Source of the DNA: Brachybacterium equifaecis
GTDB taxonomy: Bacteria > Actinomycetota > Actinomycetes > Actinomycetales > Dermabacteraceae
NCBI RefSeq assembly: GCF_023509525.1
Contig: NZ_JAKNCJ010000006.1
Location: 1 to 64,000 of the forward strand
Direction of reading: 5' to 3'
Length of the DNA stretch: 64,000 nucleotides
A program made the translations under genes and the position numbers. The stretch's first letter is position 1, and each line of letters starts with the position of its first letter. The notes beneath the pieces were generated by a model. That model saw only the letters and a list, made by a program, of their open reading frames with translations. It was not told where the DNA came from and ran no database searches. Below are positions 1 to 64,000 of the stretch, piece after piece.

Positions 1-56
1 TCGTACAAATCCACCGCCCGCTGGCGGAACTCGTCCGTGTAATTCTTCCTAGCCAT
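1..56 (-). CDS. IS3-family transposase OrfA, N-terminal fragment
   Basis: The complement of the first 56 bases reads ATG then MARKNYTDEFRQRAVDLYE, the N-terminal helix-turn-helix start of an IS3-family OrfA. The gene runs off the left edge, so whether it is intact cannot be seen. It differs from the OrfA at 4850 (which begins MPQKYTPEFKARA), so it is a second IS3-type element at the island's outer side. The insertion-sequence end should lie within roughly 50-60 bases to the right of position 56; a candidate around 100-112 cannot be confirmed without the other end. Confidence 0.75.
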   Translation of the reverse strand, partial: MARKNYTDEFRQRAVDLY

Positions 57-1051
57 CCCTTGGATTCTCGCTTCCCCAGCCTCGTGCTGGAATCAGCGTG
101 TCCACGATCAGGGGTCAAGCGCCGCACGCCCTTCCCGTTGAGCCTGTTCCAGCCCGAACATCCGATCCCTTGGTGGAGTTCGGCGGAGTCCTGTTGTCGT
201 CGCGCTCATCACCGACGCTCGGCGCGGGCGTCGTCATCGCACACCTCGACGACTCGTGAGAGCTGGCGCCTTGTCTCCGGAGCAGCTCACCCTCGTCATT
301 GCTCCGCGCTTGCCACGCCAGCAGCCGGGCGCACTATCGGCCGCGACCGGGCCTGCCTTAGCCGCACTCATCGGCCTACTCCTGTAGATCGGCGCCAATT
401 GGCCGAACGGTAAAAAGTATTGAACCCCCCGGGCCCAGCGCCCTCTTGGGGTATACCCGGTGCGACAGATGTGTCTCCAAACGGCGAACTCAGGCCCTAT
501 TGAGAAGCGTTTGTGACCACGCGGTAACTTGCACGCTGGGATGCCCCAGTTCGAGACGCACCGCGTGACACCGCATACGGCATCTCCCTGTGTACTCTTC
601 CCGTTCGTCGTGCGGGCCAACTGCGCGAAGGGTCGTGTGGATCTCCTCGGTGAGCCAGCGTTGCATGTTGGCGTCGAGCACCTCGCGGACATTGCTTGCC
701 TGCTCGGGGGGGCTGAGTAGCGAGAGGCCCGGTCGCTGAAGCGCTTATCGAGCTAGACGGATCAGGCGTCCCTGCGGCGCACGGTGATGACTGAGTCGGT
801 CACACGCAACACAATGTCGCTCAGCGCCTTGAGTGACGTCGAGGCCAGATCACCCCTCCGTGCATCACTTCAGCGGTCGGAGGGCGCCGGCGGGTGCTGG
901 ACACGGATCAGGCGGAGCGAACTCGTGTTTGACCAGCGGTGCAGTCGTCGAAGTGGGGCGGCTTCCGCCTGGCGTCGGCCGGCGTGGCGGGCACCGTGAG
1001 GCTCCGGGGCGGGCAGCTATTGGAGCTCTCAGAGTGAGCAAGGATTGGGGT
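57..1051. other. about 1 kb with no supportable gene
   Basis: Open frames here are short, overlap one another on both strands and match no family I recognise. The stretch next to position 56 presumably holds the terminal repeat of the neighbouring IS3-type element. A minus-strand frame at 490-681 (MQRWLTEEIHTTLRAVG) looks faintly protein-like and could be a decayed gene fragment, but there is no clear start signal or conserved motif. I read this as eroded mobile-element DNA. Confidence 0.5.
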
Positions 1052-1417
1052 TCAGTCGATATCGAGGAACGCCCGGAGCTCTGCGAAGGTTGAAAGCACG
1101 ACGGAGTAGTGGGCCCAGCGGCCCCTCTGCTCGCGCGTGAGCAGGCCGGCATCGACGAGCTTCTTCATGTGGTGGCTGACGGTGGGCTGGCTGATGCCGA
1201 GCGTCTCGGTGAGGTCGCAGGCGCAGACTGACTGGCAGCCCTGCGCGGCGACGTGGGAGAGGAGCCGGAGGCGCGTGGGGTCGGACAGAGCCTTGAGCAG
1301 GGACGCGATCCGCTCGGCGTCGGCGATGCCGACGGGCCCCGCGAACAGCGCGCAGCATTCGTCCCGTGCGGCCACCTTCATCTTCCCTGCAGTCGCGACG
1401 TCGGTCGGCGTGGTCAT
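1052..1417 (-). CDS. arsR: ArsR/SmtB-family arsenic-responsive repressor
   Basis: A 121-residue winged-helix repressor. The recognition-helix region GISQPTVSHHMKKL follows a cysteine cluster C61-x3-C65-x-C67 (CQSVCACDL), matching the ELCVCDL-type As(III)/Sb(III) site of classical ArsR proteins; C21-C22 near the N-terminus may add ligands. It is divergent from the ACR3 efflux gene starting at 1499, the usual layout of an autoregulated ars operon: repressor bound to the shared 80-bp intergenic region leaves DNA when arsenite occupies the cysteines. Family is certain; the exact metal is inferred from the neighbours. Confidence 0.93.
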   Translation of the reverse strand: MTTPTDVATAGKMKVAARDECCALFAGPVGIADAERIASLLKALSDPTRLRLLSHVAAQGCQSVCACDLTETLGISQPTVSHHMKKLVDAGLLTREQRGRWAHYSVVLSTFAELRAFLDID

Positions 1418-1431
1418 GCATGCACCTTACA

Positions 1432-1458
1432 TTGACAGGCATCGATGCGCCGCATAGC
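1432..1458 (+). promoter_or_regulatory. candidate ars efflux promoter
   Basis: TTGACA (1432-1437) and CATAGC (1453-1458) are separated by 15 bp, between divergent arsR and the ACR3 gene. Transcription from here would begin near 1465, after the upstream ATG at 1445, so it supports the ATG at 1499 as the ACR3 start. The -10 match is weak and the spacer short; the ArsR operator is expected to overlap this region. Confidence 0.4.
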
Positions 1459-1498
1459 GTTCGGATCGATGATCGTCGATGGAAGGTGCCTGGGCCTG

Positions 1499-2590
1499 AT
1501 GAGTACGACCACCAAGGACGTGGAGCAGCCGCGCGTGATGAAGGAGATGTCCTTCCTCGATCGCTGGCTCCCGGTGTGGATCCTGGCCGCCATGGCCGTG
1601 GGGCTTCTGCTGGGGCGGTTCGTCCCCGGCCTGAACGCCGCCCTTGAGGCGGTGAAGATCGGGTCCGTGTCTCTGCCCATCGCGATCGGGCTGCTGTTGA
1701 TGATGTACCCGGTCCTGGCGAAGGTCCGCTACGACGAGACCCGGCGCATCGGCGCGGACCGACGCCTGCTGGTGACTTCGTTGGTGCTGAACTGGCTCGT
1801 CGGACCGGCCCTCATGTTCTGCCTCGCGTGGATCTTCCTGGCCGACCTGCCGGAGTACCGGACCGGTCTGATCATCGTGGGCCTCGCGCGCTGCATCGCG
1901 ATGGTGCTCATCTGGAACGACCTCGCCTGCGGTGACCGCGAAGCTGCCGCCGTGCTGGTCGCGATCAACTCCCTCTTCCAGGTGATCGCCTTCGGAGCCC
2001 TGGGCTGGTTCTACCTCCAGGCACTGCCGTCGTGGCTGGGGCTACCGACCACGTCGGCCGAGTTCTCGATCGGAGCGATCGTCCTCAGTGTGCTGGTCTT
2101 CCTCGGAATCCCCCTGGTCGCAGGGTTCCTGACCCGCGTCCTCGGTGAGCGGGCGAAGGGCAGGCAGTGGTACGAGGAGCGGTTCCTCCCGAAGATCGGC
2201 CCGTGGGCGCTGTACGGGCTGCTGTTCACCATCGTGCTGCTGTTCGCTCTCCAAGGCGACGCGATCCTCTCGTCCCCGGGAGACGTGGCCCGCATCGCTC
2301 TGCCGCTGCTGGTCTACTTCGTCGTCATGTTCCTGGGGTCCTTCCTGCTCGGACGGGCGATCGGCCTGAACTACGCCAAGTCCACGACCGTCGCGTTCAC
2401 GGCCTCGGGCAACAACTTCGAGCTCGCCATCGCCGTCGCCATTGGCACCTTCGGCGTCACCTCTGGCCAGGCCCTCGCCGGTGTCGTCGGTCCCTTGATC
2501 GAGGTCCCTGTCCTCGTCGCGCTCGTCTATGTCGCCCTCGCGATGGGCCGTCGGCTCTTCCCCGGCGACGCCACCGTCCCCACCCGATGA
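1499..2590 (+). CDS. acr3: ACR3-family arsenite efflux permease
   Basis: A 363-residue polytopic membrane protein with about ten hydrophobic segments. It expels arsenite (and probably antimonite) using the proton motive force. The signature GLARCIAMVLIWNDLACGD includes the essential cysteine (C132 here), and TASGNNFELAIA carries the conserved glutamate (E308). An in-frame ATG lies upstream at 1445, but 1499 is preferred: it follows GGAAGG (1481-1486), agrees with the candidate promoter, and gives the usual family length of about 350-370. It ends in ATGA at 2587-2590 and is first in an operon with the ArsC-like and flavoprotein genes. Confidence 0.95.
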   Translation: MSTTTKDVEQPRVMKEMSFLDRWLPVWILAAMAVGLLLGRFVPGLNAALEAVKIGSVSLPIAIGLLLMMYPVLAKVRYDETRRIGADRRLLVTSLVLNWLVGPALMFCLAWIFLADLPEYRTGLIIVGLARCIAMVLIWNDLACGDREAAAVLVAINSLFQVIAFGALGWFYLQALPSWLGLPTTSAEFSIGAIVLSVLVFLGIPLVAGFLTRVLGERAKGRQWYEERFLPKIGPWALYGLLFTIVLLFALQGDAILSSPGDVARIALPLLVYFVVMFLGSFLLGRAIGLNYAKSTTVAFTASGNNFELAIAVAIGTFGVTSGQALAGVVGPLIEVPVLVALVYVALAMGRRLFPGDATVPTR

Positions 2591-2613
2591 CCCGGCAGAG
2601 AGACCCGATTCCG

Positions 2614-3042
2614 ATGACAGCGATGCGCCCTTCTGTCCTGTTCGTGTGCGTGAAGAACGGCGGGAAGTCGCAGATGGCGGCCGCCCTGATGCGCCATCGC
2701 GCCGGCAGTGCCGTCGCCGTCCACTCCGCCGGGACGCGACCGGGGGGCTCGATCAATGCCGAGTCCGCTGCGGCGGTCGCCGAGGTCGGCGCCGACATGT
2801 CCGGGTCACACCCGCGGCCGGTCACGCCGGAGCTGCTGCGCAGCGTCGACCACGTGATCGTCCTCGGCAGCGAGGCGACCGTTGAACCCGTTCTCGGAAT
2901 GGCCGCCCCCATCACTACATGGCACACCGACGAGCCCTCTGAGCGCGGGATCGAGGGCATGGGGCGGATGCGATTGATCCGCGACGACATCGACGTCCGC
3001 GTGCAGGCTCTCCTGAGGGACCTCGCCGACTCCACCGACTGA
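2614..3042 (+). CDS. ArsC-like low-molecular-weight phosphatase-fold protein
   Basis: 142 residues with the LMW-PTP/arsenate reductase fold. The P-loop is FVCVKNGGKSQMAAALM: nucleophile C12, but lysine (K18) stands where the phosphate-binding arginine of CX5R normally is. The WHTDEPSERG segment takes the position of the general-acid loop. In actinobacterial ars operons such proteins reduce arsenate with mycothiol or thioredoxin; the Lys variant makes activity uncertain. The start at 2614 follows AGAGAGA (2597-2603) by ten bases; an alternative ATG at 2587 overlaps the ACR3 stop. Confidence 0.8.
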   Translation: MTAMRPSVLFVCVKNGGKSQMAAALMRHRAGSAVAVHSAGTRPGGSINAESAAAVAEVGADMSGSHPRPVTPELLRSVDHVIVLGSEATVEPVLGMAAPITTWHTDEPSERGIEGMGRMRLIRDDIDVRVQALLRDLADSTD

Positions 3043-3072
3043 TTCCGCAGGCTCTACAGCAAGGATCCCAGA

Positions 3073-4356
3073 GTGCCTATCGCCCCCACGTCCGAGCATC
3101 CCGTCATCGTCATTGGCGCCGGTCCCGTCGGACTGGCCGCCGCTGCGCACCTGTACGAGCGGAACCTGCCCTTCCTCGTCCTCGAAGCGGGCGCCTCCGC
3201 CGGGGCCGCAATCTCCGAGTGGGGACACACCCGTCTGTTCTCCACGTGGGGGTACAACATCGATACCGCCGCCCGGCGCCTCCTGGACGGACACGACTGG
3301 GAGGCCCCCTCGAGCAAGAGGCTGCCGTCCGGTCATGCGCTCCGAGAGGAGTACCTCGAGCCCTTGGCTCAGCTCCCCGAGCTCGCACCGTGCATCCGCT
3401 ACCGCGTACGGGTCATGGCCGTCTCTCGCTTCGGCAAGGACAAGACCCGCACCGCGGGCCGCAACACGACACCCTTCCTCGTCCGCATCCAGCATCCAGA
3501 CGGCACTCTCGAGGACCTCCTCGCATCCGCCGTCATCGACGCCTCGGGCACCTGGTCCCACCCCAACCCTCTTGGGCAGGCCGGCCTGCCCGCTCCCGGT
3601 GAGCAGGAGGCCCGGGCCACCGGGCGGATCACCCCGCCACTGCCCGACGTCCTCGGGCGCGACCGCGACAGGTTCGCCGGTCGCCATGTGATGGTCGTCG
3701 GTGCCGGACTCTCCGCCGCCAACACTCTCCTCGACCTGGCGAAGCTCGCCCAGGCAGAGCCCACCACCACGCTGACGTGGGCTGTGCGCACCACGGATCT
3801 CGCACGGGTCTACGGGGGTGGCGCGCGCGATGAGCTCGCCGCCCGCGGACTCCTCGGAAGCCGGCTGCGCAACCTCGTGGAGGCCGGCAAGGTCGAGGTC
3901 CTCACCTCCTTCACCATCACAGGCTTCACAATGGGAACGTCCTTGACCGTGCGCGCGGTTACGCCGGACGGCGATCGCGAGGTCGACGTCGATGTCGTGG
4001 CCTCGGCCACAGGCTTCCGACCGGACCACACGATGCTCTCTGAACTGCGCCTCCACCTCGACTCCGCCGTCGAGGCCCCTGCTCAGCTCGGCCCGCTCAT
4101 CGACCCCGAGTTCCACTCGTGCGGATCCGTCGAGCCCCACGGGGAACGGCTCCTCGCGCATCCTGACGAGAACTTCTACATCGTCGGAATGAAGAGCTAC
4201 GGGCGGGCACCGACGTTCCTCATGGCAACTGGGTACGAGCAGGTCCGCTCGATCGTCGCCGCCCTGGCCGGCGACCGCGCCGCCGCCGACGCTGTGGAGC
4301 TCGAACTGCCCCAGACCGGCGTCTGCTCGTCTGACATCGGCACCAGCTGCGGATAG
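3073..4356 (+). CDS. FAD/NAD(P)-dependent oxidoreductase, ArsO-like
   Basis: 427 residues. An FAD-binding GAGPVGLAAAAHL motif lies at about residues 16-28, and a second dinucleotide motif VVGAGLSAANTLLDLA near 210-225 gives the two-nucleotide-domain plan of flavin monooxygenases and TrkA-like flavoproteins. It is third in the ars operon, 30 bases after the ArsC-like gene; flavoproteins of this type (called ArsO in other ars operons) are a recurrent last gene whose substrate is not firmly settled. The start is GTG with AAGGA at 3061-3065. Function in arsenic resistance is inferred from context. Confidence 0.75.
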   Translation: MPIAPTSEHPVIVIGAGPVGLAAAAHLYERNLPFLVLEAGASAGAAISEWGHTRLFSTWGYNIDTAARRLLDGHDWEAPSSKRLPSGHALREEYLEPLAQLPELAPCIRYRVRVMAVSRFGKDKTRTAGRNTTPFLVRIQHPDGTLEDLLASAVIDASGTWSHPNPLGQAGLPAPGEQEARATGRITPPLPDVLGRDRDRFAGRHVMVVGAGLSAANTLLDLAKLAQAEPTTTLTWAVRTTDLARVYGGGARDELAARGLLGSRLRNLVEAGKVEVLTSFTITGFTMGTSLTVRAVTPDGDREVDVDVVASATGFRPDHTMLSELRLHLDSAVEAPAQLGPLIDPEFHSCGSVEPHGERLLAHPDENFYIVGMKSYGRAPTFLMATGYEQVRSIVAALAGDRAAADAVELELPQTGVCSSDIGTSCG

Positions 4357-4419
4357 CGTTGTGGATGTGATGGCTTGGTGGCGGGTTTCTGTGATCGCTC
4401 AGTGGCGGTGCAGGCGCGG

Positions 4420-4708
4420 TCAGGTGTCGGCCGTGGTGCGGCGCAGCTCGCGGTAGATGGTGGTGCGGGAGACGTTGAACAGCTCGGCCAGCTCGGCTTG
4501 GGTGTGCTCACCGGCGGCGTGCAACGTCAGCAGGTGCTTGCGCTGAGAGGGCGAGAGCTTGGGCTTCTTGCCTTTGAGTTTGCCCTTGGATCTGGCGATG
4601 GCCATGCCCTCGCGGGTGCGCAGGCGGATGAGGTCCGCCTCAAACTCGGCCACCATGCCGAGCACGTTGAACAGCAACCGGCCGACGGCGTCGTTGGGGT
4701 CGTAGACG
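4420..4708 (-). pseudogene. serine resolvase, 3' part (split by insertion)
   Basis: The minus-strand frame reads GSVYDPNDAVGRLLFNVLG then AEFEADLIRLRTREGMAIAR and ends with a Hin-type helix-turn-helix (TQAELAELFNVSRTTIYREL): the C-terminal half of a Tn3-type resolvase. The N-terminal half lies at 8364-8647 on the same strand. Joining them across one copy of CTGCCT gives a continuous 190-codon gene (ALSLGGSVYDPND at the seam). The ATG at 4677 would give only a partial protein without the catalytic serine. Confidence 0.93.
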
Positions 4709-4714
4709 CTGCCT
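4709..4714. repeat. target-site duplication, left copy
   Basis: CTGCCT, identical to 8364-8369. The pair brackets the IS21-like element; one copy belongs to the interrupted resolvase gene. Confidence 0.85.
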
Positions 4715-4764
4715 TGGTTGTGACAGCTTGGTTTGGCCCCGTTGTGACGGCCTGATCTGGCCCC
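4715..4764 (+). repeat. IS21-like left end with tandem terminal repeats L1 and L2
   Basis: L1 (4717-4740) and L2 (4741-4764) are adjacent 24-bp direct repeats, both GTTGTGAC...TGGCCCC, identical at 20 of 24 positions. Multiple terminal repeats of this kind are typical binding sites of IS21-family transposase. L1 pairs in inverted orientation with the right end at 8338-8363. Confidence 0.85.
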
Positions 4765-4798
4765 GCGTGCGACTTGCCGGGGTGTTGACGGTCTGAAC

Positions 4799-4823
4799 TG
4801 AAGCGCCCTGGGTTTCGTTCCGA
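4799..4823 (+). repeat. IS3 left inverted repeat
   Basis: 25 bp starting TGAAGCGCCC and ending TTCCGA. It is an exact reverse complement of 6084-6108. Confidence 0.95.
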
Positions 4824-4849
4824 CCTACTTCCTCAAGGAGGATCGGATC

Positions 4850-5170
4850 ATGCCCCAGAAGTACACCCCCGAGTTCAAGGCAAGAGCCCTGAAGCTCATC
4901 GAAGAACGCGTCCGCGCCGAGCAGTGCTCCGCCTGGGTCGCCTGCACGGCCGTCGGCGAAGCCCTCGGCGGGATCTCCCCACACACCCTGCGGAACTGGT
5001 GGAAGCAAGATCGCGTCGATCACGGTGAAGCCCCAGGGCTCAGCACCGCTGAAGCCGAGGAGATCAAGAAGCTGCGCCGGGAGAACCTCGAGCTGCGCCG
5101 CGCGAACGAGATCCTGCGCAAAGCCTCAGCTTTTTTCGCAGCGGAGCTCGACCGCCCCACGACGAGATGA
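4850..5170 (+). CDS. IS3-family transposase OrfA
   Basis: 106 residues: an N-terminal helix-turn-helix (about 1-55, with SPHTLRNWWKQD) followed by a leucine-zipper-like coiled coil (IKKLRRENLELRRANEILRK). It binds the element's inverted repeats and regulates transposition. It has a strong Shine-Dalgarno AAGGAGG about 9 bases before the ATG. It overlaps orfB by four bases and contains the slippery heptamer at 5131-5137 that can fuse the two into OrfAB. Confidence 0.95.
   Translation: MPQKYTPEFKARALKLIEERVRAEQCSAWVACTAVGEALGGISPHTLRNWWKQDRVDHGEAPGLSTAEAEEIKKLRRENLELRRANEILRKASAFFAAELDRPTTR
5131..5137 (+). promoter_or_regulatory. -1 ribosomal frameshift site (T TTT TTC)
   Basis: In the orfA frame the bases read gcT TTT TTC, a canonical X-XXY-YYZ heptamer. 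After a -1 slip, reading continues at 5137 (CGC AGC GGA GCT) with no stop into the orfB ATG at 5167. This would make the OrfAB transposase of IS3 elements. Confidence 0.75.
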
Positions 5171-6081
5171 TCGCGTTCATCGACGAACACCGCGATCAGT
5201 TCGGGGTCGAGGCCATCTGCCGCACCCTTCGTGCGACGGAATGTGGGTTCATCACCTCCCGCGGCTACCGCGCCGCGAAGCCACGACCCAGGTCTTCGAG
5301 AACGCTGCGGGACGAGATCCTCGTGGAGGAACTCCGCCGGATCCACGCGGAGAACTACAGCGTCTACGGCGTCCGAAAGATGCACCACGCGATGGCCCGC
5401 GCCGGGTGGGAGATCGGCCGGGACCAGGTCGCCCGACTGATGAAGCTCGCCGGCGTGGAAGGGGTGCGGCGCGGACGTAAGCCGATCACCACGAGGCCGA
5501 CAGGCGAGCTGGATGCCCGCCCAGATCTGGTCGAGCGCCGCTTCACCGCGGAAGGCCCGCACCAGCTCTGGGTCGCAGACATCACCTACGTGCGCACGAT
5601 CTCGGGGTTCTGCTACGTCGCTTTCATCACCGACGTGTACTCCCGGCGGATCGTGGGATGGGCGGTCTCGGGCAGCCTTCATACCGCGGGGCTGCCGTTG
5701 CTCGCCCTGGAGCACGCCCTCGTGAGCACCGGTGCAAGCCGTGGCCGCCAAGGCCTGGTGCACCACTCGGATCGCGGCAGCCAGTACGTCAGCTTGGCGT
5801 ACTCGGACGCGCTCATCACCGCCGGGGTGACGGCTTCGGTAGGCACCGTGGGCGACTCCTACGACAACGCCCTGGCCGAGACCGTGAACGGGCTCTACAA
5901 GGCCGAGCTCATCCACTCCAAGCGGATCTGGGAGTCCGTCGAGGCGGTCGAACTGGCCACCATGGGGTGGGCGCACTGGTGGAACACCGCCCGCCTCCAC
6001 GAGACCCTCGGCTACCGCACTCCCGCAGAGGTCGAGGCCGCCTACACTCACGATCAGGATTCAGCGCCCGTCGCGTCCTGA
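5167..6081 (+). CDS. IS3-family transposase OrfB (DDE integrase core)
   Basis: 304 residues. An N-terminal HTH_21-type region (ENYSVYGVRKMHHAM) precedes an rve integrase core. The DDE triad is visible: D in LWVADITYV, D in HHSDRGSQYVS, and E in YDNALAETVNGLYK. The ending (WWNTARLHETLGYRTPAE) is the usual IS3 C-terminus, so the gene appears intact. It overlaps orfA by ATGA and is best made as a frameshift fusion with it. Confidence 0.96.
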   Translation: MIAFIDEHRDQFGVEAICRTLRATECGFITSRGYRAAKPRPRSSRTLRDEILVEELRRIHAENYSVYGVRKMHHAMARAGWEIGRDQVARLMKLAGVEGVRRGRKPITTRPTGELDARPDLVERRFTAEGPHQLWVADITYVRTISGFCYVAFITDVYSRRIVGWAVSGSLHTAGLPLLALEHALVSTGASRGRQGLVHHSDRGSQYVSLAYSDALITAGVTASVGTVGDSYDNALAETVNGLYKAELIHSKRIWESVEAVELATMGWAHWWNTARLHETLGYRTPAEVEAAYTHDQDSAPVAS

Positions 6082-6083
6082 CC

Positions 6084-6108
6084 TCGGAACGAAACCCAGG
6101 GCGCTTCA
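6084..6108 (-). repeat. IS3 right inverted repeat
   Basis: 25 bp ending GGGCGCTTCA, the exact reverse complement of 4799-4823. Its last base abuts the truncated istB reading frame. Confidence 0.95.
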
Positions 6109-6555
6109 CTGTGCCTGCTCGGGGACTCTGGTACCGGCAAATCCCACCTGCTCATCGCGCTCGGCACCGCCGCCGCCGAACAGGGCTACCGCGTCCGCTA
6201 CACGCTGGCCACCCGGCTCGTGAACGAGCTCGTCGAAGCCGCCGACGAGAAACAACTCACCAAGACCATCAACCGCTACGGACGAGTGGACCTGCTCGTG
6301 ATCGACGAACTCGGCTACATGGAACTCGACCGGCGCGGCGCCGAGCTGCTGTTCCAGGTTCTCACCGAACGGGAGGAGAAGAACGCCATCGCGATCGCCT
6401 CGAACCAGTCCTTCTCCGCCTGGACCGACACCTTCACCGACCCACGACTGTGCGCAGCGATCGTCGACCGACTCACCTACAACGCCACCATCATCGAGAC
6501 CGGCACCCAGTCCTACCGCCTCGCCCACACCCGAGCCCGCAATCAGGCCAGCTGA
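6109..6555 (+). pseudogene. istB: istB-like transposition ATPase, 5' truncated
   Basis: The frame opens directly at the IS3 boundary with LCLLGDSGTGKSHLLIALG, a Walker A motif, and continues to Walker B (LLVIDELGYMELD) and the NQSFSAWTDTFTD segment typical of IstB, the AAA+ helper of IS21-family transposases. The start codon and about 100 N-terminal residues are missing; the first internal ATG is at 6220. IstA is absent. The remnant identifies the parent element as IS21 family. Confidence 0.93.
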
Positions 6556-6618
6556 ACAGGTGCGTGAGCATCCGACTCCGCCGAGTACGGAGCAACCGCG
6601 CTTCGTTAGGGTGACGCC

Positions 6619-7488
6619 ATGACCATTGCGAGCCCGTGGGCGCAGGAGGCCGTGTCCTACGTGGACGCCCTGTGCCAGGGTTCTCCGCTGCCACGCGACC
6701 TGCGGATCACGCTCAACTTCCACCCCGACCGGTCCACCGACGGCGTCGGGATCTTGGACGCCCTGGCCGCCCAGGGCGAGTACCGGTCCCAGTTCGAGAC
6801 CGGCACCAGCAACGGCGGACTCACCGCGCATCCCGGCGGCGACCGATGGCTGTGGGAGCAATCGCTGTTTGGCGGCGCCTACGACGACGCGCCTGCAGCC
6901 GAACGCCCCAAGTACGGTGCTCTCAACCACCGCCACCGCGCCCTCGGAGGCGCCCCGCGCTTCGGCTCCAGCCACCTACGGCTACGACAGCACATGCTCG
7001 ACCGGGCAACCTACTGCTTCCCCGACTCCGCCTACCGACCCACGCACTTCGCCACCGCCCAGCACTTCGACCTCCTGCCCCTGGCCGCGGTACAAGACCA
7101 AGCGCTCGAGCGCAACCCGGACGGCGAGAACTTCGACCCCTTGGACGGCTACGTCGAGGCCCACGCCCACGGCCGCATCTCCTTGCGTGACGATGTCGAA
7201 GCGATCGTGATGGATCCCTGCTTCCGGCACACCGACATCGAGGCTGCTGCTCACCGGCTCGGGCTCCCCGTGGAATGGAACGAGGGCCGTGTCCTCGACC
7301 TTTCCACCTTGGACACGCACGCCGACTACCGCGGCCCGGCTCCGGTCACCGTGGGCCACGCCATCGCGCAGGACGGGCTGCTGGACGCGCGGATCATCGG
7401 CCTGGCGGTGAGCACCGGACGCTTCGCCCCGCAGCACCTCAAGCAGCTCTGGCACCTCACGGCCCAGTGGGGCCAACCCCGAGGATGA
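6619..7488 (+). CDS. DUF3626 domain protein (cargo gene)
   Basis: 289 residues covering one domain. FHPDR (about 33-37), SQFETGTSNGGLTAHPGGDR and the RPKYGALNHRH segment are what I recognise as DUF3626 signatures. No function is established. It starts 63 bases after the istB remnant and reads in the same direction; no signal peptide or membrane segment is seen. It lies inside the IS21-like ends, so it moves with the element. Conserved Asp/His/Arg residues suggest an enzyme or nucleotide-binding protein, but this is a guess. Confidence 0.75.
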   Translation: MTIASPWAQEAVSYVDALCQGSPLPRDLRITLNFHPDRSTDGVGILDALAAQGEYRSQFETGTSNGGLTAHPGGDRWLWEQSLFGGAYDDAPAAERPKYGALNHRHRALGGAPRFGSSHLRLRQHMLDRATYCFPDSAYRPTHFATAQHFDLLPLAAVQDQALERNPDGENFDPLDGYVEAHAHGRISLRDDVEAIVMDPCFRHTDIEAAAHRLGLPVEWNEGRVLDLSTLDTHADYRGPAPVTVGHAIAQDGLLDARIIGLAVSTGRFAPQHLKQLWHLTAQWGQPRG

Positions 7489-7576
7489 CAACGTATGGGA
7501 GGCCCAGAGAGTCAGCAGCATCGCGTTCAACTCATCCGATCCTGCCGCCGACCGCCTCTCGGAGCGGCCGCGTGAC

Positions 7577-8263
7577 ATGCTCGGGTTCATGGATCCAAGA
7601 CGCGCGCAAAACGGCCTGATCCGCACAGCAGTCCAAGGCCTCAACACGGCCAACCAGCGTCACCCCTGGAGCCACAACGATGCCTTCCACTCATGGATCC
7701 TGACCCGAGCTCCCGCCCGAAGGGGCCTAGCGATTGACATCGGCTGCGGCCGAGGCGAGCTGGCCGCGATCCTGGCCAACCACTTCTCCACCGTCCACGC
7801 CCTCGACACCGACCCCGACATGCGAAGGGCCACGGGCCAACGCTGCGCAGGACTGGCCAACGTGCATGTCGAGAACGTCCCCCTCGACGACCTGCCACAG
7901 GACGCAGACCAGATCACCATGATCGCGGTCCTTCACCACCTAGACCTGGATACGGCGCTGCGACAGGTCAGCCACTCGCTCGCGCCTGGAGGACGCTTCC
8001 TGTGTGTCGGACTTGCCCGACTGGACGGGCCAACCGACATCGCGTGGGACCTCGCCTGCGCTCTCACCAATCCAGTCATCGGCTACATCCGCCATCCATG
8101 GCCGGCCGACAGCGCCGCGACAGAGGCTCCCATCCCCACCAAGGAACCCCGGCAGTCAGTGGACCAGATCCGCGAAGCCCTGGACCGCCTGATGCCCGGC
8201 GCCGTCCTACGACGCCGACTGGCGTTCCGCTACACCATCGAATGGACCAAGCCCCTCCAATAG
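7577..8263 (+). CDS. class I SAM-dependent methyltransferase (cargo gene)
   Basis: 228 residues with a Rossmann methyltransferase fold: motif I AIDIGCGRGELAAIL (about 52-66), the acidic residue of motif II in VHALDTDPDM, and the post-motif MIAVLHHLDLDTALRQ. The type resembles small-molecule methyltransferases (UbiE/Tam-like) rather than DNA methylases; no NPPY or DPPY motif is present. It is 88 bases after the DUF3626 gene and ends 100 bases before the element's right end. The ATG at 7589 is an alternative start. Substrate unknown. Confidence 0.8.
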   Translation: MLGFMDPRRAQNGLIRTAVQGLNTANQRHPWSHNDAFHSWILTRAPARRGLAIDIGCGRGELAAILANHFSTVHALDTDPDMRRATGQRCAGLANVHVENVPLDDLPQDADQITMIAVLHHLDLDTALRQVSHSLAPGGRFLCVGLARLDGPTDIAWDLACALTNPVIGYIRHPWPADSAATEAPIPTKEPRQSVDQIREALDRLMPGAVLRRRLAFRYTIEWTKPLQ

Positions 8264-8312
8264 GACCAACACGTTCCTATGCCGCACTCAGGACGTGGCG
8301 CCAGCGTCCGGG

Positions 8313-8363
8313 TGGTCCCCAATCTGGCCGTCATCGCGGGGCCAGATCAGGTTGACATAGCCA
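8313..8363 (-). repeat. IS21-like right end with inner repeat
   Basis: The terminal 26 bp (8338-8363, reading GGGGCCAGATCAG...TAGCCA) match the left end inverted at 19 of 26 positions. A second copy, CCCCAATCTGGCCGTCA at 8317-8333, resembles the reverse complement of L2 with one gap and one substitution in its core. Two repeats at each end fit IS21-family structure. Confidence 0.75.
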
Positions 8364-8369
8364 CTGCCT
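8364..8369. repeat. target-site duplication, right copy
   Basis: CTGCCT, identical to 4709-4714. Confidence 0.85.
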
Positions 8370-8647
8370 CCGAGACTGAGCGCCACTCCCTTGATGGTGA
8401 GCTCGTCGGCGATGTCCCTCGCGTCCGGGAGCGAGCGGGCCAGCCGGTCGAGCTTGGTCACCACCAGGGTGTCCCCATCCCGGGTCGCGGCCAGTGCCTC
8501 GCGCAGCCCGGGCCGGGCGCGGGTCGTTCCCGTTAGACCGTGGTCGAAGTAGACGTTCTTGTTCTCGACTCCGAGGCGCTCGAGTGCTTCCCGTTGGGCG
8601 GAGAGGTCTTGCTCGAGAGTCGAGACGCGCGCGTAGCCGACATGCAT
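8364..8647 (-). pseudogene. serine resolvase, 5' part (split by insertion)
   Basis: From ATG at 8647 the frame reads MHVGYARVSTLEQDLSAQRE, with the catalytic serine of YARVST at residue 9, and LVVTKLDRLARS, the resolvase/invertase catalytic core. After ALSLGGS it runs into the inserted element and ends at 8288 with unrelated residues. The missing DNA-binding half lies at 4420-4708. With the insertion removed, 284 + 289 bases give exactly 191 codons including the stop, normal for a Tn3-type resolvase. Confidence 0.93.
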
Positions 8648-8684
8648 GTCCCCATTGTTGCAGTTGCCCTCCCCTCACCGCCCA

Positions 8685-8714
8685 TGTCACCGTACGGGTC
8701 TTGCGTACATGACG
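8685..8714. other. candidate resolvase (res) subsite
   Basis: An imperfect inverted repeat, TGTCACCGTAC then CGTACATGACG, spans about 30 bp, 38 bases upstream of the resolvase ATG, where the res site of Tn3-type resolvases normally lies. Size and position fit; additional subsites were not resolved by eye. Confidence 0.35.
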
Positions 8715-8810
8715 ATCCCTCATAAAAAGTCGTTGAGGAGGAAGCTCGCACGACGTACGGTGAAGGATCCCCTTACGGGCATGCGATCTGGGCTGACGCC
8801 TGTGACCGAG

Positions 8811-8838
8811 TGTTCAGTGCGCGCTGTATAGTTCAGTC
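8811..8838 (+). promoter_or_regulatory. candidate cmtR-cadD promoter/operator
   Basis: TATAGT (8827-8832) is an excellent -10 element only seven bases before the cmtR ATG, so the transcript would be leaderless or nearly so. Two direct copies of GTTCAGT (starting about 8812 and 8831) flank it and could be the repressor operator. Confidence 0.5.
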
Positions 8839-8839
8839 C

Positions 8840-9199
8840 ATGCTGACTATTGCTTCGCGTCTCGACGTGATGAACCGCCTGGGTCGTGCACTGGCCGACC
8901 CCACTCGATCCCGGATCATCTTGACCCTGCTCGACCATCCCGCTTACCCGGCGGAACTGGCCCGAGATCTGGACCTGACACGCCCGAACGTGTCCAACCA
9001 CCTGGCATGCCTGCGCGATTGCGGGATCGTCGTCTCCGAGCCCGAGGGTCGTCGGACACGATATGAGATCGCCGATTCGCACCTGGCGCAGGCGCTGACG
9101 GCACTGGTCGATGCCACCCTGGCAGTGGACGAAGACGCCCCGTGCATCGATCCCGCCTGCTCGCTTCCCGGATGCGACGCAGCTGGGGAGGGCGCATGA
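8840..9199 (+). CDS. cmtR: CmtR-type Cd(II)/Pb(II)-sensing ArsR-family repressor
   Basis: 119 residues closely following the plan of mycobacterial CmtR: RLGRALADPTRSRI, LTRPNVSNHLACLRDCG and EGRRTRYEIADSHLAQAL. Numbering from this ATG places cysteines at C57, C61 and C102, the three metal ligands known in CmtR, which also fixes the start (an in-frame ATG at 8810 would shift them). It should repress its own operon until Cd(II) or Pb(II) binds. It overlaps cadD by ATGA. Confidence 0.9.
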   Translation: MLTIASRLDVMNRLGRALADPTRSRIILTLLDHPAYPAELARDLDLTRPNVSNHLACLRDCGIVVSEPEGRRTRYEIADSHLAQALTALVDATLAVDEDAPCIDPACSLPGCDAAGEGA

Positions 9200-9798
9200 T
9201 CCTCACCTCGGTCTTGCAGGCGATGGGCCTGTTCGCAGCGACCAACATCGACGACATCATCGTGCTCTCCCTCTTCTGCGCGCGAGGGGCAAGCCAGCGC
9301 GGCACTACCGCCCGCATTCTGGCCGGCCAGTACCTCGGATTCGCCGGCATCCTCGGTGCCGCGGTCCTGGCGACCATCGGTGCCGGAGCATTCCTGCCCT
9401 CGGCAGCCATCCCGTACTTCGGTCTCATCCCTCTGGGCCTCGGCCTCTGGGCCGCATGGCAGGCCTGGCGCGGAGACGATGACGACGATGACGACGAGGC
9501 CAAGGTTGCCGGCAAGAAGGTCGGCGTGTGGACAGTCGCAGGCGTCACCCTTGCCAACGGCGGCGACAACATCGGCGTCTACACCCCTGTCTTCCTCAGC
9601 GTGGAACCTCTCGCAGTAGTCGCCTACTGCATCGTCTTCCTCGCGCTCGTCGCGGTCCTGGTGGCCCTGGCAAAGTTCGTCGCCACCCGCCCCCCGATCG
9701 CCGAAGCGCTCGAACGCTGGGAGCACATCCTCTTCCCCATCGTTCTCATCGGCCTCGGCATCGTGATTCTCGTCAGCGGCGGAGCCTTCGGACTCTGA
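9196..9798 (+). CDS. cadD: CadD-family cadmium resistance transporter
   Basis: A 200-residue membrane protein with about five or six transmembrane segments. The signature AATNIDDIIVLSLFCARG at the first segment and LANGGDNIGVYTPVF later are the acidic repeat motifs of CadD proteins (LysE-like superfamily). A run of seven aspartates (RGDDDDDDDEAK, about residues 94-105) forms an acidic loop between halves. The start at 9196 shares ATGA with the cmtR stop; the upstream in-frame ATG at 9142 lies inside cmtR and is rejected. Function is efflux of Cd(II), inferred from family and the CmtR partner. Confidence 0.9.
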   Translation: MILTSVLQAMGLFAATNIDDIIVLSLFCARGASQRGTTARILAGQYLGFAGILGAAVLATIGAGAFLPSAAIPYFGLIPLGLGLWAAWQAWRGDDDDDDDEAKVAGKKVGVWTVAGVTLANGGDNIGVYTPVFLSVEPLAVVAYCIVFLALVAVLVALAKFVATRPPIAEALERWEHILFPIVLIGLGIVILVSGGAFGL

Positions 9799-9847
9799 CG
9801 TAGCGGCAGCGATCCAAACGGCGCCGACCGGGCGCACCCCTCTCGGT

Positions 9848-10468
9848 TCAGACCGCGACACCTACCTGCAGCCAGTCCTGCGTGGTCGCGGCAACAAGAC
9901 CGCCACGGAGCGCTGCAAAAACCCCGCCACCAAGCGAACGAAGCCACAGCGTATGCCCATCCGCCCGAAGCTGCGCGACCTTCAGCAATCGATCGACCTG
10001 ATCCGCGGGGGTCGGGCGCTGGTAGCTCTTCCCATCCAGTCCAAGTACGGGGACCGCGGGCTTAGCAGGTGCGGCATGCGCCGCACCTGCTGCGAGGTCG
10101 CGCCGGACCGTTCGTTGATCGATGCTCAGCACCGCCCCGATCGCTCTTGCGGACAGCCCTTCCGCTATCAGCGACTCGACGTGCGCACGCCTCTCCCCAA
10201 TGTCTGCGATCACGCGAGCTGCACTGAACTCGACCTTGCACATCTCGTCCCAGGATGCGTAGCCCAGCGCGATCCACGCGCGCCCGTTGTAGGCCAGCGT
10301 GACCAGGGAGTCCAGGGCCTCCTGCTCCCGTTGAAGTTCTGCGGCCTTCTCCACTGCACGGCCGAATTGGTCGTTGATCTGGTCGATCAACTGGCGTGCA
10401 TGCTCTGCGCCGAGGTGCTCGGGCACACCTGGGACTGCATGCGGTTCAGGAGATTGAAGGGCGCTCAT
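9848..10468 (-). CDS. helix-turn-helix protein of plasmid/phage type, unknown function
   Basis: 206 residues. A predicted helix-turn-helix GLSARAIGAVLSIDQRTVRR lies near the middle (about 104-123), preceded by a helical region (YNGRAWIALGYASWDEMC) seen in actinobacterial plasmid and phage proteins, and followed by VLGLDGKSYQRPTPAD, a segment I associate with prophage proteins of this group. The C-terminal 50 residues are unlike anything I recognise. It follows the small gene at 10468-10689 by a one-base overlap. Probably a maintenance or regulatory gene of the integrated element. Confidence 0.6.
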   Translation of the reverse strand: MSALQSPEPHAVPGVPEHLGAEHARQLIDQINDQFGRAVEKAAELQREQEALDSLVTLAYNGRAWIALGYASWDEMCKVEFSAARVIADIGERRAHVESLIAEGLSARAIGAVLSIDQRTVRRDLAAGAAHAAPAKPAVPVLGLDGKSYQRPTPADQVDRLLKVAQLRADGHTLWLRSLGGGVFAALRGGLVAATTQDWLQVGVAV

Positions 10469-10689
10469 CAGGCCACCTCCTCTTGCTCAGCTTCGGCAGC
10501 CTGGACCCACCGACGGAGCATCTGTCCCCGGACTCGCACCTTCCCGCCTGTCACGACGGCGAGCCGCTCCGCCACCTCGTCCCACGAGCGGGGGCTGACG
10601 CTCTTTCGCTCACTCATAGCCCACTCCCACAGCCCACCGTGACCATCAAGGCGGAGGAGGGAGTCCGCCAGCATCGCTTGTGTACTCAT
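10468..10689 (-). CDS. small hypothetical protein
   Basis: 73 residues from the ATG at 10689 (MSTQAMLADSLLRLDGHGG). Charged and helical at the C-terminal end (RSWDEVAERLAV...RGQMLRRWVQAAEAEQEE), perhaps a small DNA-binding protein. It is translationally coupled to the HTH gene downstream (TGATG overlap) and divergent from the XRE gene. No family recognised. Confidence 0.5.
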   Translation of the reverse strand: MSTQAMLADSLLRLDGHGGLWEWAMSERKSVSPRSWDEVAERLAVVTGGKVRVRGQMLRRWVQAAEAEQEEVA

Positions 10690-10779
10690 GCGGCACACGC
10701 TACTACCGATTGCAGTACTCTGACAACTATGTGCATAACTCGCGTGGACGAAGGGCGCGCTCAGCCCTACGATTGCAGC

Positions 10780-11106
10780 ATGATCACTGCTTCTGCATAC
10801 GCGCCCCTCACAACCGACGATCGCATCTCCGCGTCAGCGAAGGCCCTCATGGCAGCTCGCGGCATCCGCACCGAGGAGCTCGCCCTTGCGATCGGGATCA
10901 GCCGCAACCCGATGTTCGCGAAGCTTCGGGGCTCTTCCGCATGGAAGGCGTCCGAGGTTGCGGCGATGGCGGACTACTTCGGCGTCGGCCTGGACGCCCT
11001 CTTTGAGGGGCTCGGACTCCTCGAGCACGACGAAGCCCCCCGGTCATCTGACCGAGGGGCTTCACATCGGGTGCGCCATCAGGGACTCGAACCCCGGACC
11101 CGCTGA
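10780..11106 (+). CDS. XRE-type helix-turn-helix regulator; 3' end runs into tRNA-Lys
   Basis: 108 residues. The lambda-repressor-like fold is seen in ARGIRTEELALAIGISRNPM and KASEVAAMADYFGVGLDALF (about 25-80). The last roughly 20 codons read through a strong hairpin (11032-11063) and into the antisense of tRNA-Lys, ending at 11106 inside the tRNA. The final residues HRVRHQGLEPRTR are therefore tRNA-encoded, suggesting that the original 3' end was replaced when the island joined the tRNA. A candidate -35, TTGCAG, lies near 10710. Confidence 0.7.
   Translation: MITASAYAPLTTDDRISASAKALMAARGIRTEELALAIGISRNPMFAKLRGSSAWKASEVAAMADYFGVGLDALFEGLGLLEHDEAPRSSDRGASHRVRHQGLEPRTR
11032..11063. terminator. 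hairpin near the island end
   Basis: GAAGCCCC-C-CGGT and ACCG-A-GGGGCTTC form a 12-pair stem with one mismatch and a CATCTG loop. It lies nine bases beyond the tRNA-Lys 3' end and within the XRE frame. No T-run follows on either strand, so termination is only likely. Confidence 0.45.
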
Positions 11107-11145
11107 TTAAGAGTCAGCTGCTCTAACCAACTGAGCTAATGGCGC
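11072..11145 (-). tRNA. tRNA-Lys (CTT)
   Basis: The minus strand folds as a cloverleaf: acceptor GCGCCAT with ATGGCGC, D arm GCTCAGTTGGTTAGAGC, anticodon arm GCTGA-CTCTTAA-TCAGC with anticodon CTT, T arm CGGGGTTCGAGTCCCTG, discriminator A. CCA is not encoded. Its 3' end faces the accessory island, the usual arrangement for tRNA-targeted integration. Confidence 0.95.
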
Positions 11146-11234
11146 CAACGAGAGAAAACACTACGACCTCCCGCCTCTCGTCGCAAACCCGCAGGCCCCT
11201 CCTGTGAGCGAGCTGACACGGACGTCGCTCCAGG

Positions 11235-12176
11235 TCAGCCCAGCAGATCAACCAGGTGCTTCACCAGCGCGCCGAGCCGCTCGCGATCAGGCCAGGTGAC
11301 GGGGATCCCGGCATCCTCCAGAGGCTGCGCGGTGACATGGCCGACGGCGACCGCGCGGCAGCGGCCGTCCTGCAGGGCGGCGATCAGCTCGCCCCGTCGG
11401 CCAGTGCTCTCGGCCGACTCGAGCAGGGCGATCACGGCGGGCCCCGCAGTGAAGGTGATCGCATCGAGACGCCCGGCGATCGCCTCGGTGATCAGCGCGT
11501 CCACCAGTGCGGGCTCGCCCGCGCTCTCCCAGCGGTACGGGGCGACGACGCGCACCGCGCAGCCGACCTCTTCGAGCCTGCCGATCTGGGATGCGTCGAC
11601 GTAGCCGTGCCGCTGCAGCGCGAGGGGCGCATCCCGCAGCCCAGCGGCGAGCACGATGTCCACGAGGGACTGGGTCGTCTCCCCCGGCGCGACCTGCGGA
11701 TCGGAGAAGCCGCGCCCGCGCACGGCCCCGCGCGCCTTCGCCCCGCGGCAGAAGACGCGCACCGAGGCGATCCACTGCTCGGTGCGCTCGCGGAGGTCCG
11801 GGGGCAGGGCATCGAGCCAGGTGGTGAAGCCCTGCCCGGTGGTGACGAGCAGAGCGACGGGCTCGGCGGCCAGCATCGCCTCGGTGTCGGGCACCAGGCG
11901 GGAGTCCTCGCCGACGGGCACGATGCGCATCGTCGGTGCGTGCAGCACGCTCGCGCCCTGGCGCTCCAGCGCCCCGATCTGCTCCAGCGCGCGGCGATGC
12001 GCCGTGACGCCGATCCGCCTGCCCGCCAGCGGCGCGGCCGACACTGCCAGCGGCGCGGTCGACACTGCCAGCGGCGCGGTCGACTCCGCCTGCGGTGCGG
12101 CCTGCTCCCCCAGCGGCGCATCCGCCCCGGCGCGCGGCCGGGCCGCGTCCTCCGGCCCCCGCTCCTCCACGCTCAT
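11235..12176 (-). CDS. hemD: uroporphyrinogen-III synthase
   Basis: 313 residues. The HemD fold starts at PLAGRRIGVTAHRRALEQ (about residue 50) and runs to the end, with TTGQGFTTWLDAL, YRWESAG and AITFTAGPAVIALLE typical of the two-domain enzyme that closes the tetrapyrrole ring for heme, siroheme and cobalamin. The first 50 residues are a low-complexity tail containing a threefold 7-residue repeat (APLAVS/T). The start overlaps the DsbA-like stop by ATGA. No other heme genes are adjacent, so it may serve siroheme or act with distant genes. Confidence 0.82.
   Translation of the reverse strand: MSVEERGPEDAARPRAGADAPLGEQAAPQAESTAPLAVSTAPLAVSAAPLAGRRIGVTAHRRALEQIGALERQGASVLHAPTMRIVPVGEDSRLVPDTEAMLAAEPVALLVTTGQGFTTWLDALPPDLRERTEQWIASVRVFCRGAKARGAVRGRGFSDPQVAPGETTQSLVDIVLAAGLRDAPLALQRHGYVDASQIGRLEEVGCAVRVVAPYRWESAGEPALVDALITEAIAGRLDAITFTAGPAVIALLESAESTGRRGELIAALQDGRCRAVAVGHVTAQPLEDAGIPVTWPDRERLGALVKHLVDLLG
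12027..12089. repeat. three 21-bp tandem repeats within hemD
   Basis: Units at 12027-12047, 12048-12068 and 12069-12089 (core CAGCGGCGCGG) differ at only a few positions. They encode repeats of about seven residues in the HemD N-terminal tail. Unit length is a multiple of three, so copy changes keep the frame. Confidence 0.9.
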
Positions 12177-12850
12177 TCCCCCGCGGCGCCGATCTCGCGG
12201 GCCTGCACGAGCGCGCGGCGGAAGTCCTCCACCCCGACGGCTCCGGGCACGGCGAGCGCCCCGGCGATCACCGTGAACGGCACGCCGCTCGCGCCGAGCT
12301 GCTGGGCGGCGGCCTCGTCGGCGCGCACGGCCTCCTCGGTGCTCGCGTCGGCGATGGCTGCGCGCAGCACGTCGGCATCCAGGCCGATCCGGGCGGCCTC
12401 GCGCACCTGCGTCTCGGTGTCGAAGGGATCGAGCCGGCCTGCGAAGTAGCCGCGCTGGAGAGCGCGGAACAGCGCGGCGCCCTGGCCCTGACGGGAAGCG
12501 GCCCGCACCGCGCGGTGGACCGAGAGCGTGTTCGCGACGGGGCGCTCGGTCTCGTAGTCGAGACCCAGCTCGGCAGCCGCGCCCTGCAGGCGCGTCTCGT
12601 TGGCGAGCGCCTGCTCCGGGCTCGTCCCGTACTTCTGCGCGAGGTGCTCGAGGTTGGTCTCGGGCGCCGACGGCGCGTCGGGGTCGAGCTCGTAGGCGTG
12701 CACGCGGATCTGCACGTCCTCGGCCATCCCTTCGGCCTCGAGCGCCGCCTGCAGCTGCGCATCGCCCAGCAGGCAGAACGGGCAGACGATGTCCATCCAC
12801 ATGTCGATGATCAGGGGCTCGTCGGCAGGAGTGCGAGGATCAGTGCTCAT
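12173..12850 (-). CDS. DsbA-family (FrnE-like) oxidoreductase
   Basis: 225 residues. The thioredoxin-fold active site is CPFC in MWMDIVCPFCLLGDAQL (about 17-33), and the cis-proline loop is SGVPFTVI near 190. No signal peptide, so it is probably cytosolic, as for FrnE-type thiol oxidoreductases/isomerases. It is followed by hemD with a four-base overlap. Confidence 0.9.
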   Translation of the reverse strand: MSTDPRTPADEPLIIDMWMDIVCPFCLLGDAQLQAALEAEGMAEDVQIRVHAYELDPDAPSAPETNLEHLAQKYGTSPEQALANETRLQGAAAELGLDYETERPVANTLSVHRAVRAASRQGQGAALFRALQRGYFAGRLDPFDTETQVREAARIGLDADVLRAAIADASTEEAVRADEAAAQQLGASGVPFTVIAGALAVPGAVGVEDFRRALVQAREIGAAGE

Positions 12851-12892
12851 GCCTCCAGTATGCGAGGCGCACCTGGCAGCACCTGCGGCCCC

Positions 12893-13627
12893 TCACACGT
12901 GGATCGTGCGCTCGAGCTCGTGGTGGAGCTCCTGGCCGCGCAGCACCTGCAGCAGCACCACCGCGATCACGGCGATCGCCCCGCAGATCACCGAGGGGAT
13001 CGCCTGCACGGTCCAGCCGAAGGCGAAGAAGGCCACCGGCAGCAGGCCCAGCAGCACGGTGATCCAGCTGAACACGACGTGCGCTCCCCTGTCGGCGCGG
13101 AAGAGCAGCGCCAGCAGCACCACGCCGAGGATCGCGCAGGAGAACACGATCGGCACCGCGTAGGCGAGAGCCCAGCCGTGCCAGCCCGTCAGGTAGTCCC
13201 AGTACACGCACACGGCGCTCGTGATGACCATCAGGTAGAAGATGCCGCGGGCGATCGTGCGGCGACGGCGCACGGCCATCAGCACCACTAGCCACATCGC
13301 CGCGATCCCCAGCCACACCGAGCGCAGAGGGCCGATGCCGTCGATCTGCGGGCGGAAGAAGAGCTGCGCGGCGAACGACCCGCCGATCAGCGCCAGGGAG
13401 ACGAGGAACAGCACCTGCAGCACGCGGCGACGCGAATACGCCAGCGGCGGATCGCTGAACGGGCTCGGTGAGACTCCACGGCCCGCAACCGGCCCCGCGC
13501 ACAGCGGGCAGACCGACCACTCGCCCTCGAGCGCAACGCGGCAGGCCTCGCAGCGCAGGGCCGACGCATCGCCCCCAGCCCCGTTCGCTGACCTGACGGG
13601 GGAACCGTGGGCAGCGGCCCCGCTCAT
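12893..13627 (-). CDS. DUF6320 zinc-ribbon membrane protein
   Basis: 244 residues. An N-terminal zinc ribbon (CEAC ... CPLC, about 26-43) is followed by six hydrophobic segments. This is the DUF6320 plan; function unknown. It is third in an operon after the acyltransferase-like gene (four-base overlap) and the esterase, the combination in which I know this family. The ribbon is presumably cytoplasmic and may dock the partner enzymes to the membrane; that is inference. Confidence 0.75.
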   Translation of the reverse strand: MSGAAAHGSPVRSANGAGGDASALRCEACRVALEGEWSVCPLCAGPVAGRGVSPSPFSDPPLAYSRRRVLQVLFLVSLALIGGSFAAQLFFRPQIDGIGPLRSVWLGIAAMWLVVLMAVRRRRTIARGIFYLMVITSAVCVYWDYLTGWHGWALAYAVPIVFSCAILGVVLLALLFRADRGAHVVFSWITVLLGLLPVAFFAFGWTVQAIPSVICGAIAVIAVVLLQVLRGQELHHELERTIHV

Positions 13628-15084
13628 GCGTGCACCTGCGCGAGCTCATCCTCGCGCACACGGTTCGCGGCGACCTGCACCTTCACGCCGTGCGCGGTGA
13701 GGTGGCGAGCGAAGGCGCGCACATGATCGGCCTCGACGAACGGGGAGGTGAACGAGATCGTGAGGGTCTCGCCGTGGGACATGCTGCAGAACTGCGGGCG
13801 AGCCGCCGAGACCTGCAGGTACATCCGGCGCACATGCGCCTCGGCGGGCTCTGGGAGCACGACCCTGCCCATGTTCGAGATCGCGATGGTGAGCCCCCGG
13901 TTGGTCAGATGGTTCGCGGCCGACAGCGCCGCATCCTTCACGGGCCAGGGCAGGATCCGCAGCAGCGGCATCTGCTCCAGGCGGATCAGTCGCCGCAGCC
14001 GCTCCCCGAGCGCCTCCGGCGCGATCCGGGGCCGGAACTGCTCCTCGAGATCCGCGGCCACCGCAGCGAGCGAATCATCGCCCTCGCCATAGGTGTGCGC
14101 GAGGCGCACGGTCGCGAAGAAGTTGCGGGCGGAGTCCGAGGGGAAGAACTGGCGCAGGTTCACCGGCACCGAGACGGCCAGCGTGCGGTGCGCGCCGGGC
14201 CCATCGCCGCTCCCGGCACGGGCCCCTCGCCCGGTCGCGGTCGCGCGCACGGACTCGAAGAACAGCGCCACCAGGTACATCGAGAGCGAGGCCCCCTCGG
14301 ACTTCGCCAGCGCGATCACCTGCTTCGCGGGCATGCTCAGCTCGATCGCATGGGTGCGCGCATCGGGAGTGCGGGTGCCGCGAGCGCGCAGCACGCCCGA
14401 CCGCCGCGGCTCAGCCGCCTCCGGCGCGTCGGGGGCGGCGGGCATGGCCGCCGTGTCCGCGGCCTGCAGGCTCGAGGCGGCCGCCTCCCCGAAAGCGCGC
14501 GCCATCGCGGAATCGCGCGACGGCGGCTTCGGCACCCGTCGGCGCCGGAAGTAGCTGCCGAAGCTGTCGGCCGACAGACCGTGGCCCGGGGCGGAGGAAG
14601 GAGCAGGGGCGACCGTCGGGCCCGAGGCGGCGGCCGCCTCCGGGACCATGGCCGGGCCGGGTTCGGCCTCGCGCCGCCGGCAGTAGTCCACGAGGAGCTC
14701 CGTCAGGAACCACAGCGCGCCCGTCCCGTCGGACAGCGCATGGAAGACCTCCAGCGCGATCCGGTTCTCGCGGTGCACCACGCGGAACATGAGCGCTGCC
14801 TCGCCCGGGAAGTAGAGCGCGGAGCAGGAGGGCAGCACGTCGGGCTGCACCTGCGGCCGCAGGTCGGAGTCCTGGAGGTAGTGCCAGAACAGTCCCTGGC
14901 GCAGCACGGCGTGGTAGAGCGGGAAGCGGTCGAAGGTCGCATCCAGCGCCTCCTGCAGCACGTCGGGACCGACCGGCGCATCCATCTCCGCGCTCAGACG
15001 GAACACCTTGGGGTCGGAGTCGGAGCGCGCCGCGAGGAAGATGTTCGAGGCGTTGTCCAGCCGCACCCATGCCGGGCGGCTCAT
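13624..15084 (-). CDS. alcohol acetyltransferase/condensation-domain-like acyltransferase
   Basis: 486 residues with the chloramphenicol-acetyltransferase/condensation fold: N-terminal substrate-binding half, then EVFHALSDGTGALWFL containing the HxxxDG catalytic motif (about 114-129), a low-complexity linker near 155-250, and a C-terminal half with VSVPVNLRQFFPSDSARNF typical of alcohol acetyltransferase-like proteins. It probably transfers an acyl group from CoA to a hydroxyl. Overlaps on both sides (ATGA) couple it to the esterase and DUF6320 genes. Substrate unknown. Confidence 0.75.
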   Translation of the reverse strand: MSRPAWVRLDNASNIFLAARSDSDPKVFRLSAEMDAPVGPDVLQEALDATFDRFPLYHAVLRQGLFWHYLQDSDLRPQVQPDVLPSCSALYFPGEAALMFRVVHRENRIALEVFHALSDGTGALWFLTELLVDYCRRREAEPGPAMVPEAAAASGPTVAPAPSSAPGHGLSADSFGSYFRRRRVPKPPSRDSAMARAFGEAAASSLQAADTAAMPAAPDAPEAAEPRRSGVLRARGTRTPDARTHAIELSMPAKQVIALAKSEGASLSMYLVALFFESVRATATGRGARAGSGDGPGAHRTLAVSVPVNLRQFFPSDSARNFFATVRLAHTYGEGDDSLAAVAADLEEQFRPRIAPEALGERLRRLIRLEQMPLLRILPWPVKDAALSAANHLTNRGLTIAISNMGRVVLPEPAEAHVRRMYLQVSAARPQFCSMSHGETLTISFTSPFVEADHVRAFARHLTAHGVKVQVAANRVREDELAQVHA

Positions 15085-16037
15085 GCTGCGCCGCCTGCGA
15101 GCGCTCCCTGCTCCCCGTCGAGGAACTCGTCGATGATCCCGTAGGCCGTGCGCAGGGGCCTGGCGAATCGTGGCAGGGTGATGAAGCCGTGCAGGGCCCC
15201 CTCGATGCGCTCGATGCGCACGTCGTTGCCGGCGTCGGCGAGCGCGCGCCCGTAGGCCTCGCCCTCGTCGACCAGGAGGTCAAGCTCCGCGGTGATGATG
15301 AGAGTGCGCGGCTGGCTGCGCAGATCCTCCGCCATCAGCGGGGCGACCATGCGGTGGCGTCGGTGCTCGGGATCGGGGACGTACAGCTCGAAGTAGTCCT
15401 GGATCTCGGTGTTCGTGAGGCGGTAGTCCTCCCCGTGGCGTCGCACGGACTCGAAGGGCGAGGTCGCCGGATCGTGATCGAAGTGCGTCACCGGATACAG
15501 CATGATCTGGCGCTGCGGGATGGGCCGGCTGCTCTCGCGCAGCAGCAGGGAGACCGCCGCGGCGAGGTTGCCTCCGGCGGAGTCGCCCACCAGCACCACG
15601 CGCGCGGGATCGTCGATGCCGACGGCCCCGGGATCCTCGAGGAACAGCCGCGCGATCCGGTAGCAGTCCTCGAGGCCTGCGGGGAAGGGGTGCTCCGGGG
15701 CGAGCCGGTAGTCCACGGAGACGACGACGGCGCCGGTGAGATCGGCCATGGTCTGGCAGGCCGGGGTGTAGCTCTCGATGTCGCCGGTCACCCAGCCGCC
15801 GCCGTGGAAGAACACGAGCACGTCATCGCGGCGCTGCTCGCGGGGGGTGAAGACCCGCAGCGGCACCGGCGGCTTCCCGTCGGCCGGGAAGGAGGTGACA
15901 TCGAGCGCGCGGAACTTCGCCAGGGACCGCGGGGCGGCGAGGCCGCGCTGCAGCCTGCGCACCTTCTCGTAATCCTCGAGCATGTTGATGCGGGGCGCTG
16001 CGAACAGGCGCATCAGGGACTTCTGGAAGGGGTTCAC
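15081..16037 (-). CDS. alpha/beta hydrolase, hormone-sensitive-lipase family
   Basis: An esterase/lipase of 318 residues. The oxyanion motif HGGGW (about 88-92), nucleophile elbow GDSAGGN, the acid in AELDLLVDEG and the catalytic histidine in GALHGF form the HSL triad. The start is uncertain: GTG at 16037 (reading NPFQKSLMRLF after the initiator) is preferred, with ATG at 16013 possible. First gene of the esterase-acyltransferase-DUF6320 operon; a hydrolase paired with an acyltransferase suggests acyl-group exchange on one shared substrate. Confidence 0.85.
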   Translation of the reverse strand: MNPFQKSLMRLFAAPRINMLEDYEKVRRLQRGLAAPRSLAKFRALDVTSFPADGKPPVPLRVFTPREQRRDDVLVFFHGGGWVTGDIESYTPACQTMADLTGAVVVSVDYRLAPEHPFPAGLEDCYRIARLFLEDPGAVGIDDPARVVLVGDSAGGNLAAAVSLLLRESSRPIPQRQIMLYPVTHFDHDPATSPFESVRRHGEDYRLTNTEIQDYFELYVPDPEHRRHRMVAPLMAEDLRSQPRTLIITAELDLLVDEGEAYGRALADAGNDVRIERIEGALHGFITLPRFARPLRTAYGIIDEFLDGEQGALAGGAA

Positions 16038-16145
16038 CGGGAGGGCCGACGGGGCCGGTCGCGCATCATCCCTCCACAGTAGGGCCCCGTCCCATGACTG
16101 CAGGGCGCCGACACCTCCCCGGGACCCGGCAGTGCACAATATGCC

Positions 16146-18008
16146 GTGCACGAAATCCTCCTCGTCGTCTGCCTGACGCTCACCGTCCTCGCCGGAACCG
16201 CGCTCAGCGATCGCCTGCGCCTGCCGGCCCCGATGGTGCTGATCGCCCTCGGCGTCATCGGCTCCTTCCTCCCGTTCGTCCCGGAGATCGGTCTCTCCCC
16301 CGATTTCGTGCTGTTCGGCCTGCTGCCCCCGCTGCTCTACGCGACGGCCCTGCAGAACTCGATCATCGACATCCGCGCGAACCTCACGAACGTGGCGCTG
16401 CTCTCGATCGCGCTGGTGGTGGTGACCACGGTGACCGTCGGCGCGACGGTGCACCTGCTCATGCCCGACGTCCCCTGGCCCGTCGCCCTCGCCCTCGGCG
16501 CAGTCGTCGCGCCCCCGGATGCGGTCTCGGCGAGCGCCGTCGCGCGGCGCATCGGTCTTCCCCGCCAGATCGTGACGGTGCTGGAGGGCGAGTCGCTGCT
16601 GAACAATGCGACCGCCCTGGTCGCGCTGCGCGCCGCGATCGCCGCGACCGCCGGGTCGATCGCGATCGGCGAGATCGGGCTGGACTTCCTCATCGCCGCC
16701 GGCGGCGGGATCCTCGTGGGGCTCGTCGTCGCCGCGCTCGTGATGCAGGTGCGCCGCCGCGTGCACGATCCCCTGATCGACACCGGCATCTCCTTCGTGA
16801 TCCCCTTCGCCGCCTACCTGCTGGCGGAGGAGATCGAGGCCTCCGGCGTCATCGCCGTGGTCGTCGCGGGCCTCATCATCGGCCACAAGGCGCCGATCGT
16901 GCAGACCTCCGGATCGCGCATCACCGAGCGCATCACCTGGGCCTCCGTCGCCTTCCTGCTCGAGCACGCCGTGTTCCTCCTCATCGGCCTGCAGGTCTCG
17001 CGGATCGTGATGGGCGTGGACGGCACGCTGAGCTGGGGCTACGTGCTGGGCGTCTGCGCGGCGGTGCTGGCGGTCGTGATCGCCACGCGCATCGTGTGGG
17101 TGTGCCTGACCACCTGGCTGCAGAACCTCCGCACCCCCGCCGCGCAGCGCCCGCCGTGGTCGCATGCCCTGGTCACCTCGTGGGCCGGGATGCGCGGCGT
17201 CGTCACGATCGCGGCCGTGTTCGTGATCCCCGCGACCGTCCCCCACCACGACGTGCTCGTCCTGGCCTCCCTCGCGGTCGTGCTCGGCACCCTGTATCTC
17301 CAGGGTCTGACCCTGCCGTGGCTCACGCGCGTCCTGCACGTGCAGCCGAACGACCCGGCCGTCGACGCCCTCGCCCGCGCGACGCTCCTGCAGCAGGCGA
17401 GCGAGGCCGGATTCACCGAGCTCGAGAGCATCGAGGCGGGAGAGCTCGCCGGCGGCAGCGACCCCCACGAGGTCTGCGCCAGGATCCGCGAGCGCGTGGA
17501 CCACCGCACGTTCGCGGCCTGGGAGCGGCTCTCGACCACAGCCGGTCAGGAGACGCCGAGCGAGGCGTACACCCGCATCCGCTCGCGGATGCTCACCGCA
17601 GAGCGGGCGCGCGTGCTCGAGATCCGCAGCCAGGGCAAGGTCCCCTCGCAGGTGGTGCGGGAGGTGCTCGGCATGCTCGATCTGGAGGAGTCGATGCTCG
17701 ACTCCGGCAGCGAGGCGCGCGAGGCGATCGTCGCCACCGGCACCGGCGAGGGCGGCTACTGCGAGGAGCTCGCGCAGTGCCCCTCGGTCGCGGTCGCGGA
17801 GGATCCCGTGTGCCGCCGCTGCGAGGCCGAGGGAACGCACCCGGTCGCCCTGCGCCAGTGCCTGGAGTGCGGAGAGATCGGCTGCTGCGACTCCTCCCCC
17901 GGCCAGCACGCCACCGACCACTTCCATCGCACCGGGCACCCCGTCATGCAGTCCGCCGAACAGGGCGAGAGCTGGCGCTGGTGCTACGTGCACAGCCTGA
18001 CCGCTTGA
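16146..18008 (+). CDS. cation/proton antiporter (CPA1) with C-terminal UBP zinc finger
   Basis: 620 residues, GTG start. Residues 1 to about 400 are an Na+/H+-exchanger membrane domain (AVVAPPDAVSASAVARR with the ion-binding acidic motif, and GESLLNNATALVALR). About 400-540 is a soluble helical region. About 540-620 is a cysteine/histidine-rich UBP-type zinc finger (CRRCEAEGTHPVALRQCLEC, then CCDSSPGQHATDHFHRTGHP). UBP fingers bind ubiquitin tails in eukaryotes; their bacterial role is unknown. The thioredoxin-reductase-like gene follows 22 bases later, suggesting one functional unit. Confidence 0.88.
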   Translation: MHEILLVVCLTLTVLAGTALSDRLRLPAPMVLIALGVIGSFLPFVPEIGLSPDFVLFGLLPPLLYATALQNSIIDIRANLTNVALLSIALVVVTTVTVGATVHLLMPDVPWPVALALGAVVAPPDAVSASAVARRIGLPRQIVTVLEGESLLNNATALVALRAAIAATAGSIAIGEIGLDFLIAAGGGILVGLVVAALVMQVRRRVHDPLIDTGISFVIPFAAYLLAEEIEASGVIAVVVAGLIIGHKAPIVQTSGSRITERITWASVAFLLEHAVFLLIGLQVSRIVMGVDGTLSWGYVLGVCAAVLAVVIATRIVWVCLTTWLQNLRTPAAQRPPWSHALVTSWAGMRGVVTIAAVFVIPATVPHHDVLVLASLAVVLGTLYLQGLTLPWLTRVLHVQPNDPAVDALARATLLQQASEAGFTELESIEAGELAGGSDPHEVCARIRERVDHRTFAAWERLSTTAGQETPSEAYTRIRSRMLTAERARVLEIRSQGKVPSQVVREVLGMLDLEESMLDSGSEAREAIVATGTGEGGYCEELAQCPSVAVAEDPVCRRCEAEGTHPVALRQCLECGEIGCCDSSPGQHATDHFHRTGHPVMQSAEQGESWRWCYVHSLTA

Positions 18009-18030
18009 GAGCCTGAGAGCCGAGGACCCC

Positions 18031-19764
18031 ATGACCGCACCGCAGCTCCCGCCCGTCGCCGCGCTCGCCGAGCGCAGCGAGCACCTCGTCGATCCCGGCG
18101 CCCCCGCGATCCTCTGCCTCACCGCCGAGAACGCCGACGTCCTGCGCGCGCAGTTCTCCCGCTACGCGGCCGAGTACGCACTCCATATCGAGACGAGCCC
18201 GCAGTCCGTGGTGGACTGCCTGGAGGCGCTCGAGGCCGCCGGCGCGCCCATCGCCCTGTTCGTGCTGGACACGAGCATCGGATTCGAGGAGCTCGGCTCC
18301 GCGCTGCCGATGTTCCGCCGTCTCGTGCCGACGGCGAACCGGCTGGCCGTGACGCCCTGGGGCCTGTTCATGGAGCACCTCGAGACGTTCCGGCACAAGG
18401 TCGCCAAGGGCGCGTTCGACGCGCACCTGATGATGCCGCGCGGGATCCGCGACGAGGAGTTCCACTCCGCTGTCGTGGAGCTCCTCAACGACTGGGGCTC
18501 GACCGTCGCCGCCCCGCTCGTGGAGACGGTGCGCATCGTCGCGCCGACGGAGGACGCGGCCGTGCGGCGCCTGCGGGACTTCCTCTTCCGCACCGGCTCC
18601 CCGCACCGCTTCTACACCCCCGACTCCCCGATCGGCCAGGAGGTGATCGCGTCCTACGAGGGCGAGACCGGTCTCTTCCCCCTCGTGCGTCTCGCGGATC
18701 TCCCCGCGCAGCACTGCCCCGATGCCCGCACGCTCGCCCGGGCCGTCTACGGGCGGCCCGACCTCCAGGCTCTCGCCGACGTCACCGAGGTGCTCGACGT
18801 GATCGTGGTGGGCGCAGGCCCTGCGGGTCTCGCCGCGTGCGTGTACGCGGCGAGCGAAGGCCTCAGCACCCTCGCGCTGGAGGCCGAGGTGATCGGCGGG
18901 CAGGCGGGGACGAGCTCCATGATCCGCAACTACCTCGGCTTCCCCCGAGGGATCTCGGGAATGCGCCTGACCACGCGCGCCCGCACGCAGGCGGTGCGCT
19001 TCGGCACTCGCTTCTTCACCGGCTGGCCGGTCGAGGAGCTCGTCCCGGGGGCGGACGGCGCGCCGCATCAGGTGCGCACCGAGGCCGGCACCCTCCTGGC
19101 CCGCACCGTCGTCATCGCCACGGGCGTCGCCTATCGGCGCCTCGGCGTCGATGCGCTCGAGGAGCTCGTCGGCCACGGGGTGCACTACGGCGCCGCGATG
19201 AGCTCGGCCCCCGAGGTCGAGGGGCGGGACGTGATCGTCGTCGGCGGAGGGAACAGCGCCGGGCAGGCGGCGATCCACCTCGCCCGCTTCGCGAGCTCCG
19301 TGACCCTCGTGGTGCGACGGGAGGATCTGCGCACGAGCATGTCGGCCTACCTCATCACCGAGCTCGAGGCGAACCCCCGGATCACCGTGCGCGGCTGCAC
19401 GCGAGTGGTCGACGGCGGCGCGAGCGAGGGCGAGCTCGAATGGGTGGATCTCGAGGACATCGCCACCGGCGAGCGCGAGCGCCGACGCGTCGGCGGGCTG
19501 TACCTGCTGCTGGGCGCGGAGCCGCACTGCGACTGGCTTCCGGACGCCGTGTGCCGCGACGATCGCGGCTTCGTGCTCACGGGGCGGGATGTTCCGCCGG
19601 AGCACTGGAGCGGGGAGGTGCCGCCGGCGGATCTGGAGACGGCGGTCCCCGGCGTGTACTGCGCAGGGGACGTCCGCTCCGGGTCGATGAAGCGCGTCGC
19701 CTCCGCGACCGGGGAGGGCGCCGCCGTCGTCTCGCTCGTGCACGAGCACCTCGCGGCGCTCTGA
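18031..19764 (+). CDS. receiver-like/thioredoxin-reductase-like flavoprotein lacking the CxxC
   Basis: 577 residues. An N-terminal response-regulator-like domain (about 25-160), a thioredoxin-like segment (about 165-250, no cysteine pair) and a TrxR-type flavoprotein domain: FAD motif GAGPAG at 261-266, GGQAGTSSMIRNYLGFP, NAD(P) motif GGGNSA at 405-410. Where thioredoxin reductase has CATC the sequence is GVHYGAAMSS (383-392), so disulfide exchange is impossible. It follows the antiporter-UBP gene by 22 bases and may sense flavin or NADPH redox state. A related family with cyclic-nucleotide-binding N-termini is known. Confidence 0.82.
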   Translation: MTAPQLPPVAALAERSEHLVDPGAPAILCLTAENADVLRAQFSRYAAEYALHIETSPQSVVDCLEALEAAGAPIALFVLDTSIGFEELGSALPMFRRLVPTANRLAVTPWGLFMEHLETFRHKVAKGAFDAHLMMPRGIRDEEFHSAVVELLNDWGSTVAAPLVETVRIVAPTEDAAVRRLRDFLFRTGSPHRFYTPDSPIGQEVIASYEGETGLFPLVRLADLPAQHCPDARTLARAVYGRPDLQALADVTEVLDVIVVGAGPAGLAACVYAASEGLSTLALEAEVIGGQAGTSSMIRNYLGFPRGISGMRLTTRARTQAVRFGTRFFTGWPVEELVPGADGAPHQVRTEAGTLLARTVVIATGVAYRRLGVDALEELVGHGVHYGAAMSSAPEVEGRDVIVVGGGNSAGQAAIHLARFASSVTLVVRREDLRTSMSAYLITELEANPRITVRGCTRVVDGGASEGELEWVDLEDIATGERERRRVGGLYLLLGAEPHCDWLPDAVCRDDRGFVLTGRDVPPEHWSGEVPPADLETAVPGVYCAGDVRSGSMKRVASATGEGAAVVSLVHEHLAAL

Positions 19765-19818
19765 GAGCGCCGCGGGGACCGGGGGCGCGCCCTCTGCTCG
19801 CGCTGCAGGAACGGGGTC

Positions 19819-20538
19819 TCAGGAGTCGCGCGTCCGCCGCAGGCGGCGGTACCCCCAGATCGTCATGGCGATCACGCAGGCCCACGAGAGGCCCACGACG
19901 ATCGCGATCCCCCACCCAGGGTCGGCGAGGAGATGCCCGATCGCGACCAGCGACACCTGGCCCGGGATGCATGCGGCGAGCGAGGCGAGCAGATACTCGC
20001 GCTGAGGCACCCCGAAGGCTCCCGCCCCGTAGTTCACCGGCCAGTACGGCAGCCCGGGGACGACACGGGCGGTGAAGACGGCTGCGGGACCGCCGTCCTC
20101 GAGCCGCTCCTCGACACGGCGCCCGCGACCGCCCAGCAGGCGCATGATGGGCTCCCGGCCGGCCGCGCGCGCGATCCAGTACGCGCCCCAGCAGCCGATC
20201 ATCACTCCGACGATCGAGAGGAGGCTGCCCTCGAGGACGCCGAACAGCACACCGCCCACCAGCGCCATCACGGAGACGGGGATCGGCGTCAGGGCGACTG
20301 CGGCGTACAGGGCGATGAACACCGGCCCCGCCGCCCAGCCGAAGCCCTCGATCCGCTCCCGCAGCTCGGGCAGATCCGGCAGGCGCACGGTCAGCGCGAG
20401 CCACGCCATCACTGCGATCACGACGACCAGCAGGAGGGTCCGCGCTCCCGAGCCGCGGCTCTTCCCTTCGCGTGCAGAGCCGCTGCGCTCGCCTGCAGAG
20501 AAGACCTCATCCCGCACAGAGCCGCTGCGCTCGCTCAC
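19819..20538 (-). CDS. VTT-domain (DedA/TVP38) membrane protein
   Basis: 239 residues with five or six hydrophobic segments. The VTT core is seen in IPVSVMALVGGVLFG, then FTARVVPGLPYWPVNYGAGAFGV and YLLASLAACIPGQV, the [FY]xR-type motif and re-entrant loop of the family. DedA-type proteins act as lipid flippases or proton-linked transporters. The GTG start shares GTGA with the CDF stop. The N-terminal 30 residues are charged and repetitive (SERSGS, GERSGS). Confidence 0.85.
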   Translation of the reverse strand: MSERSGSVRDEVFSAGERSGSAREGKSRGSGARTLLLVVVIAVMAWLALTVRLPDLPELRERIEGFGWAAGPVFIALYAAVALTPIPVSVMALVGGVLFGVLEGSLLSIVGVMIGCWGAYWIARAAGREPIMRLLGGRGRRVEERLEDGGPAAVFTARVVPGLPYWPVNYGAGAFGVPQREYLLASLAACIPGQVSLVAIGHLLADPGWGIAIVVGLSWACVIAMTIWGYRRLRRTRDS

Positions 20539-21593
20539 GCAGTCCCGCCGACCTGCGCGGCGGGGATCTCCGTCACGGGCGCGACGACGATGTCGTGCAG
20601 CTTCCAGTCGATGTCGCGGATGCGCTCGCGGAGGTCCTCGCAGAGCCGGGCCAGCTCCGCGGGCGTCCCTTCGGCGGGCACGACGAACAGCTCGACGTGG
20701 AAGACGTGCCCCTCGTCGCGCACCCGTGCGGCCGCCTCGCGCACCCACGCCTCCCGCTCTGCGACGCTGACCACCTCGCGGGTCAGCGGGTGGGAAGCGG
20801 AGTCGTCGTAGGTGCGCGCGCGGGCGTCGGCGAGCCCGCGCACCGCTCCCCGCAGGTTCTTCACGCCGTCGTGGATGATCGAGGCGGAGATGAGCAGGGC
20901 GCAGACCGCGTCGGCCCACCACCAGCCGATCCCGATGCCGAGCACCCCGACGATCGTCGCGAGCGCCGACTGCCAGTCGGCCTTGTTCATGTCGGCGTCG
21001 GCATAGAGCACCTTGTCGTGCAGCGGCTCCGCGAGCTTCGCCTTCTTCCGCCCGAGGATCACCGGCCCGATGGTCGTCAGCGCCATCACGAGGATCATCA
21101 GCCATCCCGTCCACATGGCGTGACCGGCGATGACGGTGATCCCGACGGGAGCGCGCTCGCGCGAGAGGAGGGTGGTGGCGGAGTCGATGACGAGGAAGGC
21201 TCCCATGCCGAGCAGTGCGACGGAGGCGACCATGTGGGCCATGCCGATGGAGCGGTGGTGGCCGTACGGATGCTCGGGAGTGGGCCGGCGGCGGATGCGC
21301 CGGGCCGCGATGAGGAACGCGAGCGGCGGCAGCAGCGAGAGGGAGTCCTCCATCCAGGCGGCCTTCATCGACTGCGACTGGCCCGCGAGTGCGCCGACGA
21401 GCAGCACGCCCAGCGCGACCGCGGCCAAGGTCCACCGCTCCAGGCGGATGGCGCGCCGCAGAAGCTCCTGCTGCGCGGCAGGCAGTGCGTCCTGGCCGGA
21501 GCCGTCCGCCGCGCCGCGCGTGCGCGCCCCGGAGGACCCGGAGGACCCGGAGGAGGGGAGCTCCCGCTCTGCTCCGGTGCTCGCTTCTCTCAC
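20535..21593 (-). CDS. cation diffusion facilitator family transporter
   Basis: 352 residues, GTG start in GTGA overlap with the preceding lipoprotein gene. The CDF transmembrane domain shows MKAAWMEDSLSLLPPLAFL, HPYGHHRSIGMAHM, and YADADMNKADWQSALAT with the second acidic metal site; a cytoplasmic C-terminal domain of about 100 residues follows. It would export divalent metals (Zn, Mn, Fe or Co) against protons. An asparagine/aspartate pattern in place of the common HxxxD in the second motif makes the metal hard to predict. Confidence 0.87.
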   Translation of the reverse strand: MREASTGAERELPSSGSSGSSGARTRGAADGSGQDALPAAQQELLRRAIRLERWTLAAVALGVLLVGALAGQSQSMKAAWMEDSLSLLPPLAFLIAARRIRRRPTPEHPYGHHRSIGMAHMVASVALLGMGAFLVIDSATTLLSRERAPVGITVIAGHAMWTGWLMILVMALTTIGPVILGRKKAKLAEPLHDKVLYADADMNKADWQSALATIVGVLGIGIGWWWADAVCALLISASIIHDGVKNLRGAVRGLADARARTYDDSASHPLTREVVSVAEREAWVREAAARVRDEGHVFHVELFVVPAEGTPAELARLCEDLRERIRDIDWKLHDIVVAPVTEIPAAQVGGTA

Positions 21594-22069
21594 AGCTCCC
21601 CGCTCCTGCTCGCGAGATGCGTCTCCACGGAGACGAGCAGGGCGTTCTCGCCGGAGCGCACGCCGAGGACGTGCTCGATCTCCTCGCCGTCCGGACCGGG
21701 CGCGACCGCATAGGGCCTCGTCAGGGCGATATCGCCCTCGAGGGACGAGTCCGCGGCGAGACCGCCGATCAGGAGGTCCAGGTCGCCCGCGCGCATCTGC
21801 CGCGCGAGCTCGCCCTCGCCGCCGGGCACCCACTCGACCTGCGCGTCGATGCTGCGGGCATACTCCTGGACCAGATCGACCTCCTCCCCTGAGACCGAGC
21901 CGTCATCGTGGATCTCGGTGCTCGGGGGGTTCTCGGCGATGCCGACGACTAGAGTCCCGCCGCTCGCGCGCTCGAGGGCGCCGTCGGCATCGCGGGGCAG
22001 GCCGCAGCCGGAGGCGAGGAGGGCGAGCAGCAGCGCGAGCGCAGCGCCGCGGGCGGGGGCAGAGGGCAT
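21590..22069 (-). CDS. short substrate-binding lipoprotein (SBP family 3, one lobe)
   Basis: 159 residues. Signal peptide and lipobox (ALLASGC, cysteine about residue 22), then LVVGIAENPPST and LDLLIGGLAADS...IALTRPYAV, the first-lobe motifs of amino-acid-type family 3 binding proteins. Usual length is near 250; the second lobe is absent and no permease or ATPase is adjacent. Instead it heads an operon with a CDF transporter and a VTT protein, linked by GTGA overlaps. It may be a binding module for the CDF protein or a decayed SBP; the former is speculation. Confidence 0.75.
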   Translation of the reverse strand: MPSAPARGAALALLLALLASGCGLPRDADGALERASGGTLVVGIAENPPSTEIHDDGSVSGEEVDLVQEYARSIDAQVEWVPGGEGELARQMRAGDLDLLIGGLAADSSLEGDIALTRPYAVAPGPDGEEIEHVLGVRSGENALLVSVETHLASRSGEL

Positions 22070-22159
22070 GGGGCACCGTTCCGGATCGGGGATCTCCAGG
22101 CTACTCGCGCCGGGGCACAATGGCCTGCGTCCCCCTCCCCCGACGCCCCGGAGCCCCGC

Positions 22160-22750
22160 ATGCATCAGATGCTCACCGACCTCTTCTCGATGGACATGTC
22201 GGTCTGGGAGAAGATCGCCCGCACCATCGGCGTCTACGCCGCGCTGCTGGTGCTGATCCGCATCTTCGGCAAGAAGCTCATGGCCCAGATGAACAGCCTC
22301 GACCTCGTGGTGGTCCTGCTGCTGAGCAACGTGGTGCAGAACGCGATCATCGGGGATGACAACACGCTGGTGGGAGGGATCATCGGCGCGCTCGTGCTGG
22401 TGGTCGTGAACTGGCTGCTGGATCTCACCGCCTCTCGCGTCCCTGCTCTCGAGCGGCTCCTCTCGGGCACGCCCACCGCGGTGATCACCGACGGCCGCGT
22501 CGACGCGCGCGCCCTCGCGCGGCTCTCGATCACCTCCGAGGAGCTCGCAGGCGTCATCCAGCAGCAGGGGGCCGACGACGTCTCCGAGGTGCGGCGCGCC
22601 GCGATCCTCCCCGGCGGATCGATCGTGATGGAGCTCGATGAGGCCGCGCAGAACCTCTCGCGCGCCGAGTTCGCCGACGCCCTCGCGGAGCTGCGGGCGC
22701 ATCTCGATGCGCGGCTCGACGCGATCGGTCCCCAGCGCGAGGAGCGCTGA
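22160..22750 (+). CDS. DUF421 (YetF-like) membrane protein
   Basis: 196 residues: two or three N-terminal transmembrane segments (KIARTIGVYAALLVLIRIFG, then LDLVVVLLLSNVVQNAIIGD) followed by a small alpha/beta cytosolic domain with the family motif GDDNTLVGG and TPTAVITDGRVDARAL. Relatives such as YetF and YdfS are of unclear function, linked to stress and germination in Bacillus. Monocistronic, ending before a perfect hairpin. Confidence 0.9.
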   Translation: MHQMLTDLFSMDMSVWEKIARTIGVYAALLVLIRIFGKKLMAQMNSLDLVVVLLLSNVVQNAIIGDDNTLVGGIIGALVLVVVNWLLDLTASRVPALERLLSGTPTAVITDGRVDARALARLSITSEELAGVIQQQGADDVSEVRRAAILPGGSIVMELDEAAQNLSRAEFADALAELRAHLDARLDAIGPQREER

Positions 22751-22763
22751 GGGCCGATCGATC

Positions 22764-22783
22764 CGGCGCTGAGCTCAGCGCCG
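22764..22783. terminator. bidirectional hairpin between convergent genes
   Basis: A perfect 20-bp palindrome, CGGCGCTGAGCTCAGCGCCG, lies between the DUF421 stop (22750) and the SDR stop (22792). It has no T-run. Confidence 0.6.
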
Positions 22784-22791
22784 CGGGCCTG

Positions 22792-23577
22792 TCACTCGCC
22801 CGAGGGCTCCTCCGCCTGGGCGAGGAAGTCGTCGGCCCCGCCGACGAGCTCCACGTGGCCGGTGGGGACGTCGGCCGTGGCCATCTTCGCGACCTCCGCG
22901 GCGAACTCCGCGACCGAGTACAGCTTGCCGGCGGCCTCGCGGCGCGCCTCCAGCGCCCCGGGCTGGGCGCGGTTCAGCAGGGTCGCGGTGACCGTGCCCT
23001 CGATCATGTCGCCGGAGACGACCACGAACGAGATCCCCTTCTCGGTGAGCGCGGGGATCTGCTCCACGAGGGCGTCCTCGCCCGCGCGCTTGGAGCGGGC
23101 GACCTGCTCGTACTGCGGCATGGTCTCGACCTCGCGTATGAAGTGCGCCTGGTGGCTCGTGACGAAGACGACCCGGCCGCCCTCGCGCATGAGATCGGTG
23201 CCGGCGCGCAGGGCGTCGAGCTGCGCGTCGCGGTTCAGCCGCATCGCGTAGTCCTCGCCGAGATCCGACTCCATCCCGCCGGAGGCGTTCAGGACGAGCA
23301 CATCGATGCCGCCGAAGGCATCGACCGCGGCCTGCATCATCTCGCGCACGGACGCGGGATCGGTGAGGTCGGCGCCGACGGCGATCGCGCGGCCGCCCGC
23401 CTCCTCGATCTCCTTCACGACCTTGTTCGCCCGCGGCGCCTTCTGGCGGTAGTTCACCAGCACGTTCGCACCCTGCGCCGCGAGGAGCTTCACGGTGTCG
23501 GCGCCGACTCCGCGCGAGGAGCCGGTGACGACTGCGTTCTTCCCGGCGAGAGGCTGATCAGGGGTGGAGTCGGTCAT
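22792..23577 (-). CDS. short-chain dehydrogenase/reductase
   Basis: 261 residues. Rossmann motif TGSSRGVGADTV (about 18-29), NASGGM (NAG-type), and YEQVARSKRAGEDAL at the catalytic position: tyrosine and lysine are separated by six residues rather than the usual three. It retains SDR length and fold. Good ribosome site (AAGGAGAA) before the ATG. Monocistronic; substrate unknown. Confidence 0.85.
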   Translation of the reverse strand: MTDSTPDQPLAGKNAVVTGSSRGVGADTVKLLAAQGANVLVNYRQKAPRANKVVKEIEEAGGRAIAVGADLTDPASVREMMQAAVDAFGGIDVLVLNASGGMESDLGEDYAMRLNRDAQLDALRAGTDLMREGGRVVFVTSHQAHFIREVETMPQYEQVARSKRAGEDALVEQIPALTEKGISFVVVSGDMIEGTVTATLLNRAQPGALEARREAAGKLYSVAEFAAEVAKMATADVPTGHVELVGGADDFLAQAEEPSGE

Positions 23578-23745
23578 GGTTCTCCTTCGATGCGGTGCGT
23601 GGTCGATGCGTGTCGGCGGTGCGGGGCACGGGCCGAAGCGGGGCGCGGCGCCGATGCGCCGGGTTCGGACCGAGCGTACTCGGCAGGTGCCCTGCGAGCA
23701 GGTCCCGACACAGTCCGTCGCGGACTGCCGCCGCGACCGGGGCGA

Positions 23746-24330
23746 TCAGAGCGAGCGGATCACGCGCGCCGGGCTGCCGACGGCGAGAGAGCGGGCCGGG
23801 ATGTCCTTGGTGACCACGGAGCCGGCGCCGATGACGCTGTCACTGCCGATGCTCACGCCGGGGCACACGATGGCGCCGCCGCCGATCCACACGTTGTCGC
23901 CGATGGTGATGCGCTCGGCGGCCTCCCAGCCCTCGCGCCGGGGCTGCGGCTCGAGGGGATGCACGGGCGTGAGCAGCTGGACGTTGGTCGCGATCTGGCA
24001 GTTCGCGCCGATGCGGATGTCCACGACGTCCAGCGCCACCAGGCCGTAGTTGACGAACGTGCCGGCGCCGATGTGGATCCGGGTCCCGTAGTCCACGCGC
24101 AGCGGCGCACGCACATGGGCACCGTCCCCGAATGTGCCCAGGAGCTCCTTCAGGATCTCCTGGGAGCCGTCCGGATCCCCGGCGTAGGCGTCGTTGAAGC
24201 GGGCGGTCAGTGCGAGACCGCGACGGTAGGCCGACTGGATCTCGGGATCGTCGGCGATGTACCAGTCGCCCTCGATCATGCGCTGGTGCGCGGAGCGGGC
24301 GTCATCGGGGTCGATCGCGAAGGGCTCCAT
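23746..24330 (-). CDS. sugar O-acetyltransferase (maltose/galactoside type)
   Basis: 194 residues. An N-terminal maltose-acetyltransferase cap (MIEGDWYIADDPEIQSAYRR) precedes left-handed beta-helix hexapeptide repeats (IRIGANCQIATNVQLLTPVHP, ITIGDNVWIGGGAIVCPGV). The histidine in TPVHPLEPQPRRE is the expected catalytic base. It acetylates sugars from acetyl-CoA. Stands alone between the SDR gene and the divergent YchJ gene. Confidence 0.92.
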   Translation of the reverse strand: MEPFAIDPDDARSAHQRMIEGDWYIADDPEIQSAYRRGLALTARFNDAYAGDPDGSQEILKELLGTFGDGAHVRAPLRVDYGTRIHIGAGTFVNYGLVALDVVDIRIGANCQIATNVQLLTPVHPLEPQPRREGWEAAERITIGDNVWIGGGAIVCPGVSIGSDSVIGAGSVVTKDIPARSLAVGSPARVIRSL

Positions 24331-24465
24331 GCCTCGACCCTATGCGCCATCCTCGCGCCCGGTCGATCGCACGCGCGAGGACGGGCACGCGCGAGGTCGG
24401 ACGGGGTGGGATTGCAGTGACGCGGGGCGGGCGCGGGGCGGCACGGCGGGGGCGATACTGGAGCG

Positions 24466-24900
24466 ATGAATGCCTCCGGTCCTCCTCCCTCTCGTGGAGA
24501 GGGCTCCGCCTGCCCCTGCGGGAGCGGAGCGGCGCAGGAGCAGTGCTGCGGTCCCGTCCTCGCCGGGGAGCGACCCGCCGCGACGGCTGAGGAGCTGATG
24601 CGCTCCCGCTTCACGGCCTTCGCCCTCGCAGACCTGGATCATCTGCTCGCGAGCTGGGATCCCGCGCATCGGCCGAGCCGCGAGGAGCTCGCATCGACCT
24701 GGGATCCCGCGCTGCGCTGGACCCGCCTGCGGATCCTGGACGTCGAGGGCGGCGGGCAGGAGGACGCCACCGGGATCGTGGAGTTCGCGGCGCTCGCGCG
24801 CGGGCCGGAGGGCAAGGTGCGGCTCCACGAGCGCAGCAGGTTCCGGCGGATCCCGCTGCACCCGGGATGGGTCTACGTCGACGGGGAGATCGCTCCGTGA
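24466..24900 (+). CDS. YchJ-family SEC-C motif protein
   Basis: 144 residues: an N-terminal SEC-C zinc motif (CPCGSG...CCGP, about 16-29) followed by the NTF2-like YchJ domain (TAEELMRSRFTAFALADLDHLL, HERSRFRRI). Conserved in bacteria, function not established. GGAG lies just before the ATG. Confidence 0.93.
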   Translation: MNASGPPPSRGEGSACPCGSGAAQEQCCGPVLAGERPAATAEELMRSRFTAFALADLDHLLASWDPAHRPSREELASTWDPALRWTRLRILDVEGGGQEDATGIVEFAALARGPEGKVRLHERSRFRRIPLHPGWVYVDGEIAP

Positions 24901-24928
24901 TCCCCGTGGATCCTCGCGGCGCGGCCGA

Positions 24929-25102
24929 TCAGCGGCGCAGCAGGCCCTTGACGGTCTGAGCGGTCTCGTTCTTCCAGCGCTCCAGGGCGTTCTTCGGGTG
25001 CAGTCGATCCACGAGCTCGTCGATGTCTGCGGCAAGGTTGTCCTGGCGGCGGTCCGCCTCCTTGCGCATGTCCTCGAGCGTGGTCTTGCTCTTCTTGGCC
25101 AC
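24929..25102 (-). CDS. DUF3618 domain small protein
   Basis: 57 residues, highly charged helix (TLEDMRKEADRRQDNLAADI then DELVDRLHPKNALERWKNE) of the DUF3618 type, common in actinobacteria next to phage-holin-like membrane proteins. The start is GTG at 25102, six bases after a perfect GGAGG; the ATG at 25114 lies before that site and is rejected. Confidence 0.8.
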   Translation of the reverse strand: MAKKSKTTLEDMRKEADRRQDNLAADIDELVDRLHPKNALERWKNETAQTVKGLLRR

Positions 25103-25205
25103 TGCTGCCTCCATGTCGGTACGAGCGCTTTGCCTCCCGATGGTACCGCGCTCCCCTCCGAGCCCGGCACGGCGATGCCCGCCCGACCGCTACGCTGGTG
25201 CGAGC

Positions 25206-25287
25206 GCGCGGATGGCGGAATCGGTAGACGCGCTGGATTTAGGTTCCAGTGCCTTCGGGCGTGCGGGTTCGATTCCCGCTTCGCGCA
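25206..25287 (+). tRNA. tRNA-Leu (TAG)
   Basis: A class II tRNA: acceptor GCGCGGA with TTCGCGC, D arm GGCGGAATCGGTAGACGC, anticodon arm CTGGA-TTTAGGT-TCCAG with anticodon TAG, a variable arm TGCCTTCGGGCGT, T arm GCGGGTTCGATTCCCGC, discriminator A. CCA is not encoded. Confidence 0.96.
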
Positions 25288-25356
25288 CCGCTCCCCCTCC
25301 AGGGGCCGCTCCGGCGCGGCCGGGGGTCCTCGCGCGGCCCCGCGTAGGGTGGAGGG

Positions 25357-26067
25357 ATGACACTCTTCGGCCTCGTGCGGCACGGTCAGACGGACTACAA
25401 CGCCCGGAACCTGTTCCAGGGCTCCTCCGATATCCCCCTCAACGCCACCGGCATCGAGCAGGCGCACCGCGCCCTCGACCACGTGCCGGATCTCGACTGG
25501 GACCTGGTGGTCTCCTCCCCCCTCCAGCGCGCCGAGCAGACTGCTCGCATCATCGGCGAGGACCACGGGATCCCCTTCGGAGGCACCTTCGCCGACCTCT
25601 CCGAGATCGATTGGGGCGAGGCGGAGGGGAGGGACGTCGCCGAGATGGAGGCCCTCTATCCCGACCGCAGCTTCCCCGGCCGCGAGGACCACCAGCATGT
25701 CGCGGACCGCGGGTACGACGCTCTCGAGCGCCTCGCCGATCTCTACCCGGGCAAGCGCATCCTCGTCGTCGCGCACGGCACGATCATCCGCTTCCTCCTC
25801 TCGGGCATCGCCGAGCAGGCGCTGGACTCGATCCCGAACGCGACCCTGTCGATCGTCACCCTGGAGGGCACGACCTGGGGTGTGGAGATGATCGCGAACA
25901 CCGCGGTGCGCAACACCGTGCGCACGAGCTCCCGGGAGCAGAACCCCCGGTTCGTGCTCGCGCACCGCCATGTGCAGCCCGGCGGCGATCCGGTGGCGGC
26001 GAAGGACCAGGATCCGCGCGTCCAGGCCGCTCTCGATCCGACCGGCCCGACGGAGCAGATCCGATGA
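25357..26067 (+). CDS. histidine phosphatase-family protein (phosphoglycerate-mutase-like)
   Basis: 236 residues. The phosphohistidine loop is LVRHGQTDYNARNLFQG at the N-terminus; the second catalytic histidine is in ILVVAHGTIIRFLL. The C-terminal 60 residues are extra. Likely a broad phosphatase. Coupled by ATGA to the DUF4916 gene; both might form a small phosphate or nucleotide-hydrolysis operon. Confidence 0.9.
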   Translation: MTLFGLVRHGQTDYNARNLFQGSSDIPLNATGIEQAHRALDHVPDLDWDLVVSSPLQRAEQTARIIGEDHGIPFGGTFADLSEIDWGEAEGRDVAEMEALYPDRSFPGREDHQHVADRGYDALERLADLYPGKRILVVAHGTIIRFLLSGIAEQALDSIPNATLSIVTLEGTTWGVEMIANTAVRNTVRTSSREQNPRFVLAHRHVQPGGDPVAAKDQDPRVQAALDPTGPTEQIR

Positions 26068-26600
26068 CCCGCACCGCCGTGGACGCCGAAGGCGCGTGGT
26101 TCGAGCCCGACCGCATGGCCGAGCTGCGCCGCCAGCTCCCGATCCCCTACATCGACGTGGTGCCTGTGCGCACAGATCCCGACGGAGCGATCCGCCAGGT
26201 GGGCCTGCTGCTGCGCGCCTCCGGCGAGGGCCGCATCGTGCGCGCGATCGTCTCCGGGCGGGTGCTCGTGCACGAGACCCTGCGCGATGCGATCGGCCGG
26301 CACGTGGAGAAGGACCTTGGCCCTCTCGCCATGCCGCGGATCCCGGTGAGCCCGGTGCCGTTCACGGTCGCCGAGTACTTCCCGACGCCCGGCGTCTCGC
26401 TGTTCACCGATCCTCGGCAGCACGCGATCTCCCTCGCGTACATCGTCCCGATCCACGGCGAGGCCGCGCCCCAGGAGGATGCCCTCGAGCTCACCTGGTT
26501 CGACGCGGCAGAGCTCGCCGGCAGCGCAGTCCTCGGCGAGCTCGAGCACGGCCAGGACGTCATCGTGCGCAGGGCGCTCGCCCACGCCGGGCTGATCTGA
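26064..26600 (+). CDS. DUF4916 (NUDIX-like) protein
   Basis: 178 residues beginning TRTAVDAEGAWFEPDRM after the initiator, with IPYIDVVPVRTD and AEYFPTPGVSLFTDPRQHA, the actinobacterial DUF4916 plan. The fold is NUDIX-like, but the G-x5-E-x7-REUxEE hydrolase box is not apparent, so hydrolase activity is doubtful. Four-base overlap with the upstream phosphatase; ends just before a strong hairpin. Confidence 0.85.
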   Translation: MTRTAVDAEGAWFEPDRMAELRRQLPIPYIDVVPVRTDPDGAIRQVGLLLRASGEGRIVRAIVSGRVLVHETLRDAIGRHVEKDLGPLAMPRIPVSPVPFTVAEYFPTPGVSLFTDPRQHAISLAYIVPIHGEAAPQEDALELTWFDAAELAGSAVLGELEHGQDVIVRRALAHAGLI

Positions 26601-26605
26601 ACCGG

Positions 26606-26643
26606 AACGGGGCCCGCGGGGGCGGATCCGCGCGGGCCCCGTT
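26606..26643. terminator. bidirectional terminator hairpin
   Basis: Perfect 13-bp stem: AACGGGGCCCGCG (26606-26618) with CGCGGGCCCCGTT (26631-26643), loop 12 bases. It separates the convergent DUF4916 and rdgB genes. Confidence 0.8.
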
Positions 26644-26673
26644 CGCAGGGCGGTCAGCACCGCCCTGCGCGCG

Positions 26674-27321
26674 TCAGCCGAGCAGCGCGCCGATGTGCGC
26701 GGCGAGGGCCCGGAACGCGGTGCCCCGATGGGAGATCGCATCCTTCTCGGCGGCCGACAGCTCCGCCGAGGTCCGGGACTCTCCGTCCGGGACGAACAGC
26801 GGGTCGTAGCCGAAGCCGCCGGTCCCGCGGCGCGACGTCAACAGCCGGCCCGTCATCTCGCCGTGCTCCACGATCTCCTGGCCGTCCGGCGCCACGAGCG
26901 CGGCGGCGCAGACGAACCGGGCCCCGCGGTGCTCCGGCGCGATGTCGCCGAGCTGTGCGAGAAGGAGGTCGTTGTTGGCCTCGTCATCGCCGTGGCGCCC
27001 GCTCCAGCGCGCGGAGAAGATCCCGGGGCAGCCGTTCAGGACATCCACCGCCAGTCCGGAGTCGTCGGCCACGGCGATGAGCCCCGTGGCCGCGTGCGCC
27101 GCCCGGGCCTTCAGCAGCGCGTTGCCCGCGAAGGTCACCTGGTCCTCGACGACATCGGGCAGCTCCAGGCCTGCCGCGGAGACGAGCATCCCCGGCGCGA
27201 AGCCCGGGACCCGCCGGGCGAGGATGCGCTCGAGCTCGACGAGCTTGCCCTGGTTGTGGGTGGCGAGGATGACACGGGGCTGGACGGGCGCGTCGTGGGC
27301 TGCGCCTGCAGGAGCGGTCAT
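26674..27321 (-). CDS. rdgB: RdgB/HAM1 non-canonical purine NTP pyrophosphatase
   Basis: 215 residues. The substrate motif [17 protein letters not shown] near the N-terminus, the metal-binding [10 protein letters not shown], and the C-terminal HRGTAFRAL define the ITPase family, which cleaves ITP, dITP and XTP to keep them out of DNA and RNA. The start overlaps rph by ATGA. Last gene of the murI-MBL-rph-rdgB operon. Confidence 0.96.
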
Positions 27322-28118
27322 CGCGACTGCTCCAGGACGCTCGCCTGGATCTCGCGCAGGCTGCGGCAGCCGCCGTCGGCCAGATCCAGCAGCGCGTTCA
27401 GCTCCGCGCGGTCGAAGGGCGTGCCCTCGGCGGTCCCCTGGACCTCGACGAACGCGCCGGAGCCGGTCATCACGACGTTCATGTCGGTGCCCGCAGCGAC
27501 ATCCTCGCGGTACTCGAGATCGAGGACCGGGGCGCCGTCGACGATGCCCACGCTGATCGCGCTCACCGAGTCGGTGAGGACCTCGCGCGCGGCAGGGATC
27601 GAGGAGTGCAGCTTCCCCCAGGCGATCGCGTCCGCGAGAGCGACATAGGCCCCGGTGATCGCCGCGGTGCGCGTGCCGCCGTCGGCCTGCAGCACGTCGC
27701 AGTCGATCTGGATGGTGTTCTCCCCGAGGGCCTTCATGTCGACCACGGCGCGCAGCGAGCGGCCGATCAGCCGGGAGATCTCGTGGGTGCGCCCGCCGAT
27801 CTTCCCCTTGACGCTCTCGCGGTCCGTGCGGGAGTTCGTGGCGCGCGGCAGCATCGCGTACTCGGCGGTGACCCAGCCGGTTCCCGACCCCTTCTTCCAG
27901 CGCGGCACCCCTGCGGTGAACGAGGCGGCGCACAGCACGCGCGTCTTGCCGAACTCGATCAGGGCGCTGCCCTCCGCGTGGTCGAGCCAGCCGCGGGTGA
28001 TGCGGACCTCGCGCAGCTGATCGGCGGTGCGGCCGTCGACCCTGCTCCCGGTGCGCGGGGGCGATGAGGTCTCCGCGCCGGGGGTGCCGGATGCCGCCTG
28101 GGGGTCGATCGCGCTCAT
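27318..28118 (-). CDS. rph: ribonuclease PH
   Basis: 266 residues. After a variable N-terminus of about 30 residues: [39 protein letters not shown] (the conserved arginine-rich active site) and [20 protein letters not shown], all RNase PH signatures. It trims tRNA 3' ends by phosphorolysis, acting as a hexamer. Coupled to rdgB. Confidence 0.97.
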
Positions 28119-28176
28119 GAGCCAACTTCCTGCTGTGGGGCGCCGGGCCGGTCCCGGCGTCGCCCTTCGAGGATAG

Positions 28177-28992
28177 TCAGACCCCGGCGCCGACGACGCT
28201 CACGGCCGCGGCCGTGAGCGGGTGATATGTGCCGGGCCTGGCAAGGGAGATCGGACCGGAGTACTGGGCGCGGGCCTCCGCCTCCGTCACCACGGGGTTC
28301 GTCCAGGCGGCGATGTGGGTCAGCACGAGCGAGCGGGCGCCCGCGGCTGCGGCAGCCTCGCCCGCGCGCTTCCCGGTCAGGTGCACGCCGGTGAAGCGGT
28401 CGTCACGGCCCTCGATGTATCCGGCCTCGCAGAGGAAGACGTCTGCATCGCGCGCCAGCTCGTTCAGCCGCTCGCAGGCGTCGGTGTCGCCCGAGTACGT
28501 GAGCACCGCTCCGTCGGCGCCGGTGATGCGGAAGCCGTAGGCCTCCACAGGATGCAGCACCTCGCCCGTCTCGATCTCCAGCGGGCCGATCCGGAACTGC
28601 AGTCCGTCATGCAGCGCATGGTGGGTGAAGGGGATGGCGGGGGCGCCGTCGGGCAGGTCATCGTGACGGTCCATCACGCCGCGCAGTCGCCGCGCCAGGG
28701 ACGGCGGGCCGTAGATGGGCAGCTGCGGGAGGTCGGTGCGCTCGTGATACGCCCAGAACACCTCGAGACCGGTGATGTCGAGGAAGTGGTCGGGGTGCAG
28801 GTGGGAGAAGATGACGGCGTCGAGGTCAGCAGGGTCGATGAGGTCCTGCAGGGGCCCGAAAGCCCCGCTGCCGAGGTCCAGGAGCACACGCCAGGTGCGC
28901 CCCTCGGAGTCGACCTCCTCCACCAGATAGCTGGAGGCTGCGCTCTCCGGCCCGGCGAAGCTGCCGCTGCAGCCGATCACATGCACTCTCAC
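28177..28992 (-). CDS. MBL-fold metal-dependent hydrolase
   Basis: 271 residues. The metal motif [14 protein letters not shown] (HxHxDH), the histidine in [11 protein letters not shown], the aspartate in [11 protein letters not shown] and the final histidine in VLTHIAAW resemble RNase Z/ElaC-like and cyclic-phosphodiesterase-type MBL enzymes. The GTG start at 28992 shares GTGA with the murI stop. Conserved between murI and rph in actinobacteria; an RNA-processing role is plausible from the partner rph. Confidence 0.88.
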
Positions 28993-29801
28993 AGGGTCAC
29001 CGCCGGAAGGGTCGAGGTCATCGTCAGGGCGGGTCCGAGGAACCTGCGCGACAGACGCGAGAAGGAGGAGCCGGCGCCCGCGGGGGCGGTCTCGGCGAAC
29101 ACGTGCGCGGGGGGATGCTCCGCCGAGCGCAGGAGGTCCCCGGCGCGCAGTTGGCGGTAGACGTCCAGCGCCGTCTCCTCCGCCGAGGAGACGAGGGTGA
29201 CCTCGGGACCCATCACGTAGCTGATGGGCCCGGCGAGCATCGGGTAGTGCGTGCAGCCGAGGACCAGCGTGTCCACCCCGGCCCGGCGGATGGGCTCGAG
29301 GTACTCCTCGGCGACCTCGAGGATCTCGTCGCCGCTGATCTCTCCGCGCTCCACGAACTCCACGAAGCGGGGGCAGGCGGCGGAGGTGATCTCCAGGGCG
29401 GGGGCCGCGGCGAAGGCGTCCTCGTAGGCGCGGGAGGAGACGGTGGCGCGGGTGCCGATGACCCCGATGCGGCCGTTGCGCGTGGCCGCGACCGCCCGGC
29501 GCACTGCGGGCTGGATGACTTCGATGACCGGCACGTCGTAGCGCTCGCGCGCATCGCGCAGCACGGCGGAGCTCGCCGTGTTGCAGGCGATCACCAGCAT
29601 CTTCACCCCGCGCTCGACGAGGGAGTCCATGATCGACAGGGCCAGAGCCCGGACCTCGGCGATGGGGCGGGGGCCATAAGGCGTGTGCGCGGTGTCCCCG
29701 ATGTAGAGCAGCTCCTCGGCGGGCAGCTGATCCAGGATCGCGCGGGCGACCGTGAGCCCCCCGACTCCAGAGTCGAAGATCCCGATCGGCGCGCTGTTCA
29801 T
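28989..29801 (-). CDS. murI: glutamate racemase
   Basis: 270 residues starting at the conserved [20 protein letters not shown]; an in-frame ATG 22 codons upstream gives a non-conserved extension and is rejected. The two catalytic cysteines are in VIACNTASS and LGCTHYPML. It supplies D-glutamate for peptidoglycan. First gene of the murI-MBL-rph-rdgB operon. Confidence 0.96.
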
Positions 29802-29916
29802 CCGCACCACCGTATGCAAAGTCCGTGCGCACGGCAGTGATGGCGCGCTCACTGCGCGGGACATCACACGCGCCCGGAATGCCGGACGTGCAGGTGCCGG
29901 GCCCTGATCAGAGCCC

Positions 29917-30564
29917 TCAGCGATGCTCGAGCGCGCTCAGGAGGCTCTCCTGGAGCCAGGTCAGCAGCTCGTACACGGCGGCCACGATCTCGCCGCCGGC
30001 GACGTCGCCATCCTCCACGGGCGGGACGTCCTCGACCTGCTCGCCGATCTGCTGGAGCATCCGCAGAGTCTCGAACTCGCCGTCGCGCGTGATCGAGAGG
30101 CGATCGGCCAGCACGAGCCGCATGTCGTTCAGCCCCCGCAGCCACACGGGGACGTCCTCCTGTCCGAGCGCGACCTCCTCGCGGCCGGATCCGGGACGGT
30201 CGAGCATCCGGATCATGCGCAGGAGGTCCTCGAGCTTCTCCTCGGCGAGGGCCTGCTGGCCGAAGCGGCGGAACTCGCCTGCGACCTGCGGATCCTCGGA
30301 GGCGGCAGGAAAGAGGCGCTGGACGGCGGAGTCGACGGGCTCGCGGCTGGGCGCACCGGCGAGCTCCGCCTCGAGTCGCTGGAGGGGGTCGTCCGACTGC
30401 GCTGCCTGCTGGACGGCCTCGGGAGCCGGACGCTCCTGGAGCTGCAGATCATGGCGGATCAGCTCGCGCACTTCCTGCGCGACCTGGGCGATGATCGCCC
30501 TCTCCTCGCCCTCCAGCCGACAGGTGAGGGTGCCGCCCGGCCGGGGGCGGAACGCGTGCGCCAT
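29917..30564 (-). CDS. DUF2017 protein, clpS partner
   Basis: 215 residues: [20 protein letters not shown] after the initiator, then [34 protein letters not shown] and [19 protein letters not shown]. This actinobacterial family of unknown function nearly always follows clpS, here with a one-base TGATG overlap, which implies a role with N-degron delivery or its control. Soluble, largely helical. Confidence 0.87.
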
Positions 30565-30896
30565 CAGTCCTGTCCCGAGGGCTCGAGGGTCGCCTGCAGG
30601 CCGAAGGAGTGCATGGCCTGGACGTCCGTCTCGATCTGCTCTCGCGAGCCGCGCGAGACGATCGCGCGGCCCTGCTCGTGGACCTGCTGCATGAGAGCGC
30701 CGGCGCGGGCGCGGCTGAAGCCGAAGTAGGTGCGGAAGACGTGCACCACGTAGCTCATGAGGTTGACGGGGTCGTTGTGGACGACGGCCTGCCAGGGGCC
30801 GTCGCCGAGCGAGCCGAACACGCTGCTGCGCTCCTGCTCGAGCACGCCCGTGCCGGCGCTCCCCCTGCGCGGGGCCCGCGGATCGGTGCCGTCCAT
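30564..30896 (-). CDS. clpS: Clp protease adaptor ClpS
   Basis: 110 residues; the ClpS core runs PWQAVVHNDPVNLMSYVVHV (the VVHNDPVN substrate pocket) to HEQGRAIVSRGSREQIE. It delivers N-end-rule substrates to ClpC/ClpP. The N-terminal 30 residues are a flexible tail. Divergent promoter region lies between it and the helicase's end at 31004. Confidence 0.95.
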   Translation of the reverse strand: MDGTDPRAPRRGSAGTGVLEQERSSVFGSLGDGPWQAVVHNDPVNLMSYVVHVFRTYFGFSRARAGALMQQVHEQGRAIVSRGSREQIETDVQAMHSFGLQATLEPSGQD

Positions 30897-31003
30897 TCCT
30901 CATCCCCTTCCTGCGAAGCTGGCCTCGAAGTCTACGGAGGCCCTGCGACATTCGACGTCTGCGACATCCTGCGACCCGCTGGCCGCGCAGCCGCGGGCGC
31001 TCC

Positions 31004-32821
31004 TCAGCGCCGCCCGACGAACCATCCCCGCACCACGTCGATGCGTGCCTGGATCTGCGCGGCATCGGCCTGCGGGACAGCAGGGCCGCCGCAGCGCGAG
31101 CGCAGCGTGGAGTGCACCTGGCCATGGGGGATCCCGGACTTCCGCGACCAGGCGGAGACCAGCGAGCTGAGCTCCTTGCGCAGCTCCATGAGCCGGCGGT
31201 GGTCCACCACCGGGATCGCCCGCTCGGAGGCGTCCGCACCGGATCCCTGCTTGCGGCGCTGCTGCTGGCTGGCCTGGCGCTCCTGCAGGAGCGTGTGCAT
31301 CTGGTCGGCATCCAGCAGTCCCGGGATGCCCAGGAACTCCTGCTCGTCCTCGCTGCCGACGACGCCGCCCGCGCCGTATTCGCCGCCGTCGAACAGCACT
31401 CGGTCGAAGGAAGCCTCCGATTCGAGCGCCTCGAAGGTGAACTCGAGCTGGTCGGACGCCTTCTCCTCGCGGTTCGCCGTCTCCAGGAGGCTCTCGTCCA
31501 GGCCCGTCTCCGCATCGCCCTGGGGGCGGCGGTCCAGCACGTGGTCGCGCTCGTCCTCCATGGCGCTCGCGTGGCCGAGCAGCACGGGGACGGTCGGCAG
31601 GAAGATCGAGGCGGTCTCACCGCGGGTGCGGGAGCGCACGAAACGGCCGACGGCCTGCGCGAAGAACATCGGGGTCGCGGTCGAGGTCGCGTACACCCCG
31701 ACGGTCAGCCGGGGCACGTCCACGCCCTCGGAGACCATGCGCACCGCCACCATCCAGCGGTCGGTGGACCCCGAGAACTCCTCGATGCGCGTGTTCGCGC
31801 CCCCATCGTCCGACAGGACGACGGTGATCGCCTCCCCGGTGATGTCCTGGAGGGTCGCGGCGTAGGCGCGCGCGGCCTTCTGGTCGGTCGCGATCACGAG
31901 TCCGCCGGCGTCGGGCACGTGGCGCCGCATCTCGGTGAGCCGGCGGTCCGCGGCCGAGAGCACCGCCTGCATCCACTCGCCCTTGGGGTCCAGCGCCGTG
32001 CGCCAGGCCTGCTGGGTGATGTCCTTCGTCTCGAGCGCGCCGAGCTGGGCGGAGACCTCATCGCCCGCTTTCGTGCGCCAGTGCATGCGCCCGGAGTACG
32101 TCATGAACATGACGGGGCGCACGACGTGGTCGCGCAGGGCCTCGGCGTAGCCGTAGCTGTAGTCGGCCTTCGACCGCAGGAAGCCCTCGCCGTCCTGCTC
32201 GTAGTGCACGAAGGGGATCTGCGAATCGTCGGAGCGGAAGGGCGTTCCCGTCAGGGACAGGCGCCGCACCGCGGGATCGAAGGCCTCGCGCACCCCATCG
32301 CCCCAGGTCAGGGCGTCACCGGCGTGGTGGATCTCGTCGAGGATCACGAGCGTGCGGTCGGCCTGGGTGCGGGCGCGGTGGAGCGCCGGGTTCATCCCGA
32401 CCTGCGCATAGGTGATCGCGACACCCTGGAACCGCGCCCCGTGGGTGCCCTGGGCGTTGGTGAAGTTCGGGTCGATCGAGATGCCGACGCGGGCTGCGGC
32501 ATCGGCCCATTGGGTCTTCAGGTGCTCGGTGGGGGCGACCACGGTGATGCGGCGCACGACCCCCTCGGCGAGCAGCATCGCGGCGATCTGCAGGGCGAAG
32601 GTGGTCTTGCCTGCGCCCGGGGTCGCGACCGCGAGGAAGTCCCGGGGCGCGCGGGAGCGGTAGAGCTCCAGCGCCTCGGCCTGCCAGGCGCGCAGCTTCG
32701 GGGCGGTGCCCCACGCGGCGCGCTCGGGGAACGCAGGCGGGAGCGTCTGCGCCGCGAAGGTCGAGGGACGGTGCGGTTCAGGATTCTGGGGCGAGGGAAG
32801 TGGTGTCACAGCGCTGACCAC
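31004..32821 (-). CDS. DEAD/DEAH-box superfamily 2 helicase
   Basis: 605 residues. Walker A VATPGAGKTTFALQ, DEIHHAGD (motif II) and SLTGTPFRSD (motif III), then a C-terminal helicase half with MVSEGVDVPRLTVGVYA and AVGRFVRSRTR (motif VI). It resembles the SSL2/type-I-restriction-like helicases common in actinobacteria. The start is GTG at 32821, five bases after a perfect GGAGG; an in-frame GTG at 32860 has no such site. No nuclease partner adjacent. Confidence 0.9.
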   Translation of the reverse strand: MVSAVTPLPSPQNPEPHRPSTFAAQTLPPAFPERAAWGTAPKLRAWQAEALELYRSRAPRDFLAVATPGAGKTTFALQIAAMLLAEGVVRRITVVAPTEHLKTQWADAAARVGISIDPNFTNAQGTHGARFQGVAITYAQVGMNPALHRARTQADRTLVILDEIHHAGDALTWGDGVREAFDPAVRRLSLTGTPFRSDDSQIPFVHYEQDGEGFLRSKADYSYGYAEALRDHVVRPVMFMTYSGRMHWRTKAGDEVSAQLGALETKDITQQAWRTALDPKGEWMQAVLSAADRRLTEMRRHVPDAGGLVIATDQKAARAYAATLQDITGEAITVVLSDDGGANTRIEEFSGSTDRWMVAVRMVSEGVDVPRLTVGVYATSTATPMFFAQAVGRFVRSRTRGETASIFLPTVPVLLGHASAMEDERDHVLDRRPQGDAETGLDESLLETANREEKASDQLEFTFEALESEASFDRVLFDGGEYGAGGVVGSEDEQEFLGIPGLLDADQMHTLLQERQASQQQRRKQGSGADASERAIPVVDHRRLMELRKELSSLVSAWSRKSGIPHGQVHSTLRSRCGGPAVPQADAAQIQARIDVVRGWFVGRR

Positions 32822-32917
32822 GCTACCTCCGGGCGCCGACGATCGAGGCGATCGCGGCACCCGGAGGGGGTGTGAGGTTCTAGCGGTGTGATGTTCCAGC
32901 GGTGCGGGATCCGCCCC

Positions 32918-33277
32918 TCAGCGCCGCCCGCCGAACAGACCCCGGAACCCGCCGCGGCCGCCCTTGCCCTCGCCGTCCCCGTCGCCGGGCTGGCGCAGAC
33001 CGTCGTGGATCTCCTTGCACTGCGGGCAGACCGGGTACTTCTTCGGATCGCGGCCCGGCACCCAGACCTTTCCGCACAGCGCGATCACCGGGGTGCCGTC
33101 CAGCGCCGCCTGGGTGATCTTGTCCCTGCGCACATAGTGGGCGAACCGGTCGTGATCGCCGTCGTCGGTGAGCTCCTCGCGCTCGGCGACCTGGCGGTCC
33201 AGCACAGCGGTCCGGCCAGGAGCCGCTCCGGGATCGGCGCGGTACGGGTCGAGGCGATCGGGATCCGAGGTCGACAT
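32918..33277 (-). CDS. DUF3039 domain protein
   Basis: 119 residues. DRFAHYVRRDKI and VIALCGKVWVPGRDPKKYPVC with CPQC are the hallmark of DUF3039, a small actinobacterial protein with a likely zinc site (C..CPxC). Glycine-rich tail ends GGFRGLFGGRR. Function unknown; it lies just upstream of the helicase in the same direction's neighbourhood (90 bases apart). Confidence 0.9.
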   Translation of the reverse strand: MSTSDPDRLDPYRADPGAAPGRTAVLDRQVAEREELTDDGDHDRFAHYVRRDKITQAALDGTPVIALCGKVWVPGRDPKKYPVCPQCKEIHDGLRQPGDGDGEGKGGRGGFRGLFGGRR

Positions 33278-33418
33278 CGGGGGCTCCTTCTGAGCGGGAA
33301 CGGGGAGGTTCTGCTTCCCCGAGCGTAGCGGGATGGCAGGATCGAGGGCTCCTGCACGCAGCGCTCGCGCCGCGGTCGGTCGTGCGCCCGACGCTCGCGC
33401 ACCGGAAGGACTCCCCGC

Positions 33419-34600
33419 ATGCCCTCACCTGACAGCGCAGCCTCAGCCGTGCAGGCTGCCGCTGCTCCCGCAGCTCTGCGCCGCCTGGCGGACTCTCTCG
33501 TCGCAGGCGCCGCGCACGTGCCCTCCGCGCTCCCCCGCGAAGGAGCAGCAGCGGTCGCTCTCGGAGTCTCGGCACCCGGGACGCCGCTGATGCGCGCGTG
33601 CGCCGGCAGCACGATCGCGCTGTGCGCCGACGGGACCGCCCTGGATGCCGGTGAAGCGCACGCGGCAGGGGCGCGAGCGATCGGCCCGCAGACCCTGTTC
33701 GATCTGGCATCGGTGACCAAGGTGGTCACGACCCTGGTCGCCGCGACCCTCATCGACGAGCAGCTCCTGGATCCGGACGCTCCGGTCCAGGAGACCCTCG
33801 AGGGAGCCGATGCGCGGATCCGCGTGCGCCACCTCCTCACGCACACCTCGGGGCTGCCCGCCGTCGTGCCCTCGCTCGAAGCGCTCGCGGCGGCCGAGGG
33901 CAGGCCGGAGCGGCTGCGCGCGATCGCGGCCATCGCACCCGATGCCGAGCCCGGTACGCTCCACCGATATTCCTGCACCGGGTTCCTGCTGCTCGGCGCG
34001 CTGCTCGAGCAGATCGGCGGTGCGCCCCTGCCCGATCTCGCCGCCCGTCGCATCCTGGATTCGATCGGAGCGAGCGCAGCCGGCTGGGGGCCGGCACCTG
34101 ACCCCCGCGACTGCGCCGCCACCGAGTACGAGGACGGCGCCCTCCTCCAGGGCGTCGTGCACGACGAGACCGCGCGCCTCATCGGCGGTGCCGCCAACGC
34201 GGGCCTGTTCGCGACCCTTCCGGACGTGCTCGCCCTCGGCGGAGTCCTCGCCGGCACCGCGGACGCGGTCGCCCTCAGCCCGTCGGTGCGCTCCCTGCTG
34301 CTCACGGACCAGCTGCCGGACGGGCCCTCGACCGGGGCGCCCTGGCGCCAGAGCTTCGGACTGCGGATCGGACAGGCGCTGCCGGGCTGGGAGAGCGCGC
34401 CTCCGGGCGCGGACCTCCTTCCCGACGTCGCGGGTCATCCCGGATTCACGGGCACCGCGCTGATGGCGGATCCCCGCACCGGCACGGTCGCGGTGATGCT
34501 CACCAATCGCGTGCATCCCCGGCGGGATGCGCTGGTGGTGGATGAGGCGCGCCGGGAGCTCGCCCGCATCGCATTCGCTCGCCCAGGGGGCACCCGATGA
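33419..34600 (+). CDS. serine hydrolase (class C beta-lactamase/D-alanyl-D-alanine peptidase-like)
   Basis: 393 residues. SxxK is in LFDLASVTKVVTT (about 98-110); the second motif is the Tyr of RYSCTGFLLLG, and HPGFTGTALMA holds the third (HxG). RHLLTHTSGLPAV is typical of the family. No clear signal peptide, so perhaps cytosolic esterase-like. Overlaps VanZ by ATGA. Confidence 0.88.
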   Translation: MPSPDSAASAVQAAAAPAALRRLADSLVAGAAHVPSALPREGAAAVALGVSAPGTPLMRACAGSTIALCADGTALDAGEAHAAGARAIGPQTLFDLASVTKVVTTLVAATLIDEQLLDPDAPVQETLEGADARIRVRHLLTHTSGLPAVVPSLEALAAAEGRPERLRAIAAIAPDAEPGTLHRYSCTGFLLLGALLEQIGGAPLPDLAARRILDSIGASAAGWGPAPDPRDCAATEYEDGALLQGVVHDETARLIGGAANAGLFATLPDVLALGGVLAGTADAVALSPSVRSLLLTDQLPDGPSTGAPWRQSFGLRIGQALPGWESAPPGADLLPDVAGHPGFTGTALMADPRTGTVAVMLTNRVHPRRDALVVDEARRELARIAFARPGGTR

Positions 34601-35058
34601 GCGCGATCGAGTTGTCGGCGCAGGAGCTCGGGCGCCAGATCCGCGAAATCGGCGGGCGACCGCTCGCAAGGATCGCCCTGCTCGGGATCGCGATCGCCTT
34701 GAACAGCGGCTTCTATCTGTCATCCGCCCCGGATGCCGGAGCGGTCTCCGAGATCCAGGGCATCGACAAGCTCGTCCACGTCGGCGTCTTCGCGCTCACG
34801 GTCTGGGCGGCGGGGAGGCTCCTCGCGCCGCTGCGCCGCTTCCCGATGGGCTGGGTGGTGCTGGGAGCCCTTGCCCACGCGGTCCTCATCGAGGTGCTCC
34901 AGGCGACGCTCCTGCCGCACCGCTCCGGCGACGCCGCCGACGTGCTGGCCGACAGCATCGGAATCATCATCGGGATCGCCCTGTGGTGGGCGGAGCGCCG
35001 GGCCGATGCCCTCAGAGGCGGATCTCGTCGGCGTAGACCGCCGGGATCGCCCCGGTGA
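34597..35058 (+). CDS. VanZ-family membrane protein
   Basis: 153 residues with four hydrophobic segments; the family pattern is seen in IDKLVHVGVFALTVWAA and AVLIEVLQATLLPHRSGD then AADVLADSIGIIIG. Function is unsettled, and VanZ itself gives low-level teicoplanin resistance. The last 15 codons overlap the convergent malic enzyme gene by 47 bases. Confidence 0.88.
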   Translation: MSAIELSAQELGRQIREIGGRPLARIALLGIAIALNSGFYLSSAPDAGAVSEIQGIDKLVHVGVFALTVWAAGRLLAPLRRFPMGWVVLGALAHAVLIEVLQATLLPHRSGDAADVLADSIGIIIGIALWWAERRADALRGGSRRRRPPGSPR

Positions 35059-36463
35059 CAGCGTCCACGGTGCCGGCGTCCTCGCGGGCGACCCGCTTGA
35101 CGGCCGTGGCGACCGCCTTGGTCACGCCCTTGTGGAAGACGCTGGGCACGATGTAGGTGGGGTTCAGCTCATCGGGCGCGACGACGTCCGCCAGGGCCGA
35201 GGCCGCGGCGAGGAGCATGCGGTCGTTGACATCCGTCGCCTGCGCATCCAGCAGACCGCGGAACACGCCGGGGAACGCCAGCACGTTGTTGATCTGGTTG
35301 GCGAAGTCGCTGCGACCGGTCGCGACGACCTCCGCATGCTTCGCGGCCTCGGCCGGATCGATCTCCGGCGTCGGGTTCGCCATCGCGAAGACGATCGAGC
35401 GCGGCGCCATGGTGGAGACGTCCTCGGCGGTGAGGATGTTGCCCGCGGAGACGCCGATGAAGACGTCGGCCCCGGCGATCGCGTCCGCGAGCGTGCCCTT
35501 CAGCCCGCGGGGGTTGGTCACCTCGGCGATCCAGGGAAGCCGTCCCTCGAGCTGCTCGCGCTCCTCGTGGACGATGCCGTGCAGGTCGGTGACGACGACG
35601 TCGCGGGCGCCGGCGGCGCGCAGGAGCCGCAGGATCGCGGTGCCCGCCGCGCCCGCGCCCGAGAGCACGATGCGCACCGAGCCGATCTCCTTCTCGACCA
35701 CGCGCAGGGCGTTGCGCAGCGCGGCGACGACCACGATCGCGGTGCCGTGCTGGTCGTCGTGGAAGACGGGGATGTCGAGCTCCTTGCGCAGGCGGTCCTC
35801 GATCTCGAAGCAGCGGGGTGCGGAGATGTCCTCGAGGTTGATGCCCGCGAAGACGGGGGCGATGGCCTTGACGTGCGCGACGATGTCCTCGACCGAGTGA
35901 GCGTCCAGGCAGATCGGGAAGGCGTCGATGTCGCCGAAGCGCTTGAACAGGGCGGCCTTGCCCTCCATGACCGGCATCGCGGCGAGCGGGCCGAGATCGC
36001 CGAGGCCGAGGATCGCGGAGCCGTCGGTGACGACCGCGACGGTGTTGCGCTTGATCGTGAGGCGGCGGGCGTCCTCGGGATGCTCGGCGATCGCCTTCAC
36101 GACGCGGGCGACGCCCGGGGTGTAGACCATCGAGAGGTCGTCGCGGTGGCGGATCGGCACCTTCGACTCGATGGACAGCTTGCCGCCGAGGTGCGCGAGG
36201 AACGTGCGGTCCGAGACCTTGCCGAGCTCGACGCCCTCGATGCCGCGCAGAGAGTCCACGACCTCCATCGCGTGGTCGTGGCCGGCGGTCATCACGGTGA
36301 TGTCGGCGCGCATGCGCTCGTTGCCGGAGGCGGAGACATCCAGGGCGGTCACCGAGCCGCCGTGCTGCTCGATGCGGCTGGTGATGTCGCTGACCGCCGC
36401 GGAGCGCGCGGCGAATTCGAGGCGGATCGTGATCGAGTAGCTGACAGAGGGCGCGGGAGTCAT
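35012..36463 (-). CDS. NAD-dependent malic enzyme with N-terminal ACT domain
   Basis: 483 residues. An ACT regulatory region (about 1-80: [30 protein letters not shown]) precedes the malic enzyme core: [41 protein letters not shown] and the NAD motif [15 protein letters not shown]. It converts malate to pyruvate and CO2. The start at 36463 is chosen over an ATG nine bases upstream. The 3' end overlaps the convergent vanZ-like gene. Confidence 0.95.
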
Positions 36464-36590
36464 GCGGACCATCGTAGTGAATCCGCTCGCATTCCACGGC
36501 GGCTTCGGGCGCATGCGCGCCAGATCGCGCGCCGGCGCCGCGCAGAACGATCCGGGGAACCGGAGGAGGCGACCGGTGCGCGGCGAGCCC

Positions 36591-39500
36591 TCAGGCAGCG
36601 CCCTGCGCGGCGACCTCCCGGATCGCGGCGCGGATGCGCTTGTCCGAGACGGTCTCCTTCGTGCCGAGGGTCTGCGCGAACAGGCTCACCCGCATCTCCT
36701 CCAGCAGCCAGGGGATCCGCGCCGCATCGCTCTGGGCCCGCCGCGCCGGGGAGAGCCCCACGCGCGTCCGCTCCCAGAGCTGCTCGAGATCACGGATCTG
36801 CCAGGCGAGCTGGGCATCGCGCACGGGATTCTCCTGCAGCTTCTCCAGTCGGATCTCGTCGGCCCGGAGGTAGCGCACGAGATCCTCGAGGTGCCCGGTG
36901 CCGGCGCGCGCGATGAAGCCCTCCCCCATGAGGGAGGCCGCATGGTCGCGGATCTCCGTGAGCTGGGTGAGGATCGCGAGGCTCGAGACCTTCGAGATCG
37001 CGCGCGAGAGCCGTGCATGCGCGGCGAGCGCGCCGGCCGCAGCCCGCACCGCCTCCCCTGCGACCTCGGCGTGGCTGCGTCGCACTCGCGCCACCGCCGC
37101 GTCGAACTGCTCCCGCGTGCGGATCGCTGCGGCATCCCCCACCAGCGCCGCGGTGGCGGTGCGGGAGGCATCGGTCAGCAGCGCGGCCGTGCTGGCGTAG
37201 GGCGACTGCGCCACGGCGAGCTTCGTGGGGTTCGGCAGCGTGTTCAGCACGCCCTGCAGATCGGACCCCATCTCGCGGTCCACCAGCGCGATCACTCCGC
37301 GCGGATGGGCGAGCGCCTGCTCGTCGGCGGTGGCGAGTACGGCGAGGTCCACGCGCGCAGCCCGACCGCTCTCACCGCTGCGAGCGACGAGCGCCGGGTA
37401 GCCCGTGACCTTCAGCCCGCCGACGGTGCTGCGGTGGATCGCGGGCACGCCCGCTGCCGGGAAGGCAGGGATATCGGCGGTGGCGAGCTCCTCGCCCTGC
37501 GAGGCGACGGCGACGTCCACCCGCTGCTTCAGTCGCGACTTCAGGGCGTCGAGGTCATCCCCGGTCCCGATCTGCTTGCCCTTCGCATCCACCACCCGGT
37601 AGTGCATGCGCAGGTGCGCCGGGAGCTTCGCGAGATCGAACTCGGGGCCGTAGAGGCCGAGGTCCTGCGGCACGCCCGGCAGCGCGACGAGCTCGTCGGC
37701 CACCGCCTCCAGGAAGGACTCTCCGGCATCCGGATCGTCGTCGTGCAGCTTCGCTGCGACCGCCTTCGCGCGCTCGGGCGCGGGCACGAGATGGCGGCGG
37801 ATGGGCTTGGGCAGAGAGCGGATCAGCTCGGTGATGAGCTCCTCCCGCATCCCCGGGACCAGCCAGTCGAAGCCGCGCGTGCTCACGCGGTTCAGCACCG
37901 GCAGCGGGATCGTGGCGGTGACCCCCTCTGCGCCTTTCGCCCCGACCTCGCCGAACGAGTACGTGAGAGGCAGCGTGAGGTCGCCCTGCACCCAGCTGTC
38001 GGGGAAGTCGCGGGCGAGGTGCGCCACCTCCGCGTCAGGGGCGAGGAGATCGGCCTCGGTGAGGGTGAGCAGATCGGGCGTCTCGTGGCGCTGCTTCTTC
38101 CACCAGGCATCGAAGTGACGGCCGGAGGTGACGGTCTTCGGGACGCGCTGGTCGTAGAAGGCGAAGATCTGGCCGTCGTCGATCAGCAGGTCGCGGCGCC
38201 GGGTCTTCGCCTCGAGCTCCTGGAGCTGGGCGATCAGGGCGCGGTTGTCGCGGAAGAAGTGGTGGCGGGTGCTCCAGTCCCCCTCCACGAGCGCGTTCTG
38301 GAGGAAGATGTCGCGCGCGAGCTCGGGATCCACCCGGCCGTAGGCGACCACACGGTCGGCGACGATCGGCACGCCGTACAGGGTGACCTTCTCGTGCGCC
38401 ATCGCCCCGGCCTGCTTGGAGGACCAGTGGGGCTCGGAGTAGGAGCGCTTGACGACGTGCGCCCCGATCTCCTCGGCCCATGCGGGGTCGATCCGGGCGG
38501 CCGTGCGGCCCCAGAGCCGCGAGGTCTCCACGAGCTCGGCGACCATCGCGTAGTCGGGCCGCTTCTTGGCGAGCGCCGACCCCGGCCACAGCGCGAACCG
38601 CGCCCCGCGCGCCCCGGCGTACTCGCGCGTGCGCTCCTCGTAGAGGCCCACGTGCGACAGCAGCCCGGACAGCAGCGCCTGGTGGATCGCCTCGGGCGAG
38701 GCGGGGGTGTCGTTCATCCGCAGCTCGCCGTCGCGCGCCATCTCCCGCAGCTGCGCGTGCAGGTCCCACCATTCTCGGATCCGCAGGTAGTGCAGGTGCT
38801 CGCTGCGCACCTCCTTGCGGAAGGCGCTGCCGGAGAGCTCGGAACCGCGCTCCTGCAGGTGGTTCCAGAGGTTCAGGTAGGTGAGGAAGTCGCTGGTCGC
38901 GTCGTCGAAGCGCTTGTGCTTCTCCCGCGCCTGCTGCTCGGCGCCGAGCGGCCGCTCTCGCGGATCCTGGATGCTGAGGGCGGCGACGATCACGAGCACC
39001 TCCCGCAGCGCGCCGAGCCGGTCGGCCTCGAGCAGCATGCGCGCCATGCGGGGATCCAGGGGGAAGCGGGCGAGGGCCCGGCCGATGTCCGTCAGCCGCC
39101 GCCCGCCGGGGGCCGACGGCGCCGCCTCGATCGCCCGCAGCTCCTCGAGCAGCCGCACGCCGTCGGCCACTGCGCGCGAGGCAGGAGGCTCGACGAAGGG
39201 GAAGGACTCGACGTCCCCGAGACCCAGCGACGTCATCAGCAGCACGACCGAGGCGAGGCTCGTGCGCAGGATCTCCGGCTCGGTGAACTCCGGGCGCGAG
39301 GCGAAGTCCTCCTCGGAGTACAGGCGGATCGCGATGCCCGGGTGCGTGCGGCCCGAGCGGCCCGAGCGCTGCGCCGCGCTCGCCTGGGAGATCGGCTCGA
39401 TCGGCAGGCGCTGCACCTTGGTGCGCTGGGAGTAGCGGGAGATGCGCGCGAGGCCCGAGTCGATCACATAGGTGATGCCCGGGACCGTCAGCGAGGTCTC

Positions 39501-40481
39501 GGCGACGTTGGTGGCGAGGATGACGCGGCGGTGCGTGCCGGACGGCGGCGGAGAGAAGATCTTCTGCTGATCCGCGGCCGAGAGCCGTCCGAACAGGGGC
39601 AGCACCTCCGTGGGCAGGCGGCCCCGGCCTCCCGAGCGCAGGTGCGTCTCGAGCGCCTCCTGCATCTCGCGGATCTCGCGCTCGCCGGGGAGGAAGACGA
39701 GGACGTCGCCCGGGCCTTCGGCGGCGAGCTCGTCGACCGCGGCGATGATCGCCTCATCGAGATCCCGCTCTACGGAGTGGATGTCCTCGAGCTCGTCATC
39801 GTCGGCGGAGACCTCGGCGTCCAGCACCAGCGGGCGGTAGCGGATCTCGACGGGGAAGGTGCGGCCGGTGACCTCGATGATCGGTGCGGGGACGATCTCG
39901 CCCGCGGGGGTGCGGGTGGCGAAATGCTCCGCGAAGCGCTCGGGATCGATGGTCGCCGAGGTGATGACGACCTTCAGGTCGGGGCGCCTGGGAAGGATGC
40001 GGCGCAGGTAGCCGAGGATCACGTCGATGTTCAGCGAGCGCTCGTGGGCCTCGTCGATGATGATCGCGTCGTAGCGCTTCAGCAGGTGGTCGCGCGCGAG
40101 CTCGGCGAGCAGGATGCCGTCGGTCATCAGCTTCAGGCGCGTGCCGCGGCTGGTCTCCTTGGTGAAGCGGACCTGGTAGCCGACGGTCCCCTCGCCGAGC
40201 TTCTCGCCCAGCTCGCTCGCGATGCGCTGCGCGACCGACCTGGCCGCGAGGCGCCGCGGCTGGGTGTGGCCGATGAGCCGGCTGCCCTGCCCGTAGCCCA
40301 GCTCGAGGAGCATCTTGGGGATCTGGGTGGTCTTCCCCGAACCGGTCTCGCCCGCGATCACGACGACCTGATGGGTGCGCAGCGCCTCCAGGATGTCGTC
40401 CCGGCGCTGGGTGACCGGGAGGTCCTGCGGGTAGGTGACCTCGAGCGGGCCGGACAGGGTGGTGCTCTCGTGCGCGCTCAT
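36591..40481 (-). CDS. hrpA: ATP-dependent RNA helicase HrpA
   Basis: 1296 residues, the usual HrpA length. Walker A AGETGSGKTTQIPKML (about 44-59), IIDEAHERSLNIDV (DEAH), TSATIDPERFAEHF, the helicase C domain with GRSGRTHPGIAIRLY, HA2/OB regions, and the DUF3418 C-terminal extension. DEAH helicases of this type rescue collided ribosomes in E. coli. The start at 40481 (MSAHESTTLSGPLEVT) is the first before the conserved region. Confidence 0.96.
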   Translation of the reverse strand: MSAHESTTLSGPLEVTYPQDLPVTQRRDDILEALRTHQVVVIAGETGSGKTTQIPKMLLELGYGQGSRLIGHTQPRRLAARSVAQRIASELGEKLGEGTVGYQVRFTKETSRGTRLKLMTDGILLAELARDHLLKRYDAIIIDEAHERSLNIDVILGYLRRILPRRPDLKVVITSATIDPERFAEHFATRTPAGEIVPAPIIEVTGRTFPVEIRYRPLVLDAEVSADDDELEDIHSVERDLDEAIIAAVDELAAEGPGDVLVFLPGEREIREMQEALETHLRSGGRGRLPTEVLPLFGRLSAADQQKIFSPPPSGTHRRVILATNVAETSLTVPGITYVIDSGLARISRYSQRTKVQRLPIEPISQASAAQRSGRSGRTHPGIAIRLYSEEDFASRPEFTEPEILRTSLASVVLLMTSLGLGDVESFPFVEPPASRAVADGVRLLEELRAIEAAPSAPGGRRLTDIGRALARFPLDPRMARMLLEADRLGALREVLVIVAALSIQDPRERPLGAEQQAREKHKRFDDATSDFLTYLNLWNHLQERGSELSGSAFRKEVRSEHLHYLRIREWWDLHAQLREMARDGELRMNDTPASPEAIHQALLSGLLSHVGLYEERTREYAGARGARFALWPGSALAKKRPDYAMVAELVETSRLWGRTAARIDPAWAEEIGAHVVKRSYSEPHWSSKQAGAMAHEKVTLYGVPIVADRVVAYGRVDPELARDIFLQNALVEGDWSTRHHFFRDNRALIAQLQELEAKTRRRDLLIDDGQIFAFYDQRVPKTVTSGRHFDAWWKKQRHETPDLLTLTEADLLAPDAEVAHLARDFPDSWVQGDLTLPLTYSFGEVGAKGAEGVTATIPLPVLNRVSTRGFDWLVPGMREELITELIRSLPKPIRRHLVPAPERAKAVAAKLHDDDPDAGESFLEAVADELVALPGVPQDLGLYGPEFDLAKLPAHLRMHYRVVDAKGKQIGTGDDLDALKSRLKQRVDVAVASQGEELATADIPAFPAAGVPAIHRSTVGGLKVTGYPALVARSGESGRAARVDLAVLATADEQALAHPRGVIALVDREMGSDLQGVLNTLPNPTKLAVAQSPYASTAALLTDASRTATAALVGDAAAIRTREQFDAAVARVRRSHAEVAGEAVRAAAGALAAHARLSRAISKVSSLAILTQLTEIRDHAASLMGEGFIARAGTGHLEDLVRYLRADEIRLEKLQENPVRDAQLAWQIRDLEQLWERTRVGLSPARRAQSDAARIPWLLEEMRVSLFAQTLGTKETVSDKRIRAAIREVAAQGAA

Positions 40482-40729
40482 GGTGGACCATGCTAGGCGG
40501 CCACGGCGCTCGGTGCCGAGCGGATATCGGCTCTCTCGCACCGAAGGCCCCTCCCAGCCCGCGCAGGCCCGTTCCGAGAGCCCGGACAGCGCTCCGTGCC
40601 CAGGCCAGGGTCGCGCCGCGCAGAGGCGCCCTGCGCAGCGGAGGCAGGCCTGCACGGATCCTAGGATCGGAGGGTCCGGCGCCGCAGGCCCGCCTGCCGG
40701 CGCTCCCCCCTCCGGGAGGGATCCACAGC

Positions 40730-41794
40730 ATGTATGCACTGCGCAAGACCGCACCTCAGGCCGGCCTCGAGCTCGCGGAGGTGCCCGAGCCGACCGTCGG
40801 CCCCTGGGATGTGAAGATCCGCGTGATGCGCGCGGGCATCTGCGGCACCGACCTGCACATCCAGGACTGGGACGCCTCGGCGCAGTCGATGTGCGACTCC
40901 ACTCCCTTCACCCCGGGCCACGAGTTCTACGGGGAGGTCGTCGAGATCGGCGAGGCGGTGCCCCAGGTCCGCGTGGGCGACCGGGTCTCCGGCGAGGGGC
41001 ACGTGGTGTGCGGCGTGTGCCGCAACTGCCGCGCCGGGCGCACCCAGATGTGCATCCGCACCCGCAGCGTCGGGGTGCAGCGCGACGGCGCCTTCGCCGA
41101 GTACGTCGTGATCCCGCATGTGAACGTGTGGGTGCACGAGCACGACGGCGGCGAGGAGCTCATCACTCCGGAGCTCGGCGCCGTCTTCGACGCCTTCGGC
41201 AACGCCGTCCACACGGCCCTGAAGTTCCCGCTGGTCGGCGAGGACGTGCTCATCACGGGCGCGGGGCCCATCGGCCTGATGGCCGCGGCCGTGGCCCGTC
41301 ATGCCGGGGCGCGCTACATCGCCATCACCGACGTGCACGAGCACCGCCTCGAGATGGCCGAGGCCGCCGGGGTGGACCTCGCGGTGAACGTCGGTCGCAC
41401 CCGGATCGCCGATGCGCAGCGCGAGCTGGGCCTGAAGGAGGGCTTCGACGTGGGCCTGGAGATCTCCGGCCAGGGCAGCGCGCTGCAGGAGATGATCTCG
41501 AACATGAACCACGGCGGGAAGATCGCGCTGCTGGGCCTGCCCGCCCGCCAGTTCGAGATCGACTGGACGACCGTGATCACCCATATGCTCACCCTGCAGG
41601 GCATCTACGGGCGGGAGATGTACGAGACGTGGAACGCCATGAGCGCGATGATCTCGACCTCCCCCGCGCTGCGCGAGCGCGTCGCTGCGACCGTGACCGA
41701 TGTGCTGCCCGCGACCGAATGGGAGCGCGGCTACGACATCGCGCGCTCCGGCAGCGGCGGCAAGGTCGTGCTCGACTGGACCGCGATCGGCTGA
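40730..41794 (+). CDS. tdh: L-threonine 3-dehydrogenase
   Basis: 354 residues; zinc-dependent MDR family. Catalytic-zinc ligands in RAGICGTDLHIQDWD and TPGHEFYGEV, the four-cysteine structural zinc loop CGVCRNCRAGRTQMC, and the NAD motif ITGAGPIGLMAAA. It oxidises threonine to 2-amino-3-ketobutyrate. RBS GGGAGGG ends nine bases before the ATG. The kbl gene follows 63 bases later. Confidence 0.95.
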   Translation: MYALRKTAPQAGLELAEVPEPTVGPWDVKIRVMRAGICGTDLHIQDWDASAQSMCDSTPFTPGHEFYGEVVEIGEAVPQVRVGDRVSGEGHVVCGVCRNCRAGRTQMCIRTRSVGVQRDGAFAEYVVIPHVNVWVHEHDGGEELITPELGAVFDAFGNAVHTALKFPLVGEDVLITGAGPIGLMAAAVARHAGARYIAITDVHEHRLEMAEAAGVDLAVNVGRTRIADAQRELGLKEGFDVGLEISGQGSALQEMISNMNHGGKIALLGLPARQFEIDWTTVITHMLTLQGIYGREMYETWNAMSAMISTSPALRERVAATVTDVLPATEWERGYDIARSGSGGKVVLDWTAIG

Positions 41795-41857
41795 CGCGCC
41801 GGCTCGGCGCTTCCGCCGCTCCCCACTCCGCTCCCTGTCCCACCGAGAGGACCCTCC

Positions 41858-43075
41858 ATGTACTCCGAGATGAAGACCCAGCTCGCCGCCGAGCTCGACG
41901 CGATCCGCGAGGCCGGCACGTTCAAGCACGAGCGCACGATCTCCAGCCCCCAGTCCGCGCACGTCGAGGCCGCTGCCTTCGGCGATGAGGGCCGCAGCGT
42001 CCTGAACTTCTGCGCCAACAACTACCTGGGCCTGGCCGACCACCCCGAGATCATCGCGGCCGCGAAGCGCGCCCTGGACGAGCGCGGGTTCGGCATGGCC
42101 TCGGTGCGCTTCATCTGCGGCACCCAGGACCTCCACCTCCAGCTCGAGCAGGCCGTGAGCCGGTTCCTCGGCACCGAGGCGGCGATCCTCTTCGGCTCCT
42201 GCTTCGACGCGAACGGCGGCGTGTTCGAGTCGCTGTTCGGGAAGGAGGACGCGATCATCTCCGACGCGCTCAACCATGCCTCCCTCATCGACGGCATCCG
42301 GCTCTCGAAGGCCGCGCGCTTCCGGTACGCGAACGCCGACATGGAGGACCTGCGCGCACAGCTCGAGGCGGCGAAGGCGCTGAACGACGGGGCAGGTGCG
42401 CGCCGCACGATCATCGTCACTGACGGCGTGTTCTCCATGGACGGCTACCTCGCCCCGCTGGACCGCATCTGCGATCTGGCCGACGAGTACGGCGCGCTCG
42501 TGCTCGTGGACGACTCCCACGCCGTCGGCTTCATGGGCGCCACGGGCGCCGGCACGCCCGAGCACTTCGGGGTCTCGGACCGCGTGGACATCTACACCGG
42601 CACGTTCGGCAAGGCGCTCGGCGGAGCGAGCGGCGGCTACGTCTCGGGCCGCGCGGAGATCGTGGAGATCCTGCGGCAGAAGGCGCGCCCCTACCTGTTC
42701 TCGAACACGCTCGCCCCCGCGATCGTGGCCGCGACGCTCACGGCGCTCGAGCTGGTGGCGGGCAGCGCCGAGCTGCGCTCGACCCTGTTCCGCAACGCCG
42801 AGCTGTTCCGCCGCCGCATGAGCGAAGAGGGCTTCGAGCTGCTGGACGGCGAGCACGCGATCATCCCCGTCATGTTCGGCGACGCCCGCCGCGCCGGGAA
42901 GGTGGCCGACGCGATGCTCGAGCAGGGCGTGTACGTCACCGCATTCTCCTACCCCGTGGTCCCGAAGGAGAAGGCGCGCATCCGCGTGCAGCTCTCGGCG
43001 GCGCACTCCGAGGAGGCCGTCGAGGCCTGCGTGCAGGCGTTCGTCACCGCGCGGGCGGCCACCGAGGTCTGCTGA
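41858..43075 (+). CDS. kbl: glycine C-acetyltransferase (2-amino-3-ketobutyrate CoA ligase)
   Basis: 405 residues; PLP-dependent alpha-oxoamine synthase family. [37 protein letters not shown] and the PLP lysine in [14 protein letters not shown]. It splits aminoketobutyrate with CoA to glycine and acetyl-CoA, completing threonine degradation with tdh. Confidence 0.96.
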
Positions 43076-43082
43076 GGCGAAC

Positions 43083-43113
43083 GCGCGGGGCTGCGAGCGA
43101 TCGCGCCCCGCGC
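43083..43113. terminator. bidirectional hairpin after kbl
   Basis: GCGCGGGGC (43083-43091) pairs with GCCCCGCGC (43105-43113), 9-bp perfect stem, between convergent kbl and the phosphotransferase gene. No T-run. Confidence 0.6.
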
Positions 43114-43115
43114 CT

Positions 43116-44180
43116 TCACCAGGGGGAGGCGAAGGCCTCGAGCGCGGCCCGCGCGCACAGCGCGAGGTCGGCATGGGCGGTGTCGGCCGGATCGGCCTCG
43201 TGCACGAGCATGGCGGTCGCGCAGCGCACCGCCCAGGCCCGGGCACGGGCTTCCCCGTCGGCGTCCCGGCCTCCGCGGGCACGGGCATAGGCCGACAGCG
43301 CGCTTCCGGAGGGGTCCAGGAGCAGGAGCCATCCCAGATCGCTCGCCGGGTCGCCCGCTGTCGTATCGCCCCAGTCGATGAGCCCGAGCGGATGGGGCCC
43401 GTCCGTGCGGATCAGGTTCGCGGGATGCGGATCGCCGTGCAGCAGCAGCGGATCGCCGGAATACGGGGCGGCATCGAGGCCCTGCTGCCAGATCTCCCGC
43501 ACGACGGATGCGAGATGCGGGGCCGACGCGTCGAGCGCGAGGATCTCGCCCTGAAGGGCATCCGTGCGCTCTCGCAGCGCCACCCCGCGCACAGCGCTGC
43601 GCGGGTAGTCCTCAGGGGCAGGACGGTGCAGGTCCGCGAGCGCCCGGGCCAGCTCGATCGCGAGCCGGGCTGCCTCCGGTCGCTCTCTCATCGGGCCGGC
43701 GGCTGACTCGCGCCTCGGGCCGGCGGCTGACTCGCGCCTCGGCCCGGCGGCTGACTCGCGCCTCGGCCCGGCGCGCAGACCACCCTCGCGCAGCTCCGCC
43801 GCGACGATCGCGGAGACGAGGTCGCCCTCGACCCAGGTGAGGAGGGCGTACGGGCGCCGCCCGCCGCGCTGCATGCCACCGGAGCCCACGACGACCGGGC
43901 GTGCCAGCGGAAGATCCGGACGGTGCGCATCCAGCTGGGCGAGGGCGCGCACCTCGCCGCGCAGCAGCTGCTCCCCCATCTCGCGATGAGGCACGCGCAG
44001 CACCAGCCGCGCTCCCCCGCACCGCGCGGCGCCGGGATCGAGCTGCCCGACCTCCCACATCTCGTTGTCCCAGCCGCGTCCGCGCAGCAGCGGCTGATAG
44101 CTCCACCGGATGTCGGCATGCGAGAAGCCCTCCCGCAGCACCAGGTGCTCCACGAGGGCTTCTCTGCGCGCGCTGTCCAT
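43116..44180 (-). CDS. aminoglycoside phosphotransferase-family kinase
   Basis: 354 residues from the ATG at 44180. Catalytic loop LLLHGDPHPANLIRT and metal-binding LGLIDWGDTTAGDPA (DxD) are the APH/choline-kinase-like Brenner motifs. A threefold repeat of AGPRRESA (about residues 140-165) interrupts the region between the two lobes, an odd surface insertion. Probably a small-molecule or antibiotic kinase; substrate unknown. An ATG three codons upstream at 44189 is possible. Confidence 0.85.
   Translation of the reverse strand: MDSARREALVEHLVLREGFSHADIRWSYQPLLRGRGWDNEMWEVGQLDPGAARCGGARLVLRVPHREMGEQLLRGEVRALAQLDAHRPDLPLARPVVVGSGGMQRGGRRPYALLTWVEGDLVSAIVAAELREGGLRAGPRRESAAGPRRESAAGPRRESAAGPMRERPEAARLAIELARALADLHRPAPEDYPRSAVRGVALRERTDALQGEILALDASAPHLASVVREIWQQGLDAAPYSGDPLLLHGDPHPANLIRTDGPHPLGLIDWGDTTAGDPASDLGWLLLLDPSGSALSAYARARGGRDADGEARARAWAVRCATAMLVHEADPADTAHADLALCARAALEAFASPW
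43693..43773. repeat. 24-bp tandem repeats within the APH-like gene
   Basis: Three nearly identical 24-bp units (43693-43716, 43717-43740, 43741-43764; core GGCGGCTGACTCGCGCCTC) plus a partial fourth. They encode AGPRRESA repeats in frame, so gain or loss of units preserves the protein. Confidence 0.9.
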
Positions 44181-44249
44181 TCGGACCATCCTAGGGACGC
44201 GGATCCGGAGTCCGAGGGAGCTCGCGATCGAGCGCCCCGGCCGGAAGGA

Positions 44250-45470
44250 TCAGTCGCGCTGGGCGAACTTTCCCTCCTCGGCGATGCGCGTGTTCAGCTC
44301 CGCGAGGTACTCGTCCTCGTCGAAGTCGAGCCCGACCTCGCGGCCCGTCCATGCGGACAGGTGGATGGCGTTCGCCAGGCGCACGCCCTTGATGCCGTCG
44401 GCGCCAGCAGCGAGCAGCTCCTCGCCGAACAGGATGTGGCGCGCGAAGTTCTCCAGCACGCCCGAGTGCTGAGCACCCCAGGGGGAGCTGTCCTCGATCG
44501 TCTCGGTGGAGACGACACCCTCGAGGACCGAGAGGTCGCCGGTCATGAGCTTCCGCGCGCCGGCGGTGTCCACCGAGTCGCTGATCTCCTTCTCGGGCTT
44601 CGTGTAGCGGCTGACCGTGGCCGTCTTGGAGTTGTCGACGACGATCTTGCCCTGGGTGCCGAGGATCTCGAAGCGATCGGTGCCGGCGAGATCGTGGGTG
44701 GCGGTGACGAAGACGCCGGTGCGGCCGTCGCCGTAGTCGACGAGCGCGGTGACCTCGTCCTCGACCGCGATGTCGCGGCGGAAGCCGAAGCCGGCCTTGG
44801 CGAAGACGGACTTCGGGACGCCGCAGATCCACTGCCACAGGTCCAGCTGGTGGGGTGCCTGGTTCACGAGCACGCCGCCGCCCTCGCCGCCCCAGGTGGC
44901 GCGCCACTCGGACTGGTTGTAGTAGCCCTGCGGGCGCCACCAGGTGGTGATGATCCAGTTCGAGCGCAGCACCTCGCCGATCTCGCCGCCGTCCACGATC
45001 GCCTTGATCTTCTGGTACAGCGGGTTGTTGCGCTGGTTGAACATGATGGCGAAGGGCACCTCGGGGTGCGCCGCCGCGACCTCGTTCATGCGGGTGACTT
45101 GGCGGGTGTAGACCGCGGCGGGCTTCTCCACGAGGGTCGGCACACCGGCCTCGATGGATGCGATGGCCACATCCGGGTGGTCGTAGTGCGGGATCGTGGT
45201 GATGACCGCGTCGATGTCATGGGAGGCGATGAGCTCCTCGGCAGTGCTGTACTGCGGCACGTCGGGGTAGAGCTCCTTCGCGCGCGCGAGCGCCTCGGGG
45301 TCGATGTCGGCGATCGCGCCGATGGTCATGTGCGGGACGAGCCCGTCGGCGATGAACTTCGCGTACATGTCGCCCTGCGTGCCGATGCCGATGATGCCCA
45401 GCCGCACCACCTTCTCGGTGCCGTCGCTCGCGGTGGTGTCGGTGTCCGTGGTCGGGGTCGTGGTCGTCAT
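44250..45470 (-). CDS. Gfo/Idh/MocA-family sugar oxidoreductase
   Basis: 406 residues. NAD motif RLGIIGIGTQGDMYAKF (about 22-38), EKPAA substrate-side lysine motif, and the C-terminal sheet with WWRPQGYYNQSEWRATWGG. Oxidises sugars or inositols with NAD(P). Divergent from the GH3 gene, with which it probably shares control. Ribosome site GGAG precedes the ATG. Confidence 0.92.
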   Translation of the reverse strand: MTTTTPTTDTDTTASDGTEKVVRLGIIGIGTQGDMYAKFIADGLVPHMTIGAIADIDPEALARAKELYPDVPQYSTAEELIASHDIDAVITTIPHYDHPDVAIASIEAGVPTLVEKPAAVYTRQVTRMNEVAAAHPEVPFAIMFNQRNNPLYQKIKAIVDGGEIGEVLRSNWIITTWWRPQGYYNQSEWRATWGGEGGGVLVNQAPHQLDLWQWICGVPKSVFAKAGFGFRRDIAVEDEVTALVDYGDGRTGVFVTATHDLAGTDRFEILGTQGKIVVDNSKTATVSRYTKPEKEISDSVDTAGARKLMTGDLSVLEGVVSTETIEDSSPWGAQHSGVLENFARHILFGEELLAAGADGIKGVRLANAIHLSAWTGREVGLDFDEDEYLAELNTRIAEEGKFAQRD

Positions 45471-45702
45471 AGGGCTCCGCCTTTCTCGTTCGTCATCGAA
45501 GTGAGGTCTCGCACCGTGCGAGCGATCACGTCCCTCGATCGTCGTGATCTTCGCCGCTCTCCGGCACGCTTTGCACGAAGTTGCCCGCCCGGGAGGGGCG
45601 TCGACCGCGGCGGGAAGCCGGTGGGCAACCTGCGGCACTGCACTGTGACCCGCGCCGCAGCGCCGCTAGATTCGAGGGGACGCTCTCGCAGATCCGCACA
45701 CG

Positions 45703-45754
45703 GCAGTGCGGGGCGCGGCAGTGCCGAGGGCTCCATCCCCGGTCATTGCAGTGC
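45703..45754. promoter_or_regulatory. repeated GCAGTGC motifs between divergent sugar genes
   Basis: GCAGTGC occurs at 45703-45709, 45718-45724 and 45748-45754: spacings of 15 and 30 bases. An inverse copy, GCACTGC, is at 45635-45641. The regular spacing in the shared intergenic region suggests operator-like sites, but no known regulator was matched. Confidence 0.35.
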
Positions 45755-45810
45755 CGGGGCCCGTCGGCCCGTGCGCATCGAGCGCTCCCGAAACAGCAAG
45801 GAGCTCCTCC

Positions 45811-47838
45811 GTGACCCAGCAGATCCCTCTCTCCACCCGCGTGAAGCCGACCATCGAGGTCGATGGCCTCACCTTCCGCGACCTCGACGGCGACGGCGAG
45901 CTCACCCCGTACGAGGACTGGCGCCTCAGCCCCCAGGAGCGCGCCGCTGATCTGGTGGCGCGGATGAGCCCCGAGGAGAAGATCGGCCTGATGGTCATCA
46001 CCTCGCGCCCCATGGGCATCTTCCAGCACAATCCCGAGCAGACCAGCCATGACGGCCTGCTCGACGAGCAGTTCATCCCCATCAAGATCGATCCCCACAC
46101 CAGCGCCGGACTCCCCTTCGAGGGCACCACCGCGATGATCAAGGACCTCGGGATCCGCCACTTCATCATGCGCGAGGAGCCCGCCGGCTCGAGCATCGCG
46201 AACTGGATCAACGCCATGCAGGAGGTCGCCGAGGAGACCCGCTGGGGAATCCCCGTGATCGTGGCGGCGAACTCGAAGAACGAGTTCGGCGGCTTCAAGA
46301 TGGGCGGCACCGCGAAGGACAAGCCCTTCGCGCAGTGGCCCGGCACCCTCGGCCTCGCGGCGACCGGCTCGGTCGAGATCATCGAGGACTTCGCGGAGCG
46401 CTCCCGCCAGGAATGGTGCGCCTCGGGGCTGCGCAAGGGCTACATGTACATGGCCGACGTCTTCACCGATCCCCGGTGGTACCGGGGCCACGGCACCTTC
46501 GGCGAGGATCCGGAGTTCGTCTCGAACGCGATGACGGCCCTGGTGAAGGGCTTCCAGGGCGAGGGCGGACTCGGCGCCGACGGCGTCGCGCTCACGGTCA
46601 AGCACTTCCCCGGCGGCGGCGCGCGCGAGAACGGCACCGACCCCCATTACGAGGAGGGGAAGTTCAACATCTACCCCACCCCGGGCTCGCTCGAGGAGTA
46701 CCACCTGCCGCCCTTCCAGGCCGCGATCGATGCGGGGACCTCGTCGATCATGCCGTACTACGCGATCCCCTCCGATGAGAAGTCCTCGACCCCGCAGGGC
46801 CGGGTGACCGAGTTCGAGCAGGTGGGCTTCGCCTTCAACTCGGAGATCCTGAACCTGCTGCGGAGCATGGGCCACGAGGGCTACATCAATTCCGATTCGG
46901 GCGTGCTCTCGAAGATGGCCTGGGGCGTCGAGGAGCTCTCCGTGCCCGAGCGCGTCGGCGCGGCCGTGATGGCCGGAACTGACATGTTCGCCGACACCAA
47001 CGACGTCCCCTCCGTGCGCCAGGCGTTCCTGGAGGGCCTGATCACGGCGCAGCGCCTGGATGACGCCGCCACGCGCCTGCTCGTGGAGCTGTTCCAGCTG
47101 GGCCTGTTCGACAACCCCTACGCGGATCCCGAGGAGGCCGACCGCGTCGTCGCGAACGAGGAGACGCTCGAGGCCGCGGCCGAGGCGCACCGCCGCTCCG
47201 TCGTGCTCGCGAAGAACCACGGCGGCGTGCTGCCGCTGAGGACCGACGCGCTCGAGGGCAAGACCGTCTACGTCGAGCAGTTCTCGCAGAACCTCACCGT
47301 CAAGGAGCTCGACCGCCTGCGCGCCGACCTCGCGGCCAAGCACCCGGGCGTCGACTTCACGACCGACTACCGGGGCGCGGACATCGCGATCCTGCAGCTC
47401 AAGCCGTACGTCGGCGCGTACTTCACGTACGAGGGTCTCAACGACATCTCCATCGGCGAGCACTCCCACGTGGACCTCGACAAGGTGAAGGCGATCCGCG
47501 ATTCCGTCGGCACCCTCATCATCGGGCTGAACGCGAAGTTCCCCTGGGTGCTGGATGAGGTCGAACCGCTGGCCGACGCGCTCGTGATGGGCTTCGACAC
47601 CCTCGACTCCATCATGATCGACGCGGTCTTCGGGGAGTTCTCCCCCACCGGCCGCCTGCCGATCACCTTCCCCATCAGCAGCGAGGCGATCGCGGTGGAC
47701 GAGGACGGACGCTGCGCCTCGCCCAACGACGTGCCCGGCTGCGACAAGGAGAAGCACATGGACGGCCGCCCCTACGTCTACGTCGACGCCGACGGCAGCC
47801 GCTACGCGCTCGGCCATGGGCTCCAGTACACGGCCTGA
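45811..47838 (+). CDS. glycoside hydrolase family 3 enzyme
   Basis: 675 residues. GTG start with AAGGAG at 45798-45803; an upstream in-frame ATG at 45706 gives a poor non-conserved N-terminus. The GH3 barrel shows KHFPGGGARENG and the nucleophile region GYINSDSGVLSKMAWGVE; a second domain carries LVMGFDTLDSIMIDAVFGEF and RLPITFPIS. No signal peptide, so an intracellular beta-glycosidase. Opposed to the Gfo/Idh/MocA gene: together they could process an imported glycoside. Confidence 0.93.
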   Translation: MTQQIPLSTRVKPTIEVDGLTFRDLDGDGELTPYEDWRLSPQERAADLVARMSPEEKIGLMVITSRPMGIFQHNPEQTSHDGLLDEQFIPIKIDPHTSAGLPFEGTTAMIKDLGIRHFIMREEPAGSSIANWINAMQEVAEETRWGIPVIVAANSKNEFGGFKMGGTAKDKPFAQWPGTLGLAATGSVEIIEDFAERSRQEWCASGLRKGYMYMADVFTDPRWYRGHGTFGEDPEFVSNAMTALVKGFQGEGGLGADGVALTVKHFPGGGARENGTDPHYEEGKFNIYPTPGSLEEYHLPPFQAAIDAGTSSIMPYYAIPSDEKSSTPQGRVTEFEQVGFAFNSEILNLLRSMGHEGYINSDSGVLSKMAWGVEELSVPERVGAAVMAGTDMFADTNDVPSVRQAFLEGLITAQRLDDAATRLLVELFQLGLFDNPYADPEEADRVVANEETLEAAAEAHRRSVVLAKNHGGVLPLRTDALEGKTVYVEQFSQNLTVKELDRLRADLAAKHPGVDFTTDYRGADIAILQLKPYVGAYFTYEGLNDISIGEHSHVDLDKVKAIRDSVGTLIIGLNAKFPWVLDEVEPLADALVMGFDTLDSIMIDAVFGEFSPTGRLPITFPISSEAIAVDEDGRCASPNDVPGCDKEKHMDGRPYVYVDADGSRYALGHGLQYTA

Positions 47839-47847
47839 GAACTGAAA

Positions 47848-47887
47848 AGGCCCCCTCCCCCGCACATCAGTGCAGGTGAGGGGGCCT
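47848..47887. terminator. bidirectional terminator, GH3 / ssrA
   Basis: AGGCCCCCTC pairs with GAGGGGGCCT (10 bp). On the minus strand the stem is followed by TTTT, fitting the end of ssrA transcription; on the plus strand it follows the GH3 stop. Confidence 0.8.
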
Positions 47888-47906
47888 CTTCGCGGCATCA
47901 GGCTCG

Positions 47907-48276
47907 TGGAGCCGGCGGGAATCGAACCCGCGTCCGATAGTGCAGAGCCAGGGCTTCTCCGGGCGCATTCCGTGAAGACGTGTTCTCAGTCCCGACGCTC
48001 GCACGGACACGTACGTCGACAGACTCAGTCACTCTGAGGTGTTCATCCCTCCCCGATGACGAGGGAGGGCAGCAGTGGCTCCTTGGATGATGGAACGATC
48101 CGGGTCAGGAGCAATCCCGGGGTTCCAGACTAGCTATCGCTGATCAGGCAGCGAGAGCGAAGTCAGTGCGCTTGGTTTCGGCACTTATTGGTTTCCTAGG
48201 AGCGTTGACGAGATGACCTAGGATCCTCGGCCCGCTTCCCCTCGCTGGACAACTACCGTCGAAACCGATCGGCCCC
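47907..48276 (-). ncRNA. ssrA: transfer-messenger RNA
   Basis: 370 nt. The ends form the tRNA-like domain: GGGGCCG pairs with CGGCTCC, with GGTTTCGAC after the 5' strand and GGGTTCGATTCCCGC before the 3' strand. The tag open frame reads A-E-T-K-R-T-D-F-A-L-A-A then TGA (complement around 48140-48180), the actinobacterial ending TDFALAA. CCA is not encoded. Partner gene smpB is 1.3 kb away. Confidence 0.95.
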
Positions 48277-48472
48277 TGGCGTGGGAAGGCAAGATCCGGC
48301 GGCTGGGCCGCCGGGCACTGGTGATGCCGCTGTTCAATTGTCAATCTGCAGCCGATGTGCGCTGCCTCCACGTGCACGGCGAACCGTGCGGGTACGAGTC
48401 TAGCGGGACCGCTCCGCCCTGGCCACCGAATATTGTGCGCCCAGGGCGAACCGGCTTCGCGAGCCGCGCCGC

Positions 48473-49381
48473 TCAGCCGCCGGCGCCGGGGAACCGGTGG
48501 ACCGTCAGCAGGCCGCTGTCGGAGCCGAAGAAGCGGGCGGGGAACACGCTGATCTCGACATTCTCGCCGCTCGTGCTACCGGTGCAGGAGACGGGATCCA
48601 TGCTCGCCGAGCTGAGGCCCTCTTCGCAGGTCACCGCTTCGATCGGGGCATCCACGGGGTAGATCGCGTCCTCGCTGGCGAAGAGCTGCTCGACAGCGGT
48701 CGCCGTGTCCTCTGCCGAGAGCGGATCGATGAGGAACGCCGTGCCGCGCCCGATCCCGGTGACGTAGGAGCCGTCAGCGGTGAGCAGCTCAGCGCTCGCC
48801 GCCGACAGGGGCTCCTCCCCCTGGACGAAGAGGACACCGGGGACGCCCTCGATATCGAAGCCGTTGGGCCCCGCGACCGGGTATGCCGTCCACGCCGACT
48901 GGCCCGTCGTCCCGTCGAGCTCGAGCGTCGCCTCGCAGATCACCGAGGAGCCCGCTGCCGAGCTCAGATCCCCCCGGCAGACGGCGCCCGTGAGAGCCGC
49001 CTCTCCGGAGCCCGCCTCGCCTGCGCTGCGATCGAGGAGCTCTGCGAGCTGCTGGCTCGGGATCTGCCACTGGCCGGCTCCGTCGACGGCCGGCGCGGCG
49101 GTGCCGTCGCGGAAGCTCTGCAGGATGAGGGCGGGAGCCCCCGATGCCGCGGGGATGGCGGAGGCGTCCTCCGTCGGCGCGGCCGAAGACGAGGTCGACG
49201 ACGCCGCATCCGTCGTGGGCGTCGCAGCAGCGGTGGACGACGCAGGAGCGGATCCGGTGCCGGGCTCCGCGGAGGTGGCGGCCGAAGGGGCGGCAGCGCC
49301 CCCGACTCCGCACGCGGCGGTTCCCAGTGCGAGCATCGCCGCGGCGGCGAGGACGAGAGAGTGGCGGGCGGGTGAACGCAT
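48473..49381 (-). CDS. secreted lipoprotein of unknown function
   Basis: 302 residues. Signal peptide with lipobox ALGTAAC (cysteine about 24), a Ser/Thr/Ala/Pro-rich linker (about 30-80), then a globular part with four conserved-looking cysteines (VCRGDLSS, VICEATLEL, VTCEEGLSS, PVSCTGS), suggesting two disulfide-bonded repeat domains of DUF4333-like type. Between ssrA and smpB but probably separate. Confidence 0.75.
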   Translation of the reverse strand: MRSPARHSLVLAAAAMLALGTAACGVGGAAAPSAATSAEPGTGSAPASSTAAATPTTDAASSTSSSAAPTEDASAIPAASGAPALILQSFRDGTAAPAVDGAGQWQIPSQQLAELLDRSAGEAGSGEAALTGAVCRGDLSSAAGSSVICEATLELDGTTGQSAWTAYPVAGPNGFDIEGVPGVLFVQGEEPLSAASAELLTADGSYVTGIGRGTAFLIDPLSAEDTATAVEQLFASEDAIYPVDAPIEAVTCEEGLSSASMDPVSCTGSTSGENVEISVFPARFFGSDSGLLTVHRFPGAGG

Positions 49382-49526
49382 GAGCAGTTCCTACGGGTGC
49401 GAGAGACGGCTGAGATCGGACGGACGGTCCGATAGTCGCACTACCTTCGCGCGGGCATGCTGCCAGGTCAAGAGATCGTCAAGAAATCGCCACGCGCCGG
49501 TGCTGCGTGATGAGCTGGACGCTGGC

Positions 49527-50030
49527 TCAGACCAGCTCGCGGTGGCGGATCGCGCGCTGCGCCTCGCGCAGATCCTGCTGCTCGCGCAGCGTCTGGCGCT
49601 TGTCCCACTCCTTCTTGCCGCGCGCGAGCGCGATCACGACCTTCGCGTGCGATCCCAGGAAGTAGAGCTCGAGCGGCACGACGGTGTAGCCCTTCTCGCT
49701 GGACTTGCCCGCGAGCTTCGCGATCTCGGCCTTGTGCAGCAGCAGCTTGCGCTTGCGCCGCGCAGCATGGTTCGTCCAGGTGCCCTGGGCGTAGGGAGCG
49801 ATGTGCACTCCCTCCATCCACACCTCACCGCGTTCGACGTAGCAGTAGCCGTCCAGCAGCGACGCGCCGCGATCCCGCAGCGCCTTCACCTCCGTGCCCG
49901 TGAGGACCATGCCGGCTTCCCACGTGTCATCGATGTGGTAATCGTGCCGCGCCTTCTTGTTGGAGGCGACGAGGGACTTCTTCGGGCCGTCGTCCTTCGC
50001 AGACTTCTTCGCATCGGGCTTCTTGGCCAT
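49527..50030 (-). CDS. smpB: SsrA-binding protein SmpB
   Basis: 167 residues. KARHDYHIDDTWEAGMVLTG, GVHIAPYAQG and the basic tail KKEWDKRQTLREQQDLREAQ are SmpB signatures. It brings tmRNA to stalled ribosomes. A lysine-rich N-terminal extension precedes the core. Confidence 0.97.
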   Translation of the reverse strand: MAKKPDAKKSAKDDGPKKSLVASNKKARHDYHIDDTWEAGMVLTGTEVKALRDRGASLLDGYCYVERGEVWMEGVHIAPYAQGTWTNHAARRKRKLLLHKAEIAKLAGKSSEKGYTVVPLELYFLGSHAKVVIALARGKKEWDKRQTLREQQDLREAQRAIRHRELV

Positions 50031-50183
50031 GGCTTCTCTCCTCGTCGTCGTCCCCGGGTGCTGCGCTGCGCGCGCGCAGCGGGCAACCCAGCCTAGCGGG
50101 AGGCCTCAAGGGCGGCCACAGCTTTTCGAGAGGGGCCGGCCCCGCCCATCGGCCCCCGCCCATCGGCGTGGCCCCGAGCGGGC

Positions 50184-51479
50184 TCAGCCCAGGTAGTTCA
50201 TCGCGTTGACCGCGGTGCCGTCCTCGTGGATCTCGAAGTGGAGATGGCAGCCCGTCGAGGAGCCGGTCGTGCCGACTCGGCCCACCACCTGCCCCCGCTG
50301 CACGGTCTGCCCGGGACTCACCGCGAAGCCCTGGAGGTGGTGGTACGAGGACGTGACGAGCTTGCCGTTGCGCATCCCGTGGCTGATGATCACCTTGTTG
50401 CCGGCGGCGGAGTTGAAGTTCGTCGAGAGCACGCGGCCCGCCTCGGTGGCGGTCGCGGGGCTGCCGCAGGCGGCGGCGAAATCCGTGCCCGCGTGGAGCT
50501 TGCTGGTGCCGTAGATCGGGTGCACGCGCCAGCCGTAGTTCGAGGAGATCCGCGCGTTCGAGGGCATCGCCCAGCCCGAGCCGGAGACGACTGCAGGTGC
50601 GGCGCCCGCATCGACCGCGGTGCCGGAGCGCGCGCGCTCCTGCTCGACCAGCGCGCTGATCTCGGAGTCCAGGGCGGAGCCGCGGTTCTCCAGGCTGCTC
50701 TGGCTCTGCTGGTACATCCCCTTCTTCGTCTCGAGATCGAGGGCCTGGGTGCGCTGCGTCGCGTACAGATCGTCCATCTGCTTCTTCGCCGCGGCGGCCT
50801 GCTGCTCGGCGGCTGCGGTCTTCGCGACCGACTCCTCGCTCTGGCGCTTGAGATCGTCGATCTCGGTGCGCACAGCGGTGAGGCGATCCGCGGCGCTCTC
50901 CGTCACCGCCTGATCGGTGCGGAGCGCATCGAGTCGCGTCCCCTGCGCCTCCATGGTGAGGCGGTAGTTCATCGAGCGGTCGACCGCGCCCTGGGGCTCC
51001 TGGGAGCCGACGTACACCGAGGTCGGGCTGGGCAGCCCGCCGCCCTTATAGGCCTGCAGGGCGACCTGGGAGAGCTTCTCGTCGGAGCTGTCGATCTCGA
51101 CCTTCCCCTGCTCGACCTGGGACGTCAGCCGCGCCTCCTCCGCCTGCGCGGCGGAGAGGCGGTCGCCGACCTCCTTGTCGTGCTGCTGGGCCTTGGCGAG
51201 CTCCGCCTGCGCATCCTCGAGGGACTTCTGCGCGGTGGGGATCCGCAGCTCGGTGTCTGCGAGCGCGAGGTAGGTGTCGGCGAGGTCCGCGTCGACGTCG
51301 TCGAGCTGGAGGCGGATGTCGTCCAGCTGCTGCTGGATCGTGGTGCGCTCCTGCTCCTTCTCCTGCTTGGTTCCCTCCGCGCGGGCGAGATCGAGGGGAG
51401 CGACGACGGCCTGGCCGCCCATCAGCGCGACGGCGAGCGCGAAGGGTGCGAGGAACCGGAGAGGACGGTGCACAGCCAT
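50184..51479 (-). CDS. M23 peptidase with coiled coil, FtsEX partner
   Basis: 431 residues. Signal peptide (LRFLAPFALAVALMGGQAVV), a long coiled coil (about 40-270, repeated QQQLDDIRLQLDDVDADL-like heptads), then the LytM/M23 domain with zinc ligands KLHAGTDF and GCHLHFE. The plan is that of EnvC/PcsB-like hydrolases activated by FtsX's extracellular loop. It starts two bases after the ftsX stop, confirming the pairing. Its job is peptidoglycan cleavage at division. Confidence 0.93.
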   Translation of the reverse strand: MAVHRPLRFLAPFALAVALMGGQAVVAPLDLARAEGTKQEKEQERTTIQQQLDDIRLQLDDVDADLADTYLALADTELRIPTAQKSLEDAQAELAKAQQHDKEVGDRLSAAQAEEARLTSQVEQGKVEIDSSDEKLSQVALQAYKGGGLPSPTSVYVGSQEPQGAVDRSMNYRLTMEAQGTRLDALRTDQAVTESAADRLTAVRTEIDDLKRQSEESVAKTAAAEQQAAAAKKQMDDLYATQRTQALDLETKKGMYQQSQSSLENRGSALDSEISALVEQERARSGTAVDAGAAPAVVSGSGWAMPSNARISSNYGWRVHPIYGTSKLHAGTDFAAACGSPATATEAGRVLSTNFNSAAGNKVIISHGMRNGKLVTSSYHHLQGFAVSPGQTVQRGQVVGRVGTTGSSTGCHLHFEIHEDGTAVNAMNYLG

Positions 51480-51481
51480 GG

Positions 51482-52399
51482 TCACACCTTCAGATAGCGG
51501 TTGAGGGAGACGATCGAGGAGGCGATCGCGAGGACCGCTCCGAGCACGACCAGGATCGGTGCGATCCACCAGAGGTCTGCGGTGCCGACGGTGATGAGCC
51601 GGGTGCCGAGAGTCTGCGCGAGCCAGCCCTCGACGAGGTAGTTCGCACCCACCCACAGCAGGGCCGAGGCGATGAGAGCGCCGAGGATGCCGGCGACCGC
51701 GCCCTCCAGCATGAAGGGGGTGCGGATGAAGATGTTCGAGGCGCCCACCAGACGCATGATGGCGATCTCGCGGCGGCGGTTGGCGACCGACATCCGGATC
51801 GTCGTGGCCACCAGCAAGACCGCCGCCACCAGCATCAGCAGGGCGAGGCCGATGGCGAAGAAGGTCGTCTGGTTCAGGACGTCAATGAACGGGGCGAAGG
51901 CGCTGAGGAGGTCGGTGACCTCGTCCACTCCGTCGCGGCCCTGGAAGAACTCGACGACGGCGCTGGAGCGCTCGGAATCCCGCAGCGTGATGTGGAAGGA
52001 GACAGGCATGTCGGCGGCGGTGAAGTCGGTGACGAAGCCCTGCCCGGCGAACTGCTCCTGGTAGATCGCGAGCGCCTCGTCCTGGCTGCGCTCGGAGTAG
52101 GTCGAGACGTACGGCGAGAGCACCTCGCCCTCGAGGGCGTCGCGCACCGACTGGATCTGGGCGTCGGTCGCGGCGCCGCCCGCGCAGGTCGCGGCCGTCG
52201 AGTGCGGGGAGCACATGAACAGGGTGACCTGGGATTCGCGCACCAGGGTCGACTTCATGTCCATGATCTGCTTCTGCATCATCAGACCCGCGCCCACGAA
52301 GGTGAGGGACACGGCGGTCACGATGACCACGGAGATCACCATGGCGATGTTGCGCCACAGGCCGGTGAAGATCTCGGAGGCGATGTAGCGCGCTCTCAT
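51482..52399 (-). CDS. ftsX: cell division permease FtsX
   Basis: 305 residues; one N-terminal transmembrane segment, a large extracellular loop (about 45-170, with a cysteine pair MCSPHS...TCAG) and three C-terminal segments with TTIRMSVANRRREIAIMRL. It overlaps ftsE by ATGA and precedes the M23 gene. Confidence 0.95.
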   Translation of the reverse strand: MRARYIASEIFTGLWRNIAMVISVVIVTAVSLTFVGAGLMMQKQIMDMKSTLVRESQVTLFMCSPHSTAATCAGGAATDAQIQSVRDALEGEVLSPYVSTYSERSQDEALAIYQEQFAGQGFVTDFTAADMPVSFHITLRDSERSSAVVEFFQGRDGVDEVTDLLSAFAPFIDVLNQTTFFAIGLALLMLVAAVLLVATTIRMSVANRRREIAIMRLVGASNIFIRTPFMLEGAVAGILGALIASALLWVGANYLVEGWLAQTLGTRLITVGTADLWWIAPILVVLGAVLAIASSIVSLNRYLKV

Positions 52400-53304
52400 C
52401 GGGCATCCTCCTCGGTCAGGTACTCCCCGGGCACGGGGTCGCGGAAAGGATCGTCGTCATCGGGCGCGAAAGCCTGCTCGACCTCGTCCAGGAGGTCGCC
52501 CTCCGTCGGATCGAAGAGGGCCTCGTCCTCGACATCGGCGGGAGCCTGCTCCCAGGCGTGGGATCCGGGCTCGAGGGCGTCGCCGTCCTCGAGGTTCCCG
52601 GAGATGACCGATCCGGGGGCGACCGAGGCGTACGTGCCGGCCTGCTCGTCGCGCACCACATGGCCGCCCGACAGCTCGACGACCCGCTTGCGCATGCGGT
52701 CGACCGCGGTGCGGTCATGGGTCGCCATCACCACGGTGGTGCCGCGCTCGTTGATCTGCTCGAGCAGATCGAGGATGCCCTGGGCGGTGGCCGGATCGAG
52801 GTTTCCCGTGGGCTCGTCGGCCAGGAGGATCGAAGGGCGGTTGACGTAGGCGCGGGCGATGGCCACGCGCTGCTGCTCGCCGCCGGAGAGCTCGTGGGGA
52901 AGCCTGCGGCCCTTGTCCTCCAGGCCCACCATCTCGAGCATCTCGGGCACGAGCTTGCGCACGACCCGGCGGGGCGTGCCGATCACGGCGAGGGCGAACT
53001 CGATGTTCTGGTAGGCCGTCTTCGAGGGGAGCAGGCGGAAGTCCTGGAACACCATCCCGATGTCGCGGCGCAGCGTCGGGATCCGCCAGGACTGGATCCG
53101 GGAGAGATCCTTGCCCGCGACGTACACGGTGCCGGTGGTGGGCACGGTCTCCTTGAGCACCAGGCGCATCAGTGTCGATTTGCCGGAGCCCGAGGCGCCG
53201 ACGAGGAACACGAACTCGCCGCGCGCGAACTCGAGGTCGAGGTTCGCCAGCGCAGGGCTCTGCCCACGGAGGTACGTCTTGGTGACGTTGTCGAAGCGGA
53301 TCAC
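52396..53304 (-). CDS. ftsE: cell division ATPase FtsE with acidic C-terminal extension
   Basis: 302 residues, GTG start. ABC motifs: Walker A GASGSGKSTL, signature LSGGEQQRVAIARAY, Walker B ILLADEPTGNLD. A tail of about 75 residues after the normal FtsE end (about residue 228) is strongly acidic (AFAPDDDDPF, EADVEDEAL-like). It drives FtsX to activate the adjacent M23 peptidase. Confidence 0.95.
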   Translation of the reverse strand: MIRFDNVTKTYLRGQSPALANLDLEFARGEFVFLVGASGSGKSTLMRLVLKETVPTTGTVYVAGKDLSRIQSWRIPTLRRDIGMVFQDFRLLPSKTAYQNIEFALAVIGTPRRVVRKLVPEMLEMVGLEDKGRRLPHELSGGEQQRVAIARAYVNRPSILLADEPTGNLDPATAQGILDLLEQINERGTTVVMATHDRTAVDRMRKRVVELSGGHVVRDEQAGTYASVAPGSVISGNLEDGDALEPGSHAWEQAPADVEDEALFDPTEGDLLDEVEQAFAPDDDDPFRDPVPGEYLTEEDAR

Positions 53305-53443
53305 GTGTGCCTGCCGGTCGGAGTGGGGGGTCCATCCCAGGGTAGATGCGCGCTGCGGAGCGCAGCCATGGCCGCGCACACGTTCCTGGTCAAGCCTTGG
53401 TCAAGATGTCCCAGCGCCGCCGGAGCGTCCGGCGGCCGCGGGA

Positions 53444-54565
53444 TCAGGCTCCTGCGGCTTCGCGCTCCTGGCCCACGCGCCAGCGGATCCCGGCCTCGAT
53501 GAAGTCGTCGATCGCGCCGTCGAACACCGCCTGGGTGTTGCCCTCCTGGTGCTCGGTGCGCAGATCCTTCACCATCTGGTACGGGTTCAGCACGTAGGAG
53601 CGCATCTGGTCGCCCCAGCTGGCCTTCACATCGCCCGCGAGCTCCTTGCGCTCGGCGGCCTCCTCGGCCTTCTTGATCAGCAGCAGGCGGGACTGCATGA
53701 CGCGCAGGGCCGCGGCGCGGTTCTGGATCTGGGACTTCTCGTCCTGCATGGAGACGACGGTGCCGGTGGGGATGTGTGTCATGCGCACGGCGGAGTCGGT
53801 CGTGTTCACGCTCTGCCCGCCGGGGCCGGAGGAGCGGAACACGTCGATCTTGAGCTCGTTCTCGGGGATCTCGATCGAGTCGGTGCTCTCGATCAGCGGG
53901 ATCACCTCGACGGCGGCGAAGGAGGTCTGGCGGCGGCCCTGGTTGTCGAAGGGGCTGATGCGCACCAGGCGGTGCGTGCCGCCCTCGACGGAGAGGTTGC
54001 CGTAGGCGTAGGGGGCGGAGACCTCGAAGGTCACCGACTTCAGGCCCGCCTCCTCCGCGTAGGAGGTGTCCATGACCTTGGTGGCGTAGCCGTGGCGCTC
54101 GGCCCAGCGCAGGTACATGCGCAGCAGCATCTCGGCGAAGTCCGCGGCGTCGACGCCGCCGGCGCCCGCGCGGATGGTCACGACGGCGTTGCGCTCGTCG
54201 TACTCGCCCGAGAGCAGCGTGCGCACCTCGAGCTCGTCGAGCGCCTTGCGGATCGAGGCGAACTCGCGCTCGGCGTCCTCGTAGGCCGAGGAGTCGTCCT
54301 CCTCCGCGGCGAGCTCGAGCATGATCTCGAGGTCGTCGATGCGGGAGGTGAGGTCGTCCACGCGGCGCAGCTCGGTCTGGGCGTGCGAGAGGGCGCTGGT
54401 GACCTTCTGCGCCTCGTCGACGTCGTCCCAGAGATCGGGAGCGGAGGCCTGCTTCTCGAGCTCCTCGATCTTCGCGCGCAGCGCGTCGAGGTCCGTCACC
54501 TTCGCGATCGAGCCGAGGGTCGCGCGGAGCTGAGGGATCTCTTCGGAGAAGTCGATGGTAGCCAC
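53444..54565 (-). CDS. prfB: peptide chain release factor 2
   Basis: 373 residues. GGQ is in [21 protein letters not shown] ([11 protein letters not shown]) is the UGA-recognising tripeptide. The gene is one open frame with no internal UGA, so the E. coli-type autoregulatory frameshift is absent, as in many actinobacteria. The N-terminal DLWDDV segment fits RF2. Confidence 0.96.
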
Positions 54566-54586
54566 GGGAGGGGAGTCTACGGGAGG

Positions 54587-54606
54587 GCCCTGCGCGAGCG
54601 CAGGGC
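54587..54606. terminator. hairpin between glycerate kinase and prfB
   Basis: GCCCTGCGC (54587-54595) pairs with GCGCAGGGC (54598-54606) in a tight hairpin, after the glycerate kinase stop and before prfB. Confidence 0.6.
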
Positions 54607-54688
54607 GGTGGGGACGGATCGCCTCCTGATGGCGACGCGCCTCACCTCCCCCCCCGCGTCCCTGCCGCGCACAGCGACTCCCGCTCCA

Positions 54689-55927
54689 TCACCGCGCCGC
54701 GCTCAGGCGCTCCCCGATCTCGCGGCCGACGCGCTCGAGCAGCTCCTCCGCCTGAGCGATGGCCGCGGCGGTGCGCTCGTCATCCTCGGCCGACGGTTCA
54801 GCGGCGGCGCGGGAGAGGAGGTCGAAGGCCTCGTCGATGCCGGCGCCGGCGATCTGGCGCCCATCCAGGTCGATGGCGCCTGCGACAGCGATCACCCGGC
54901 ACCCGGCGGCGCGCCCCCGGCGCGCGGCCTCCGCAGGCCCCTTGCCCGCGAGGGTCTGCGCATCCAGCCGCCCCTCCCCTGTGATGAGGACATCTGCTGC
55001 GGCGATGCGCTCGTCGACGCGCAGGAGGTCGAAGACGGCGTCAGCGCCCGAGAGGAACCGAGCCCCGAGCGCGAGCAGCGCGAAGCCGGTTCCGCCGGCT
55101 GCGCCCGCGCCAGGGAGGTCCCGCAGCTGCAGCGCGTGGGGTCCCGACGAAGCCGCGTCTGCTCCGCGAGGCTCCTGCAGTCCGGAAGGGCGAGAGCCAG
55201 ATGCCGAGGCGTCGGCCTCGACGAGATCGGCGAGGCGCCGCAGCCGAGCGTCGGCCTGCTCGAGGTCCTTCGCAGCAAGGCCCTTCTGCGGCCCGAAGAC
55301 AGCGGCCGCGCCGTCCGGCCCGAGCAAGGGGCTCGTGACGTCGCAGGCGGCGATCAGCGCAAGGCCCGCGACCGCATCTCGTGCAGGACTCAGGTCGACG
55401 GCGCTCACGTGCTCGAGGCCGTCGGAGCCCTCGGGGATCGATGCGCCGTTCTCGTCCAGGAGCTGCGCACCGAGGGCGCGGAGCATCCCCGCTCCCCCGT
55501 CGGTCGAGGCGCTGCCGCCGAGCCCGATGACGAGGGTGCGGGCCCCGGCATCCCGTGCGTGCAGGATCGTCTCGCCGAGACCCCGCGTCTGCGCGATGCC
55601 GTGCGCGAGGCGGCCGCCGGGCAGTCGTCGCAGACCCGAGCTCTCCGCGAGCTCGAGCACTGCGGTTCCGTCCCGGAGGGCGAATCGTGCCGGGATCGGG
55701 TGGCCGGTGGGCCCGGTGACCGTGACTGTGCGCTCCGAGAAGCCGGAATCCGCAGCGAGCGCCGCATCGACGGTGCCGTCCCCGCCGTCGGCGATCGGCA
55801 GCAGCGTGATCCGGGCGAGCGGGGAGCCTGCGCTGATCCCGCGCGCGAGCGCGCGGGCGACAGCGGCGGCATTGAGGGAGCCTTTGAACTTGTCGGGGGC
55901 GATGAGGATGCGGGGCGCGCTGGTCAC
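54689..55927 (-). CDS. glycerate kinase (GK type I)
   Basis: 412 residues. LIAPDKFKGSLNAAAVA at the N-terminus, LPIADGGDGTVDAAL and VIGLGGSASTDGGAGM are hallmark motifs. It phosphorylates glycerate to 2- or 3-phosphoglycerate. It starts nine bases after the last Tad gene, in the same direction, so it may be co-transcribed; no functional link is obvious. Confidence 0.95.
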   Translation of the reverse strand: MTSAPRILIAPDKFKGSLNAAAVARALARGISAGSPLARITLLPIADGGDGTVDAALAADSGFSERTVTVTGPTGHPIPARFALRDGTAVLELAESSGLRRLPGGRLAHGIAQTRGLGETILHARDAGARTLVIGLGGSASTDGGAGMLRALGAQLLDENGASIPEGSDGLEHVSAVDLSPARDAVAGLALIAACDVTSPLLGPDGAAAVFGPQKGLAAKDLEQADARLRRLADLVEADASASGSRPSGLQEPRGADAASSGPHALQLRDLPGAGAAGGTGFALLALGARFLSGADAVFDLLRVDERIAAADVLITGEGRLDAQTLAGKGPAEAARRGRAAGCRVIAVAGAIDLDGRQIAGAGIDEAFDLLSRAAAEPSAEDDERTAAAIAQAEELLERVGREIGERLSAAR

Positions 55928-55936
55928 GTGGCGAGG

Positions 55937-56398
55937 CTAGCGAGAGCGGGCGCTGCCGGTCGCCGAGATGCCCACGCTGACCCAGCCGATGCGCGTCACC
56001 CAGCCGATCAGCGGCGGGTCGGTCTGCGCGGCGAGGACGACCCGCACAGTGCCGTCGGCCCCCACGTCCACCTGCTCGATGCGAACATCCCGCGTGCGCG
56101 CGCTGCCGACCGGATAGGCCGCGAGGTAGGCCTCGGCCGCGGCTCGCGCGTCGCGCTCGCTCACTCGCACCTCGCTGCCGCCGCTGCCGTAGAGCGACTG
56201 GGGGTCGTAGGCCTGGGACGCGACCAGGGCCGCGCCGTCGGCGGTGCTCTGCAGGCGATTGCGCTCGAGGTGGACGCCGGTGATCGCCGTGCCGACGGCG
56301 AGGACCATGAGGATCACGATGATGACGCCCACGGTCAGGATCGTCATGGTGCCGCTCTCGCCGCGCAGCCTCGCGTACGCGCGCCCCGGCACGGTCAT
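55937..56398 (-). CDS. TadG-like pilus/secretion minor protein
   Basis: 153 residues: one N-terminal hydrophobic segment (TILTVGVIIVILMVLAVGTA) followed by RLQSTADGAALVASQAYD, the TadE/TadG-like helical signature, then a beta domain. Overlaps the previous gene by ATGA. Last of the Tad operon. Confidence 0.85.
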   Translation of the reverse strand: MTVPGRAYARLRGESGTMTILTVGVIIVILMVLAVGTAITGVHLERNRLQSTADGAALVASQAYDPQSLYGSGGSEVRVSERDARAAAEAYLAAYPVGSARTRDVRIEQVDVGADGTVRVVLAAQTDPPLIGWVTRIGWVSVGISATGSARSR

Positions 56399-56856
56399 CG
56401 CGCGCCGCCGGAGGCGCGGAACTGATCGACCTCGACCAGATGGCTGGAGCGCACTCGGAAGGGGCCGCCCTCCCCGAGCAGCGGTCCGAGCCCAGGGATC
56501 GGCACCGAGATCGAGACCGAGACGGTCACCTGCCCTCCAGGGGTCGCACAGGGCGACGCGCTGCAGAGGACCTCGAGGCTCTGGTCCGGATCGAGGCCGT
56601 AGTCCTCGAGCAGCTGCGACTGCAGGCGCTGGACGCGCGCATCGGCCTGGACCGGGTCGCTCTGCGTGGCGTGGATGCGCGCGGCGTCTCTCGCCAGGAC
56701 GTCGGCGGCGAAGACCGCGCTCTGCACCGACCCCAGAGTGATGACGAGGTACAGGCACGGGATGAGGAGGACCACCGCCAGCACCACGAACTCGATGAGC
56801 GCGCTGCCGCGCTCCTGAGCCGCCGCACCGCGGACGGTCGCCTGCAGGCGCTTCAC
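56395..56856 (-). CDS. TadE-like pseudopilin
   Basis: 153 residues: GSALIEFVVLAVVLLIPCLYL (the TadE-type E-F start of the pilin-like helix) and AADVLARDAARIHATQSD, then a disulfide pair VLCSASPCATPG and a beta C-terminus. Overlaps its upstream gene by four bases. Confidence 0.85.
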   Translation of the reverse strand: MKRLQATVRGAAAQERGSALIEFVVLAVVLLIPCLYLVITLGSVQSAVFAADVLARDAARIHATQSDPVQADARVQRLQSQLLEDYGLDPDQSLEVLCSASPCATPGGQVTVSVSISVPIPGLGPLLGEGGPFRVRSSHLVEVDQFRASGGAR

Positions 56857-57290
56857 GACCTCTCCTCCGCCCCGGCGCCTGTCCAGACGCTCTCATCAGT
56901 CGCATGCCCGTCGACGGTGAAGGTGCCGGCCGGGCCGAGCAGGCCCACCAGCGGGAAGGTCGCCGTGATCTCGACGCGGATCTCCCCGTCCCCGCTCTCC
57001 TCCGCGGTGGCGCTGGCGGCGTAGCGGGAGCCGAGCTGCTGGTGGATCAGCCGCTCCGCATGCTCGCGCCCGTCCTCGACCGAATTGCCCTCGAGCGAGG
57101 CGACGAGAGCGCCCTGCACGGCAGCATCGGTGAGCACGTTGCGCGTGTGCATGATCAGGGCCGTCTGGATGACGGCGAGGGCGATCACCACGATCAGGAA
57201 GCCCACCAGCGGGAACTCCACCACCGCGGATCCCGAATCGCTGCGCAGGCGCTCGCGGAGCGGGGAGCGCCCGGGGAGTCGTGCGCTCAG
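56853..57290 (-). CDS. TadE-family pseudopilin, start codon unclear
   Basis: About 145 residues: SGSAVVEFPLVGFLIVVIAL (TadE-like hydrophobic helix with the E-F pair), RNVLTDAAVQGALVASLEG, and a beta C-terminus. No ATG, GTG or TTG fits: all in-frame ones lie far upstream inside the pilin gene or just after the E-F pair. A CTG overlapping the previous stop as CTGA (57287-57290) mirrors the operon's ATGA pattern and is the best guess. Confidence 0.75.
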   Translation of the reverse strand: MSARLPGRSPLRERLRSDSGSAVVEFPLVGFLIVVIALAVIQTALIMHTRNVLTDAAVQGALVASLEGNSVEDGREHAERLIHQQLGSRYAASATAEESGDGEIRVEITATFPLVGLLGPAGTFTVDGHATDESVWTGAGAEERS

Positions 57291-57568
57291 GGCTGTCCGT
57301 CGCTGAAGGGCGCCAGGGCGCTCTCGAAGATGGCGACGAGCTGGTCGCTCGCGACCGCCCAGATCGCCACGACCAGCGCGGCTGTCATCAGCGTGATCAG
57401 CACCCACCCCGGCACGTCGCCCCGATCCTGGGCGACCGCCCGGGCGAACGGCGATCGCGCCGAGGCCCGTCGGTGCCGGGGTCCGATCTGCCCGGCAGCC
57501 CCTCGGTGGAGCATCGGGCGGTGACTGCGGGCTGTGGGGTGCAGCCGGGATTCGCGGTGAACGGTCAT
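57287..57568 (-). CDS. Flp-like small pilin
   Basis: 93 residues: a basic N-terminus, then QDRGDVPGWVLITLMTAALV and a transmembrane helix with a short C-terminal tail. Size, position between TadC and the TadE-like genes and the hydrophobic helix fit the Flp-type pilin. Shine-Dalgarno GGAGAGA precedes the ATG. A processing site (G/..E) is not evident. Confidence 0.7.
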   Translation of the reverse strand: MTVHRESRLHPTARSHRPMLHRGAAGQIGPRHRRASARSPFARAVAQDRGDVPGWVLITLMTAALVVAIWAVASDQLVAIFESALAPFSDGQP

Positions 57569-57639
57569 GTCTCTCTCCTGAGATCGTGCGGGTGGAAGCT
57601 GCGGATGGGGAACGGGGAGGGCTCGGGGGCATCGGCGTC

Positions 57640-58581
57640 TCACATCGCGATGTCCAGGACGGCGAGCCCGGGGAAGATCGCGAAGACGATCACCAGGGGA
57701 AGCACGAAGAACACGACGGGGACCATCATCGCGATCTCGCGTCGCCCTGCGATCTCGAGCAGGTCGCGCTTGGAGGCCTCGCGCGCATCCTGGGCCTGCG
57801 CGCGCAGGACGTCGGCGAGCGGCGTGCCGCGCTCGATGGCGACTGCTACTCCTTCGCCGAAGCGGCCGAGCGCGGCGAGCGGCGTGCGGTCGCCGAGCGC
57901 GAGGAGCGCCTGGGACACCGTGGAGCCGGCCCGGATCTCTGCGACGGTGGCCGCGAACTCGTCGGGCAGGGCTCCCGTGCTGCTGCGTGCGACGCGCTCC
58001 ATCGCGGCCACGGGGCTCTCCCCGGCGGCCACGGCCAGCGCGAGGAGGTCTGCGACCGTCGGGAACTCCCGGGCCATGCGGACTGACCGCCGCCGGATCG
58101 AGGATTGGAGGAGATAGTCGCGCCCGATGATGCCGATCACCGCGCCGAGGACGATGATCAGCAGGCCCAGGAGCGGACTCGCCCCCCGCAGTGCGACGAC
58201 GCCGACGGCGAGGACCGCCCCGAGGACCGCCCCGGCGATGCCGCACAGGACCTGTTCCACTCGGAAGGTCTCCGCGCCCGACGCGCTGCCGGAGAGCCGC
58301 AGGCGCCTCTCGAGCTGCTCGGCATCTCCTGTGAGCCGCTCCAGCAGTCCGAGGAGATGCCGGGCGATCGGACCGATGAGGAGCAGGAGCACGGTGCGCC
58401 GTCCGGGGGCGCTGCGGGGGCGCAGAAGGCTGCTGCCGCGATCGCGCCGCAGATACGGACTGATGCGCGCCTCGAGATCGCGCGGCCTGGTCCAGGGGCT
58501 GCCGAGCAGGATCAGCACCAGCCCGATGCCGAGGGAGAGTCCCAGGCAGGCTCCGACGAGCACCGGGTCCGCGCCGCTCAT
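57640..58581 (-). CDS. TadC-like type II secretion F-family protein
   Basis: 313 residues with about four transmembrane segments; MAREFPTVADLLALAVAAGES and FVLPLVIVFAIFPGL are T2SSF-domain features. Inner-membrane platform with TadB. The ATG overlaps the tadB stop by four bases. Confidence 0.9.
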   Translation of the reverse strand: MSGADPVLVGACLGLSLGIGLVLILLGSPWTRPRDLEARISPYLRRDRGSSLLRPRSAPGRRTVLLLLIGPIARHLLGLLERLTGDAEQLERRLRLSGSASGAETFRVEQVLCGIAGAVLGAVLAVGVVALRGASPLLGLLIIVLGAVIGIIGRDYLLQSSIRRRSVRMAREFPTVADLLALAVAAGESPVAAMERVARSSTGALPDEFAATVAEIRAGSTVSQALLALGDRTPLAALGRFGEGVAVAIERGTPLADVLRAQAQDAREASKRDLLEIAGRREIAMMVPVVFFVLPLVIVFAIFPGLAVLDIAM

Positions 58582-59453
58582 CGGAGCACCCGCTCGTCCT
58601 GAGGCAGGCGGGCGATCGCCAGCATGACCCGGTAGGCGATCACGGAGACGACCGCCGCCACGATGATCACGAGCAGTCCCGCGGGGGTGTCGTAGGCCTG
58701 GGCAGCCTGAGGCCTCGTGGACATGAGCGCGAGCACGATCCAGGGTGCGGCGAGCGCGAGACGGGAGGCGTTGACGGTCCAGGACTGCCGCGCTTCGAGC
58801 TCGGCTCGAGTGCGCGCGTCCTCGCGCAGGAACGCGGAGAGCGTGCGCAGCAGGACGCCCAGATCGGTGCCGCCGACGTCCCGGGTGATCCGCAGCGCCT
58901 CCACGATGCGGTCAGCCACCGGGTCGGCCAGTCGATCCTTCAGGCGATCGAGGCTGGAGGCGAAGCTCCCGCTGGCCTGGTAGTCCCGGGCGAACTCGGA
59001 GAACTGGGGACGCAGCTGCTCGGGCCCGTGCTCCCCCAGCTGGCCGAGCGCCTCCGGGAGGGACATGCCCGCGCGGATCGCCGAGGTCAGGTGGTCCACG
59101 ACCTCGGGCCATGCGTCGCGCAGGGCCGACCGGCGCGCCCTCGCCAGAGACCGGAGCACGAGCGGCGGCACCAGCGAGATGACCGCACCGATCGCTGCGG
59201 CGGGGATCAGTGCGCCGGAGATCGACCAGATGATGATGAGCATCCCGGCACCTGCCCCCAGGCTGATGGCCGGGACCGCCGCCGCGGGCAGCGTTCCGAG
59301 GCCGACGGCGACCAGGTCATCGCGCACCTGCTCGAGCCAGGCGCTCACCGGCCCGGTGCGCCGGACCCGAGGGGCGCTCCCCTCCCAGAACGAGAGCCAC
59401 ACCAGGAGCAGCCCGATCCCGGCGATCGTCCCCACGAAAGCGCCGTCGATCAT
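58578..59453 (-). CDS. TadB-like type II secretion F-family protein
   Basis: 291 residues: N- and C-terminal membrane segments flank WPEVVDHLTSAIRAGMSLPEAL and GTDLGVLLRTLSAFLREDARTR, the T2SSF domain. It overlaps the ATPase gene by ATGA. Confidence 0.9.
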   Translation of the reverse strand: MIDGAFVGTIAGIGLLLVWLSFWEGSAPRVRRTGPVSAWLEQVRDDLVAVGLGTLPAAAVPAISLGAGAGMLIIIWSISGALIPAAAIGAVISLVPPLVLRSLARARRSALRDAWPEVVDHLTSAIRAGMSLPEALGQLGEHGPEQLRPQFSEFARDYQASGSFASSLDRLKDRLADPVADRIVEALRITRDVGGTDLGVLLRTLSAFLREDARTRAELEARQSWTVNASRLALAAPWIVLALMSTRPQAAQAYDTPAGLLVIIVAAVVSVIAYRVMLAIARLPQDERVLR

Positions 59454-60703
59454 GTCGCCGCCTCGCGGTGGAGGCCCCCGCGGGAGGACGAGTGCGCGAG
59501 GAGCTTCGAGAGCTCGAAGCCCGCCCGCTCGAAGCGCTCGGGGTGGGGCGGGAAGCCCTCCCCTCGGACCAGCTGGCCGCCTCGGCGGTGGAAGAGCTCA
59601 GCGAGCTCGATGACGTCCTCCTCCACTCGGCCCGGGAGCGCGACGATCTCGCGGACCGCGCGCTGACCCGACGGGAGGATGTCGAGGTGGACGACGATGT
59701 CGATGCAGCTCGCGACCGTCGGCACCACGAACCGGCTGGAGACGTTCTCTCCGGCCAGCAGGGGAAGCGTGCAGAGCTTGGTGACGGCGTCGCGAGCGGA
59801 GTTCGCGTGGAGGCTGGCCATGCCGGGCAGGCCGCTGTTCAGGGCGATGAGCATGTCCAGGGATTCCGCTTCGCGCACCTCGCCCACGATGATCCTCCCG
59901 GGGCGCATGCGCAGCGTCTCCTTCACCAGGCGCCGCATCGAGATCTCGCCGATCCCCTCGAGGTTCGCCTGCCGGGTCTGCATGCCGACGACGTCGCGCA
60001 GGCGGAGGTCCAGCTCGAAGACCTCCTCGATGGTGACCACGCGCTCGCGAGGACCGATGGAGGCGGCGAGGCAGTTCAGCATCGTCGTCTTCCCGGCGCC
60101 GGTGGCGCCGCTGGCGATGACGTTGAGCCCGGAGGCGACCGCCGCGTCCAGGAAGGCCGCGGACTGCGGCGAGAGGGACCCCAACCCCACCAGGTCGCTG
60201 AGACTGTGCGCACGGGCGACGAACTTGCGGATATTGACCGACCAGTGGCGCTGGGCGACGGGAGGGATCACCACGTGCAGCCGGCTGCCGTCGGGCATCA
60301 GCGCATCCACGAACGGGGTGCTGAGATCCAGGCGCCGGCCGGAGGTGACGAGCATCCGCTCGACGATGCTGCGCACCTGGTCGGTGGAGAGCACGAGCGG
60401 GGTGAGCTCGCTGCGGCCGGATCGCGCGCAGAACACCTCTGACGGCCCGTTGATCCAGATCTCCTCGACCTCGGGGTCATCCAGGAGCTCCTGGAGCGGC
60501 CCGAAGCCCCCGATCGCCGCGCCGACCTCTGCGATCACGGTGCCCGGGTCGCGCAGCGGCGGGAGGGAGCCGGCCTCGGAGCGGTGCTCGTAGTCGGCGA
60601 CGACCTCGCGGAGCAGCGGCTCGAGCTGATCGGCGCGCGCGTCGAGGCCGCGCCGACGGATGAGCTCGCGGGCGTCGGCCTCGATGATCGCCGCAGCCTC
60701 CAT
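59450..60703 (-). CDS. CpaF/TadA-type pilus assembly ATPase
   Basis: 417 residues; GATGAGKTTMLNCLA Walker A (about 212-226), IEEVFELDL and MRPGRIIVGEVREAESLDML as Walker B region, and an Asp/His box LHANSARDAV. Powers pilin assembly. No CpaE/TadZ or prepilin peptidase is in the window. A strong AGGAGGGGG lies upstream; GTG at 60709 is an alternative start. Confidence 0.93.
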   Translation of the reverse strand: MEAAAIIEADARELIRRRGLDARADQLEPLLREVVADYEHRSEAGSLPPLRDPGTVIAEVGAAIGGFGPLQELLDDPEVEEIWINGPSEVFCARSGRSELTPLVLSTDQVRSIVERMLVTSGRRLDLSTPFVDALMPDGSRLHVVIPPVAQRHWSVNIRKFVARAHSLSDLVGLGSLSPQSAAFLDAAVASGLNVIASGATGAGKTTMLNCLAASIGPRERVVTIEEVFELDLRLRDVVGMQTRQANLEGIGEISMRRLVKETLRMRPGRIIVGEVREAESLDMLIALNSGLPGMASLHANSARDAVTKLCTLPLLAGENVSSRFVVPTVASCIDIVVHLDILPSGQRAVREIVALPGRVEEDVIELAELFHRRGGQLVRGEGFPPHPERFERAGFELSKLLAHSSSRGGLHREAAT

Positions 60704-60769
60704 GCGCACACCCCCTCCTGGCCGCCAGCACCGCGCCGGCTCCTTCCGATGCGAAGCGGCACCCCGGAT

Positions 60770-60785
60770 TGTGATGCGCATCGCA
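60770..60785. promoter_or_regulatory. candidate CRP/GlxR-type site upstream of the Tad operon
   Basis: TGTGATGCGCATCGCA matches TGTGA-N6-TCACA with one mismatch and is a near-perfect palindrome, 67 bases upstream of the CpaF-like ATG. CRP-family regulators in actinobacteria (GlxR, Crp) use this half-site. The 304-base gap to 61007 otherwise holds no gene. Confidence 0.5.
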
Positions 60786-61007
60786 GTTCGGCGTCAGAGT
60801 ACGGGATGATCCGCGCACATCGTCGCGATTGCGTCGAATTGTGGATAACTGCGCTCGCGATCCCTTCGCTCTTCCCTCTCTGCCCCCCCTTTGCATTCCC
60901 CTTCTGGTATCCGCAGCACGCACTCTCTCCAATCCCCGCAGGCGCCCCCGAGGCGCCCGTGGGATCATGTGCTGACCCCGTTCCCCCTCCCCCCTCCGGA
61001 GCAGACC

Positions 61008-62288
61008 ATGGCCACGCCCGCCACCCAGACCACGAGCGCTGACGAGAAGTCGAAGGAGGCCCAGAAGGAGAAGCTCTCCGGCCGCACCTGGAAGTACATG
61101 GCCAAGCGCGTCCTGGCCGAGTTCGGCCGCGACGCCGGGACCGATCAGGCCGCGGGGCTCACCTACTTCATGGTGCTGTCCCTCGCGCCCACGCTCCTGG
61201 CGGTGTTCTCCCTGATCACCCTCGTCCTGTCGGACATCACCGACCAGCTCGCGGCTCTCATCACCGAAGCTGTCATGCGCTCCGGCGTGGCGAGCAGCAT
61301 GAGCGACCCGGAGACTGTCGTGAAATCCACCCTGGACTCCCTCATGGGCTCGACCGGCGGCGGCACGATCGCGCTCATCATCGGTGTGGCGACCGCCCTG
61401 TGGTCGGCCTCGGCCTATGTGAAGGCGTACTCGCGCGTCTCGAACCAGATGTACGACGTGCCGGAGGGGCGCGGTTTCGTCAAGCTGAACCTCACGATGC
61501 TGCTGGTCACCCTCGCGATCGTGATCAGCCTGGTGCTGGTGGCGATCTCCCTGCTGCTGAGCGAGTCCATCGCGAACTCCCTGCTCGCCCCTATCGCTGG
61601 GCCGCTGGGCCTGACGGGCCTGGTCTCCTTCCTCACCGAGTCGTTCCTCCCGATCTGGGCGTGGGTCAAGTGGCCTGTGATCGTGGCGCTGCTGTTCGTG
61701 GTGGTGTCCCTGCTGTACTGGGCGGCACCGAACCTGAAGAAGCCCTTCCGCCTGGTCTCGCCCGGCGGCATCTTCGCGATCCTCGGGATCGGCGTCGCCG
61801 CCGTCGCTCTCGCGATCTACATGAGCACCTTCGCGAGCTACTCGAGCTACGGCGCGATCGGCTCGATCATGGCGATCCTGTTCGCCCTGTGGGTGATCAA
61901 CATCGTCATCATCATGGGCGCCGAGGTCGATGCCGAGTACGAGCGCGCGAAGGAGCTCGAGGCGGGCAGGCCCGCGGAGGACTCCCTGACGATCCCCCTG
62001 CGCGAGGAGAAGGGCGCGGAGAAGAAGGAGGCCAAGTACGAGAAGATCGTGGACGAGGCCCGCGACATCCGCCTGTCGAACCTGACCCGTGACCAGGCCT
62101 CCTACACCGGCACCGGCGCCCGTCTCGGCGCCGATCGCGATACCGGTTCCTCCCCCGCCCCCGCGACCCGCACTCCGGTCGAGGAGCTCGGCAACCCCAC
62201 CCCGACCTCCTCCGAGATCCCGCCGGCCGAGGCCGTCCCGAACGGCGAGCTCCCCGACGCCCACGATCCCCGACGGCGCAAGGGCTGA
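61008..62288 (+). CDS. YihY/BrkB-family membrane protein
   Basis: 426 residues: about six transmembrane segments (about 45-305) with AGLTYFMVLSLAPTLLAVF and VALWVINIVIIMGAEVDAEYERA typical of BrkB/YihY proteins, then a hydrophilic, Pro/Thr-rich tail of about 100 residues. Function unknown (not an RNase, as early annotation claimed). The SRAP gene starts four bases after the stop. Confidence 0.9.
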   Translation: MATPATQTTSADEKSKEAQKEKLSGRTWKYMAKRVLAEFGRDAGTDQAAGLTYFMVLSLAPTLLAVFSLITLVLSDITDQLAALITEAVMRSGVASSMSDPETVVKSTLDSLMGSTGGGTIALIIGVATALWSASAYVKAYSRVSNQMYDVPEGRGFVKLNLTMLLVTLAIVISLVLVAISLLLSESIANSLLAPIAGPLGLTGLVSFLTESFLPIWAWVKWPVIVALLFVVVSLLYWAAPNLKKPFRLVSPGGIFAILGIGVAAVALAIYMSTFASYSSYGAIGSIMAILFALWVINIVIIMGAEVDAEYERAKELEAGRPAEDSLTIPLREEKGAEKKEAKYEKIVDEARDIRLSNLTRDQASYTGTGARLGADRDTGSSPAPATRTPVEELGNPTPTSSEIPPAEAVPNGELPDAHDPRRRKG

Positions 62289-62291
62289 GCC

Positions 62292-63056
62292 ATGTGCGGG
62301 CGCTTCGCGTTCTTCCTGGAGATCGAACCGCTGGTCGACGACCTCGCGGCTGTGGACCTCTCCGACCCGGCTCTCCGAGCGCGCTGGAACATCGCGCCGA
62401 CGGCACCGATCTACGTGGTCACGGAGTCGGTCGAGAAGGGCGAGGACGGCGAGAGGACCGGGGAGATCATCCGTGCTCTGCGTACCGCGCGCTGGGGCCT
62501 GCTGCCCCCGTTCGCCAAGGATGCCGCGTTCAGCGCCCGCACCTTCAACGCCCGCCGCGAGACTCTCGCCGAGAAGCCCAGCTTCCGGGGCTCCCTCGCC
62601 CGCTACCGGGCGATCATCCCCATCAGCGGGTACTTCGAGTGGCAGAAGGACCCGCTGGGCGGGAAGACGAAGCAGCCGCATTTCATCAGCCATCCCTCCG
62701 GTGCGCCGCTCTATCTCGCCGGGCTCGTCTCCTGGTGGAAGGTGCCTGGCTGCCACCAGGGGCCCGCGGCGAGCAGCGACGGCGCCTGGCTGCTGAGCGC
62801 CACGATCATCACCAAGGAGGCGAGCGGCCCGCTCGCCGCGATCCATGACCGCGTGCCCGTGATGCTCACCCGCGAGAAGGTCGACGAATACCTCGACCCT
62901 GCGATGGACGACAAGGTCGAGGTGCAGTCCTGGCTCCTCGATGACGCGAACAGCCTCACCGGAGAGCACCTGGAGATTCGGCCGGTCGGCAGCGCCGTCG
63001 GGAACACCCGCAGCGCCGGCCCGGAGCTCATCGACCCCGTCGAACCGCTCTTCTGA
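62292..63056 (+). CDS. SRAP domain DNA-protein crosslink protein (YedK/HMCES)
   Basis: 254 residues. Cys2 (MCGRFAFF) becomes the abasic-site nucleophile after Met removal; FNARRETLAEKPSFRG, RAIIPISGYFEW and AAIHDRVPVMLT with the catalytic histidine complete the family set. It protects abasic sites in single-stranded DNA by covalent linkage. Confidence 0.95.
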   Translation: MCGRFAFFLEIEPLVDDLAAVDLSDPALRARWNIAPTAPIYVVTESVEKGEDGERTGEIIRALRTARWGLLPPFAKDAAFSARTFNARRETLAEKPSFRGSLARYRAIIPISGYFEWQKDPLGGKTKQPHFISHPSGAPLYLAGLVSWWKVPGCHQGPAASSDGAWLLSATIITKEASGPLAAIHDRVPVMLTREKVDEYLDPAMDDKVEVQSWLLDDANSLTGEHLEIRPVGSAVGNTRSAGPELIDPVEPLF

Positions 63057-63062
63057 GAGCAG

Positions 63063-63605
63063 CTACCCCTGCAGATGCGTGAGATAGGCAGCGATATGTG
63101 CTCGCACGGCGGCGTGCTTCTCCGGCAGCTGTGCGCACCGGTCGATAAGTGCGGAGACAGACAGGATCCGAGCCTCCACGAGCGCTTCCACGAACGCGCG
63201 GTCCTTCTCGCGCGCCGCTCCCAGCTTCGCGATCGCAAGATCGTGGGGCTCCAGGAAGCGCGGCTCTGCAGGCTCTGAGGCACGCAGCGGCCAGCTGATC
63301 AGACGTGTGCGCCAGCCCTCCGGCAGGTACATCGCCGTCTCGATGTGCACGCCCTCCGCATAGAACCCGTTGTTCAGGTGGAAGGTCGAGAGCTCCCCGA
63401 TCGCCCCTTCGACCTGATCGGCCTTGAACCGGTCCGGATCGTCCAGGAACGCGATGTCGGCCTCCATGGAAGCAGTCGCTGCGGGCGGGAGATCATCCTC
63501 GTCGAATGCTCCGAGGATGGATTGGGATCCGAGGACGAGCACCTCGTGGTCGCCCGCGATGTCGCACGCAGCGCGCAGGAGGTGCGCCAGATCCTGGCGC
63601 CTCAC
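63063..63605 (-). CDS. DUF6036 nucleotidyltransferase-like protein, likely toxin partner
   Basis: 180 residues, GTG start in GTGA overlap with the upstream HTH-type gene. LVLGSQSILGAF with later ASMEADIAF gives the nucleotidyltransferase GS...D-x-D pattern; AIAKLGAAREKDRAFVEALVEA resembles DUF6036/AbiEii-like proteins. Pairing with a regulator-like gene suggests a toxin-antitoxin module. Confidence 0.7.
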   Translation of the reverse strand: MRRQDLAHLLRAACDIAGDHEVLVLGSQSILGAFDEDDLPPAATASMEADIAFLDDPDRFKADQVEGAIGELSTFHLNNGFYAEGVHIETAMYLPEGWRTRLISWPLRASEPAEPRFLEPHDLAIAKLGAAREKDRAFVEALVEARILSVSALIDRCAQLPEKHAAVRAHIAAYLTHLQG

Positions 63606-64000
63606 GAGCTCCCGTCCTTGAGCTCTTCGTGGGAGCGGAACGCTCGCAGGACTTCCCTGCGCTCCTCCTCTGCCAGCACTCCGGCGAATGGGCTGTTCTG
63701 CCGCAGCTCGACAGATCGCCCGGCGGTGCTCGTGAGGGTCTGCGCCACGGCGTCGACCCCGGAGTCGAGGATTCCTTCCCACTCCGCCAGGTACTGCGCC
63801 GACATGCCGTCCCCGCGATGGACCAGCTTCCACGCAGAGAGGTTCGCGCGGGCGGTTGCGAGCACAGCTTCCGGCCTCGACGCCAGAGCTCCGAGCACGG
63901 CGCGATGGAGCCACAGGCTCTTGCGGGCTTCCCGCGTGAGCGGAGGGGCGATGCGCGCCTCGACTTCCGATCGAGGAATCCGGCGGTGGGATCCTCGGCG
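63602..64000 (-). CDS. antitoxin-like protein, N-terminus beyond the window
   Basis: The reading frame stays open from 63602 to the right edge (133 residues visible: RRIPRSEVEARIAPPLTREA then RKSLWLHRAVLGAL). The helical RARANLSAWKLVHRG-like segment and the linkage to a DUF6036 gene resemble the helix-turn-helix partner proteins that precede it in actinobacteria. The GTG at 63898 is only an internal codon. Confidence 0.65.
   Translation of the reverse strand, partial: RRGSHRRIPRSEVEARIAPPLTREARKSLWLHRAVLGALASRPEAVLATARANLSAWKLVHRGDGMSAQYLAEWEGILDSGVDAVAQTLTSTAGRSVELRQNSPFAGVLAEEERREVLRAFRSHEELKDGSS

Follow-up and report, generated by a model that had tools for sequence, protein, structure and literature searches.

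What interrupts the serine resolvase gene of Brachybacterium equifaecis, and did the interrupting DNA arrive as a single mobile unit? The window analyzed here comprises 64,000 nucleotides (contig NZ_JAKNCJ010000006.1, positions 1 to 64,000), in which cadmium and arsenic genes adjoin a serine resolvase gene that is split in two. We conclude that the DNA between the two parts is very probably a remnant, no longer autonomous, of an IS21-type cargo transposon, which has lost its own transposase genes and contains a nested IS3-family element (Table 1).

The boundaries of the element are exact, with a terminal TG at 4715 and a terminal CA at 8363, and it is 3,649 bp in total. The original prediction of 26-bp imperfect inverted ends enclosed by a CTGCCT duplication was borne out: the ends agree at 19 of 26 bases, and both copies of the duplication are present. 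The inner repeats that it described consist, at each end, of two 23-bp modules, one at offset 4 and one at offset 28. The left copy at offset 28 served as the source of the module and therefore scores 23/23 by construction. The best of 1,000 shuffles reached 16/23 and the 99th percentile was 15, so the weakest right copy (15/23) stands only at the 99% level. In shuffles of the downstream DNA of the window (n = 20), ends matching at 15/26 together with a 6-bp duplication arose in 3 and ends matching at 16/26 in none; at other loci (n = 680), matches of at least 16/26 arose in 7 shuffles and of at least 18/26 in 1.

The two resolvase parts had been predicted to form one 573-base gene, and the check named beforehand was an uninterrupted gene with a single CTGCCT. 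Such a gene is found on Microbacterium plasmid NZ_CP012699.1, where an unbroken 573-bp recombinase gene with one CTGCCT is identical to the two parts (295 and 278 bases) at 284/295 and 274/278 positions. A second unbroken relative, NZ_CP017041.1, is 91.0% and 93.7% identical to them by BLAST. Because the insertion parts most of the catalytic domain from the DNA-binding domain, the split resolvase gene is most likely dead.

Table 1. Features of the IS21-type element and its insertion site; coordinates are positions in the window.
Feature	Coordinates	Strand	Remarks
Resolvase (serine), 3′ part	4420..4714	-	catalytic-domain end and helix-turn-helix; PF00239 positions 103-144, PF02796
Target duplication CTGCCT, left copy	4709..4714	.	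6 bp
Left terminal inverted repeat	4715..4740	+	19/26 vs right
Left sub-terminal repeat 1	4719..4741	+	19/23 to module
Left sub-terminal repeat 2	4743..4765	+	source copy of module
Left repeat 3, start only	4784..4798	+	interrupted by IS3-family element
Nested IS3-family element	4799..6108	+	25-bp perfect inverted repeats 4799-4823 / 6084-6108
IS3-family OrfA	4850..5170	+	
IS3-family OrfB	5167..6081	+	
istB remnant, C-terminal part	6109..6555	+	148 codons + stop
Cargo gene 1, DUF3626 protein	6619..7488	+	289 aa; PF12294, 212 bits
Cargo gene 2, class I SAM-dependent methyltransferase	7577..8263	+	228 aa
Right sub-terminal repeat 2, weak	8313..8335	-	15/23 to module
Right sub-terminal repeat 1	8337..8359	-	19/23 to module
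Right terminal inverted repeat	8338..8363	-	
Resolvase (serine), 5′ part	8364..8647	-	most of catalytic domain; PF00239 positions 2-96 of 145
Target duplication CTGCCT, right copy	8364..8369	.	6 bp

The core of the element departs from the istA-istB unit that the original prediction had implied, since istA is absent, an IS3-family element lies in its place, and istB is truncated. The IS3-family element accounts for 1,310 of the 3,649 bp and matches a Micrococcus plasmid at 96.9% identity along 1,310 bp. It has OrfA and OrfB with an IS3 transposase as well as paired inverted ends; OrfB scores 273.6 bits against NF033516 (cut-off 160) and OrfA alone 31.9 bits. The istB tail spans positions 94-236 of 238 of the IstB_IS21 model and is the sole strong IstB match in the draft genome. 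The closest relative found is an IS21-type element on Gordonia sihwensis plasmid NZ_CP121249.1. The left 84 bp of the window element are 98.8% identical to it, and the 3′ part of istB is 89.8% identical in nucleotides and 94% in amino acids. In contrast to the window copy, the Gordonia istA and istB are annotated as complete, with no IS3-family element at that place, and the third left repeat is complete at offset 69 (18/23). Exactly between the IS3-family ends, the window lacks 2,103 bp of the Gordonia element, which contain the whole of istA and the beginning of istB. A short target duplication is a trace of IS3-family insertion that a later deletion can remove. No 3-bp duplication was found around the window copy, nor around the three other copies examined, so its absence is not taken to indicate a linked deletion. 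The deletion is argued here from the comparison with Gordonia.

Both cargo genes lie between the istB tail and the right end, as had been predicted, and are recognized by matches to PF12294 and to class I methyltransferases. Judged by its family, the methyltransferase is an enzyme. For the DUF3626 protein, an ADP-ribosylation-type activity would be a weak guess. A search against solved structures gave a best E value of 0.41 (7dn8 chain C, a “putative cytoplasmic protein”), and therefore no DUF3626 function is claimed from it. No DUF3626 relatives were found in viral contigs, and PADLOC held no model matching DUF3626. The PADLOC matches of the methyltransferase to mad2 and of the istB tail to DrmD were taken as shared-domain hits.

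We searched for the same cargo elsewhere. Scanning genome contigs for the methyltransferase yielded 31 loci, 30 of them at 40-61% identity and one (L074) at 27%, which had no match in a stricter check. Neither IstB nor DUF3626 was present in the retrieved flanks of these loci (0/31), IstB was not found near further loci (0/48, some genes being retrieved twice, with a flank of ∼1.5 kb), and no DUF3626 or methyltransferase gene was found at the IstB loci (0/34). No genome was found with the two genes beside the resolvase but without IS21 ends. The DUF3626-methyltransferase set was thus seen in the window copy only, and joint travel of the pair with the IS21 core therefore rests on one copy. A strict right-end pattern (at most 1 mismatch) found only the window among 396 genomes of the order, so plasmid records were used for relatives.

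Several of these relatives have cargo in the same position. The supposed rarity of passenger genes in IS21 elements is at least untrue for this actinobacterial group, in which mer, oleate hydratase, and dehydrogenase genes are carried. A mer-carrying unit of 7,183 bp occupies three sites with three different duplications (AGCGAG, TACTCA, and CGAGAA) at 99.8-99.9% identity, which indicates that whole units, including their cargo, move. The right end of the window element is 82.1% identical over 56 bp to sites adjoining mer genes on Rhodococcus and Mycobacterium plasmids. The Paenarthrobacter unit carries a heavy-metal regulator, merA, and IS5 within a GACTCG duplication, and a locus from a genome of the same class (L152) has ends matching at 21/26, a GCGCCG duplication, and two cargo frames interpreted as genes for a short-chain dehydrogenase and for a LuxR-type regulator. 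In the records examined, only istA and istB are annotated as belonging to such elements, and the cargo appears as separate genes.

Ends were set by scan at 9/20 loci in a first set and at 5/34 IstB loci in a second, including L128 and L145; a tenth locus of the first set, L118, had its ends placed separately. Several candidates were not counted: L035, whose 15/26 match is at chance level and whose ends, found otherwise, lack a duplication; L042 (Mycobacterium avium; BLAST ends, CATCGG), which starts with TCT, fails the TG rule, and stands outside the 9; and L127 (16/26 in the 6-bp scan of the 34 IstB loci). An uncontrolled scan for duplications of 4, 5, 7, or 8 bp with at least 18/26 listed L126, L127, L136, L137 (8-bp duplication, 26/26 ends), and L143 (7-bp duplication), none of which was counted. 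IS21 elements ending elsewhere had been named as evidence against the proposed unit, and on this point the result is divided. L128, L145, and Tsukamurella L113 (of the first set) end 149, 75, and 334 bp past istB and, with at most 334 bp there, have no real cargo, so not all members of the wider group carry any. In other relatives, the right end lies 1.4 to 6.4 kb beyond istB and cargo fills the interval, and the right end of the window element is fixed by its duplication. The claim of a distinct, bounded unit likewise holds for the exact ends, but the unit was found once only, and the nested IS3-family element and loss of istA had been overlooked.

These observations suggest a history in which an element with IS21 ends, istA-istB, and right-hand DUF3626-methyltransferase cargo would have inserted into the serine resolvase gene and duplicated CTGCCT. 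An IS3-family element now lies in the third left repeat, and the DNA from there to mid-istB is missing, as the Gordonia comparison shows; this event was presumably later than the resolvase insertion. The element is unable to make its own transposase, and any movement would presumably need IstA and IstB from elsewhere. The opposite order, in which the element had already been disarmed by the IS3-family event when IstA and IstB mobilized it in trans into the resolvase gene, is the same explanation except for the order of events. Trans mobilization would require that both ends and the duplication be intact, which they are, but the draft genome has no other strong IS21-type IstB, although a helper could sit on a lost plasmid, and we consider this order unlikely.

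A more substantial departure would be insertion of the IS21 core by itself, followed by addition of the cargo between istB and the right end, the unit never transposing as a whole. The cargo pair is known from the window copy only, L128 and L145 lack cargo, and the ends are unequal in their similarity to Gordonia (left 59/60, right 43/60 identical), a difference suggesting that left and right ends may differ in history. However, the right end carries terminal repeats and the matching duplication, the related mer unit, whose cargo sits in the corresponding position, moved as one piece, and no long repeat pair (minimum length 14) flanks the cargo, where short two-copy matches look like chance; later addition is accordingly improbable. 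The imperfect terminal match could be cited for a fortuitous pairing of ends and duplication that enclose unrelated genes, but the shuffle controls, the unbroken resolvase gene with its single CTGCCT, and homologous ends in relatives leave almost no room for this.

Returning to insertion as a cargo-carrying unit, the architecture recurs in actinobacterial IS21 elements, and the cargo set of the window was found nowhere else. We give even odds to a broader reading, that the actinobacterial IS21 elements of this lineage are a class of true unit transposons that exchange their right module (cargo and right end) but keep the left end and istA-istB, the window being a disarmed example with new cargo. 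Relatives carry cargo of other kinds, mercury-resistance genes among them, from one bacterium to another. If exchangeable cargo with exact ends is routine, many genes adjoining istB in actinobacterial plasmids would be parts of mobile units, whose limits could be located from end repeats and 6-bp duplications. The window element extends the range of cargo types and illustrates clearly how these units can be disarmed.

The Gordonia element resembles that of the window in having a 6-bp duplication (CTCGGT) and cargo between istB and its right end, 6,416 bp beyond istB, but the cargo is wholly different (MerR, Vsr, sulfate permease, oleate hydratase, 3-hydroxyacyl-CoA dehydrogenase, and TetR). 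Its terminal match of 16/26 is at chance level alone (7/680 shuffles; at least 4/400 in another set), and its right end is also supported by a 54-bp match to that of the window element (E value of 4e−8). The mer units on Rhodococcus fascians, Mycobacterium dioxanotrophicus, and Paenarthrobacter plasmids share with the window element the succession of IS21 genes, cargo, and right end, as well as 6-bp duplications, and the Rhodococcus unit also shares the repeat offsets of 4 and 28; they differ in their mercury-resistance cargo. IS21 family members have TG...CA ends, repeated end sequences, duplications of 4-8 bp, and genes in the order istA-istB. The window element agrees in its ends, its 6-bp duplication, and the multiple repeats at either end, of which the second right copy is weak, and differs from canonical IS21 in its cargo, lack of istA, and truncated istB. 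Because istA is absent, we classify it as an IS21-derived remnant rather than a complete member. A transporter IS (tIS) is described as an IS derivative with passenger genes inside its inverted repeats (PMC9330008), and at 12 of 16 places of that article no IS21-based tIS is named. Joint movement of core and cargo was seen for the related mer unit at three sites, while the window cargo is a single copy. As a single IS with passenger genes within its own ends, the window element resembles a tIS as described in those parts of the article (PMC9330008), from which it differs in that its transposase has been lost.

The IS21-type insertion that splits the resolvase gene is 3,649 bp long, begins with TG and ends with CA, and is flanked on either side by CTGCCT. 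Its terminal inverted repeats match at 19 of 26 bases. Shuffles of the window's downstream DNA (n = 20) reached 15/26 three times and never 16/26, while 680 shuffles on other loci gave at least 16/26 in 7 cases and at least 18/26 in 1. Within each end of the unit, 23-bp repeats lie at offsets 4 and 28, the second right copy being weak. The split gene encodes a serine resolvase, and the insertion separates the bulk of its catalytic domain from the remainder of that domain and the helix-turn-helix. The uninterrupted form called for by the original prediction, with a single CTGCCT, was found on the Microbacterium plasmid NZ_CP012699.1, where the gene is whole (573 bp) and matches the window halves at 284/295 and 274/278 bases. 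The gene is also whole on the Cutibacterium modestum plasmid NZ_CP017041.1, where the site reads CTGCCG. The bounded insert, its ends, its CTGCCT duplication and the split resolvase, all noted originally from sequence alone, are thus confirmed, and the boundaries proposed then are exact to the base.

In both NZ_CP012699.1 and the window, the resolvase is followed by an ArsR-type regulator and then a cadmium resistance transporter. The plasmid and the window cease to be similar ∼60 bp beyond the resolvase, which makes the window region around this gene look like a mosaic. The C. modestum plasmid NZ_CP017041.1, besides its uninterrupted resolvase, carries an IS21-type istB (88.9% identical over its match) beside an arsenic operon; scanning this locus for terminal repeats with a 6-bp duplication yielded no ends.

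Positions of features in the window and of the second DUF3626 gene of the same genome
Feature	Location	Remarks
Arsenic genes	window 1445-4356	ACR3 pump, flavin oxidoreductase
IS21-type cargo unit	window 4715-8363	
Nested IS3-family element	window 4799-6108	25-bp perfect inverted repeats; OrfA/OrfB
Cadmium-type genes	window 8810-9798	CmtR-type regulator; CadD-like transporter (below NCBIfam cut-off)
Second DUF3626 gene	contig C1, ∼162,200-164,600 (fetched locus L012, 6207-8577)	split by a transposase gene

For its IS21 part, the unit has its closest relative among those found on the Gordonia sihwensis plasmid NZ_CP121249.1. The left 84 bp of the window unit are 98.8% identical to this Gordonia element, and the 3′ part of istB is 89.8% identical (94% of amino acids). 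The window lacks 2,103 bp of the Gordonia element, comprising istA in full and the first part of istB, and this missing stretch coincides exactly with the ends of an IS3-family element that is 96.9% identical over 1,310 bp to a copy on a Micrococcus plasmid. The IS3-family element sits in the third left repeat, which is whole in Gordonia. Four copies of this IS3-type element (the window copy and those at fetched loci L013, L014, and L121) all lack a 3-bp target duplication next to their inverted repeats. Across the 23 contigs of the draft genome, only the istB remnant matches IstB strongly; two weaker matches, in frames of 754 and 557 amino acids, the first, at 43 bits, above the family cut-off, were taken for other ATPases. 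The window copy should therefore be unable to transpose by itself. The original prediction is partly right: the insert is a cargo unit of IS21 type, but the nested IS3-family element was overlooked, and the unit is a disarmed remnant.

Ends were sought at 20 loci, the window and 19 from plasmid records chosen from the best search matches rather than at random. At a threshold of at least 16/26 with a 6-bp duplication, they were obtained for nine: the window, Gordonia, two Paenarthrobacter records that share their flanks, Glaciihabitans, Rhodococcus fascians, Nocardia, Tsukamurella, and Arthrobacter agilis. Outside the window, clear cargo genes are present in the Gordonia, Paenarthrobacter (heavy-metal regulator and merA), and Rhodococcus (merA, merB, and others) elements. 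The Gordonia right end lies 6,416 bp beyond istB, with the duplication CTCGGT; six annotated genes, including one for an oleate hydratase, lie between, and a seventh, hypothetical gene straddles the end. The Gordonia terminal match of 16/26, alone near chance, is backed by a 54-bp match to the right end of the window unit. NZ_CP121249.1 has this element twice, in a ∼24.4-kb repeated segment that reflects either tandem duplication or an assembly effect; as both copies share the same left flank within that segment, they were counted as one insertion. The cargo position holds a hypothetical gene and a helix-turn-helix gene in A. agilis and only a nested IS256 in Glaciihabitans, and the Nocardia and Tsukamurella elements have 648 bp and 334 bp, respectively, each with one hypothetical gene.

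The mer-carrying element of R. fascians (7,183 bp) is also found in a Mycobacterium dioxanotrophicus plasmid (99.8%) and a class genome (99.9%). Its three sites have different duplications (AGCGAG, TACTCA, and CGAGAA), and the 300-bp flanks of the R. fascians and M. dioxanotrophicus sites show no similarity, so this element has moved as a unit together with its cargo. The Paenarthrobacter mer element recurs in Cnuibacter (99.5% over 4,498 bp), where it has different flanks and lacks a duplication.

IstB matches at an E value of 1e−80 occur in 31 of 394 class genomes, the window's own among them. Of the 36 matches listed, 34 were fetched; the two omitted were the match in the window and another at the edge of a contig. 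Several of the 34 loci end early at contig ends, and four show no istA match. Ends at 17/26 or better with a 6-bp duplication were found in five of the 34. One (L125) is the 7,183-bp mer unit; two leave no room for cargo, with 149 bp (L128) and 75 bp (L145) past istB. L136 has 849 bp and L152 has 2,740 bp past istB, the latter with frames that read, from translations rather than a family search, as a short-chain dehydrogenase and a LuxR-type regulator. Neither DUF3626 nor the methyltransferase was found in any of the 34 loci.

DUF3626 matches occur in 46 of 297 order genomes, counting the window's own, where the transposase gene splitting the second copy reads as ISL3 type. A frame reading as a heavy-metal P-type ATPase lies near that copy. 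A plasmid search at an E value of 1e−20 gave DUF3626 relatives in 38 records and methyltransferase relatives in 12, every one below 60% identity; the two occur together in a single record, NZ_CP109328.1, at widely separated positions. A Rhodococcus pseudokoreensis plasmid, one of the 38, viewed for its surroundings, has two DUF3626 genes, with no IS21 gene annotated near them in the 18.8 kb shown. Twelve aligned methyltransferase family members have many invariant residues in common, which suggests a tight family. Brachybacterium timonense has two nearby copies of this family.

The Salmonella effector SopF ADP-ribosylates a host protein. DUF3626 is named as a domain of SopF (PMC6682159). The window protein is linked to SopF solely through this Pfam name, and an ADP-ribosylation-type activity for it would be a weak conjecture. 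Among the papers listed for IS21 passenger or cargo genes, or for IS21 and mercury resistance, none was recognizable as an account of IS21-based unit transposons; this search did not cover ISfinder or most subscription papers and is therefore weak evidence of novelty. A transporter IS is by definition an IS derivative with passenger genes (PMC9330008). The case for IS21 elements as cargo transposons is made by the lineage more than by the window copy.
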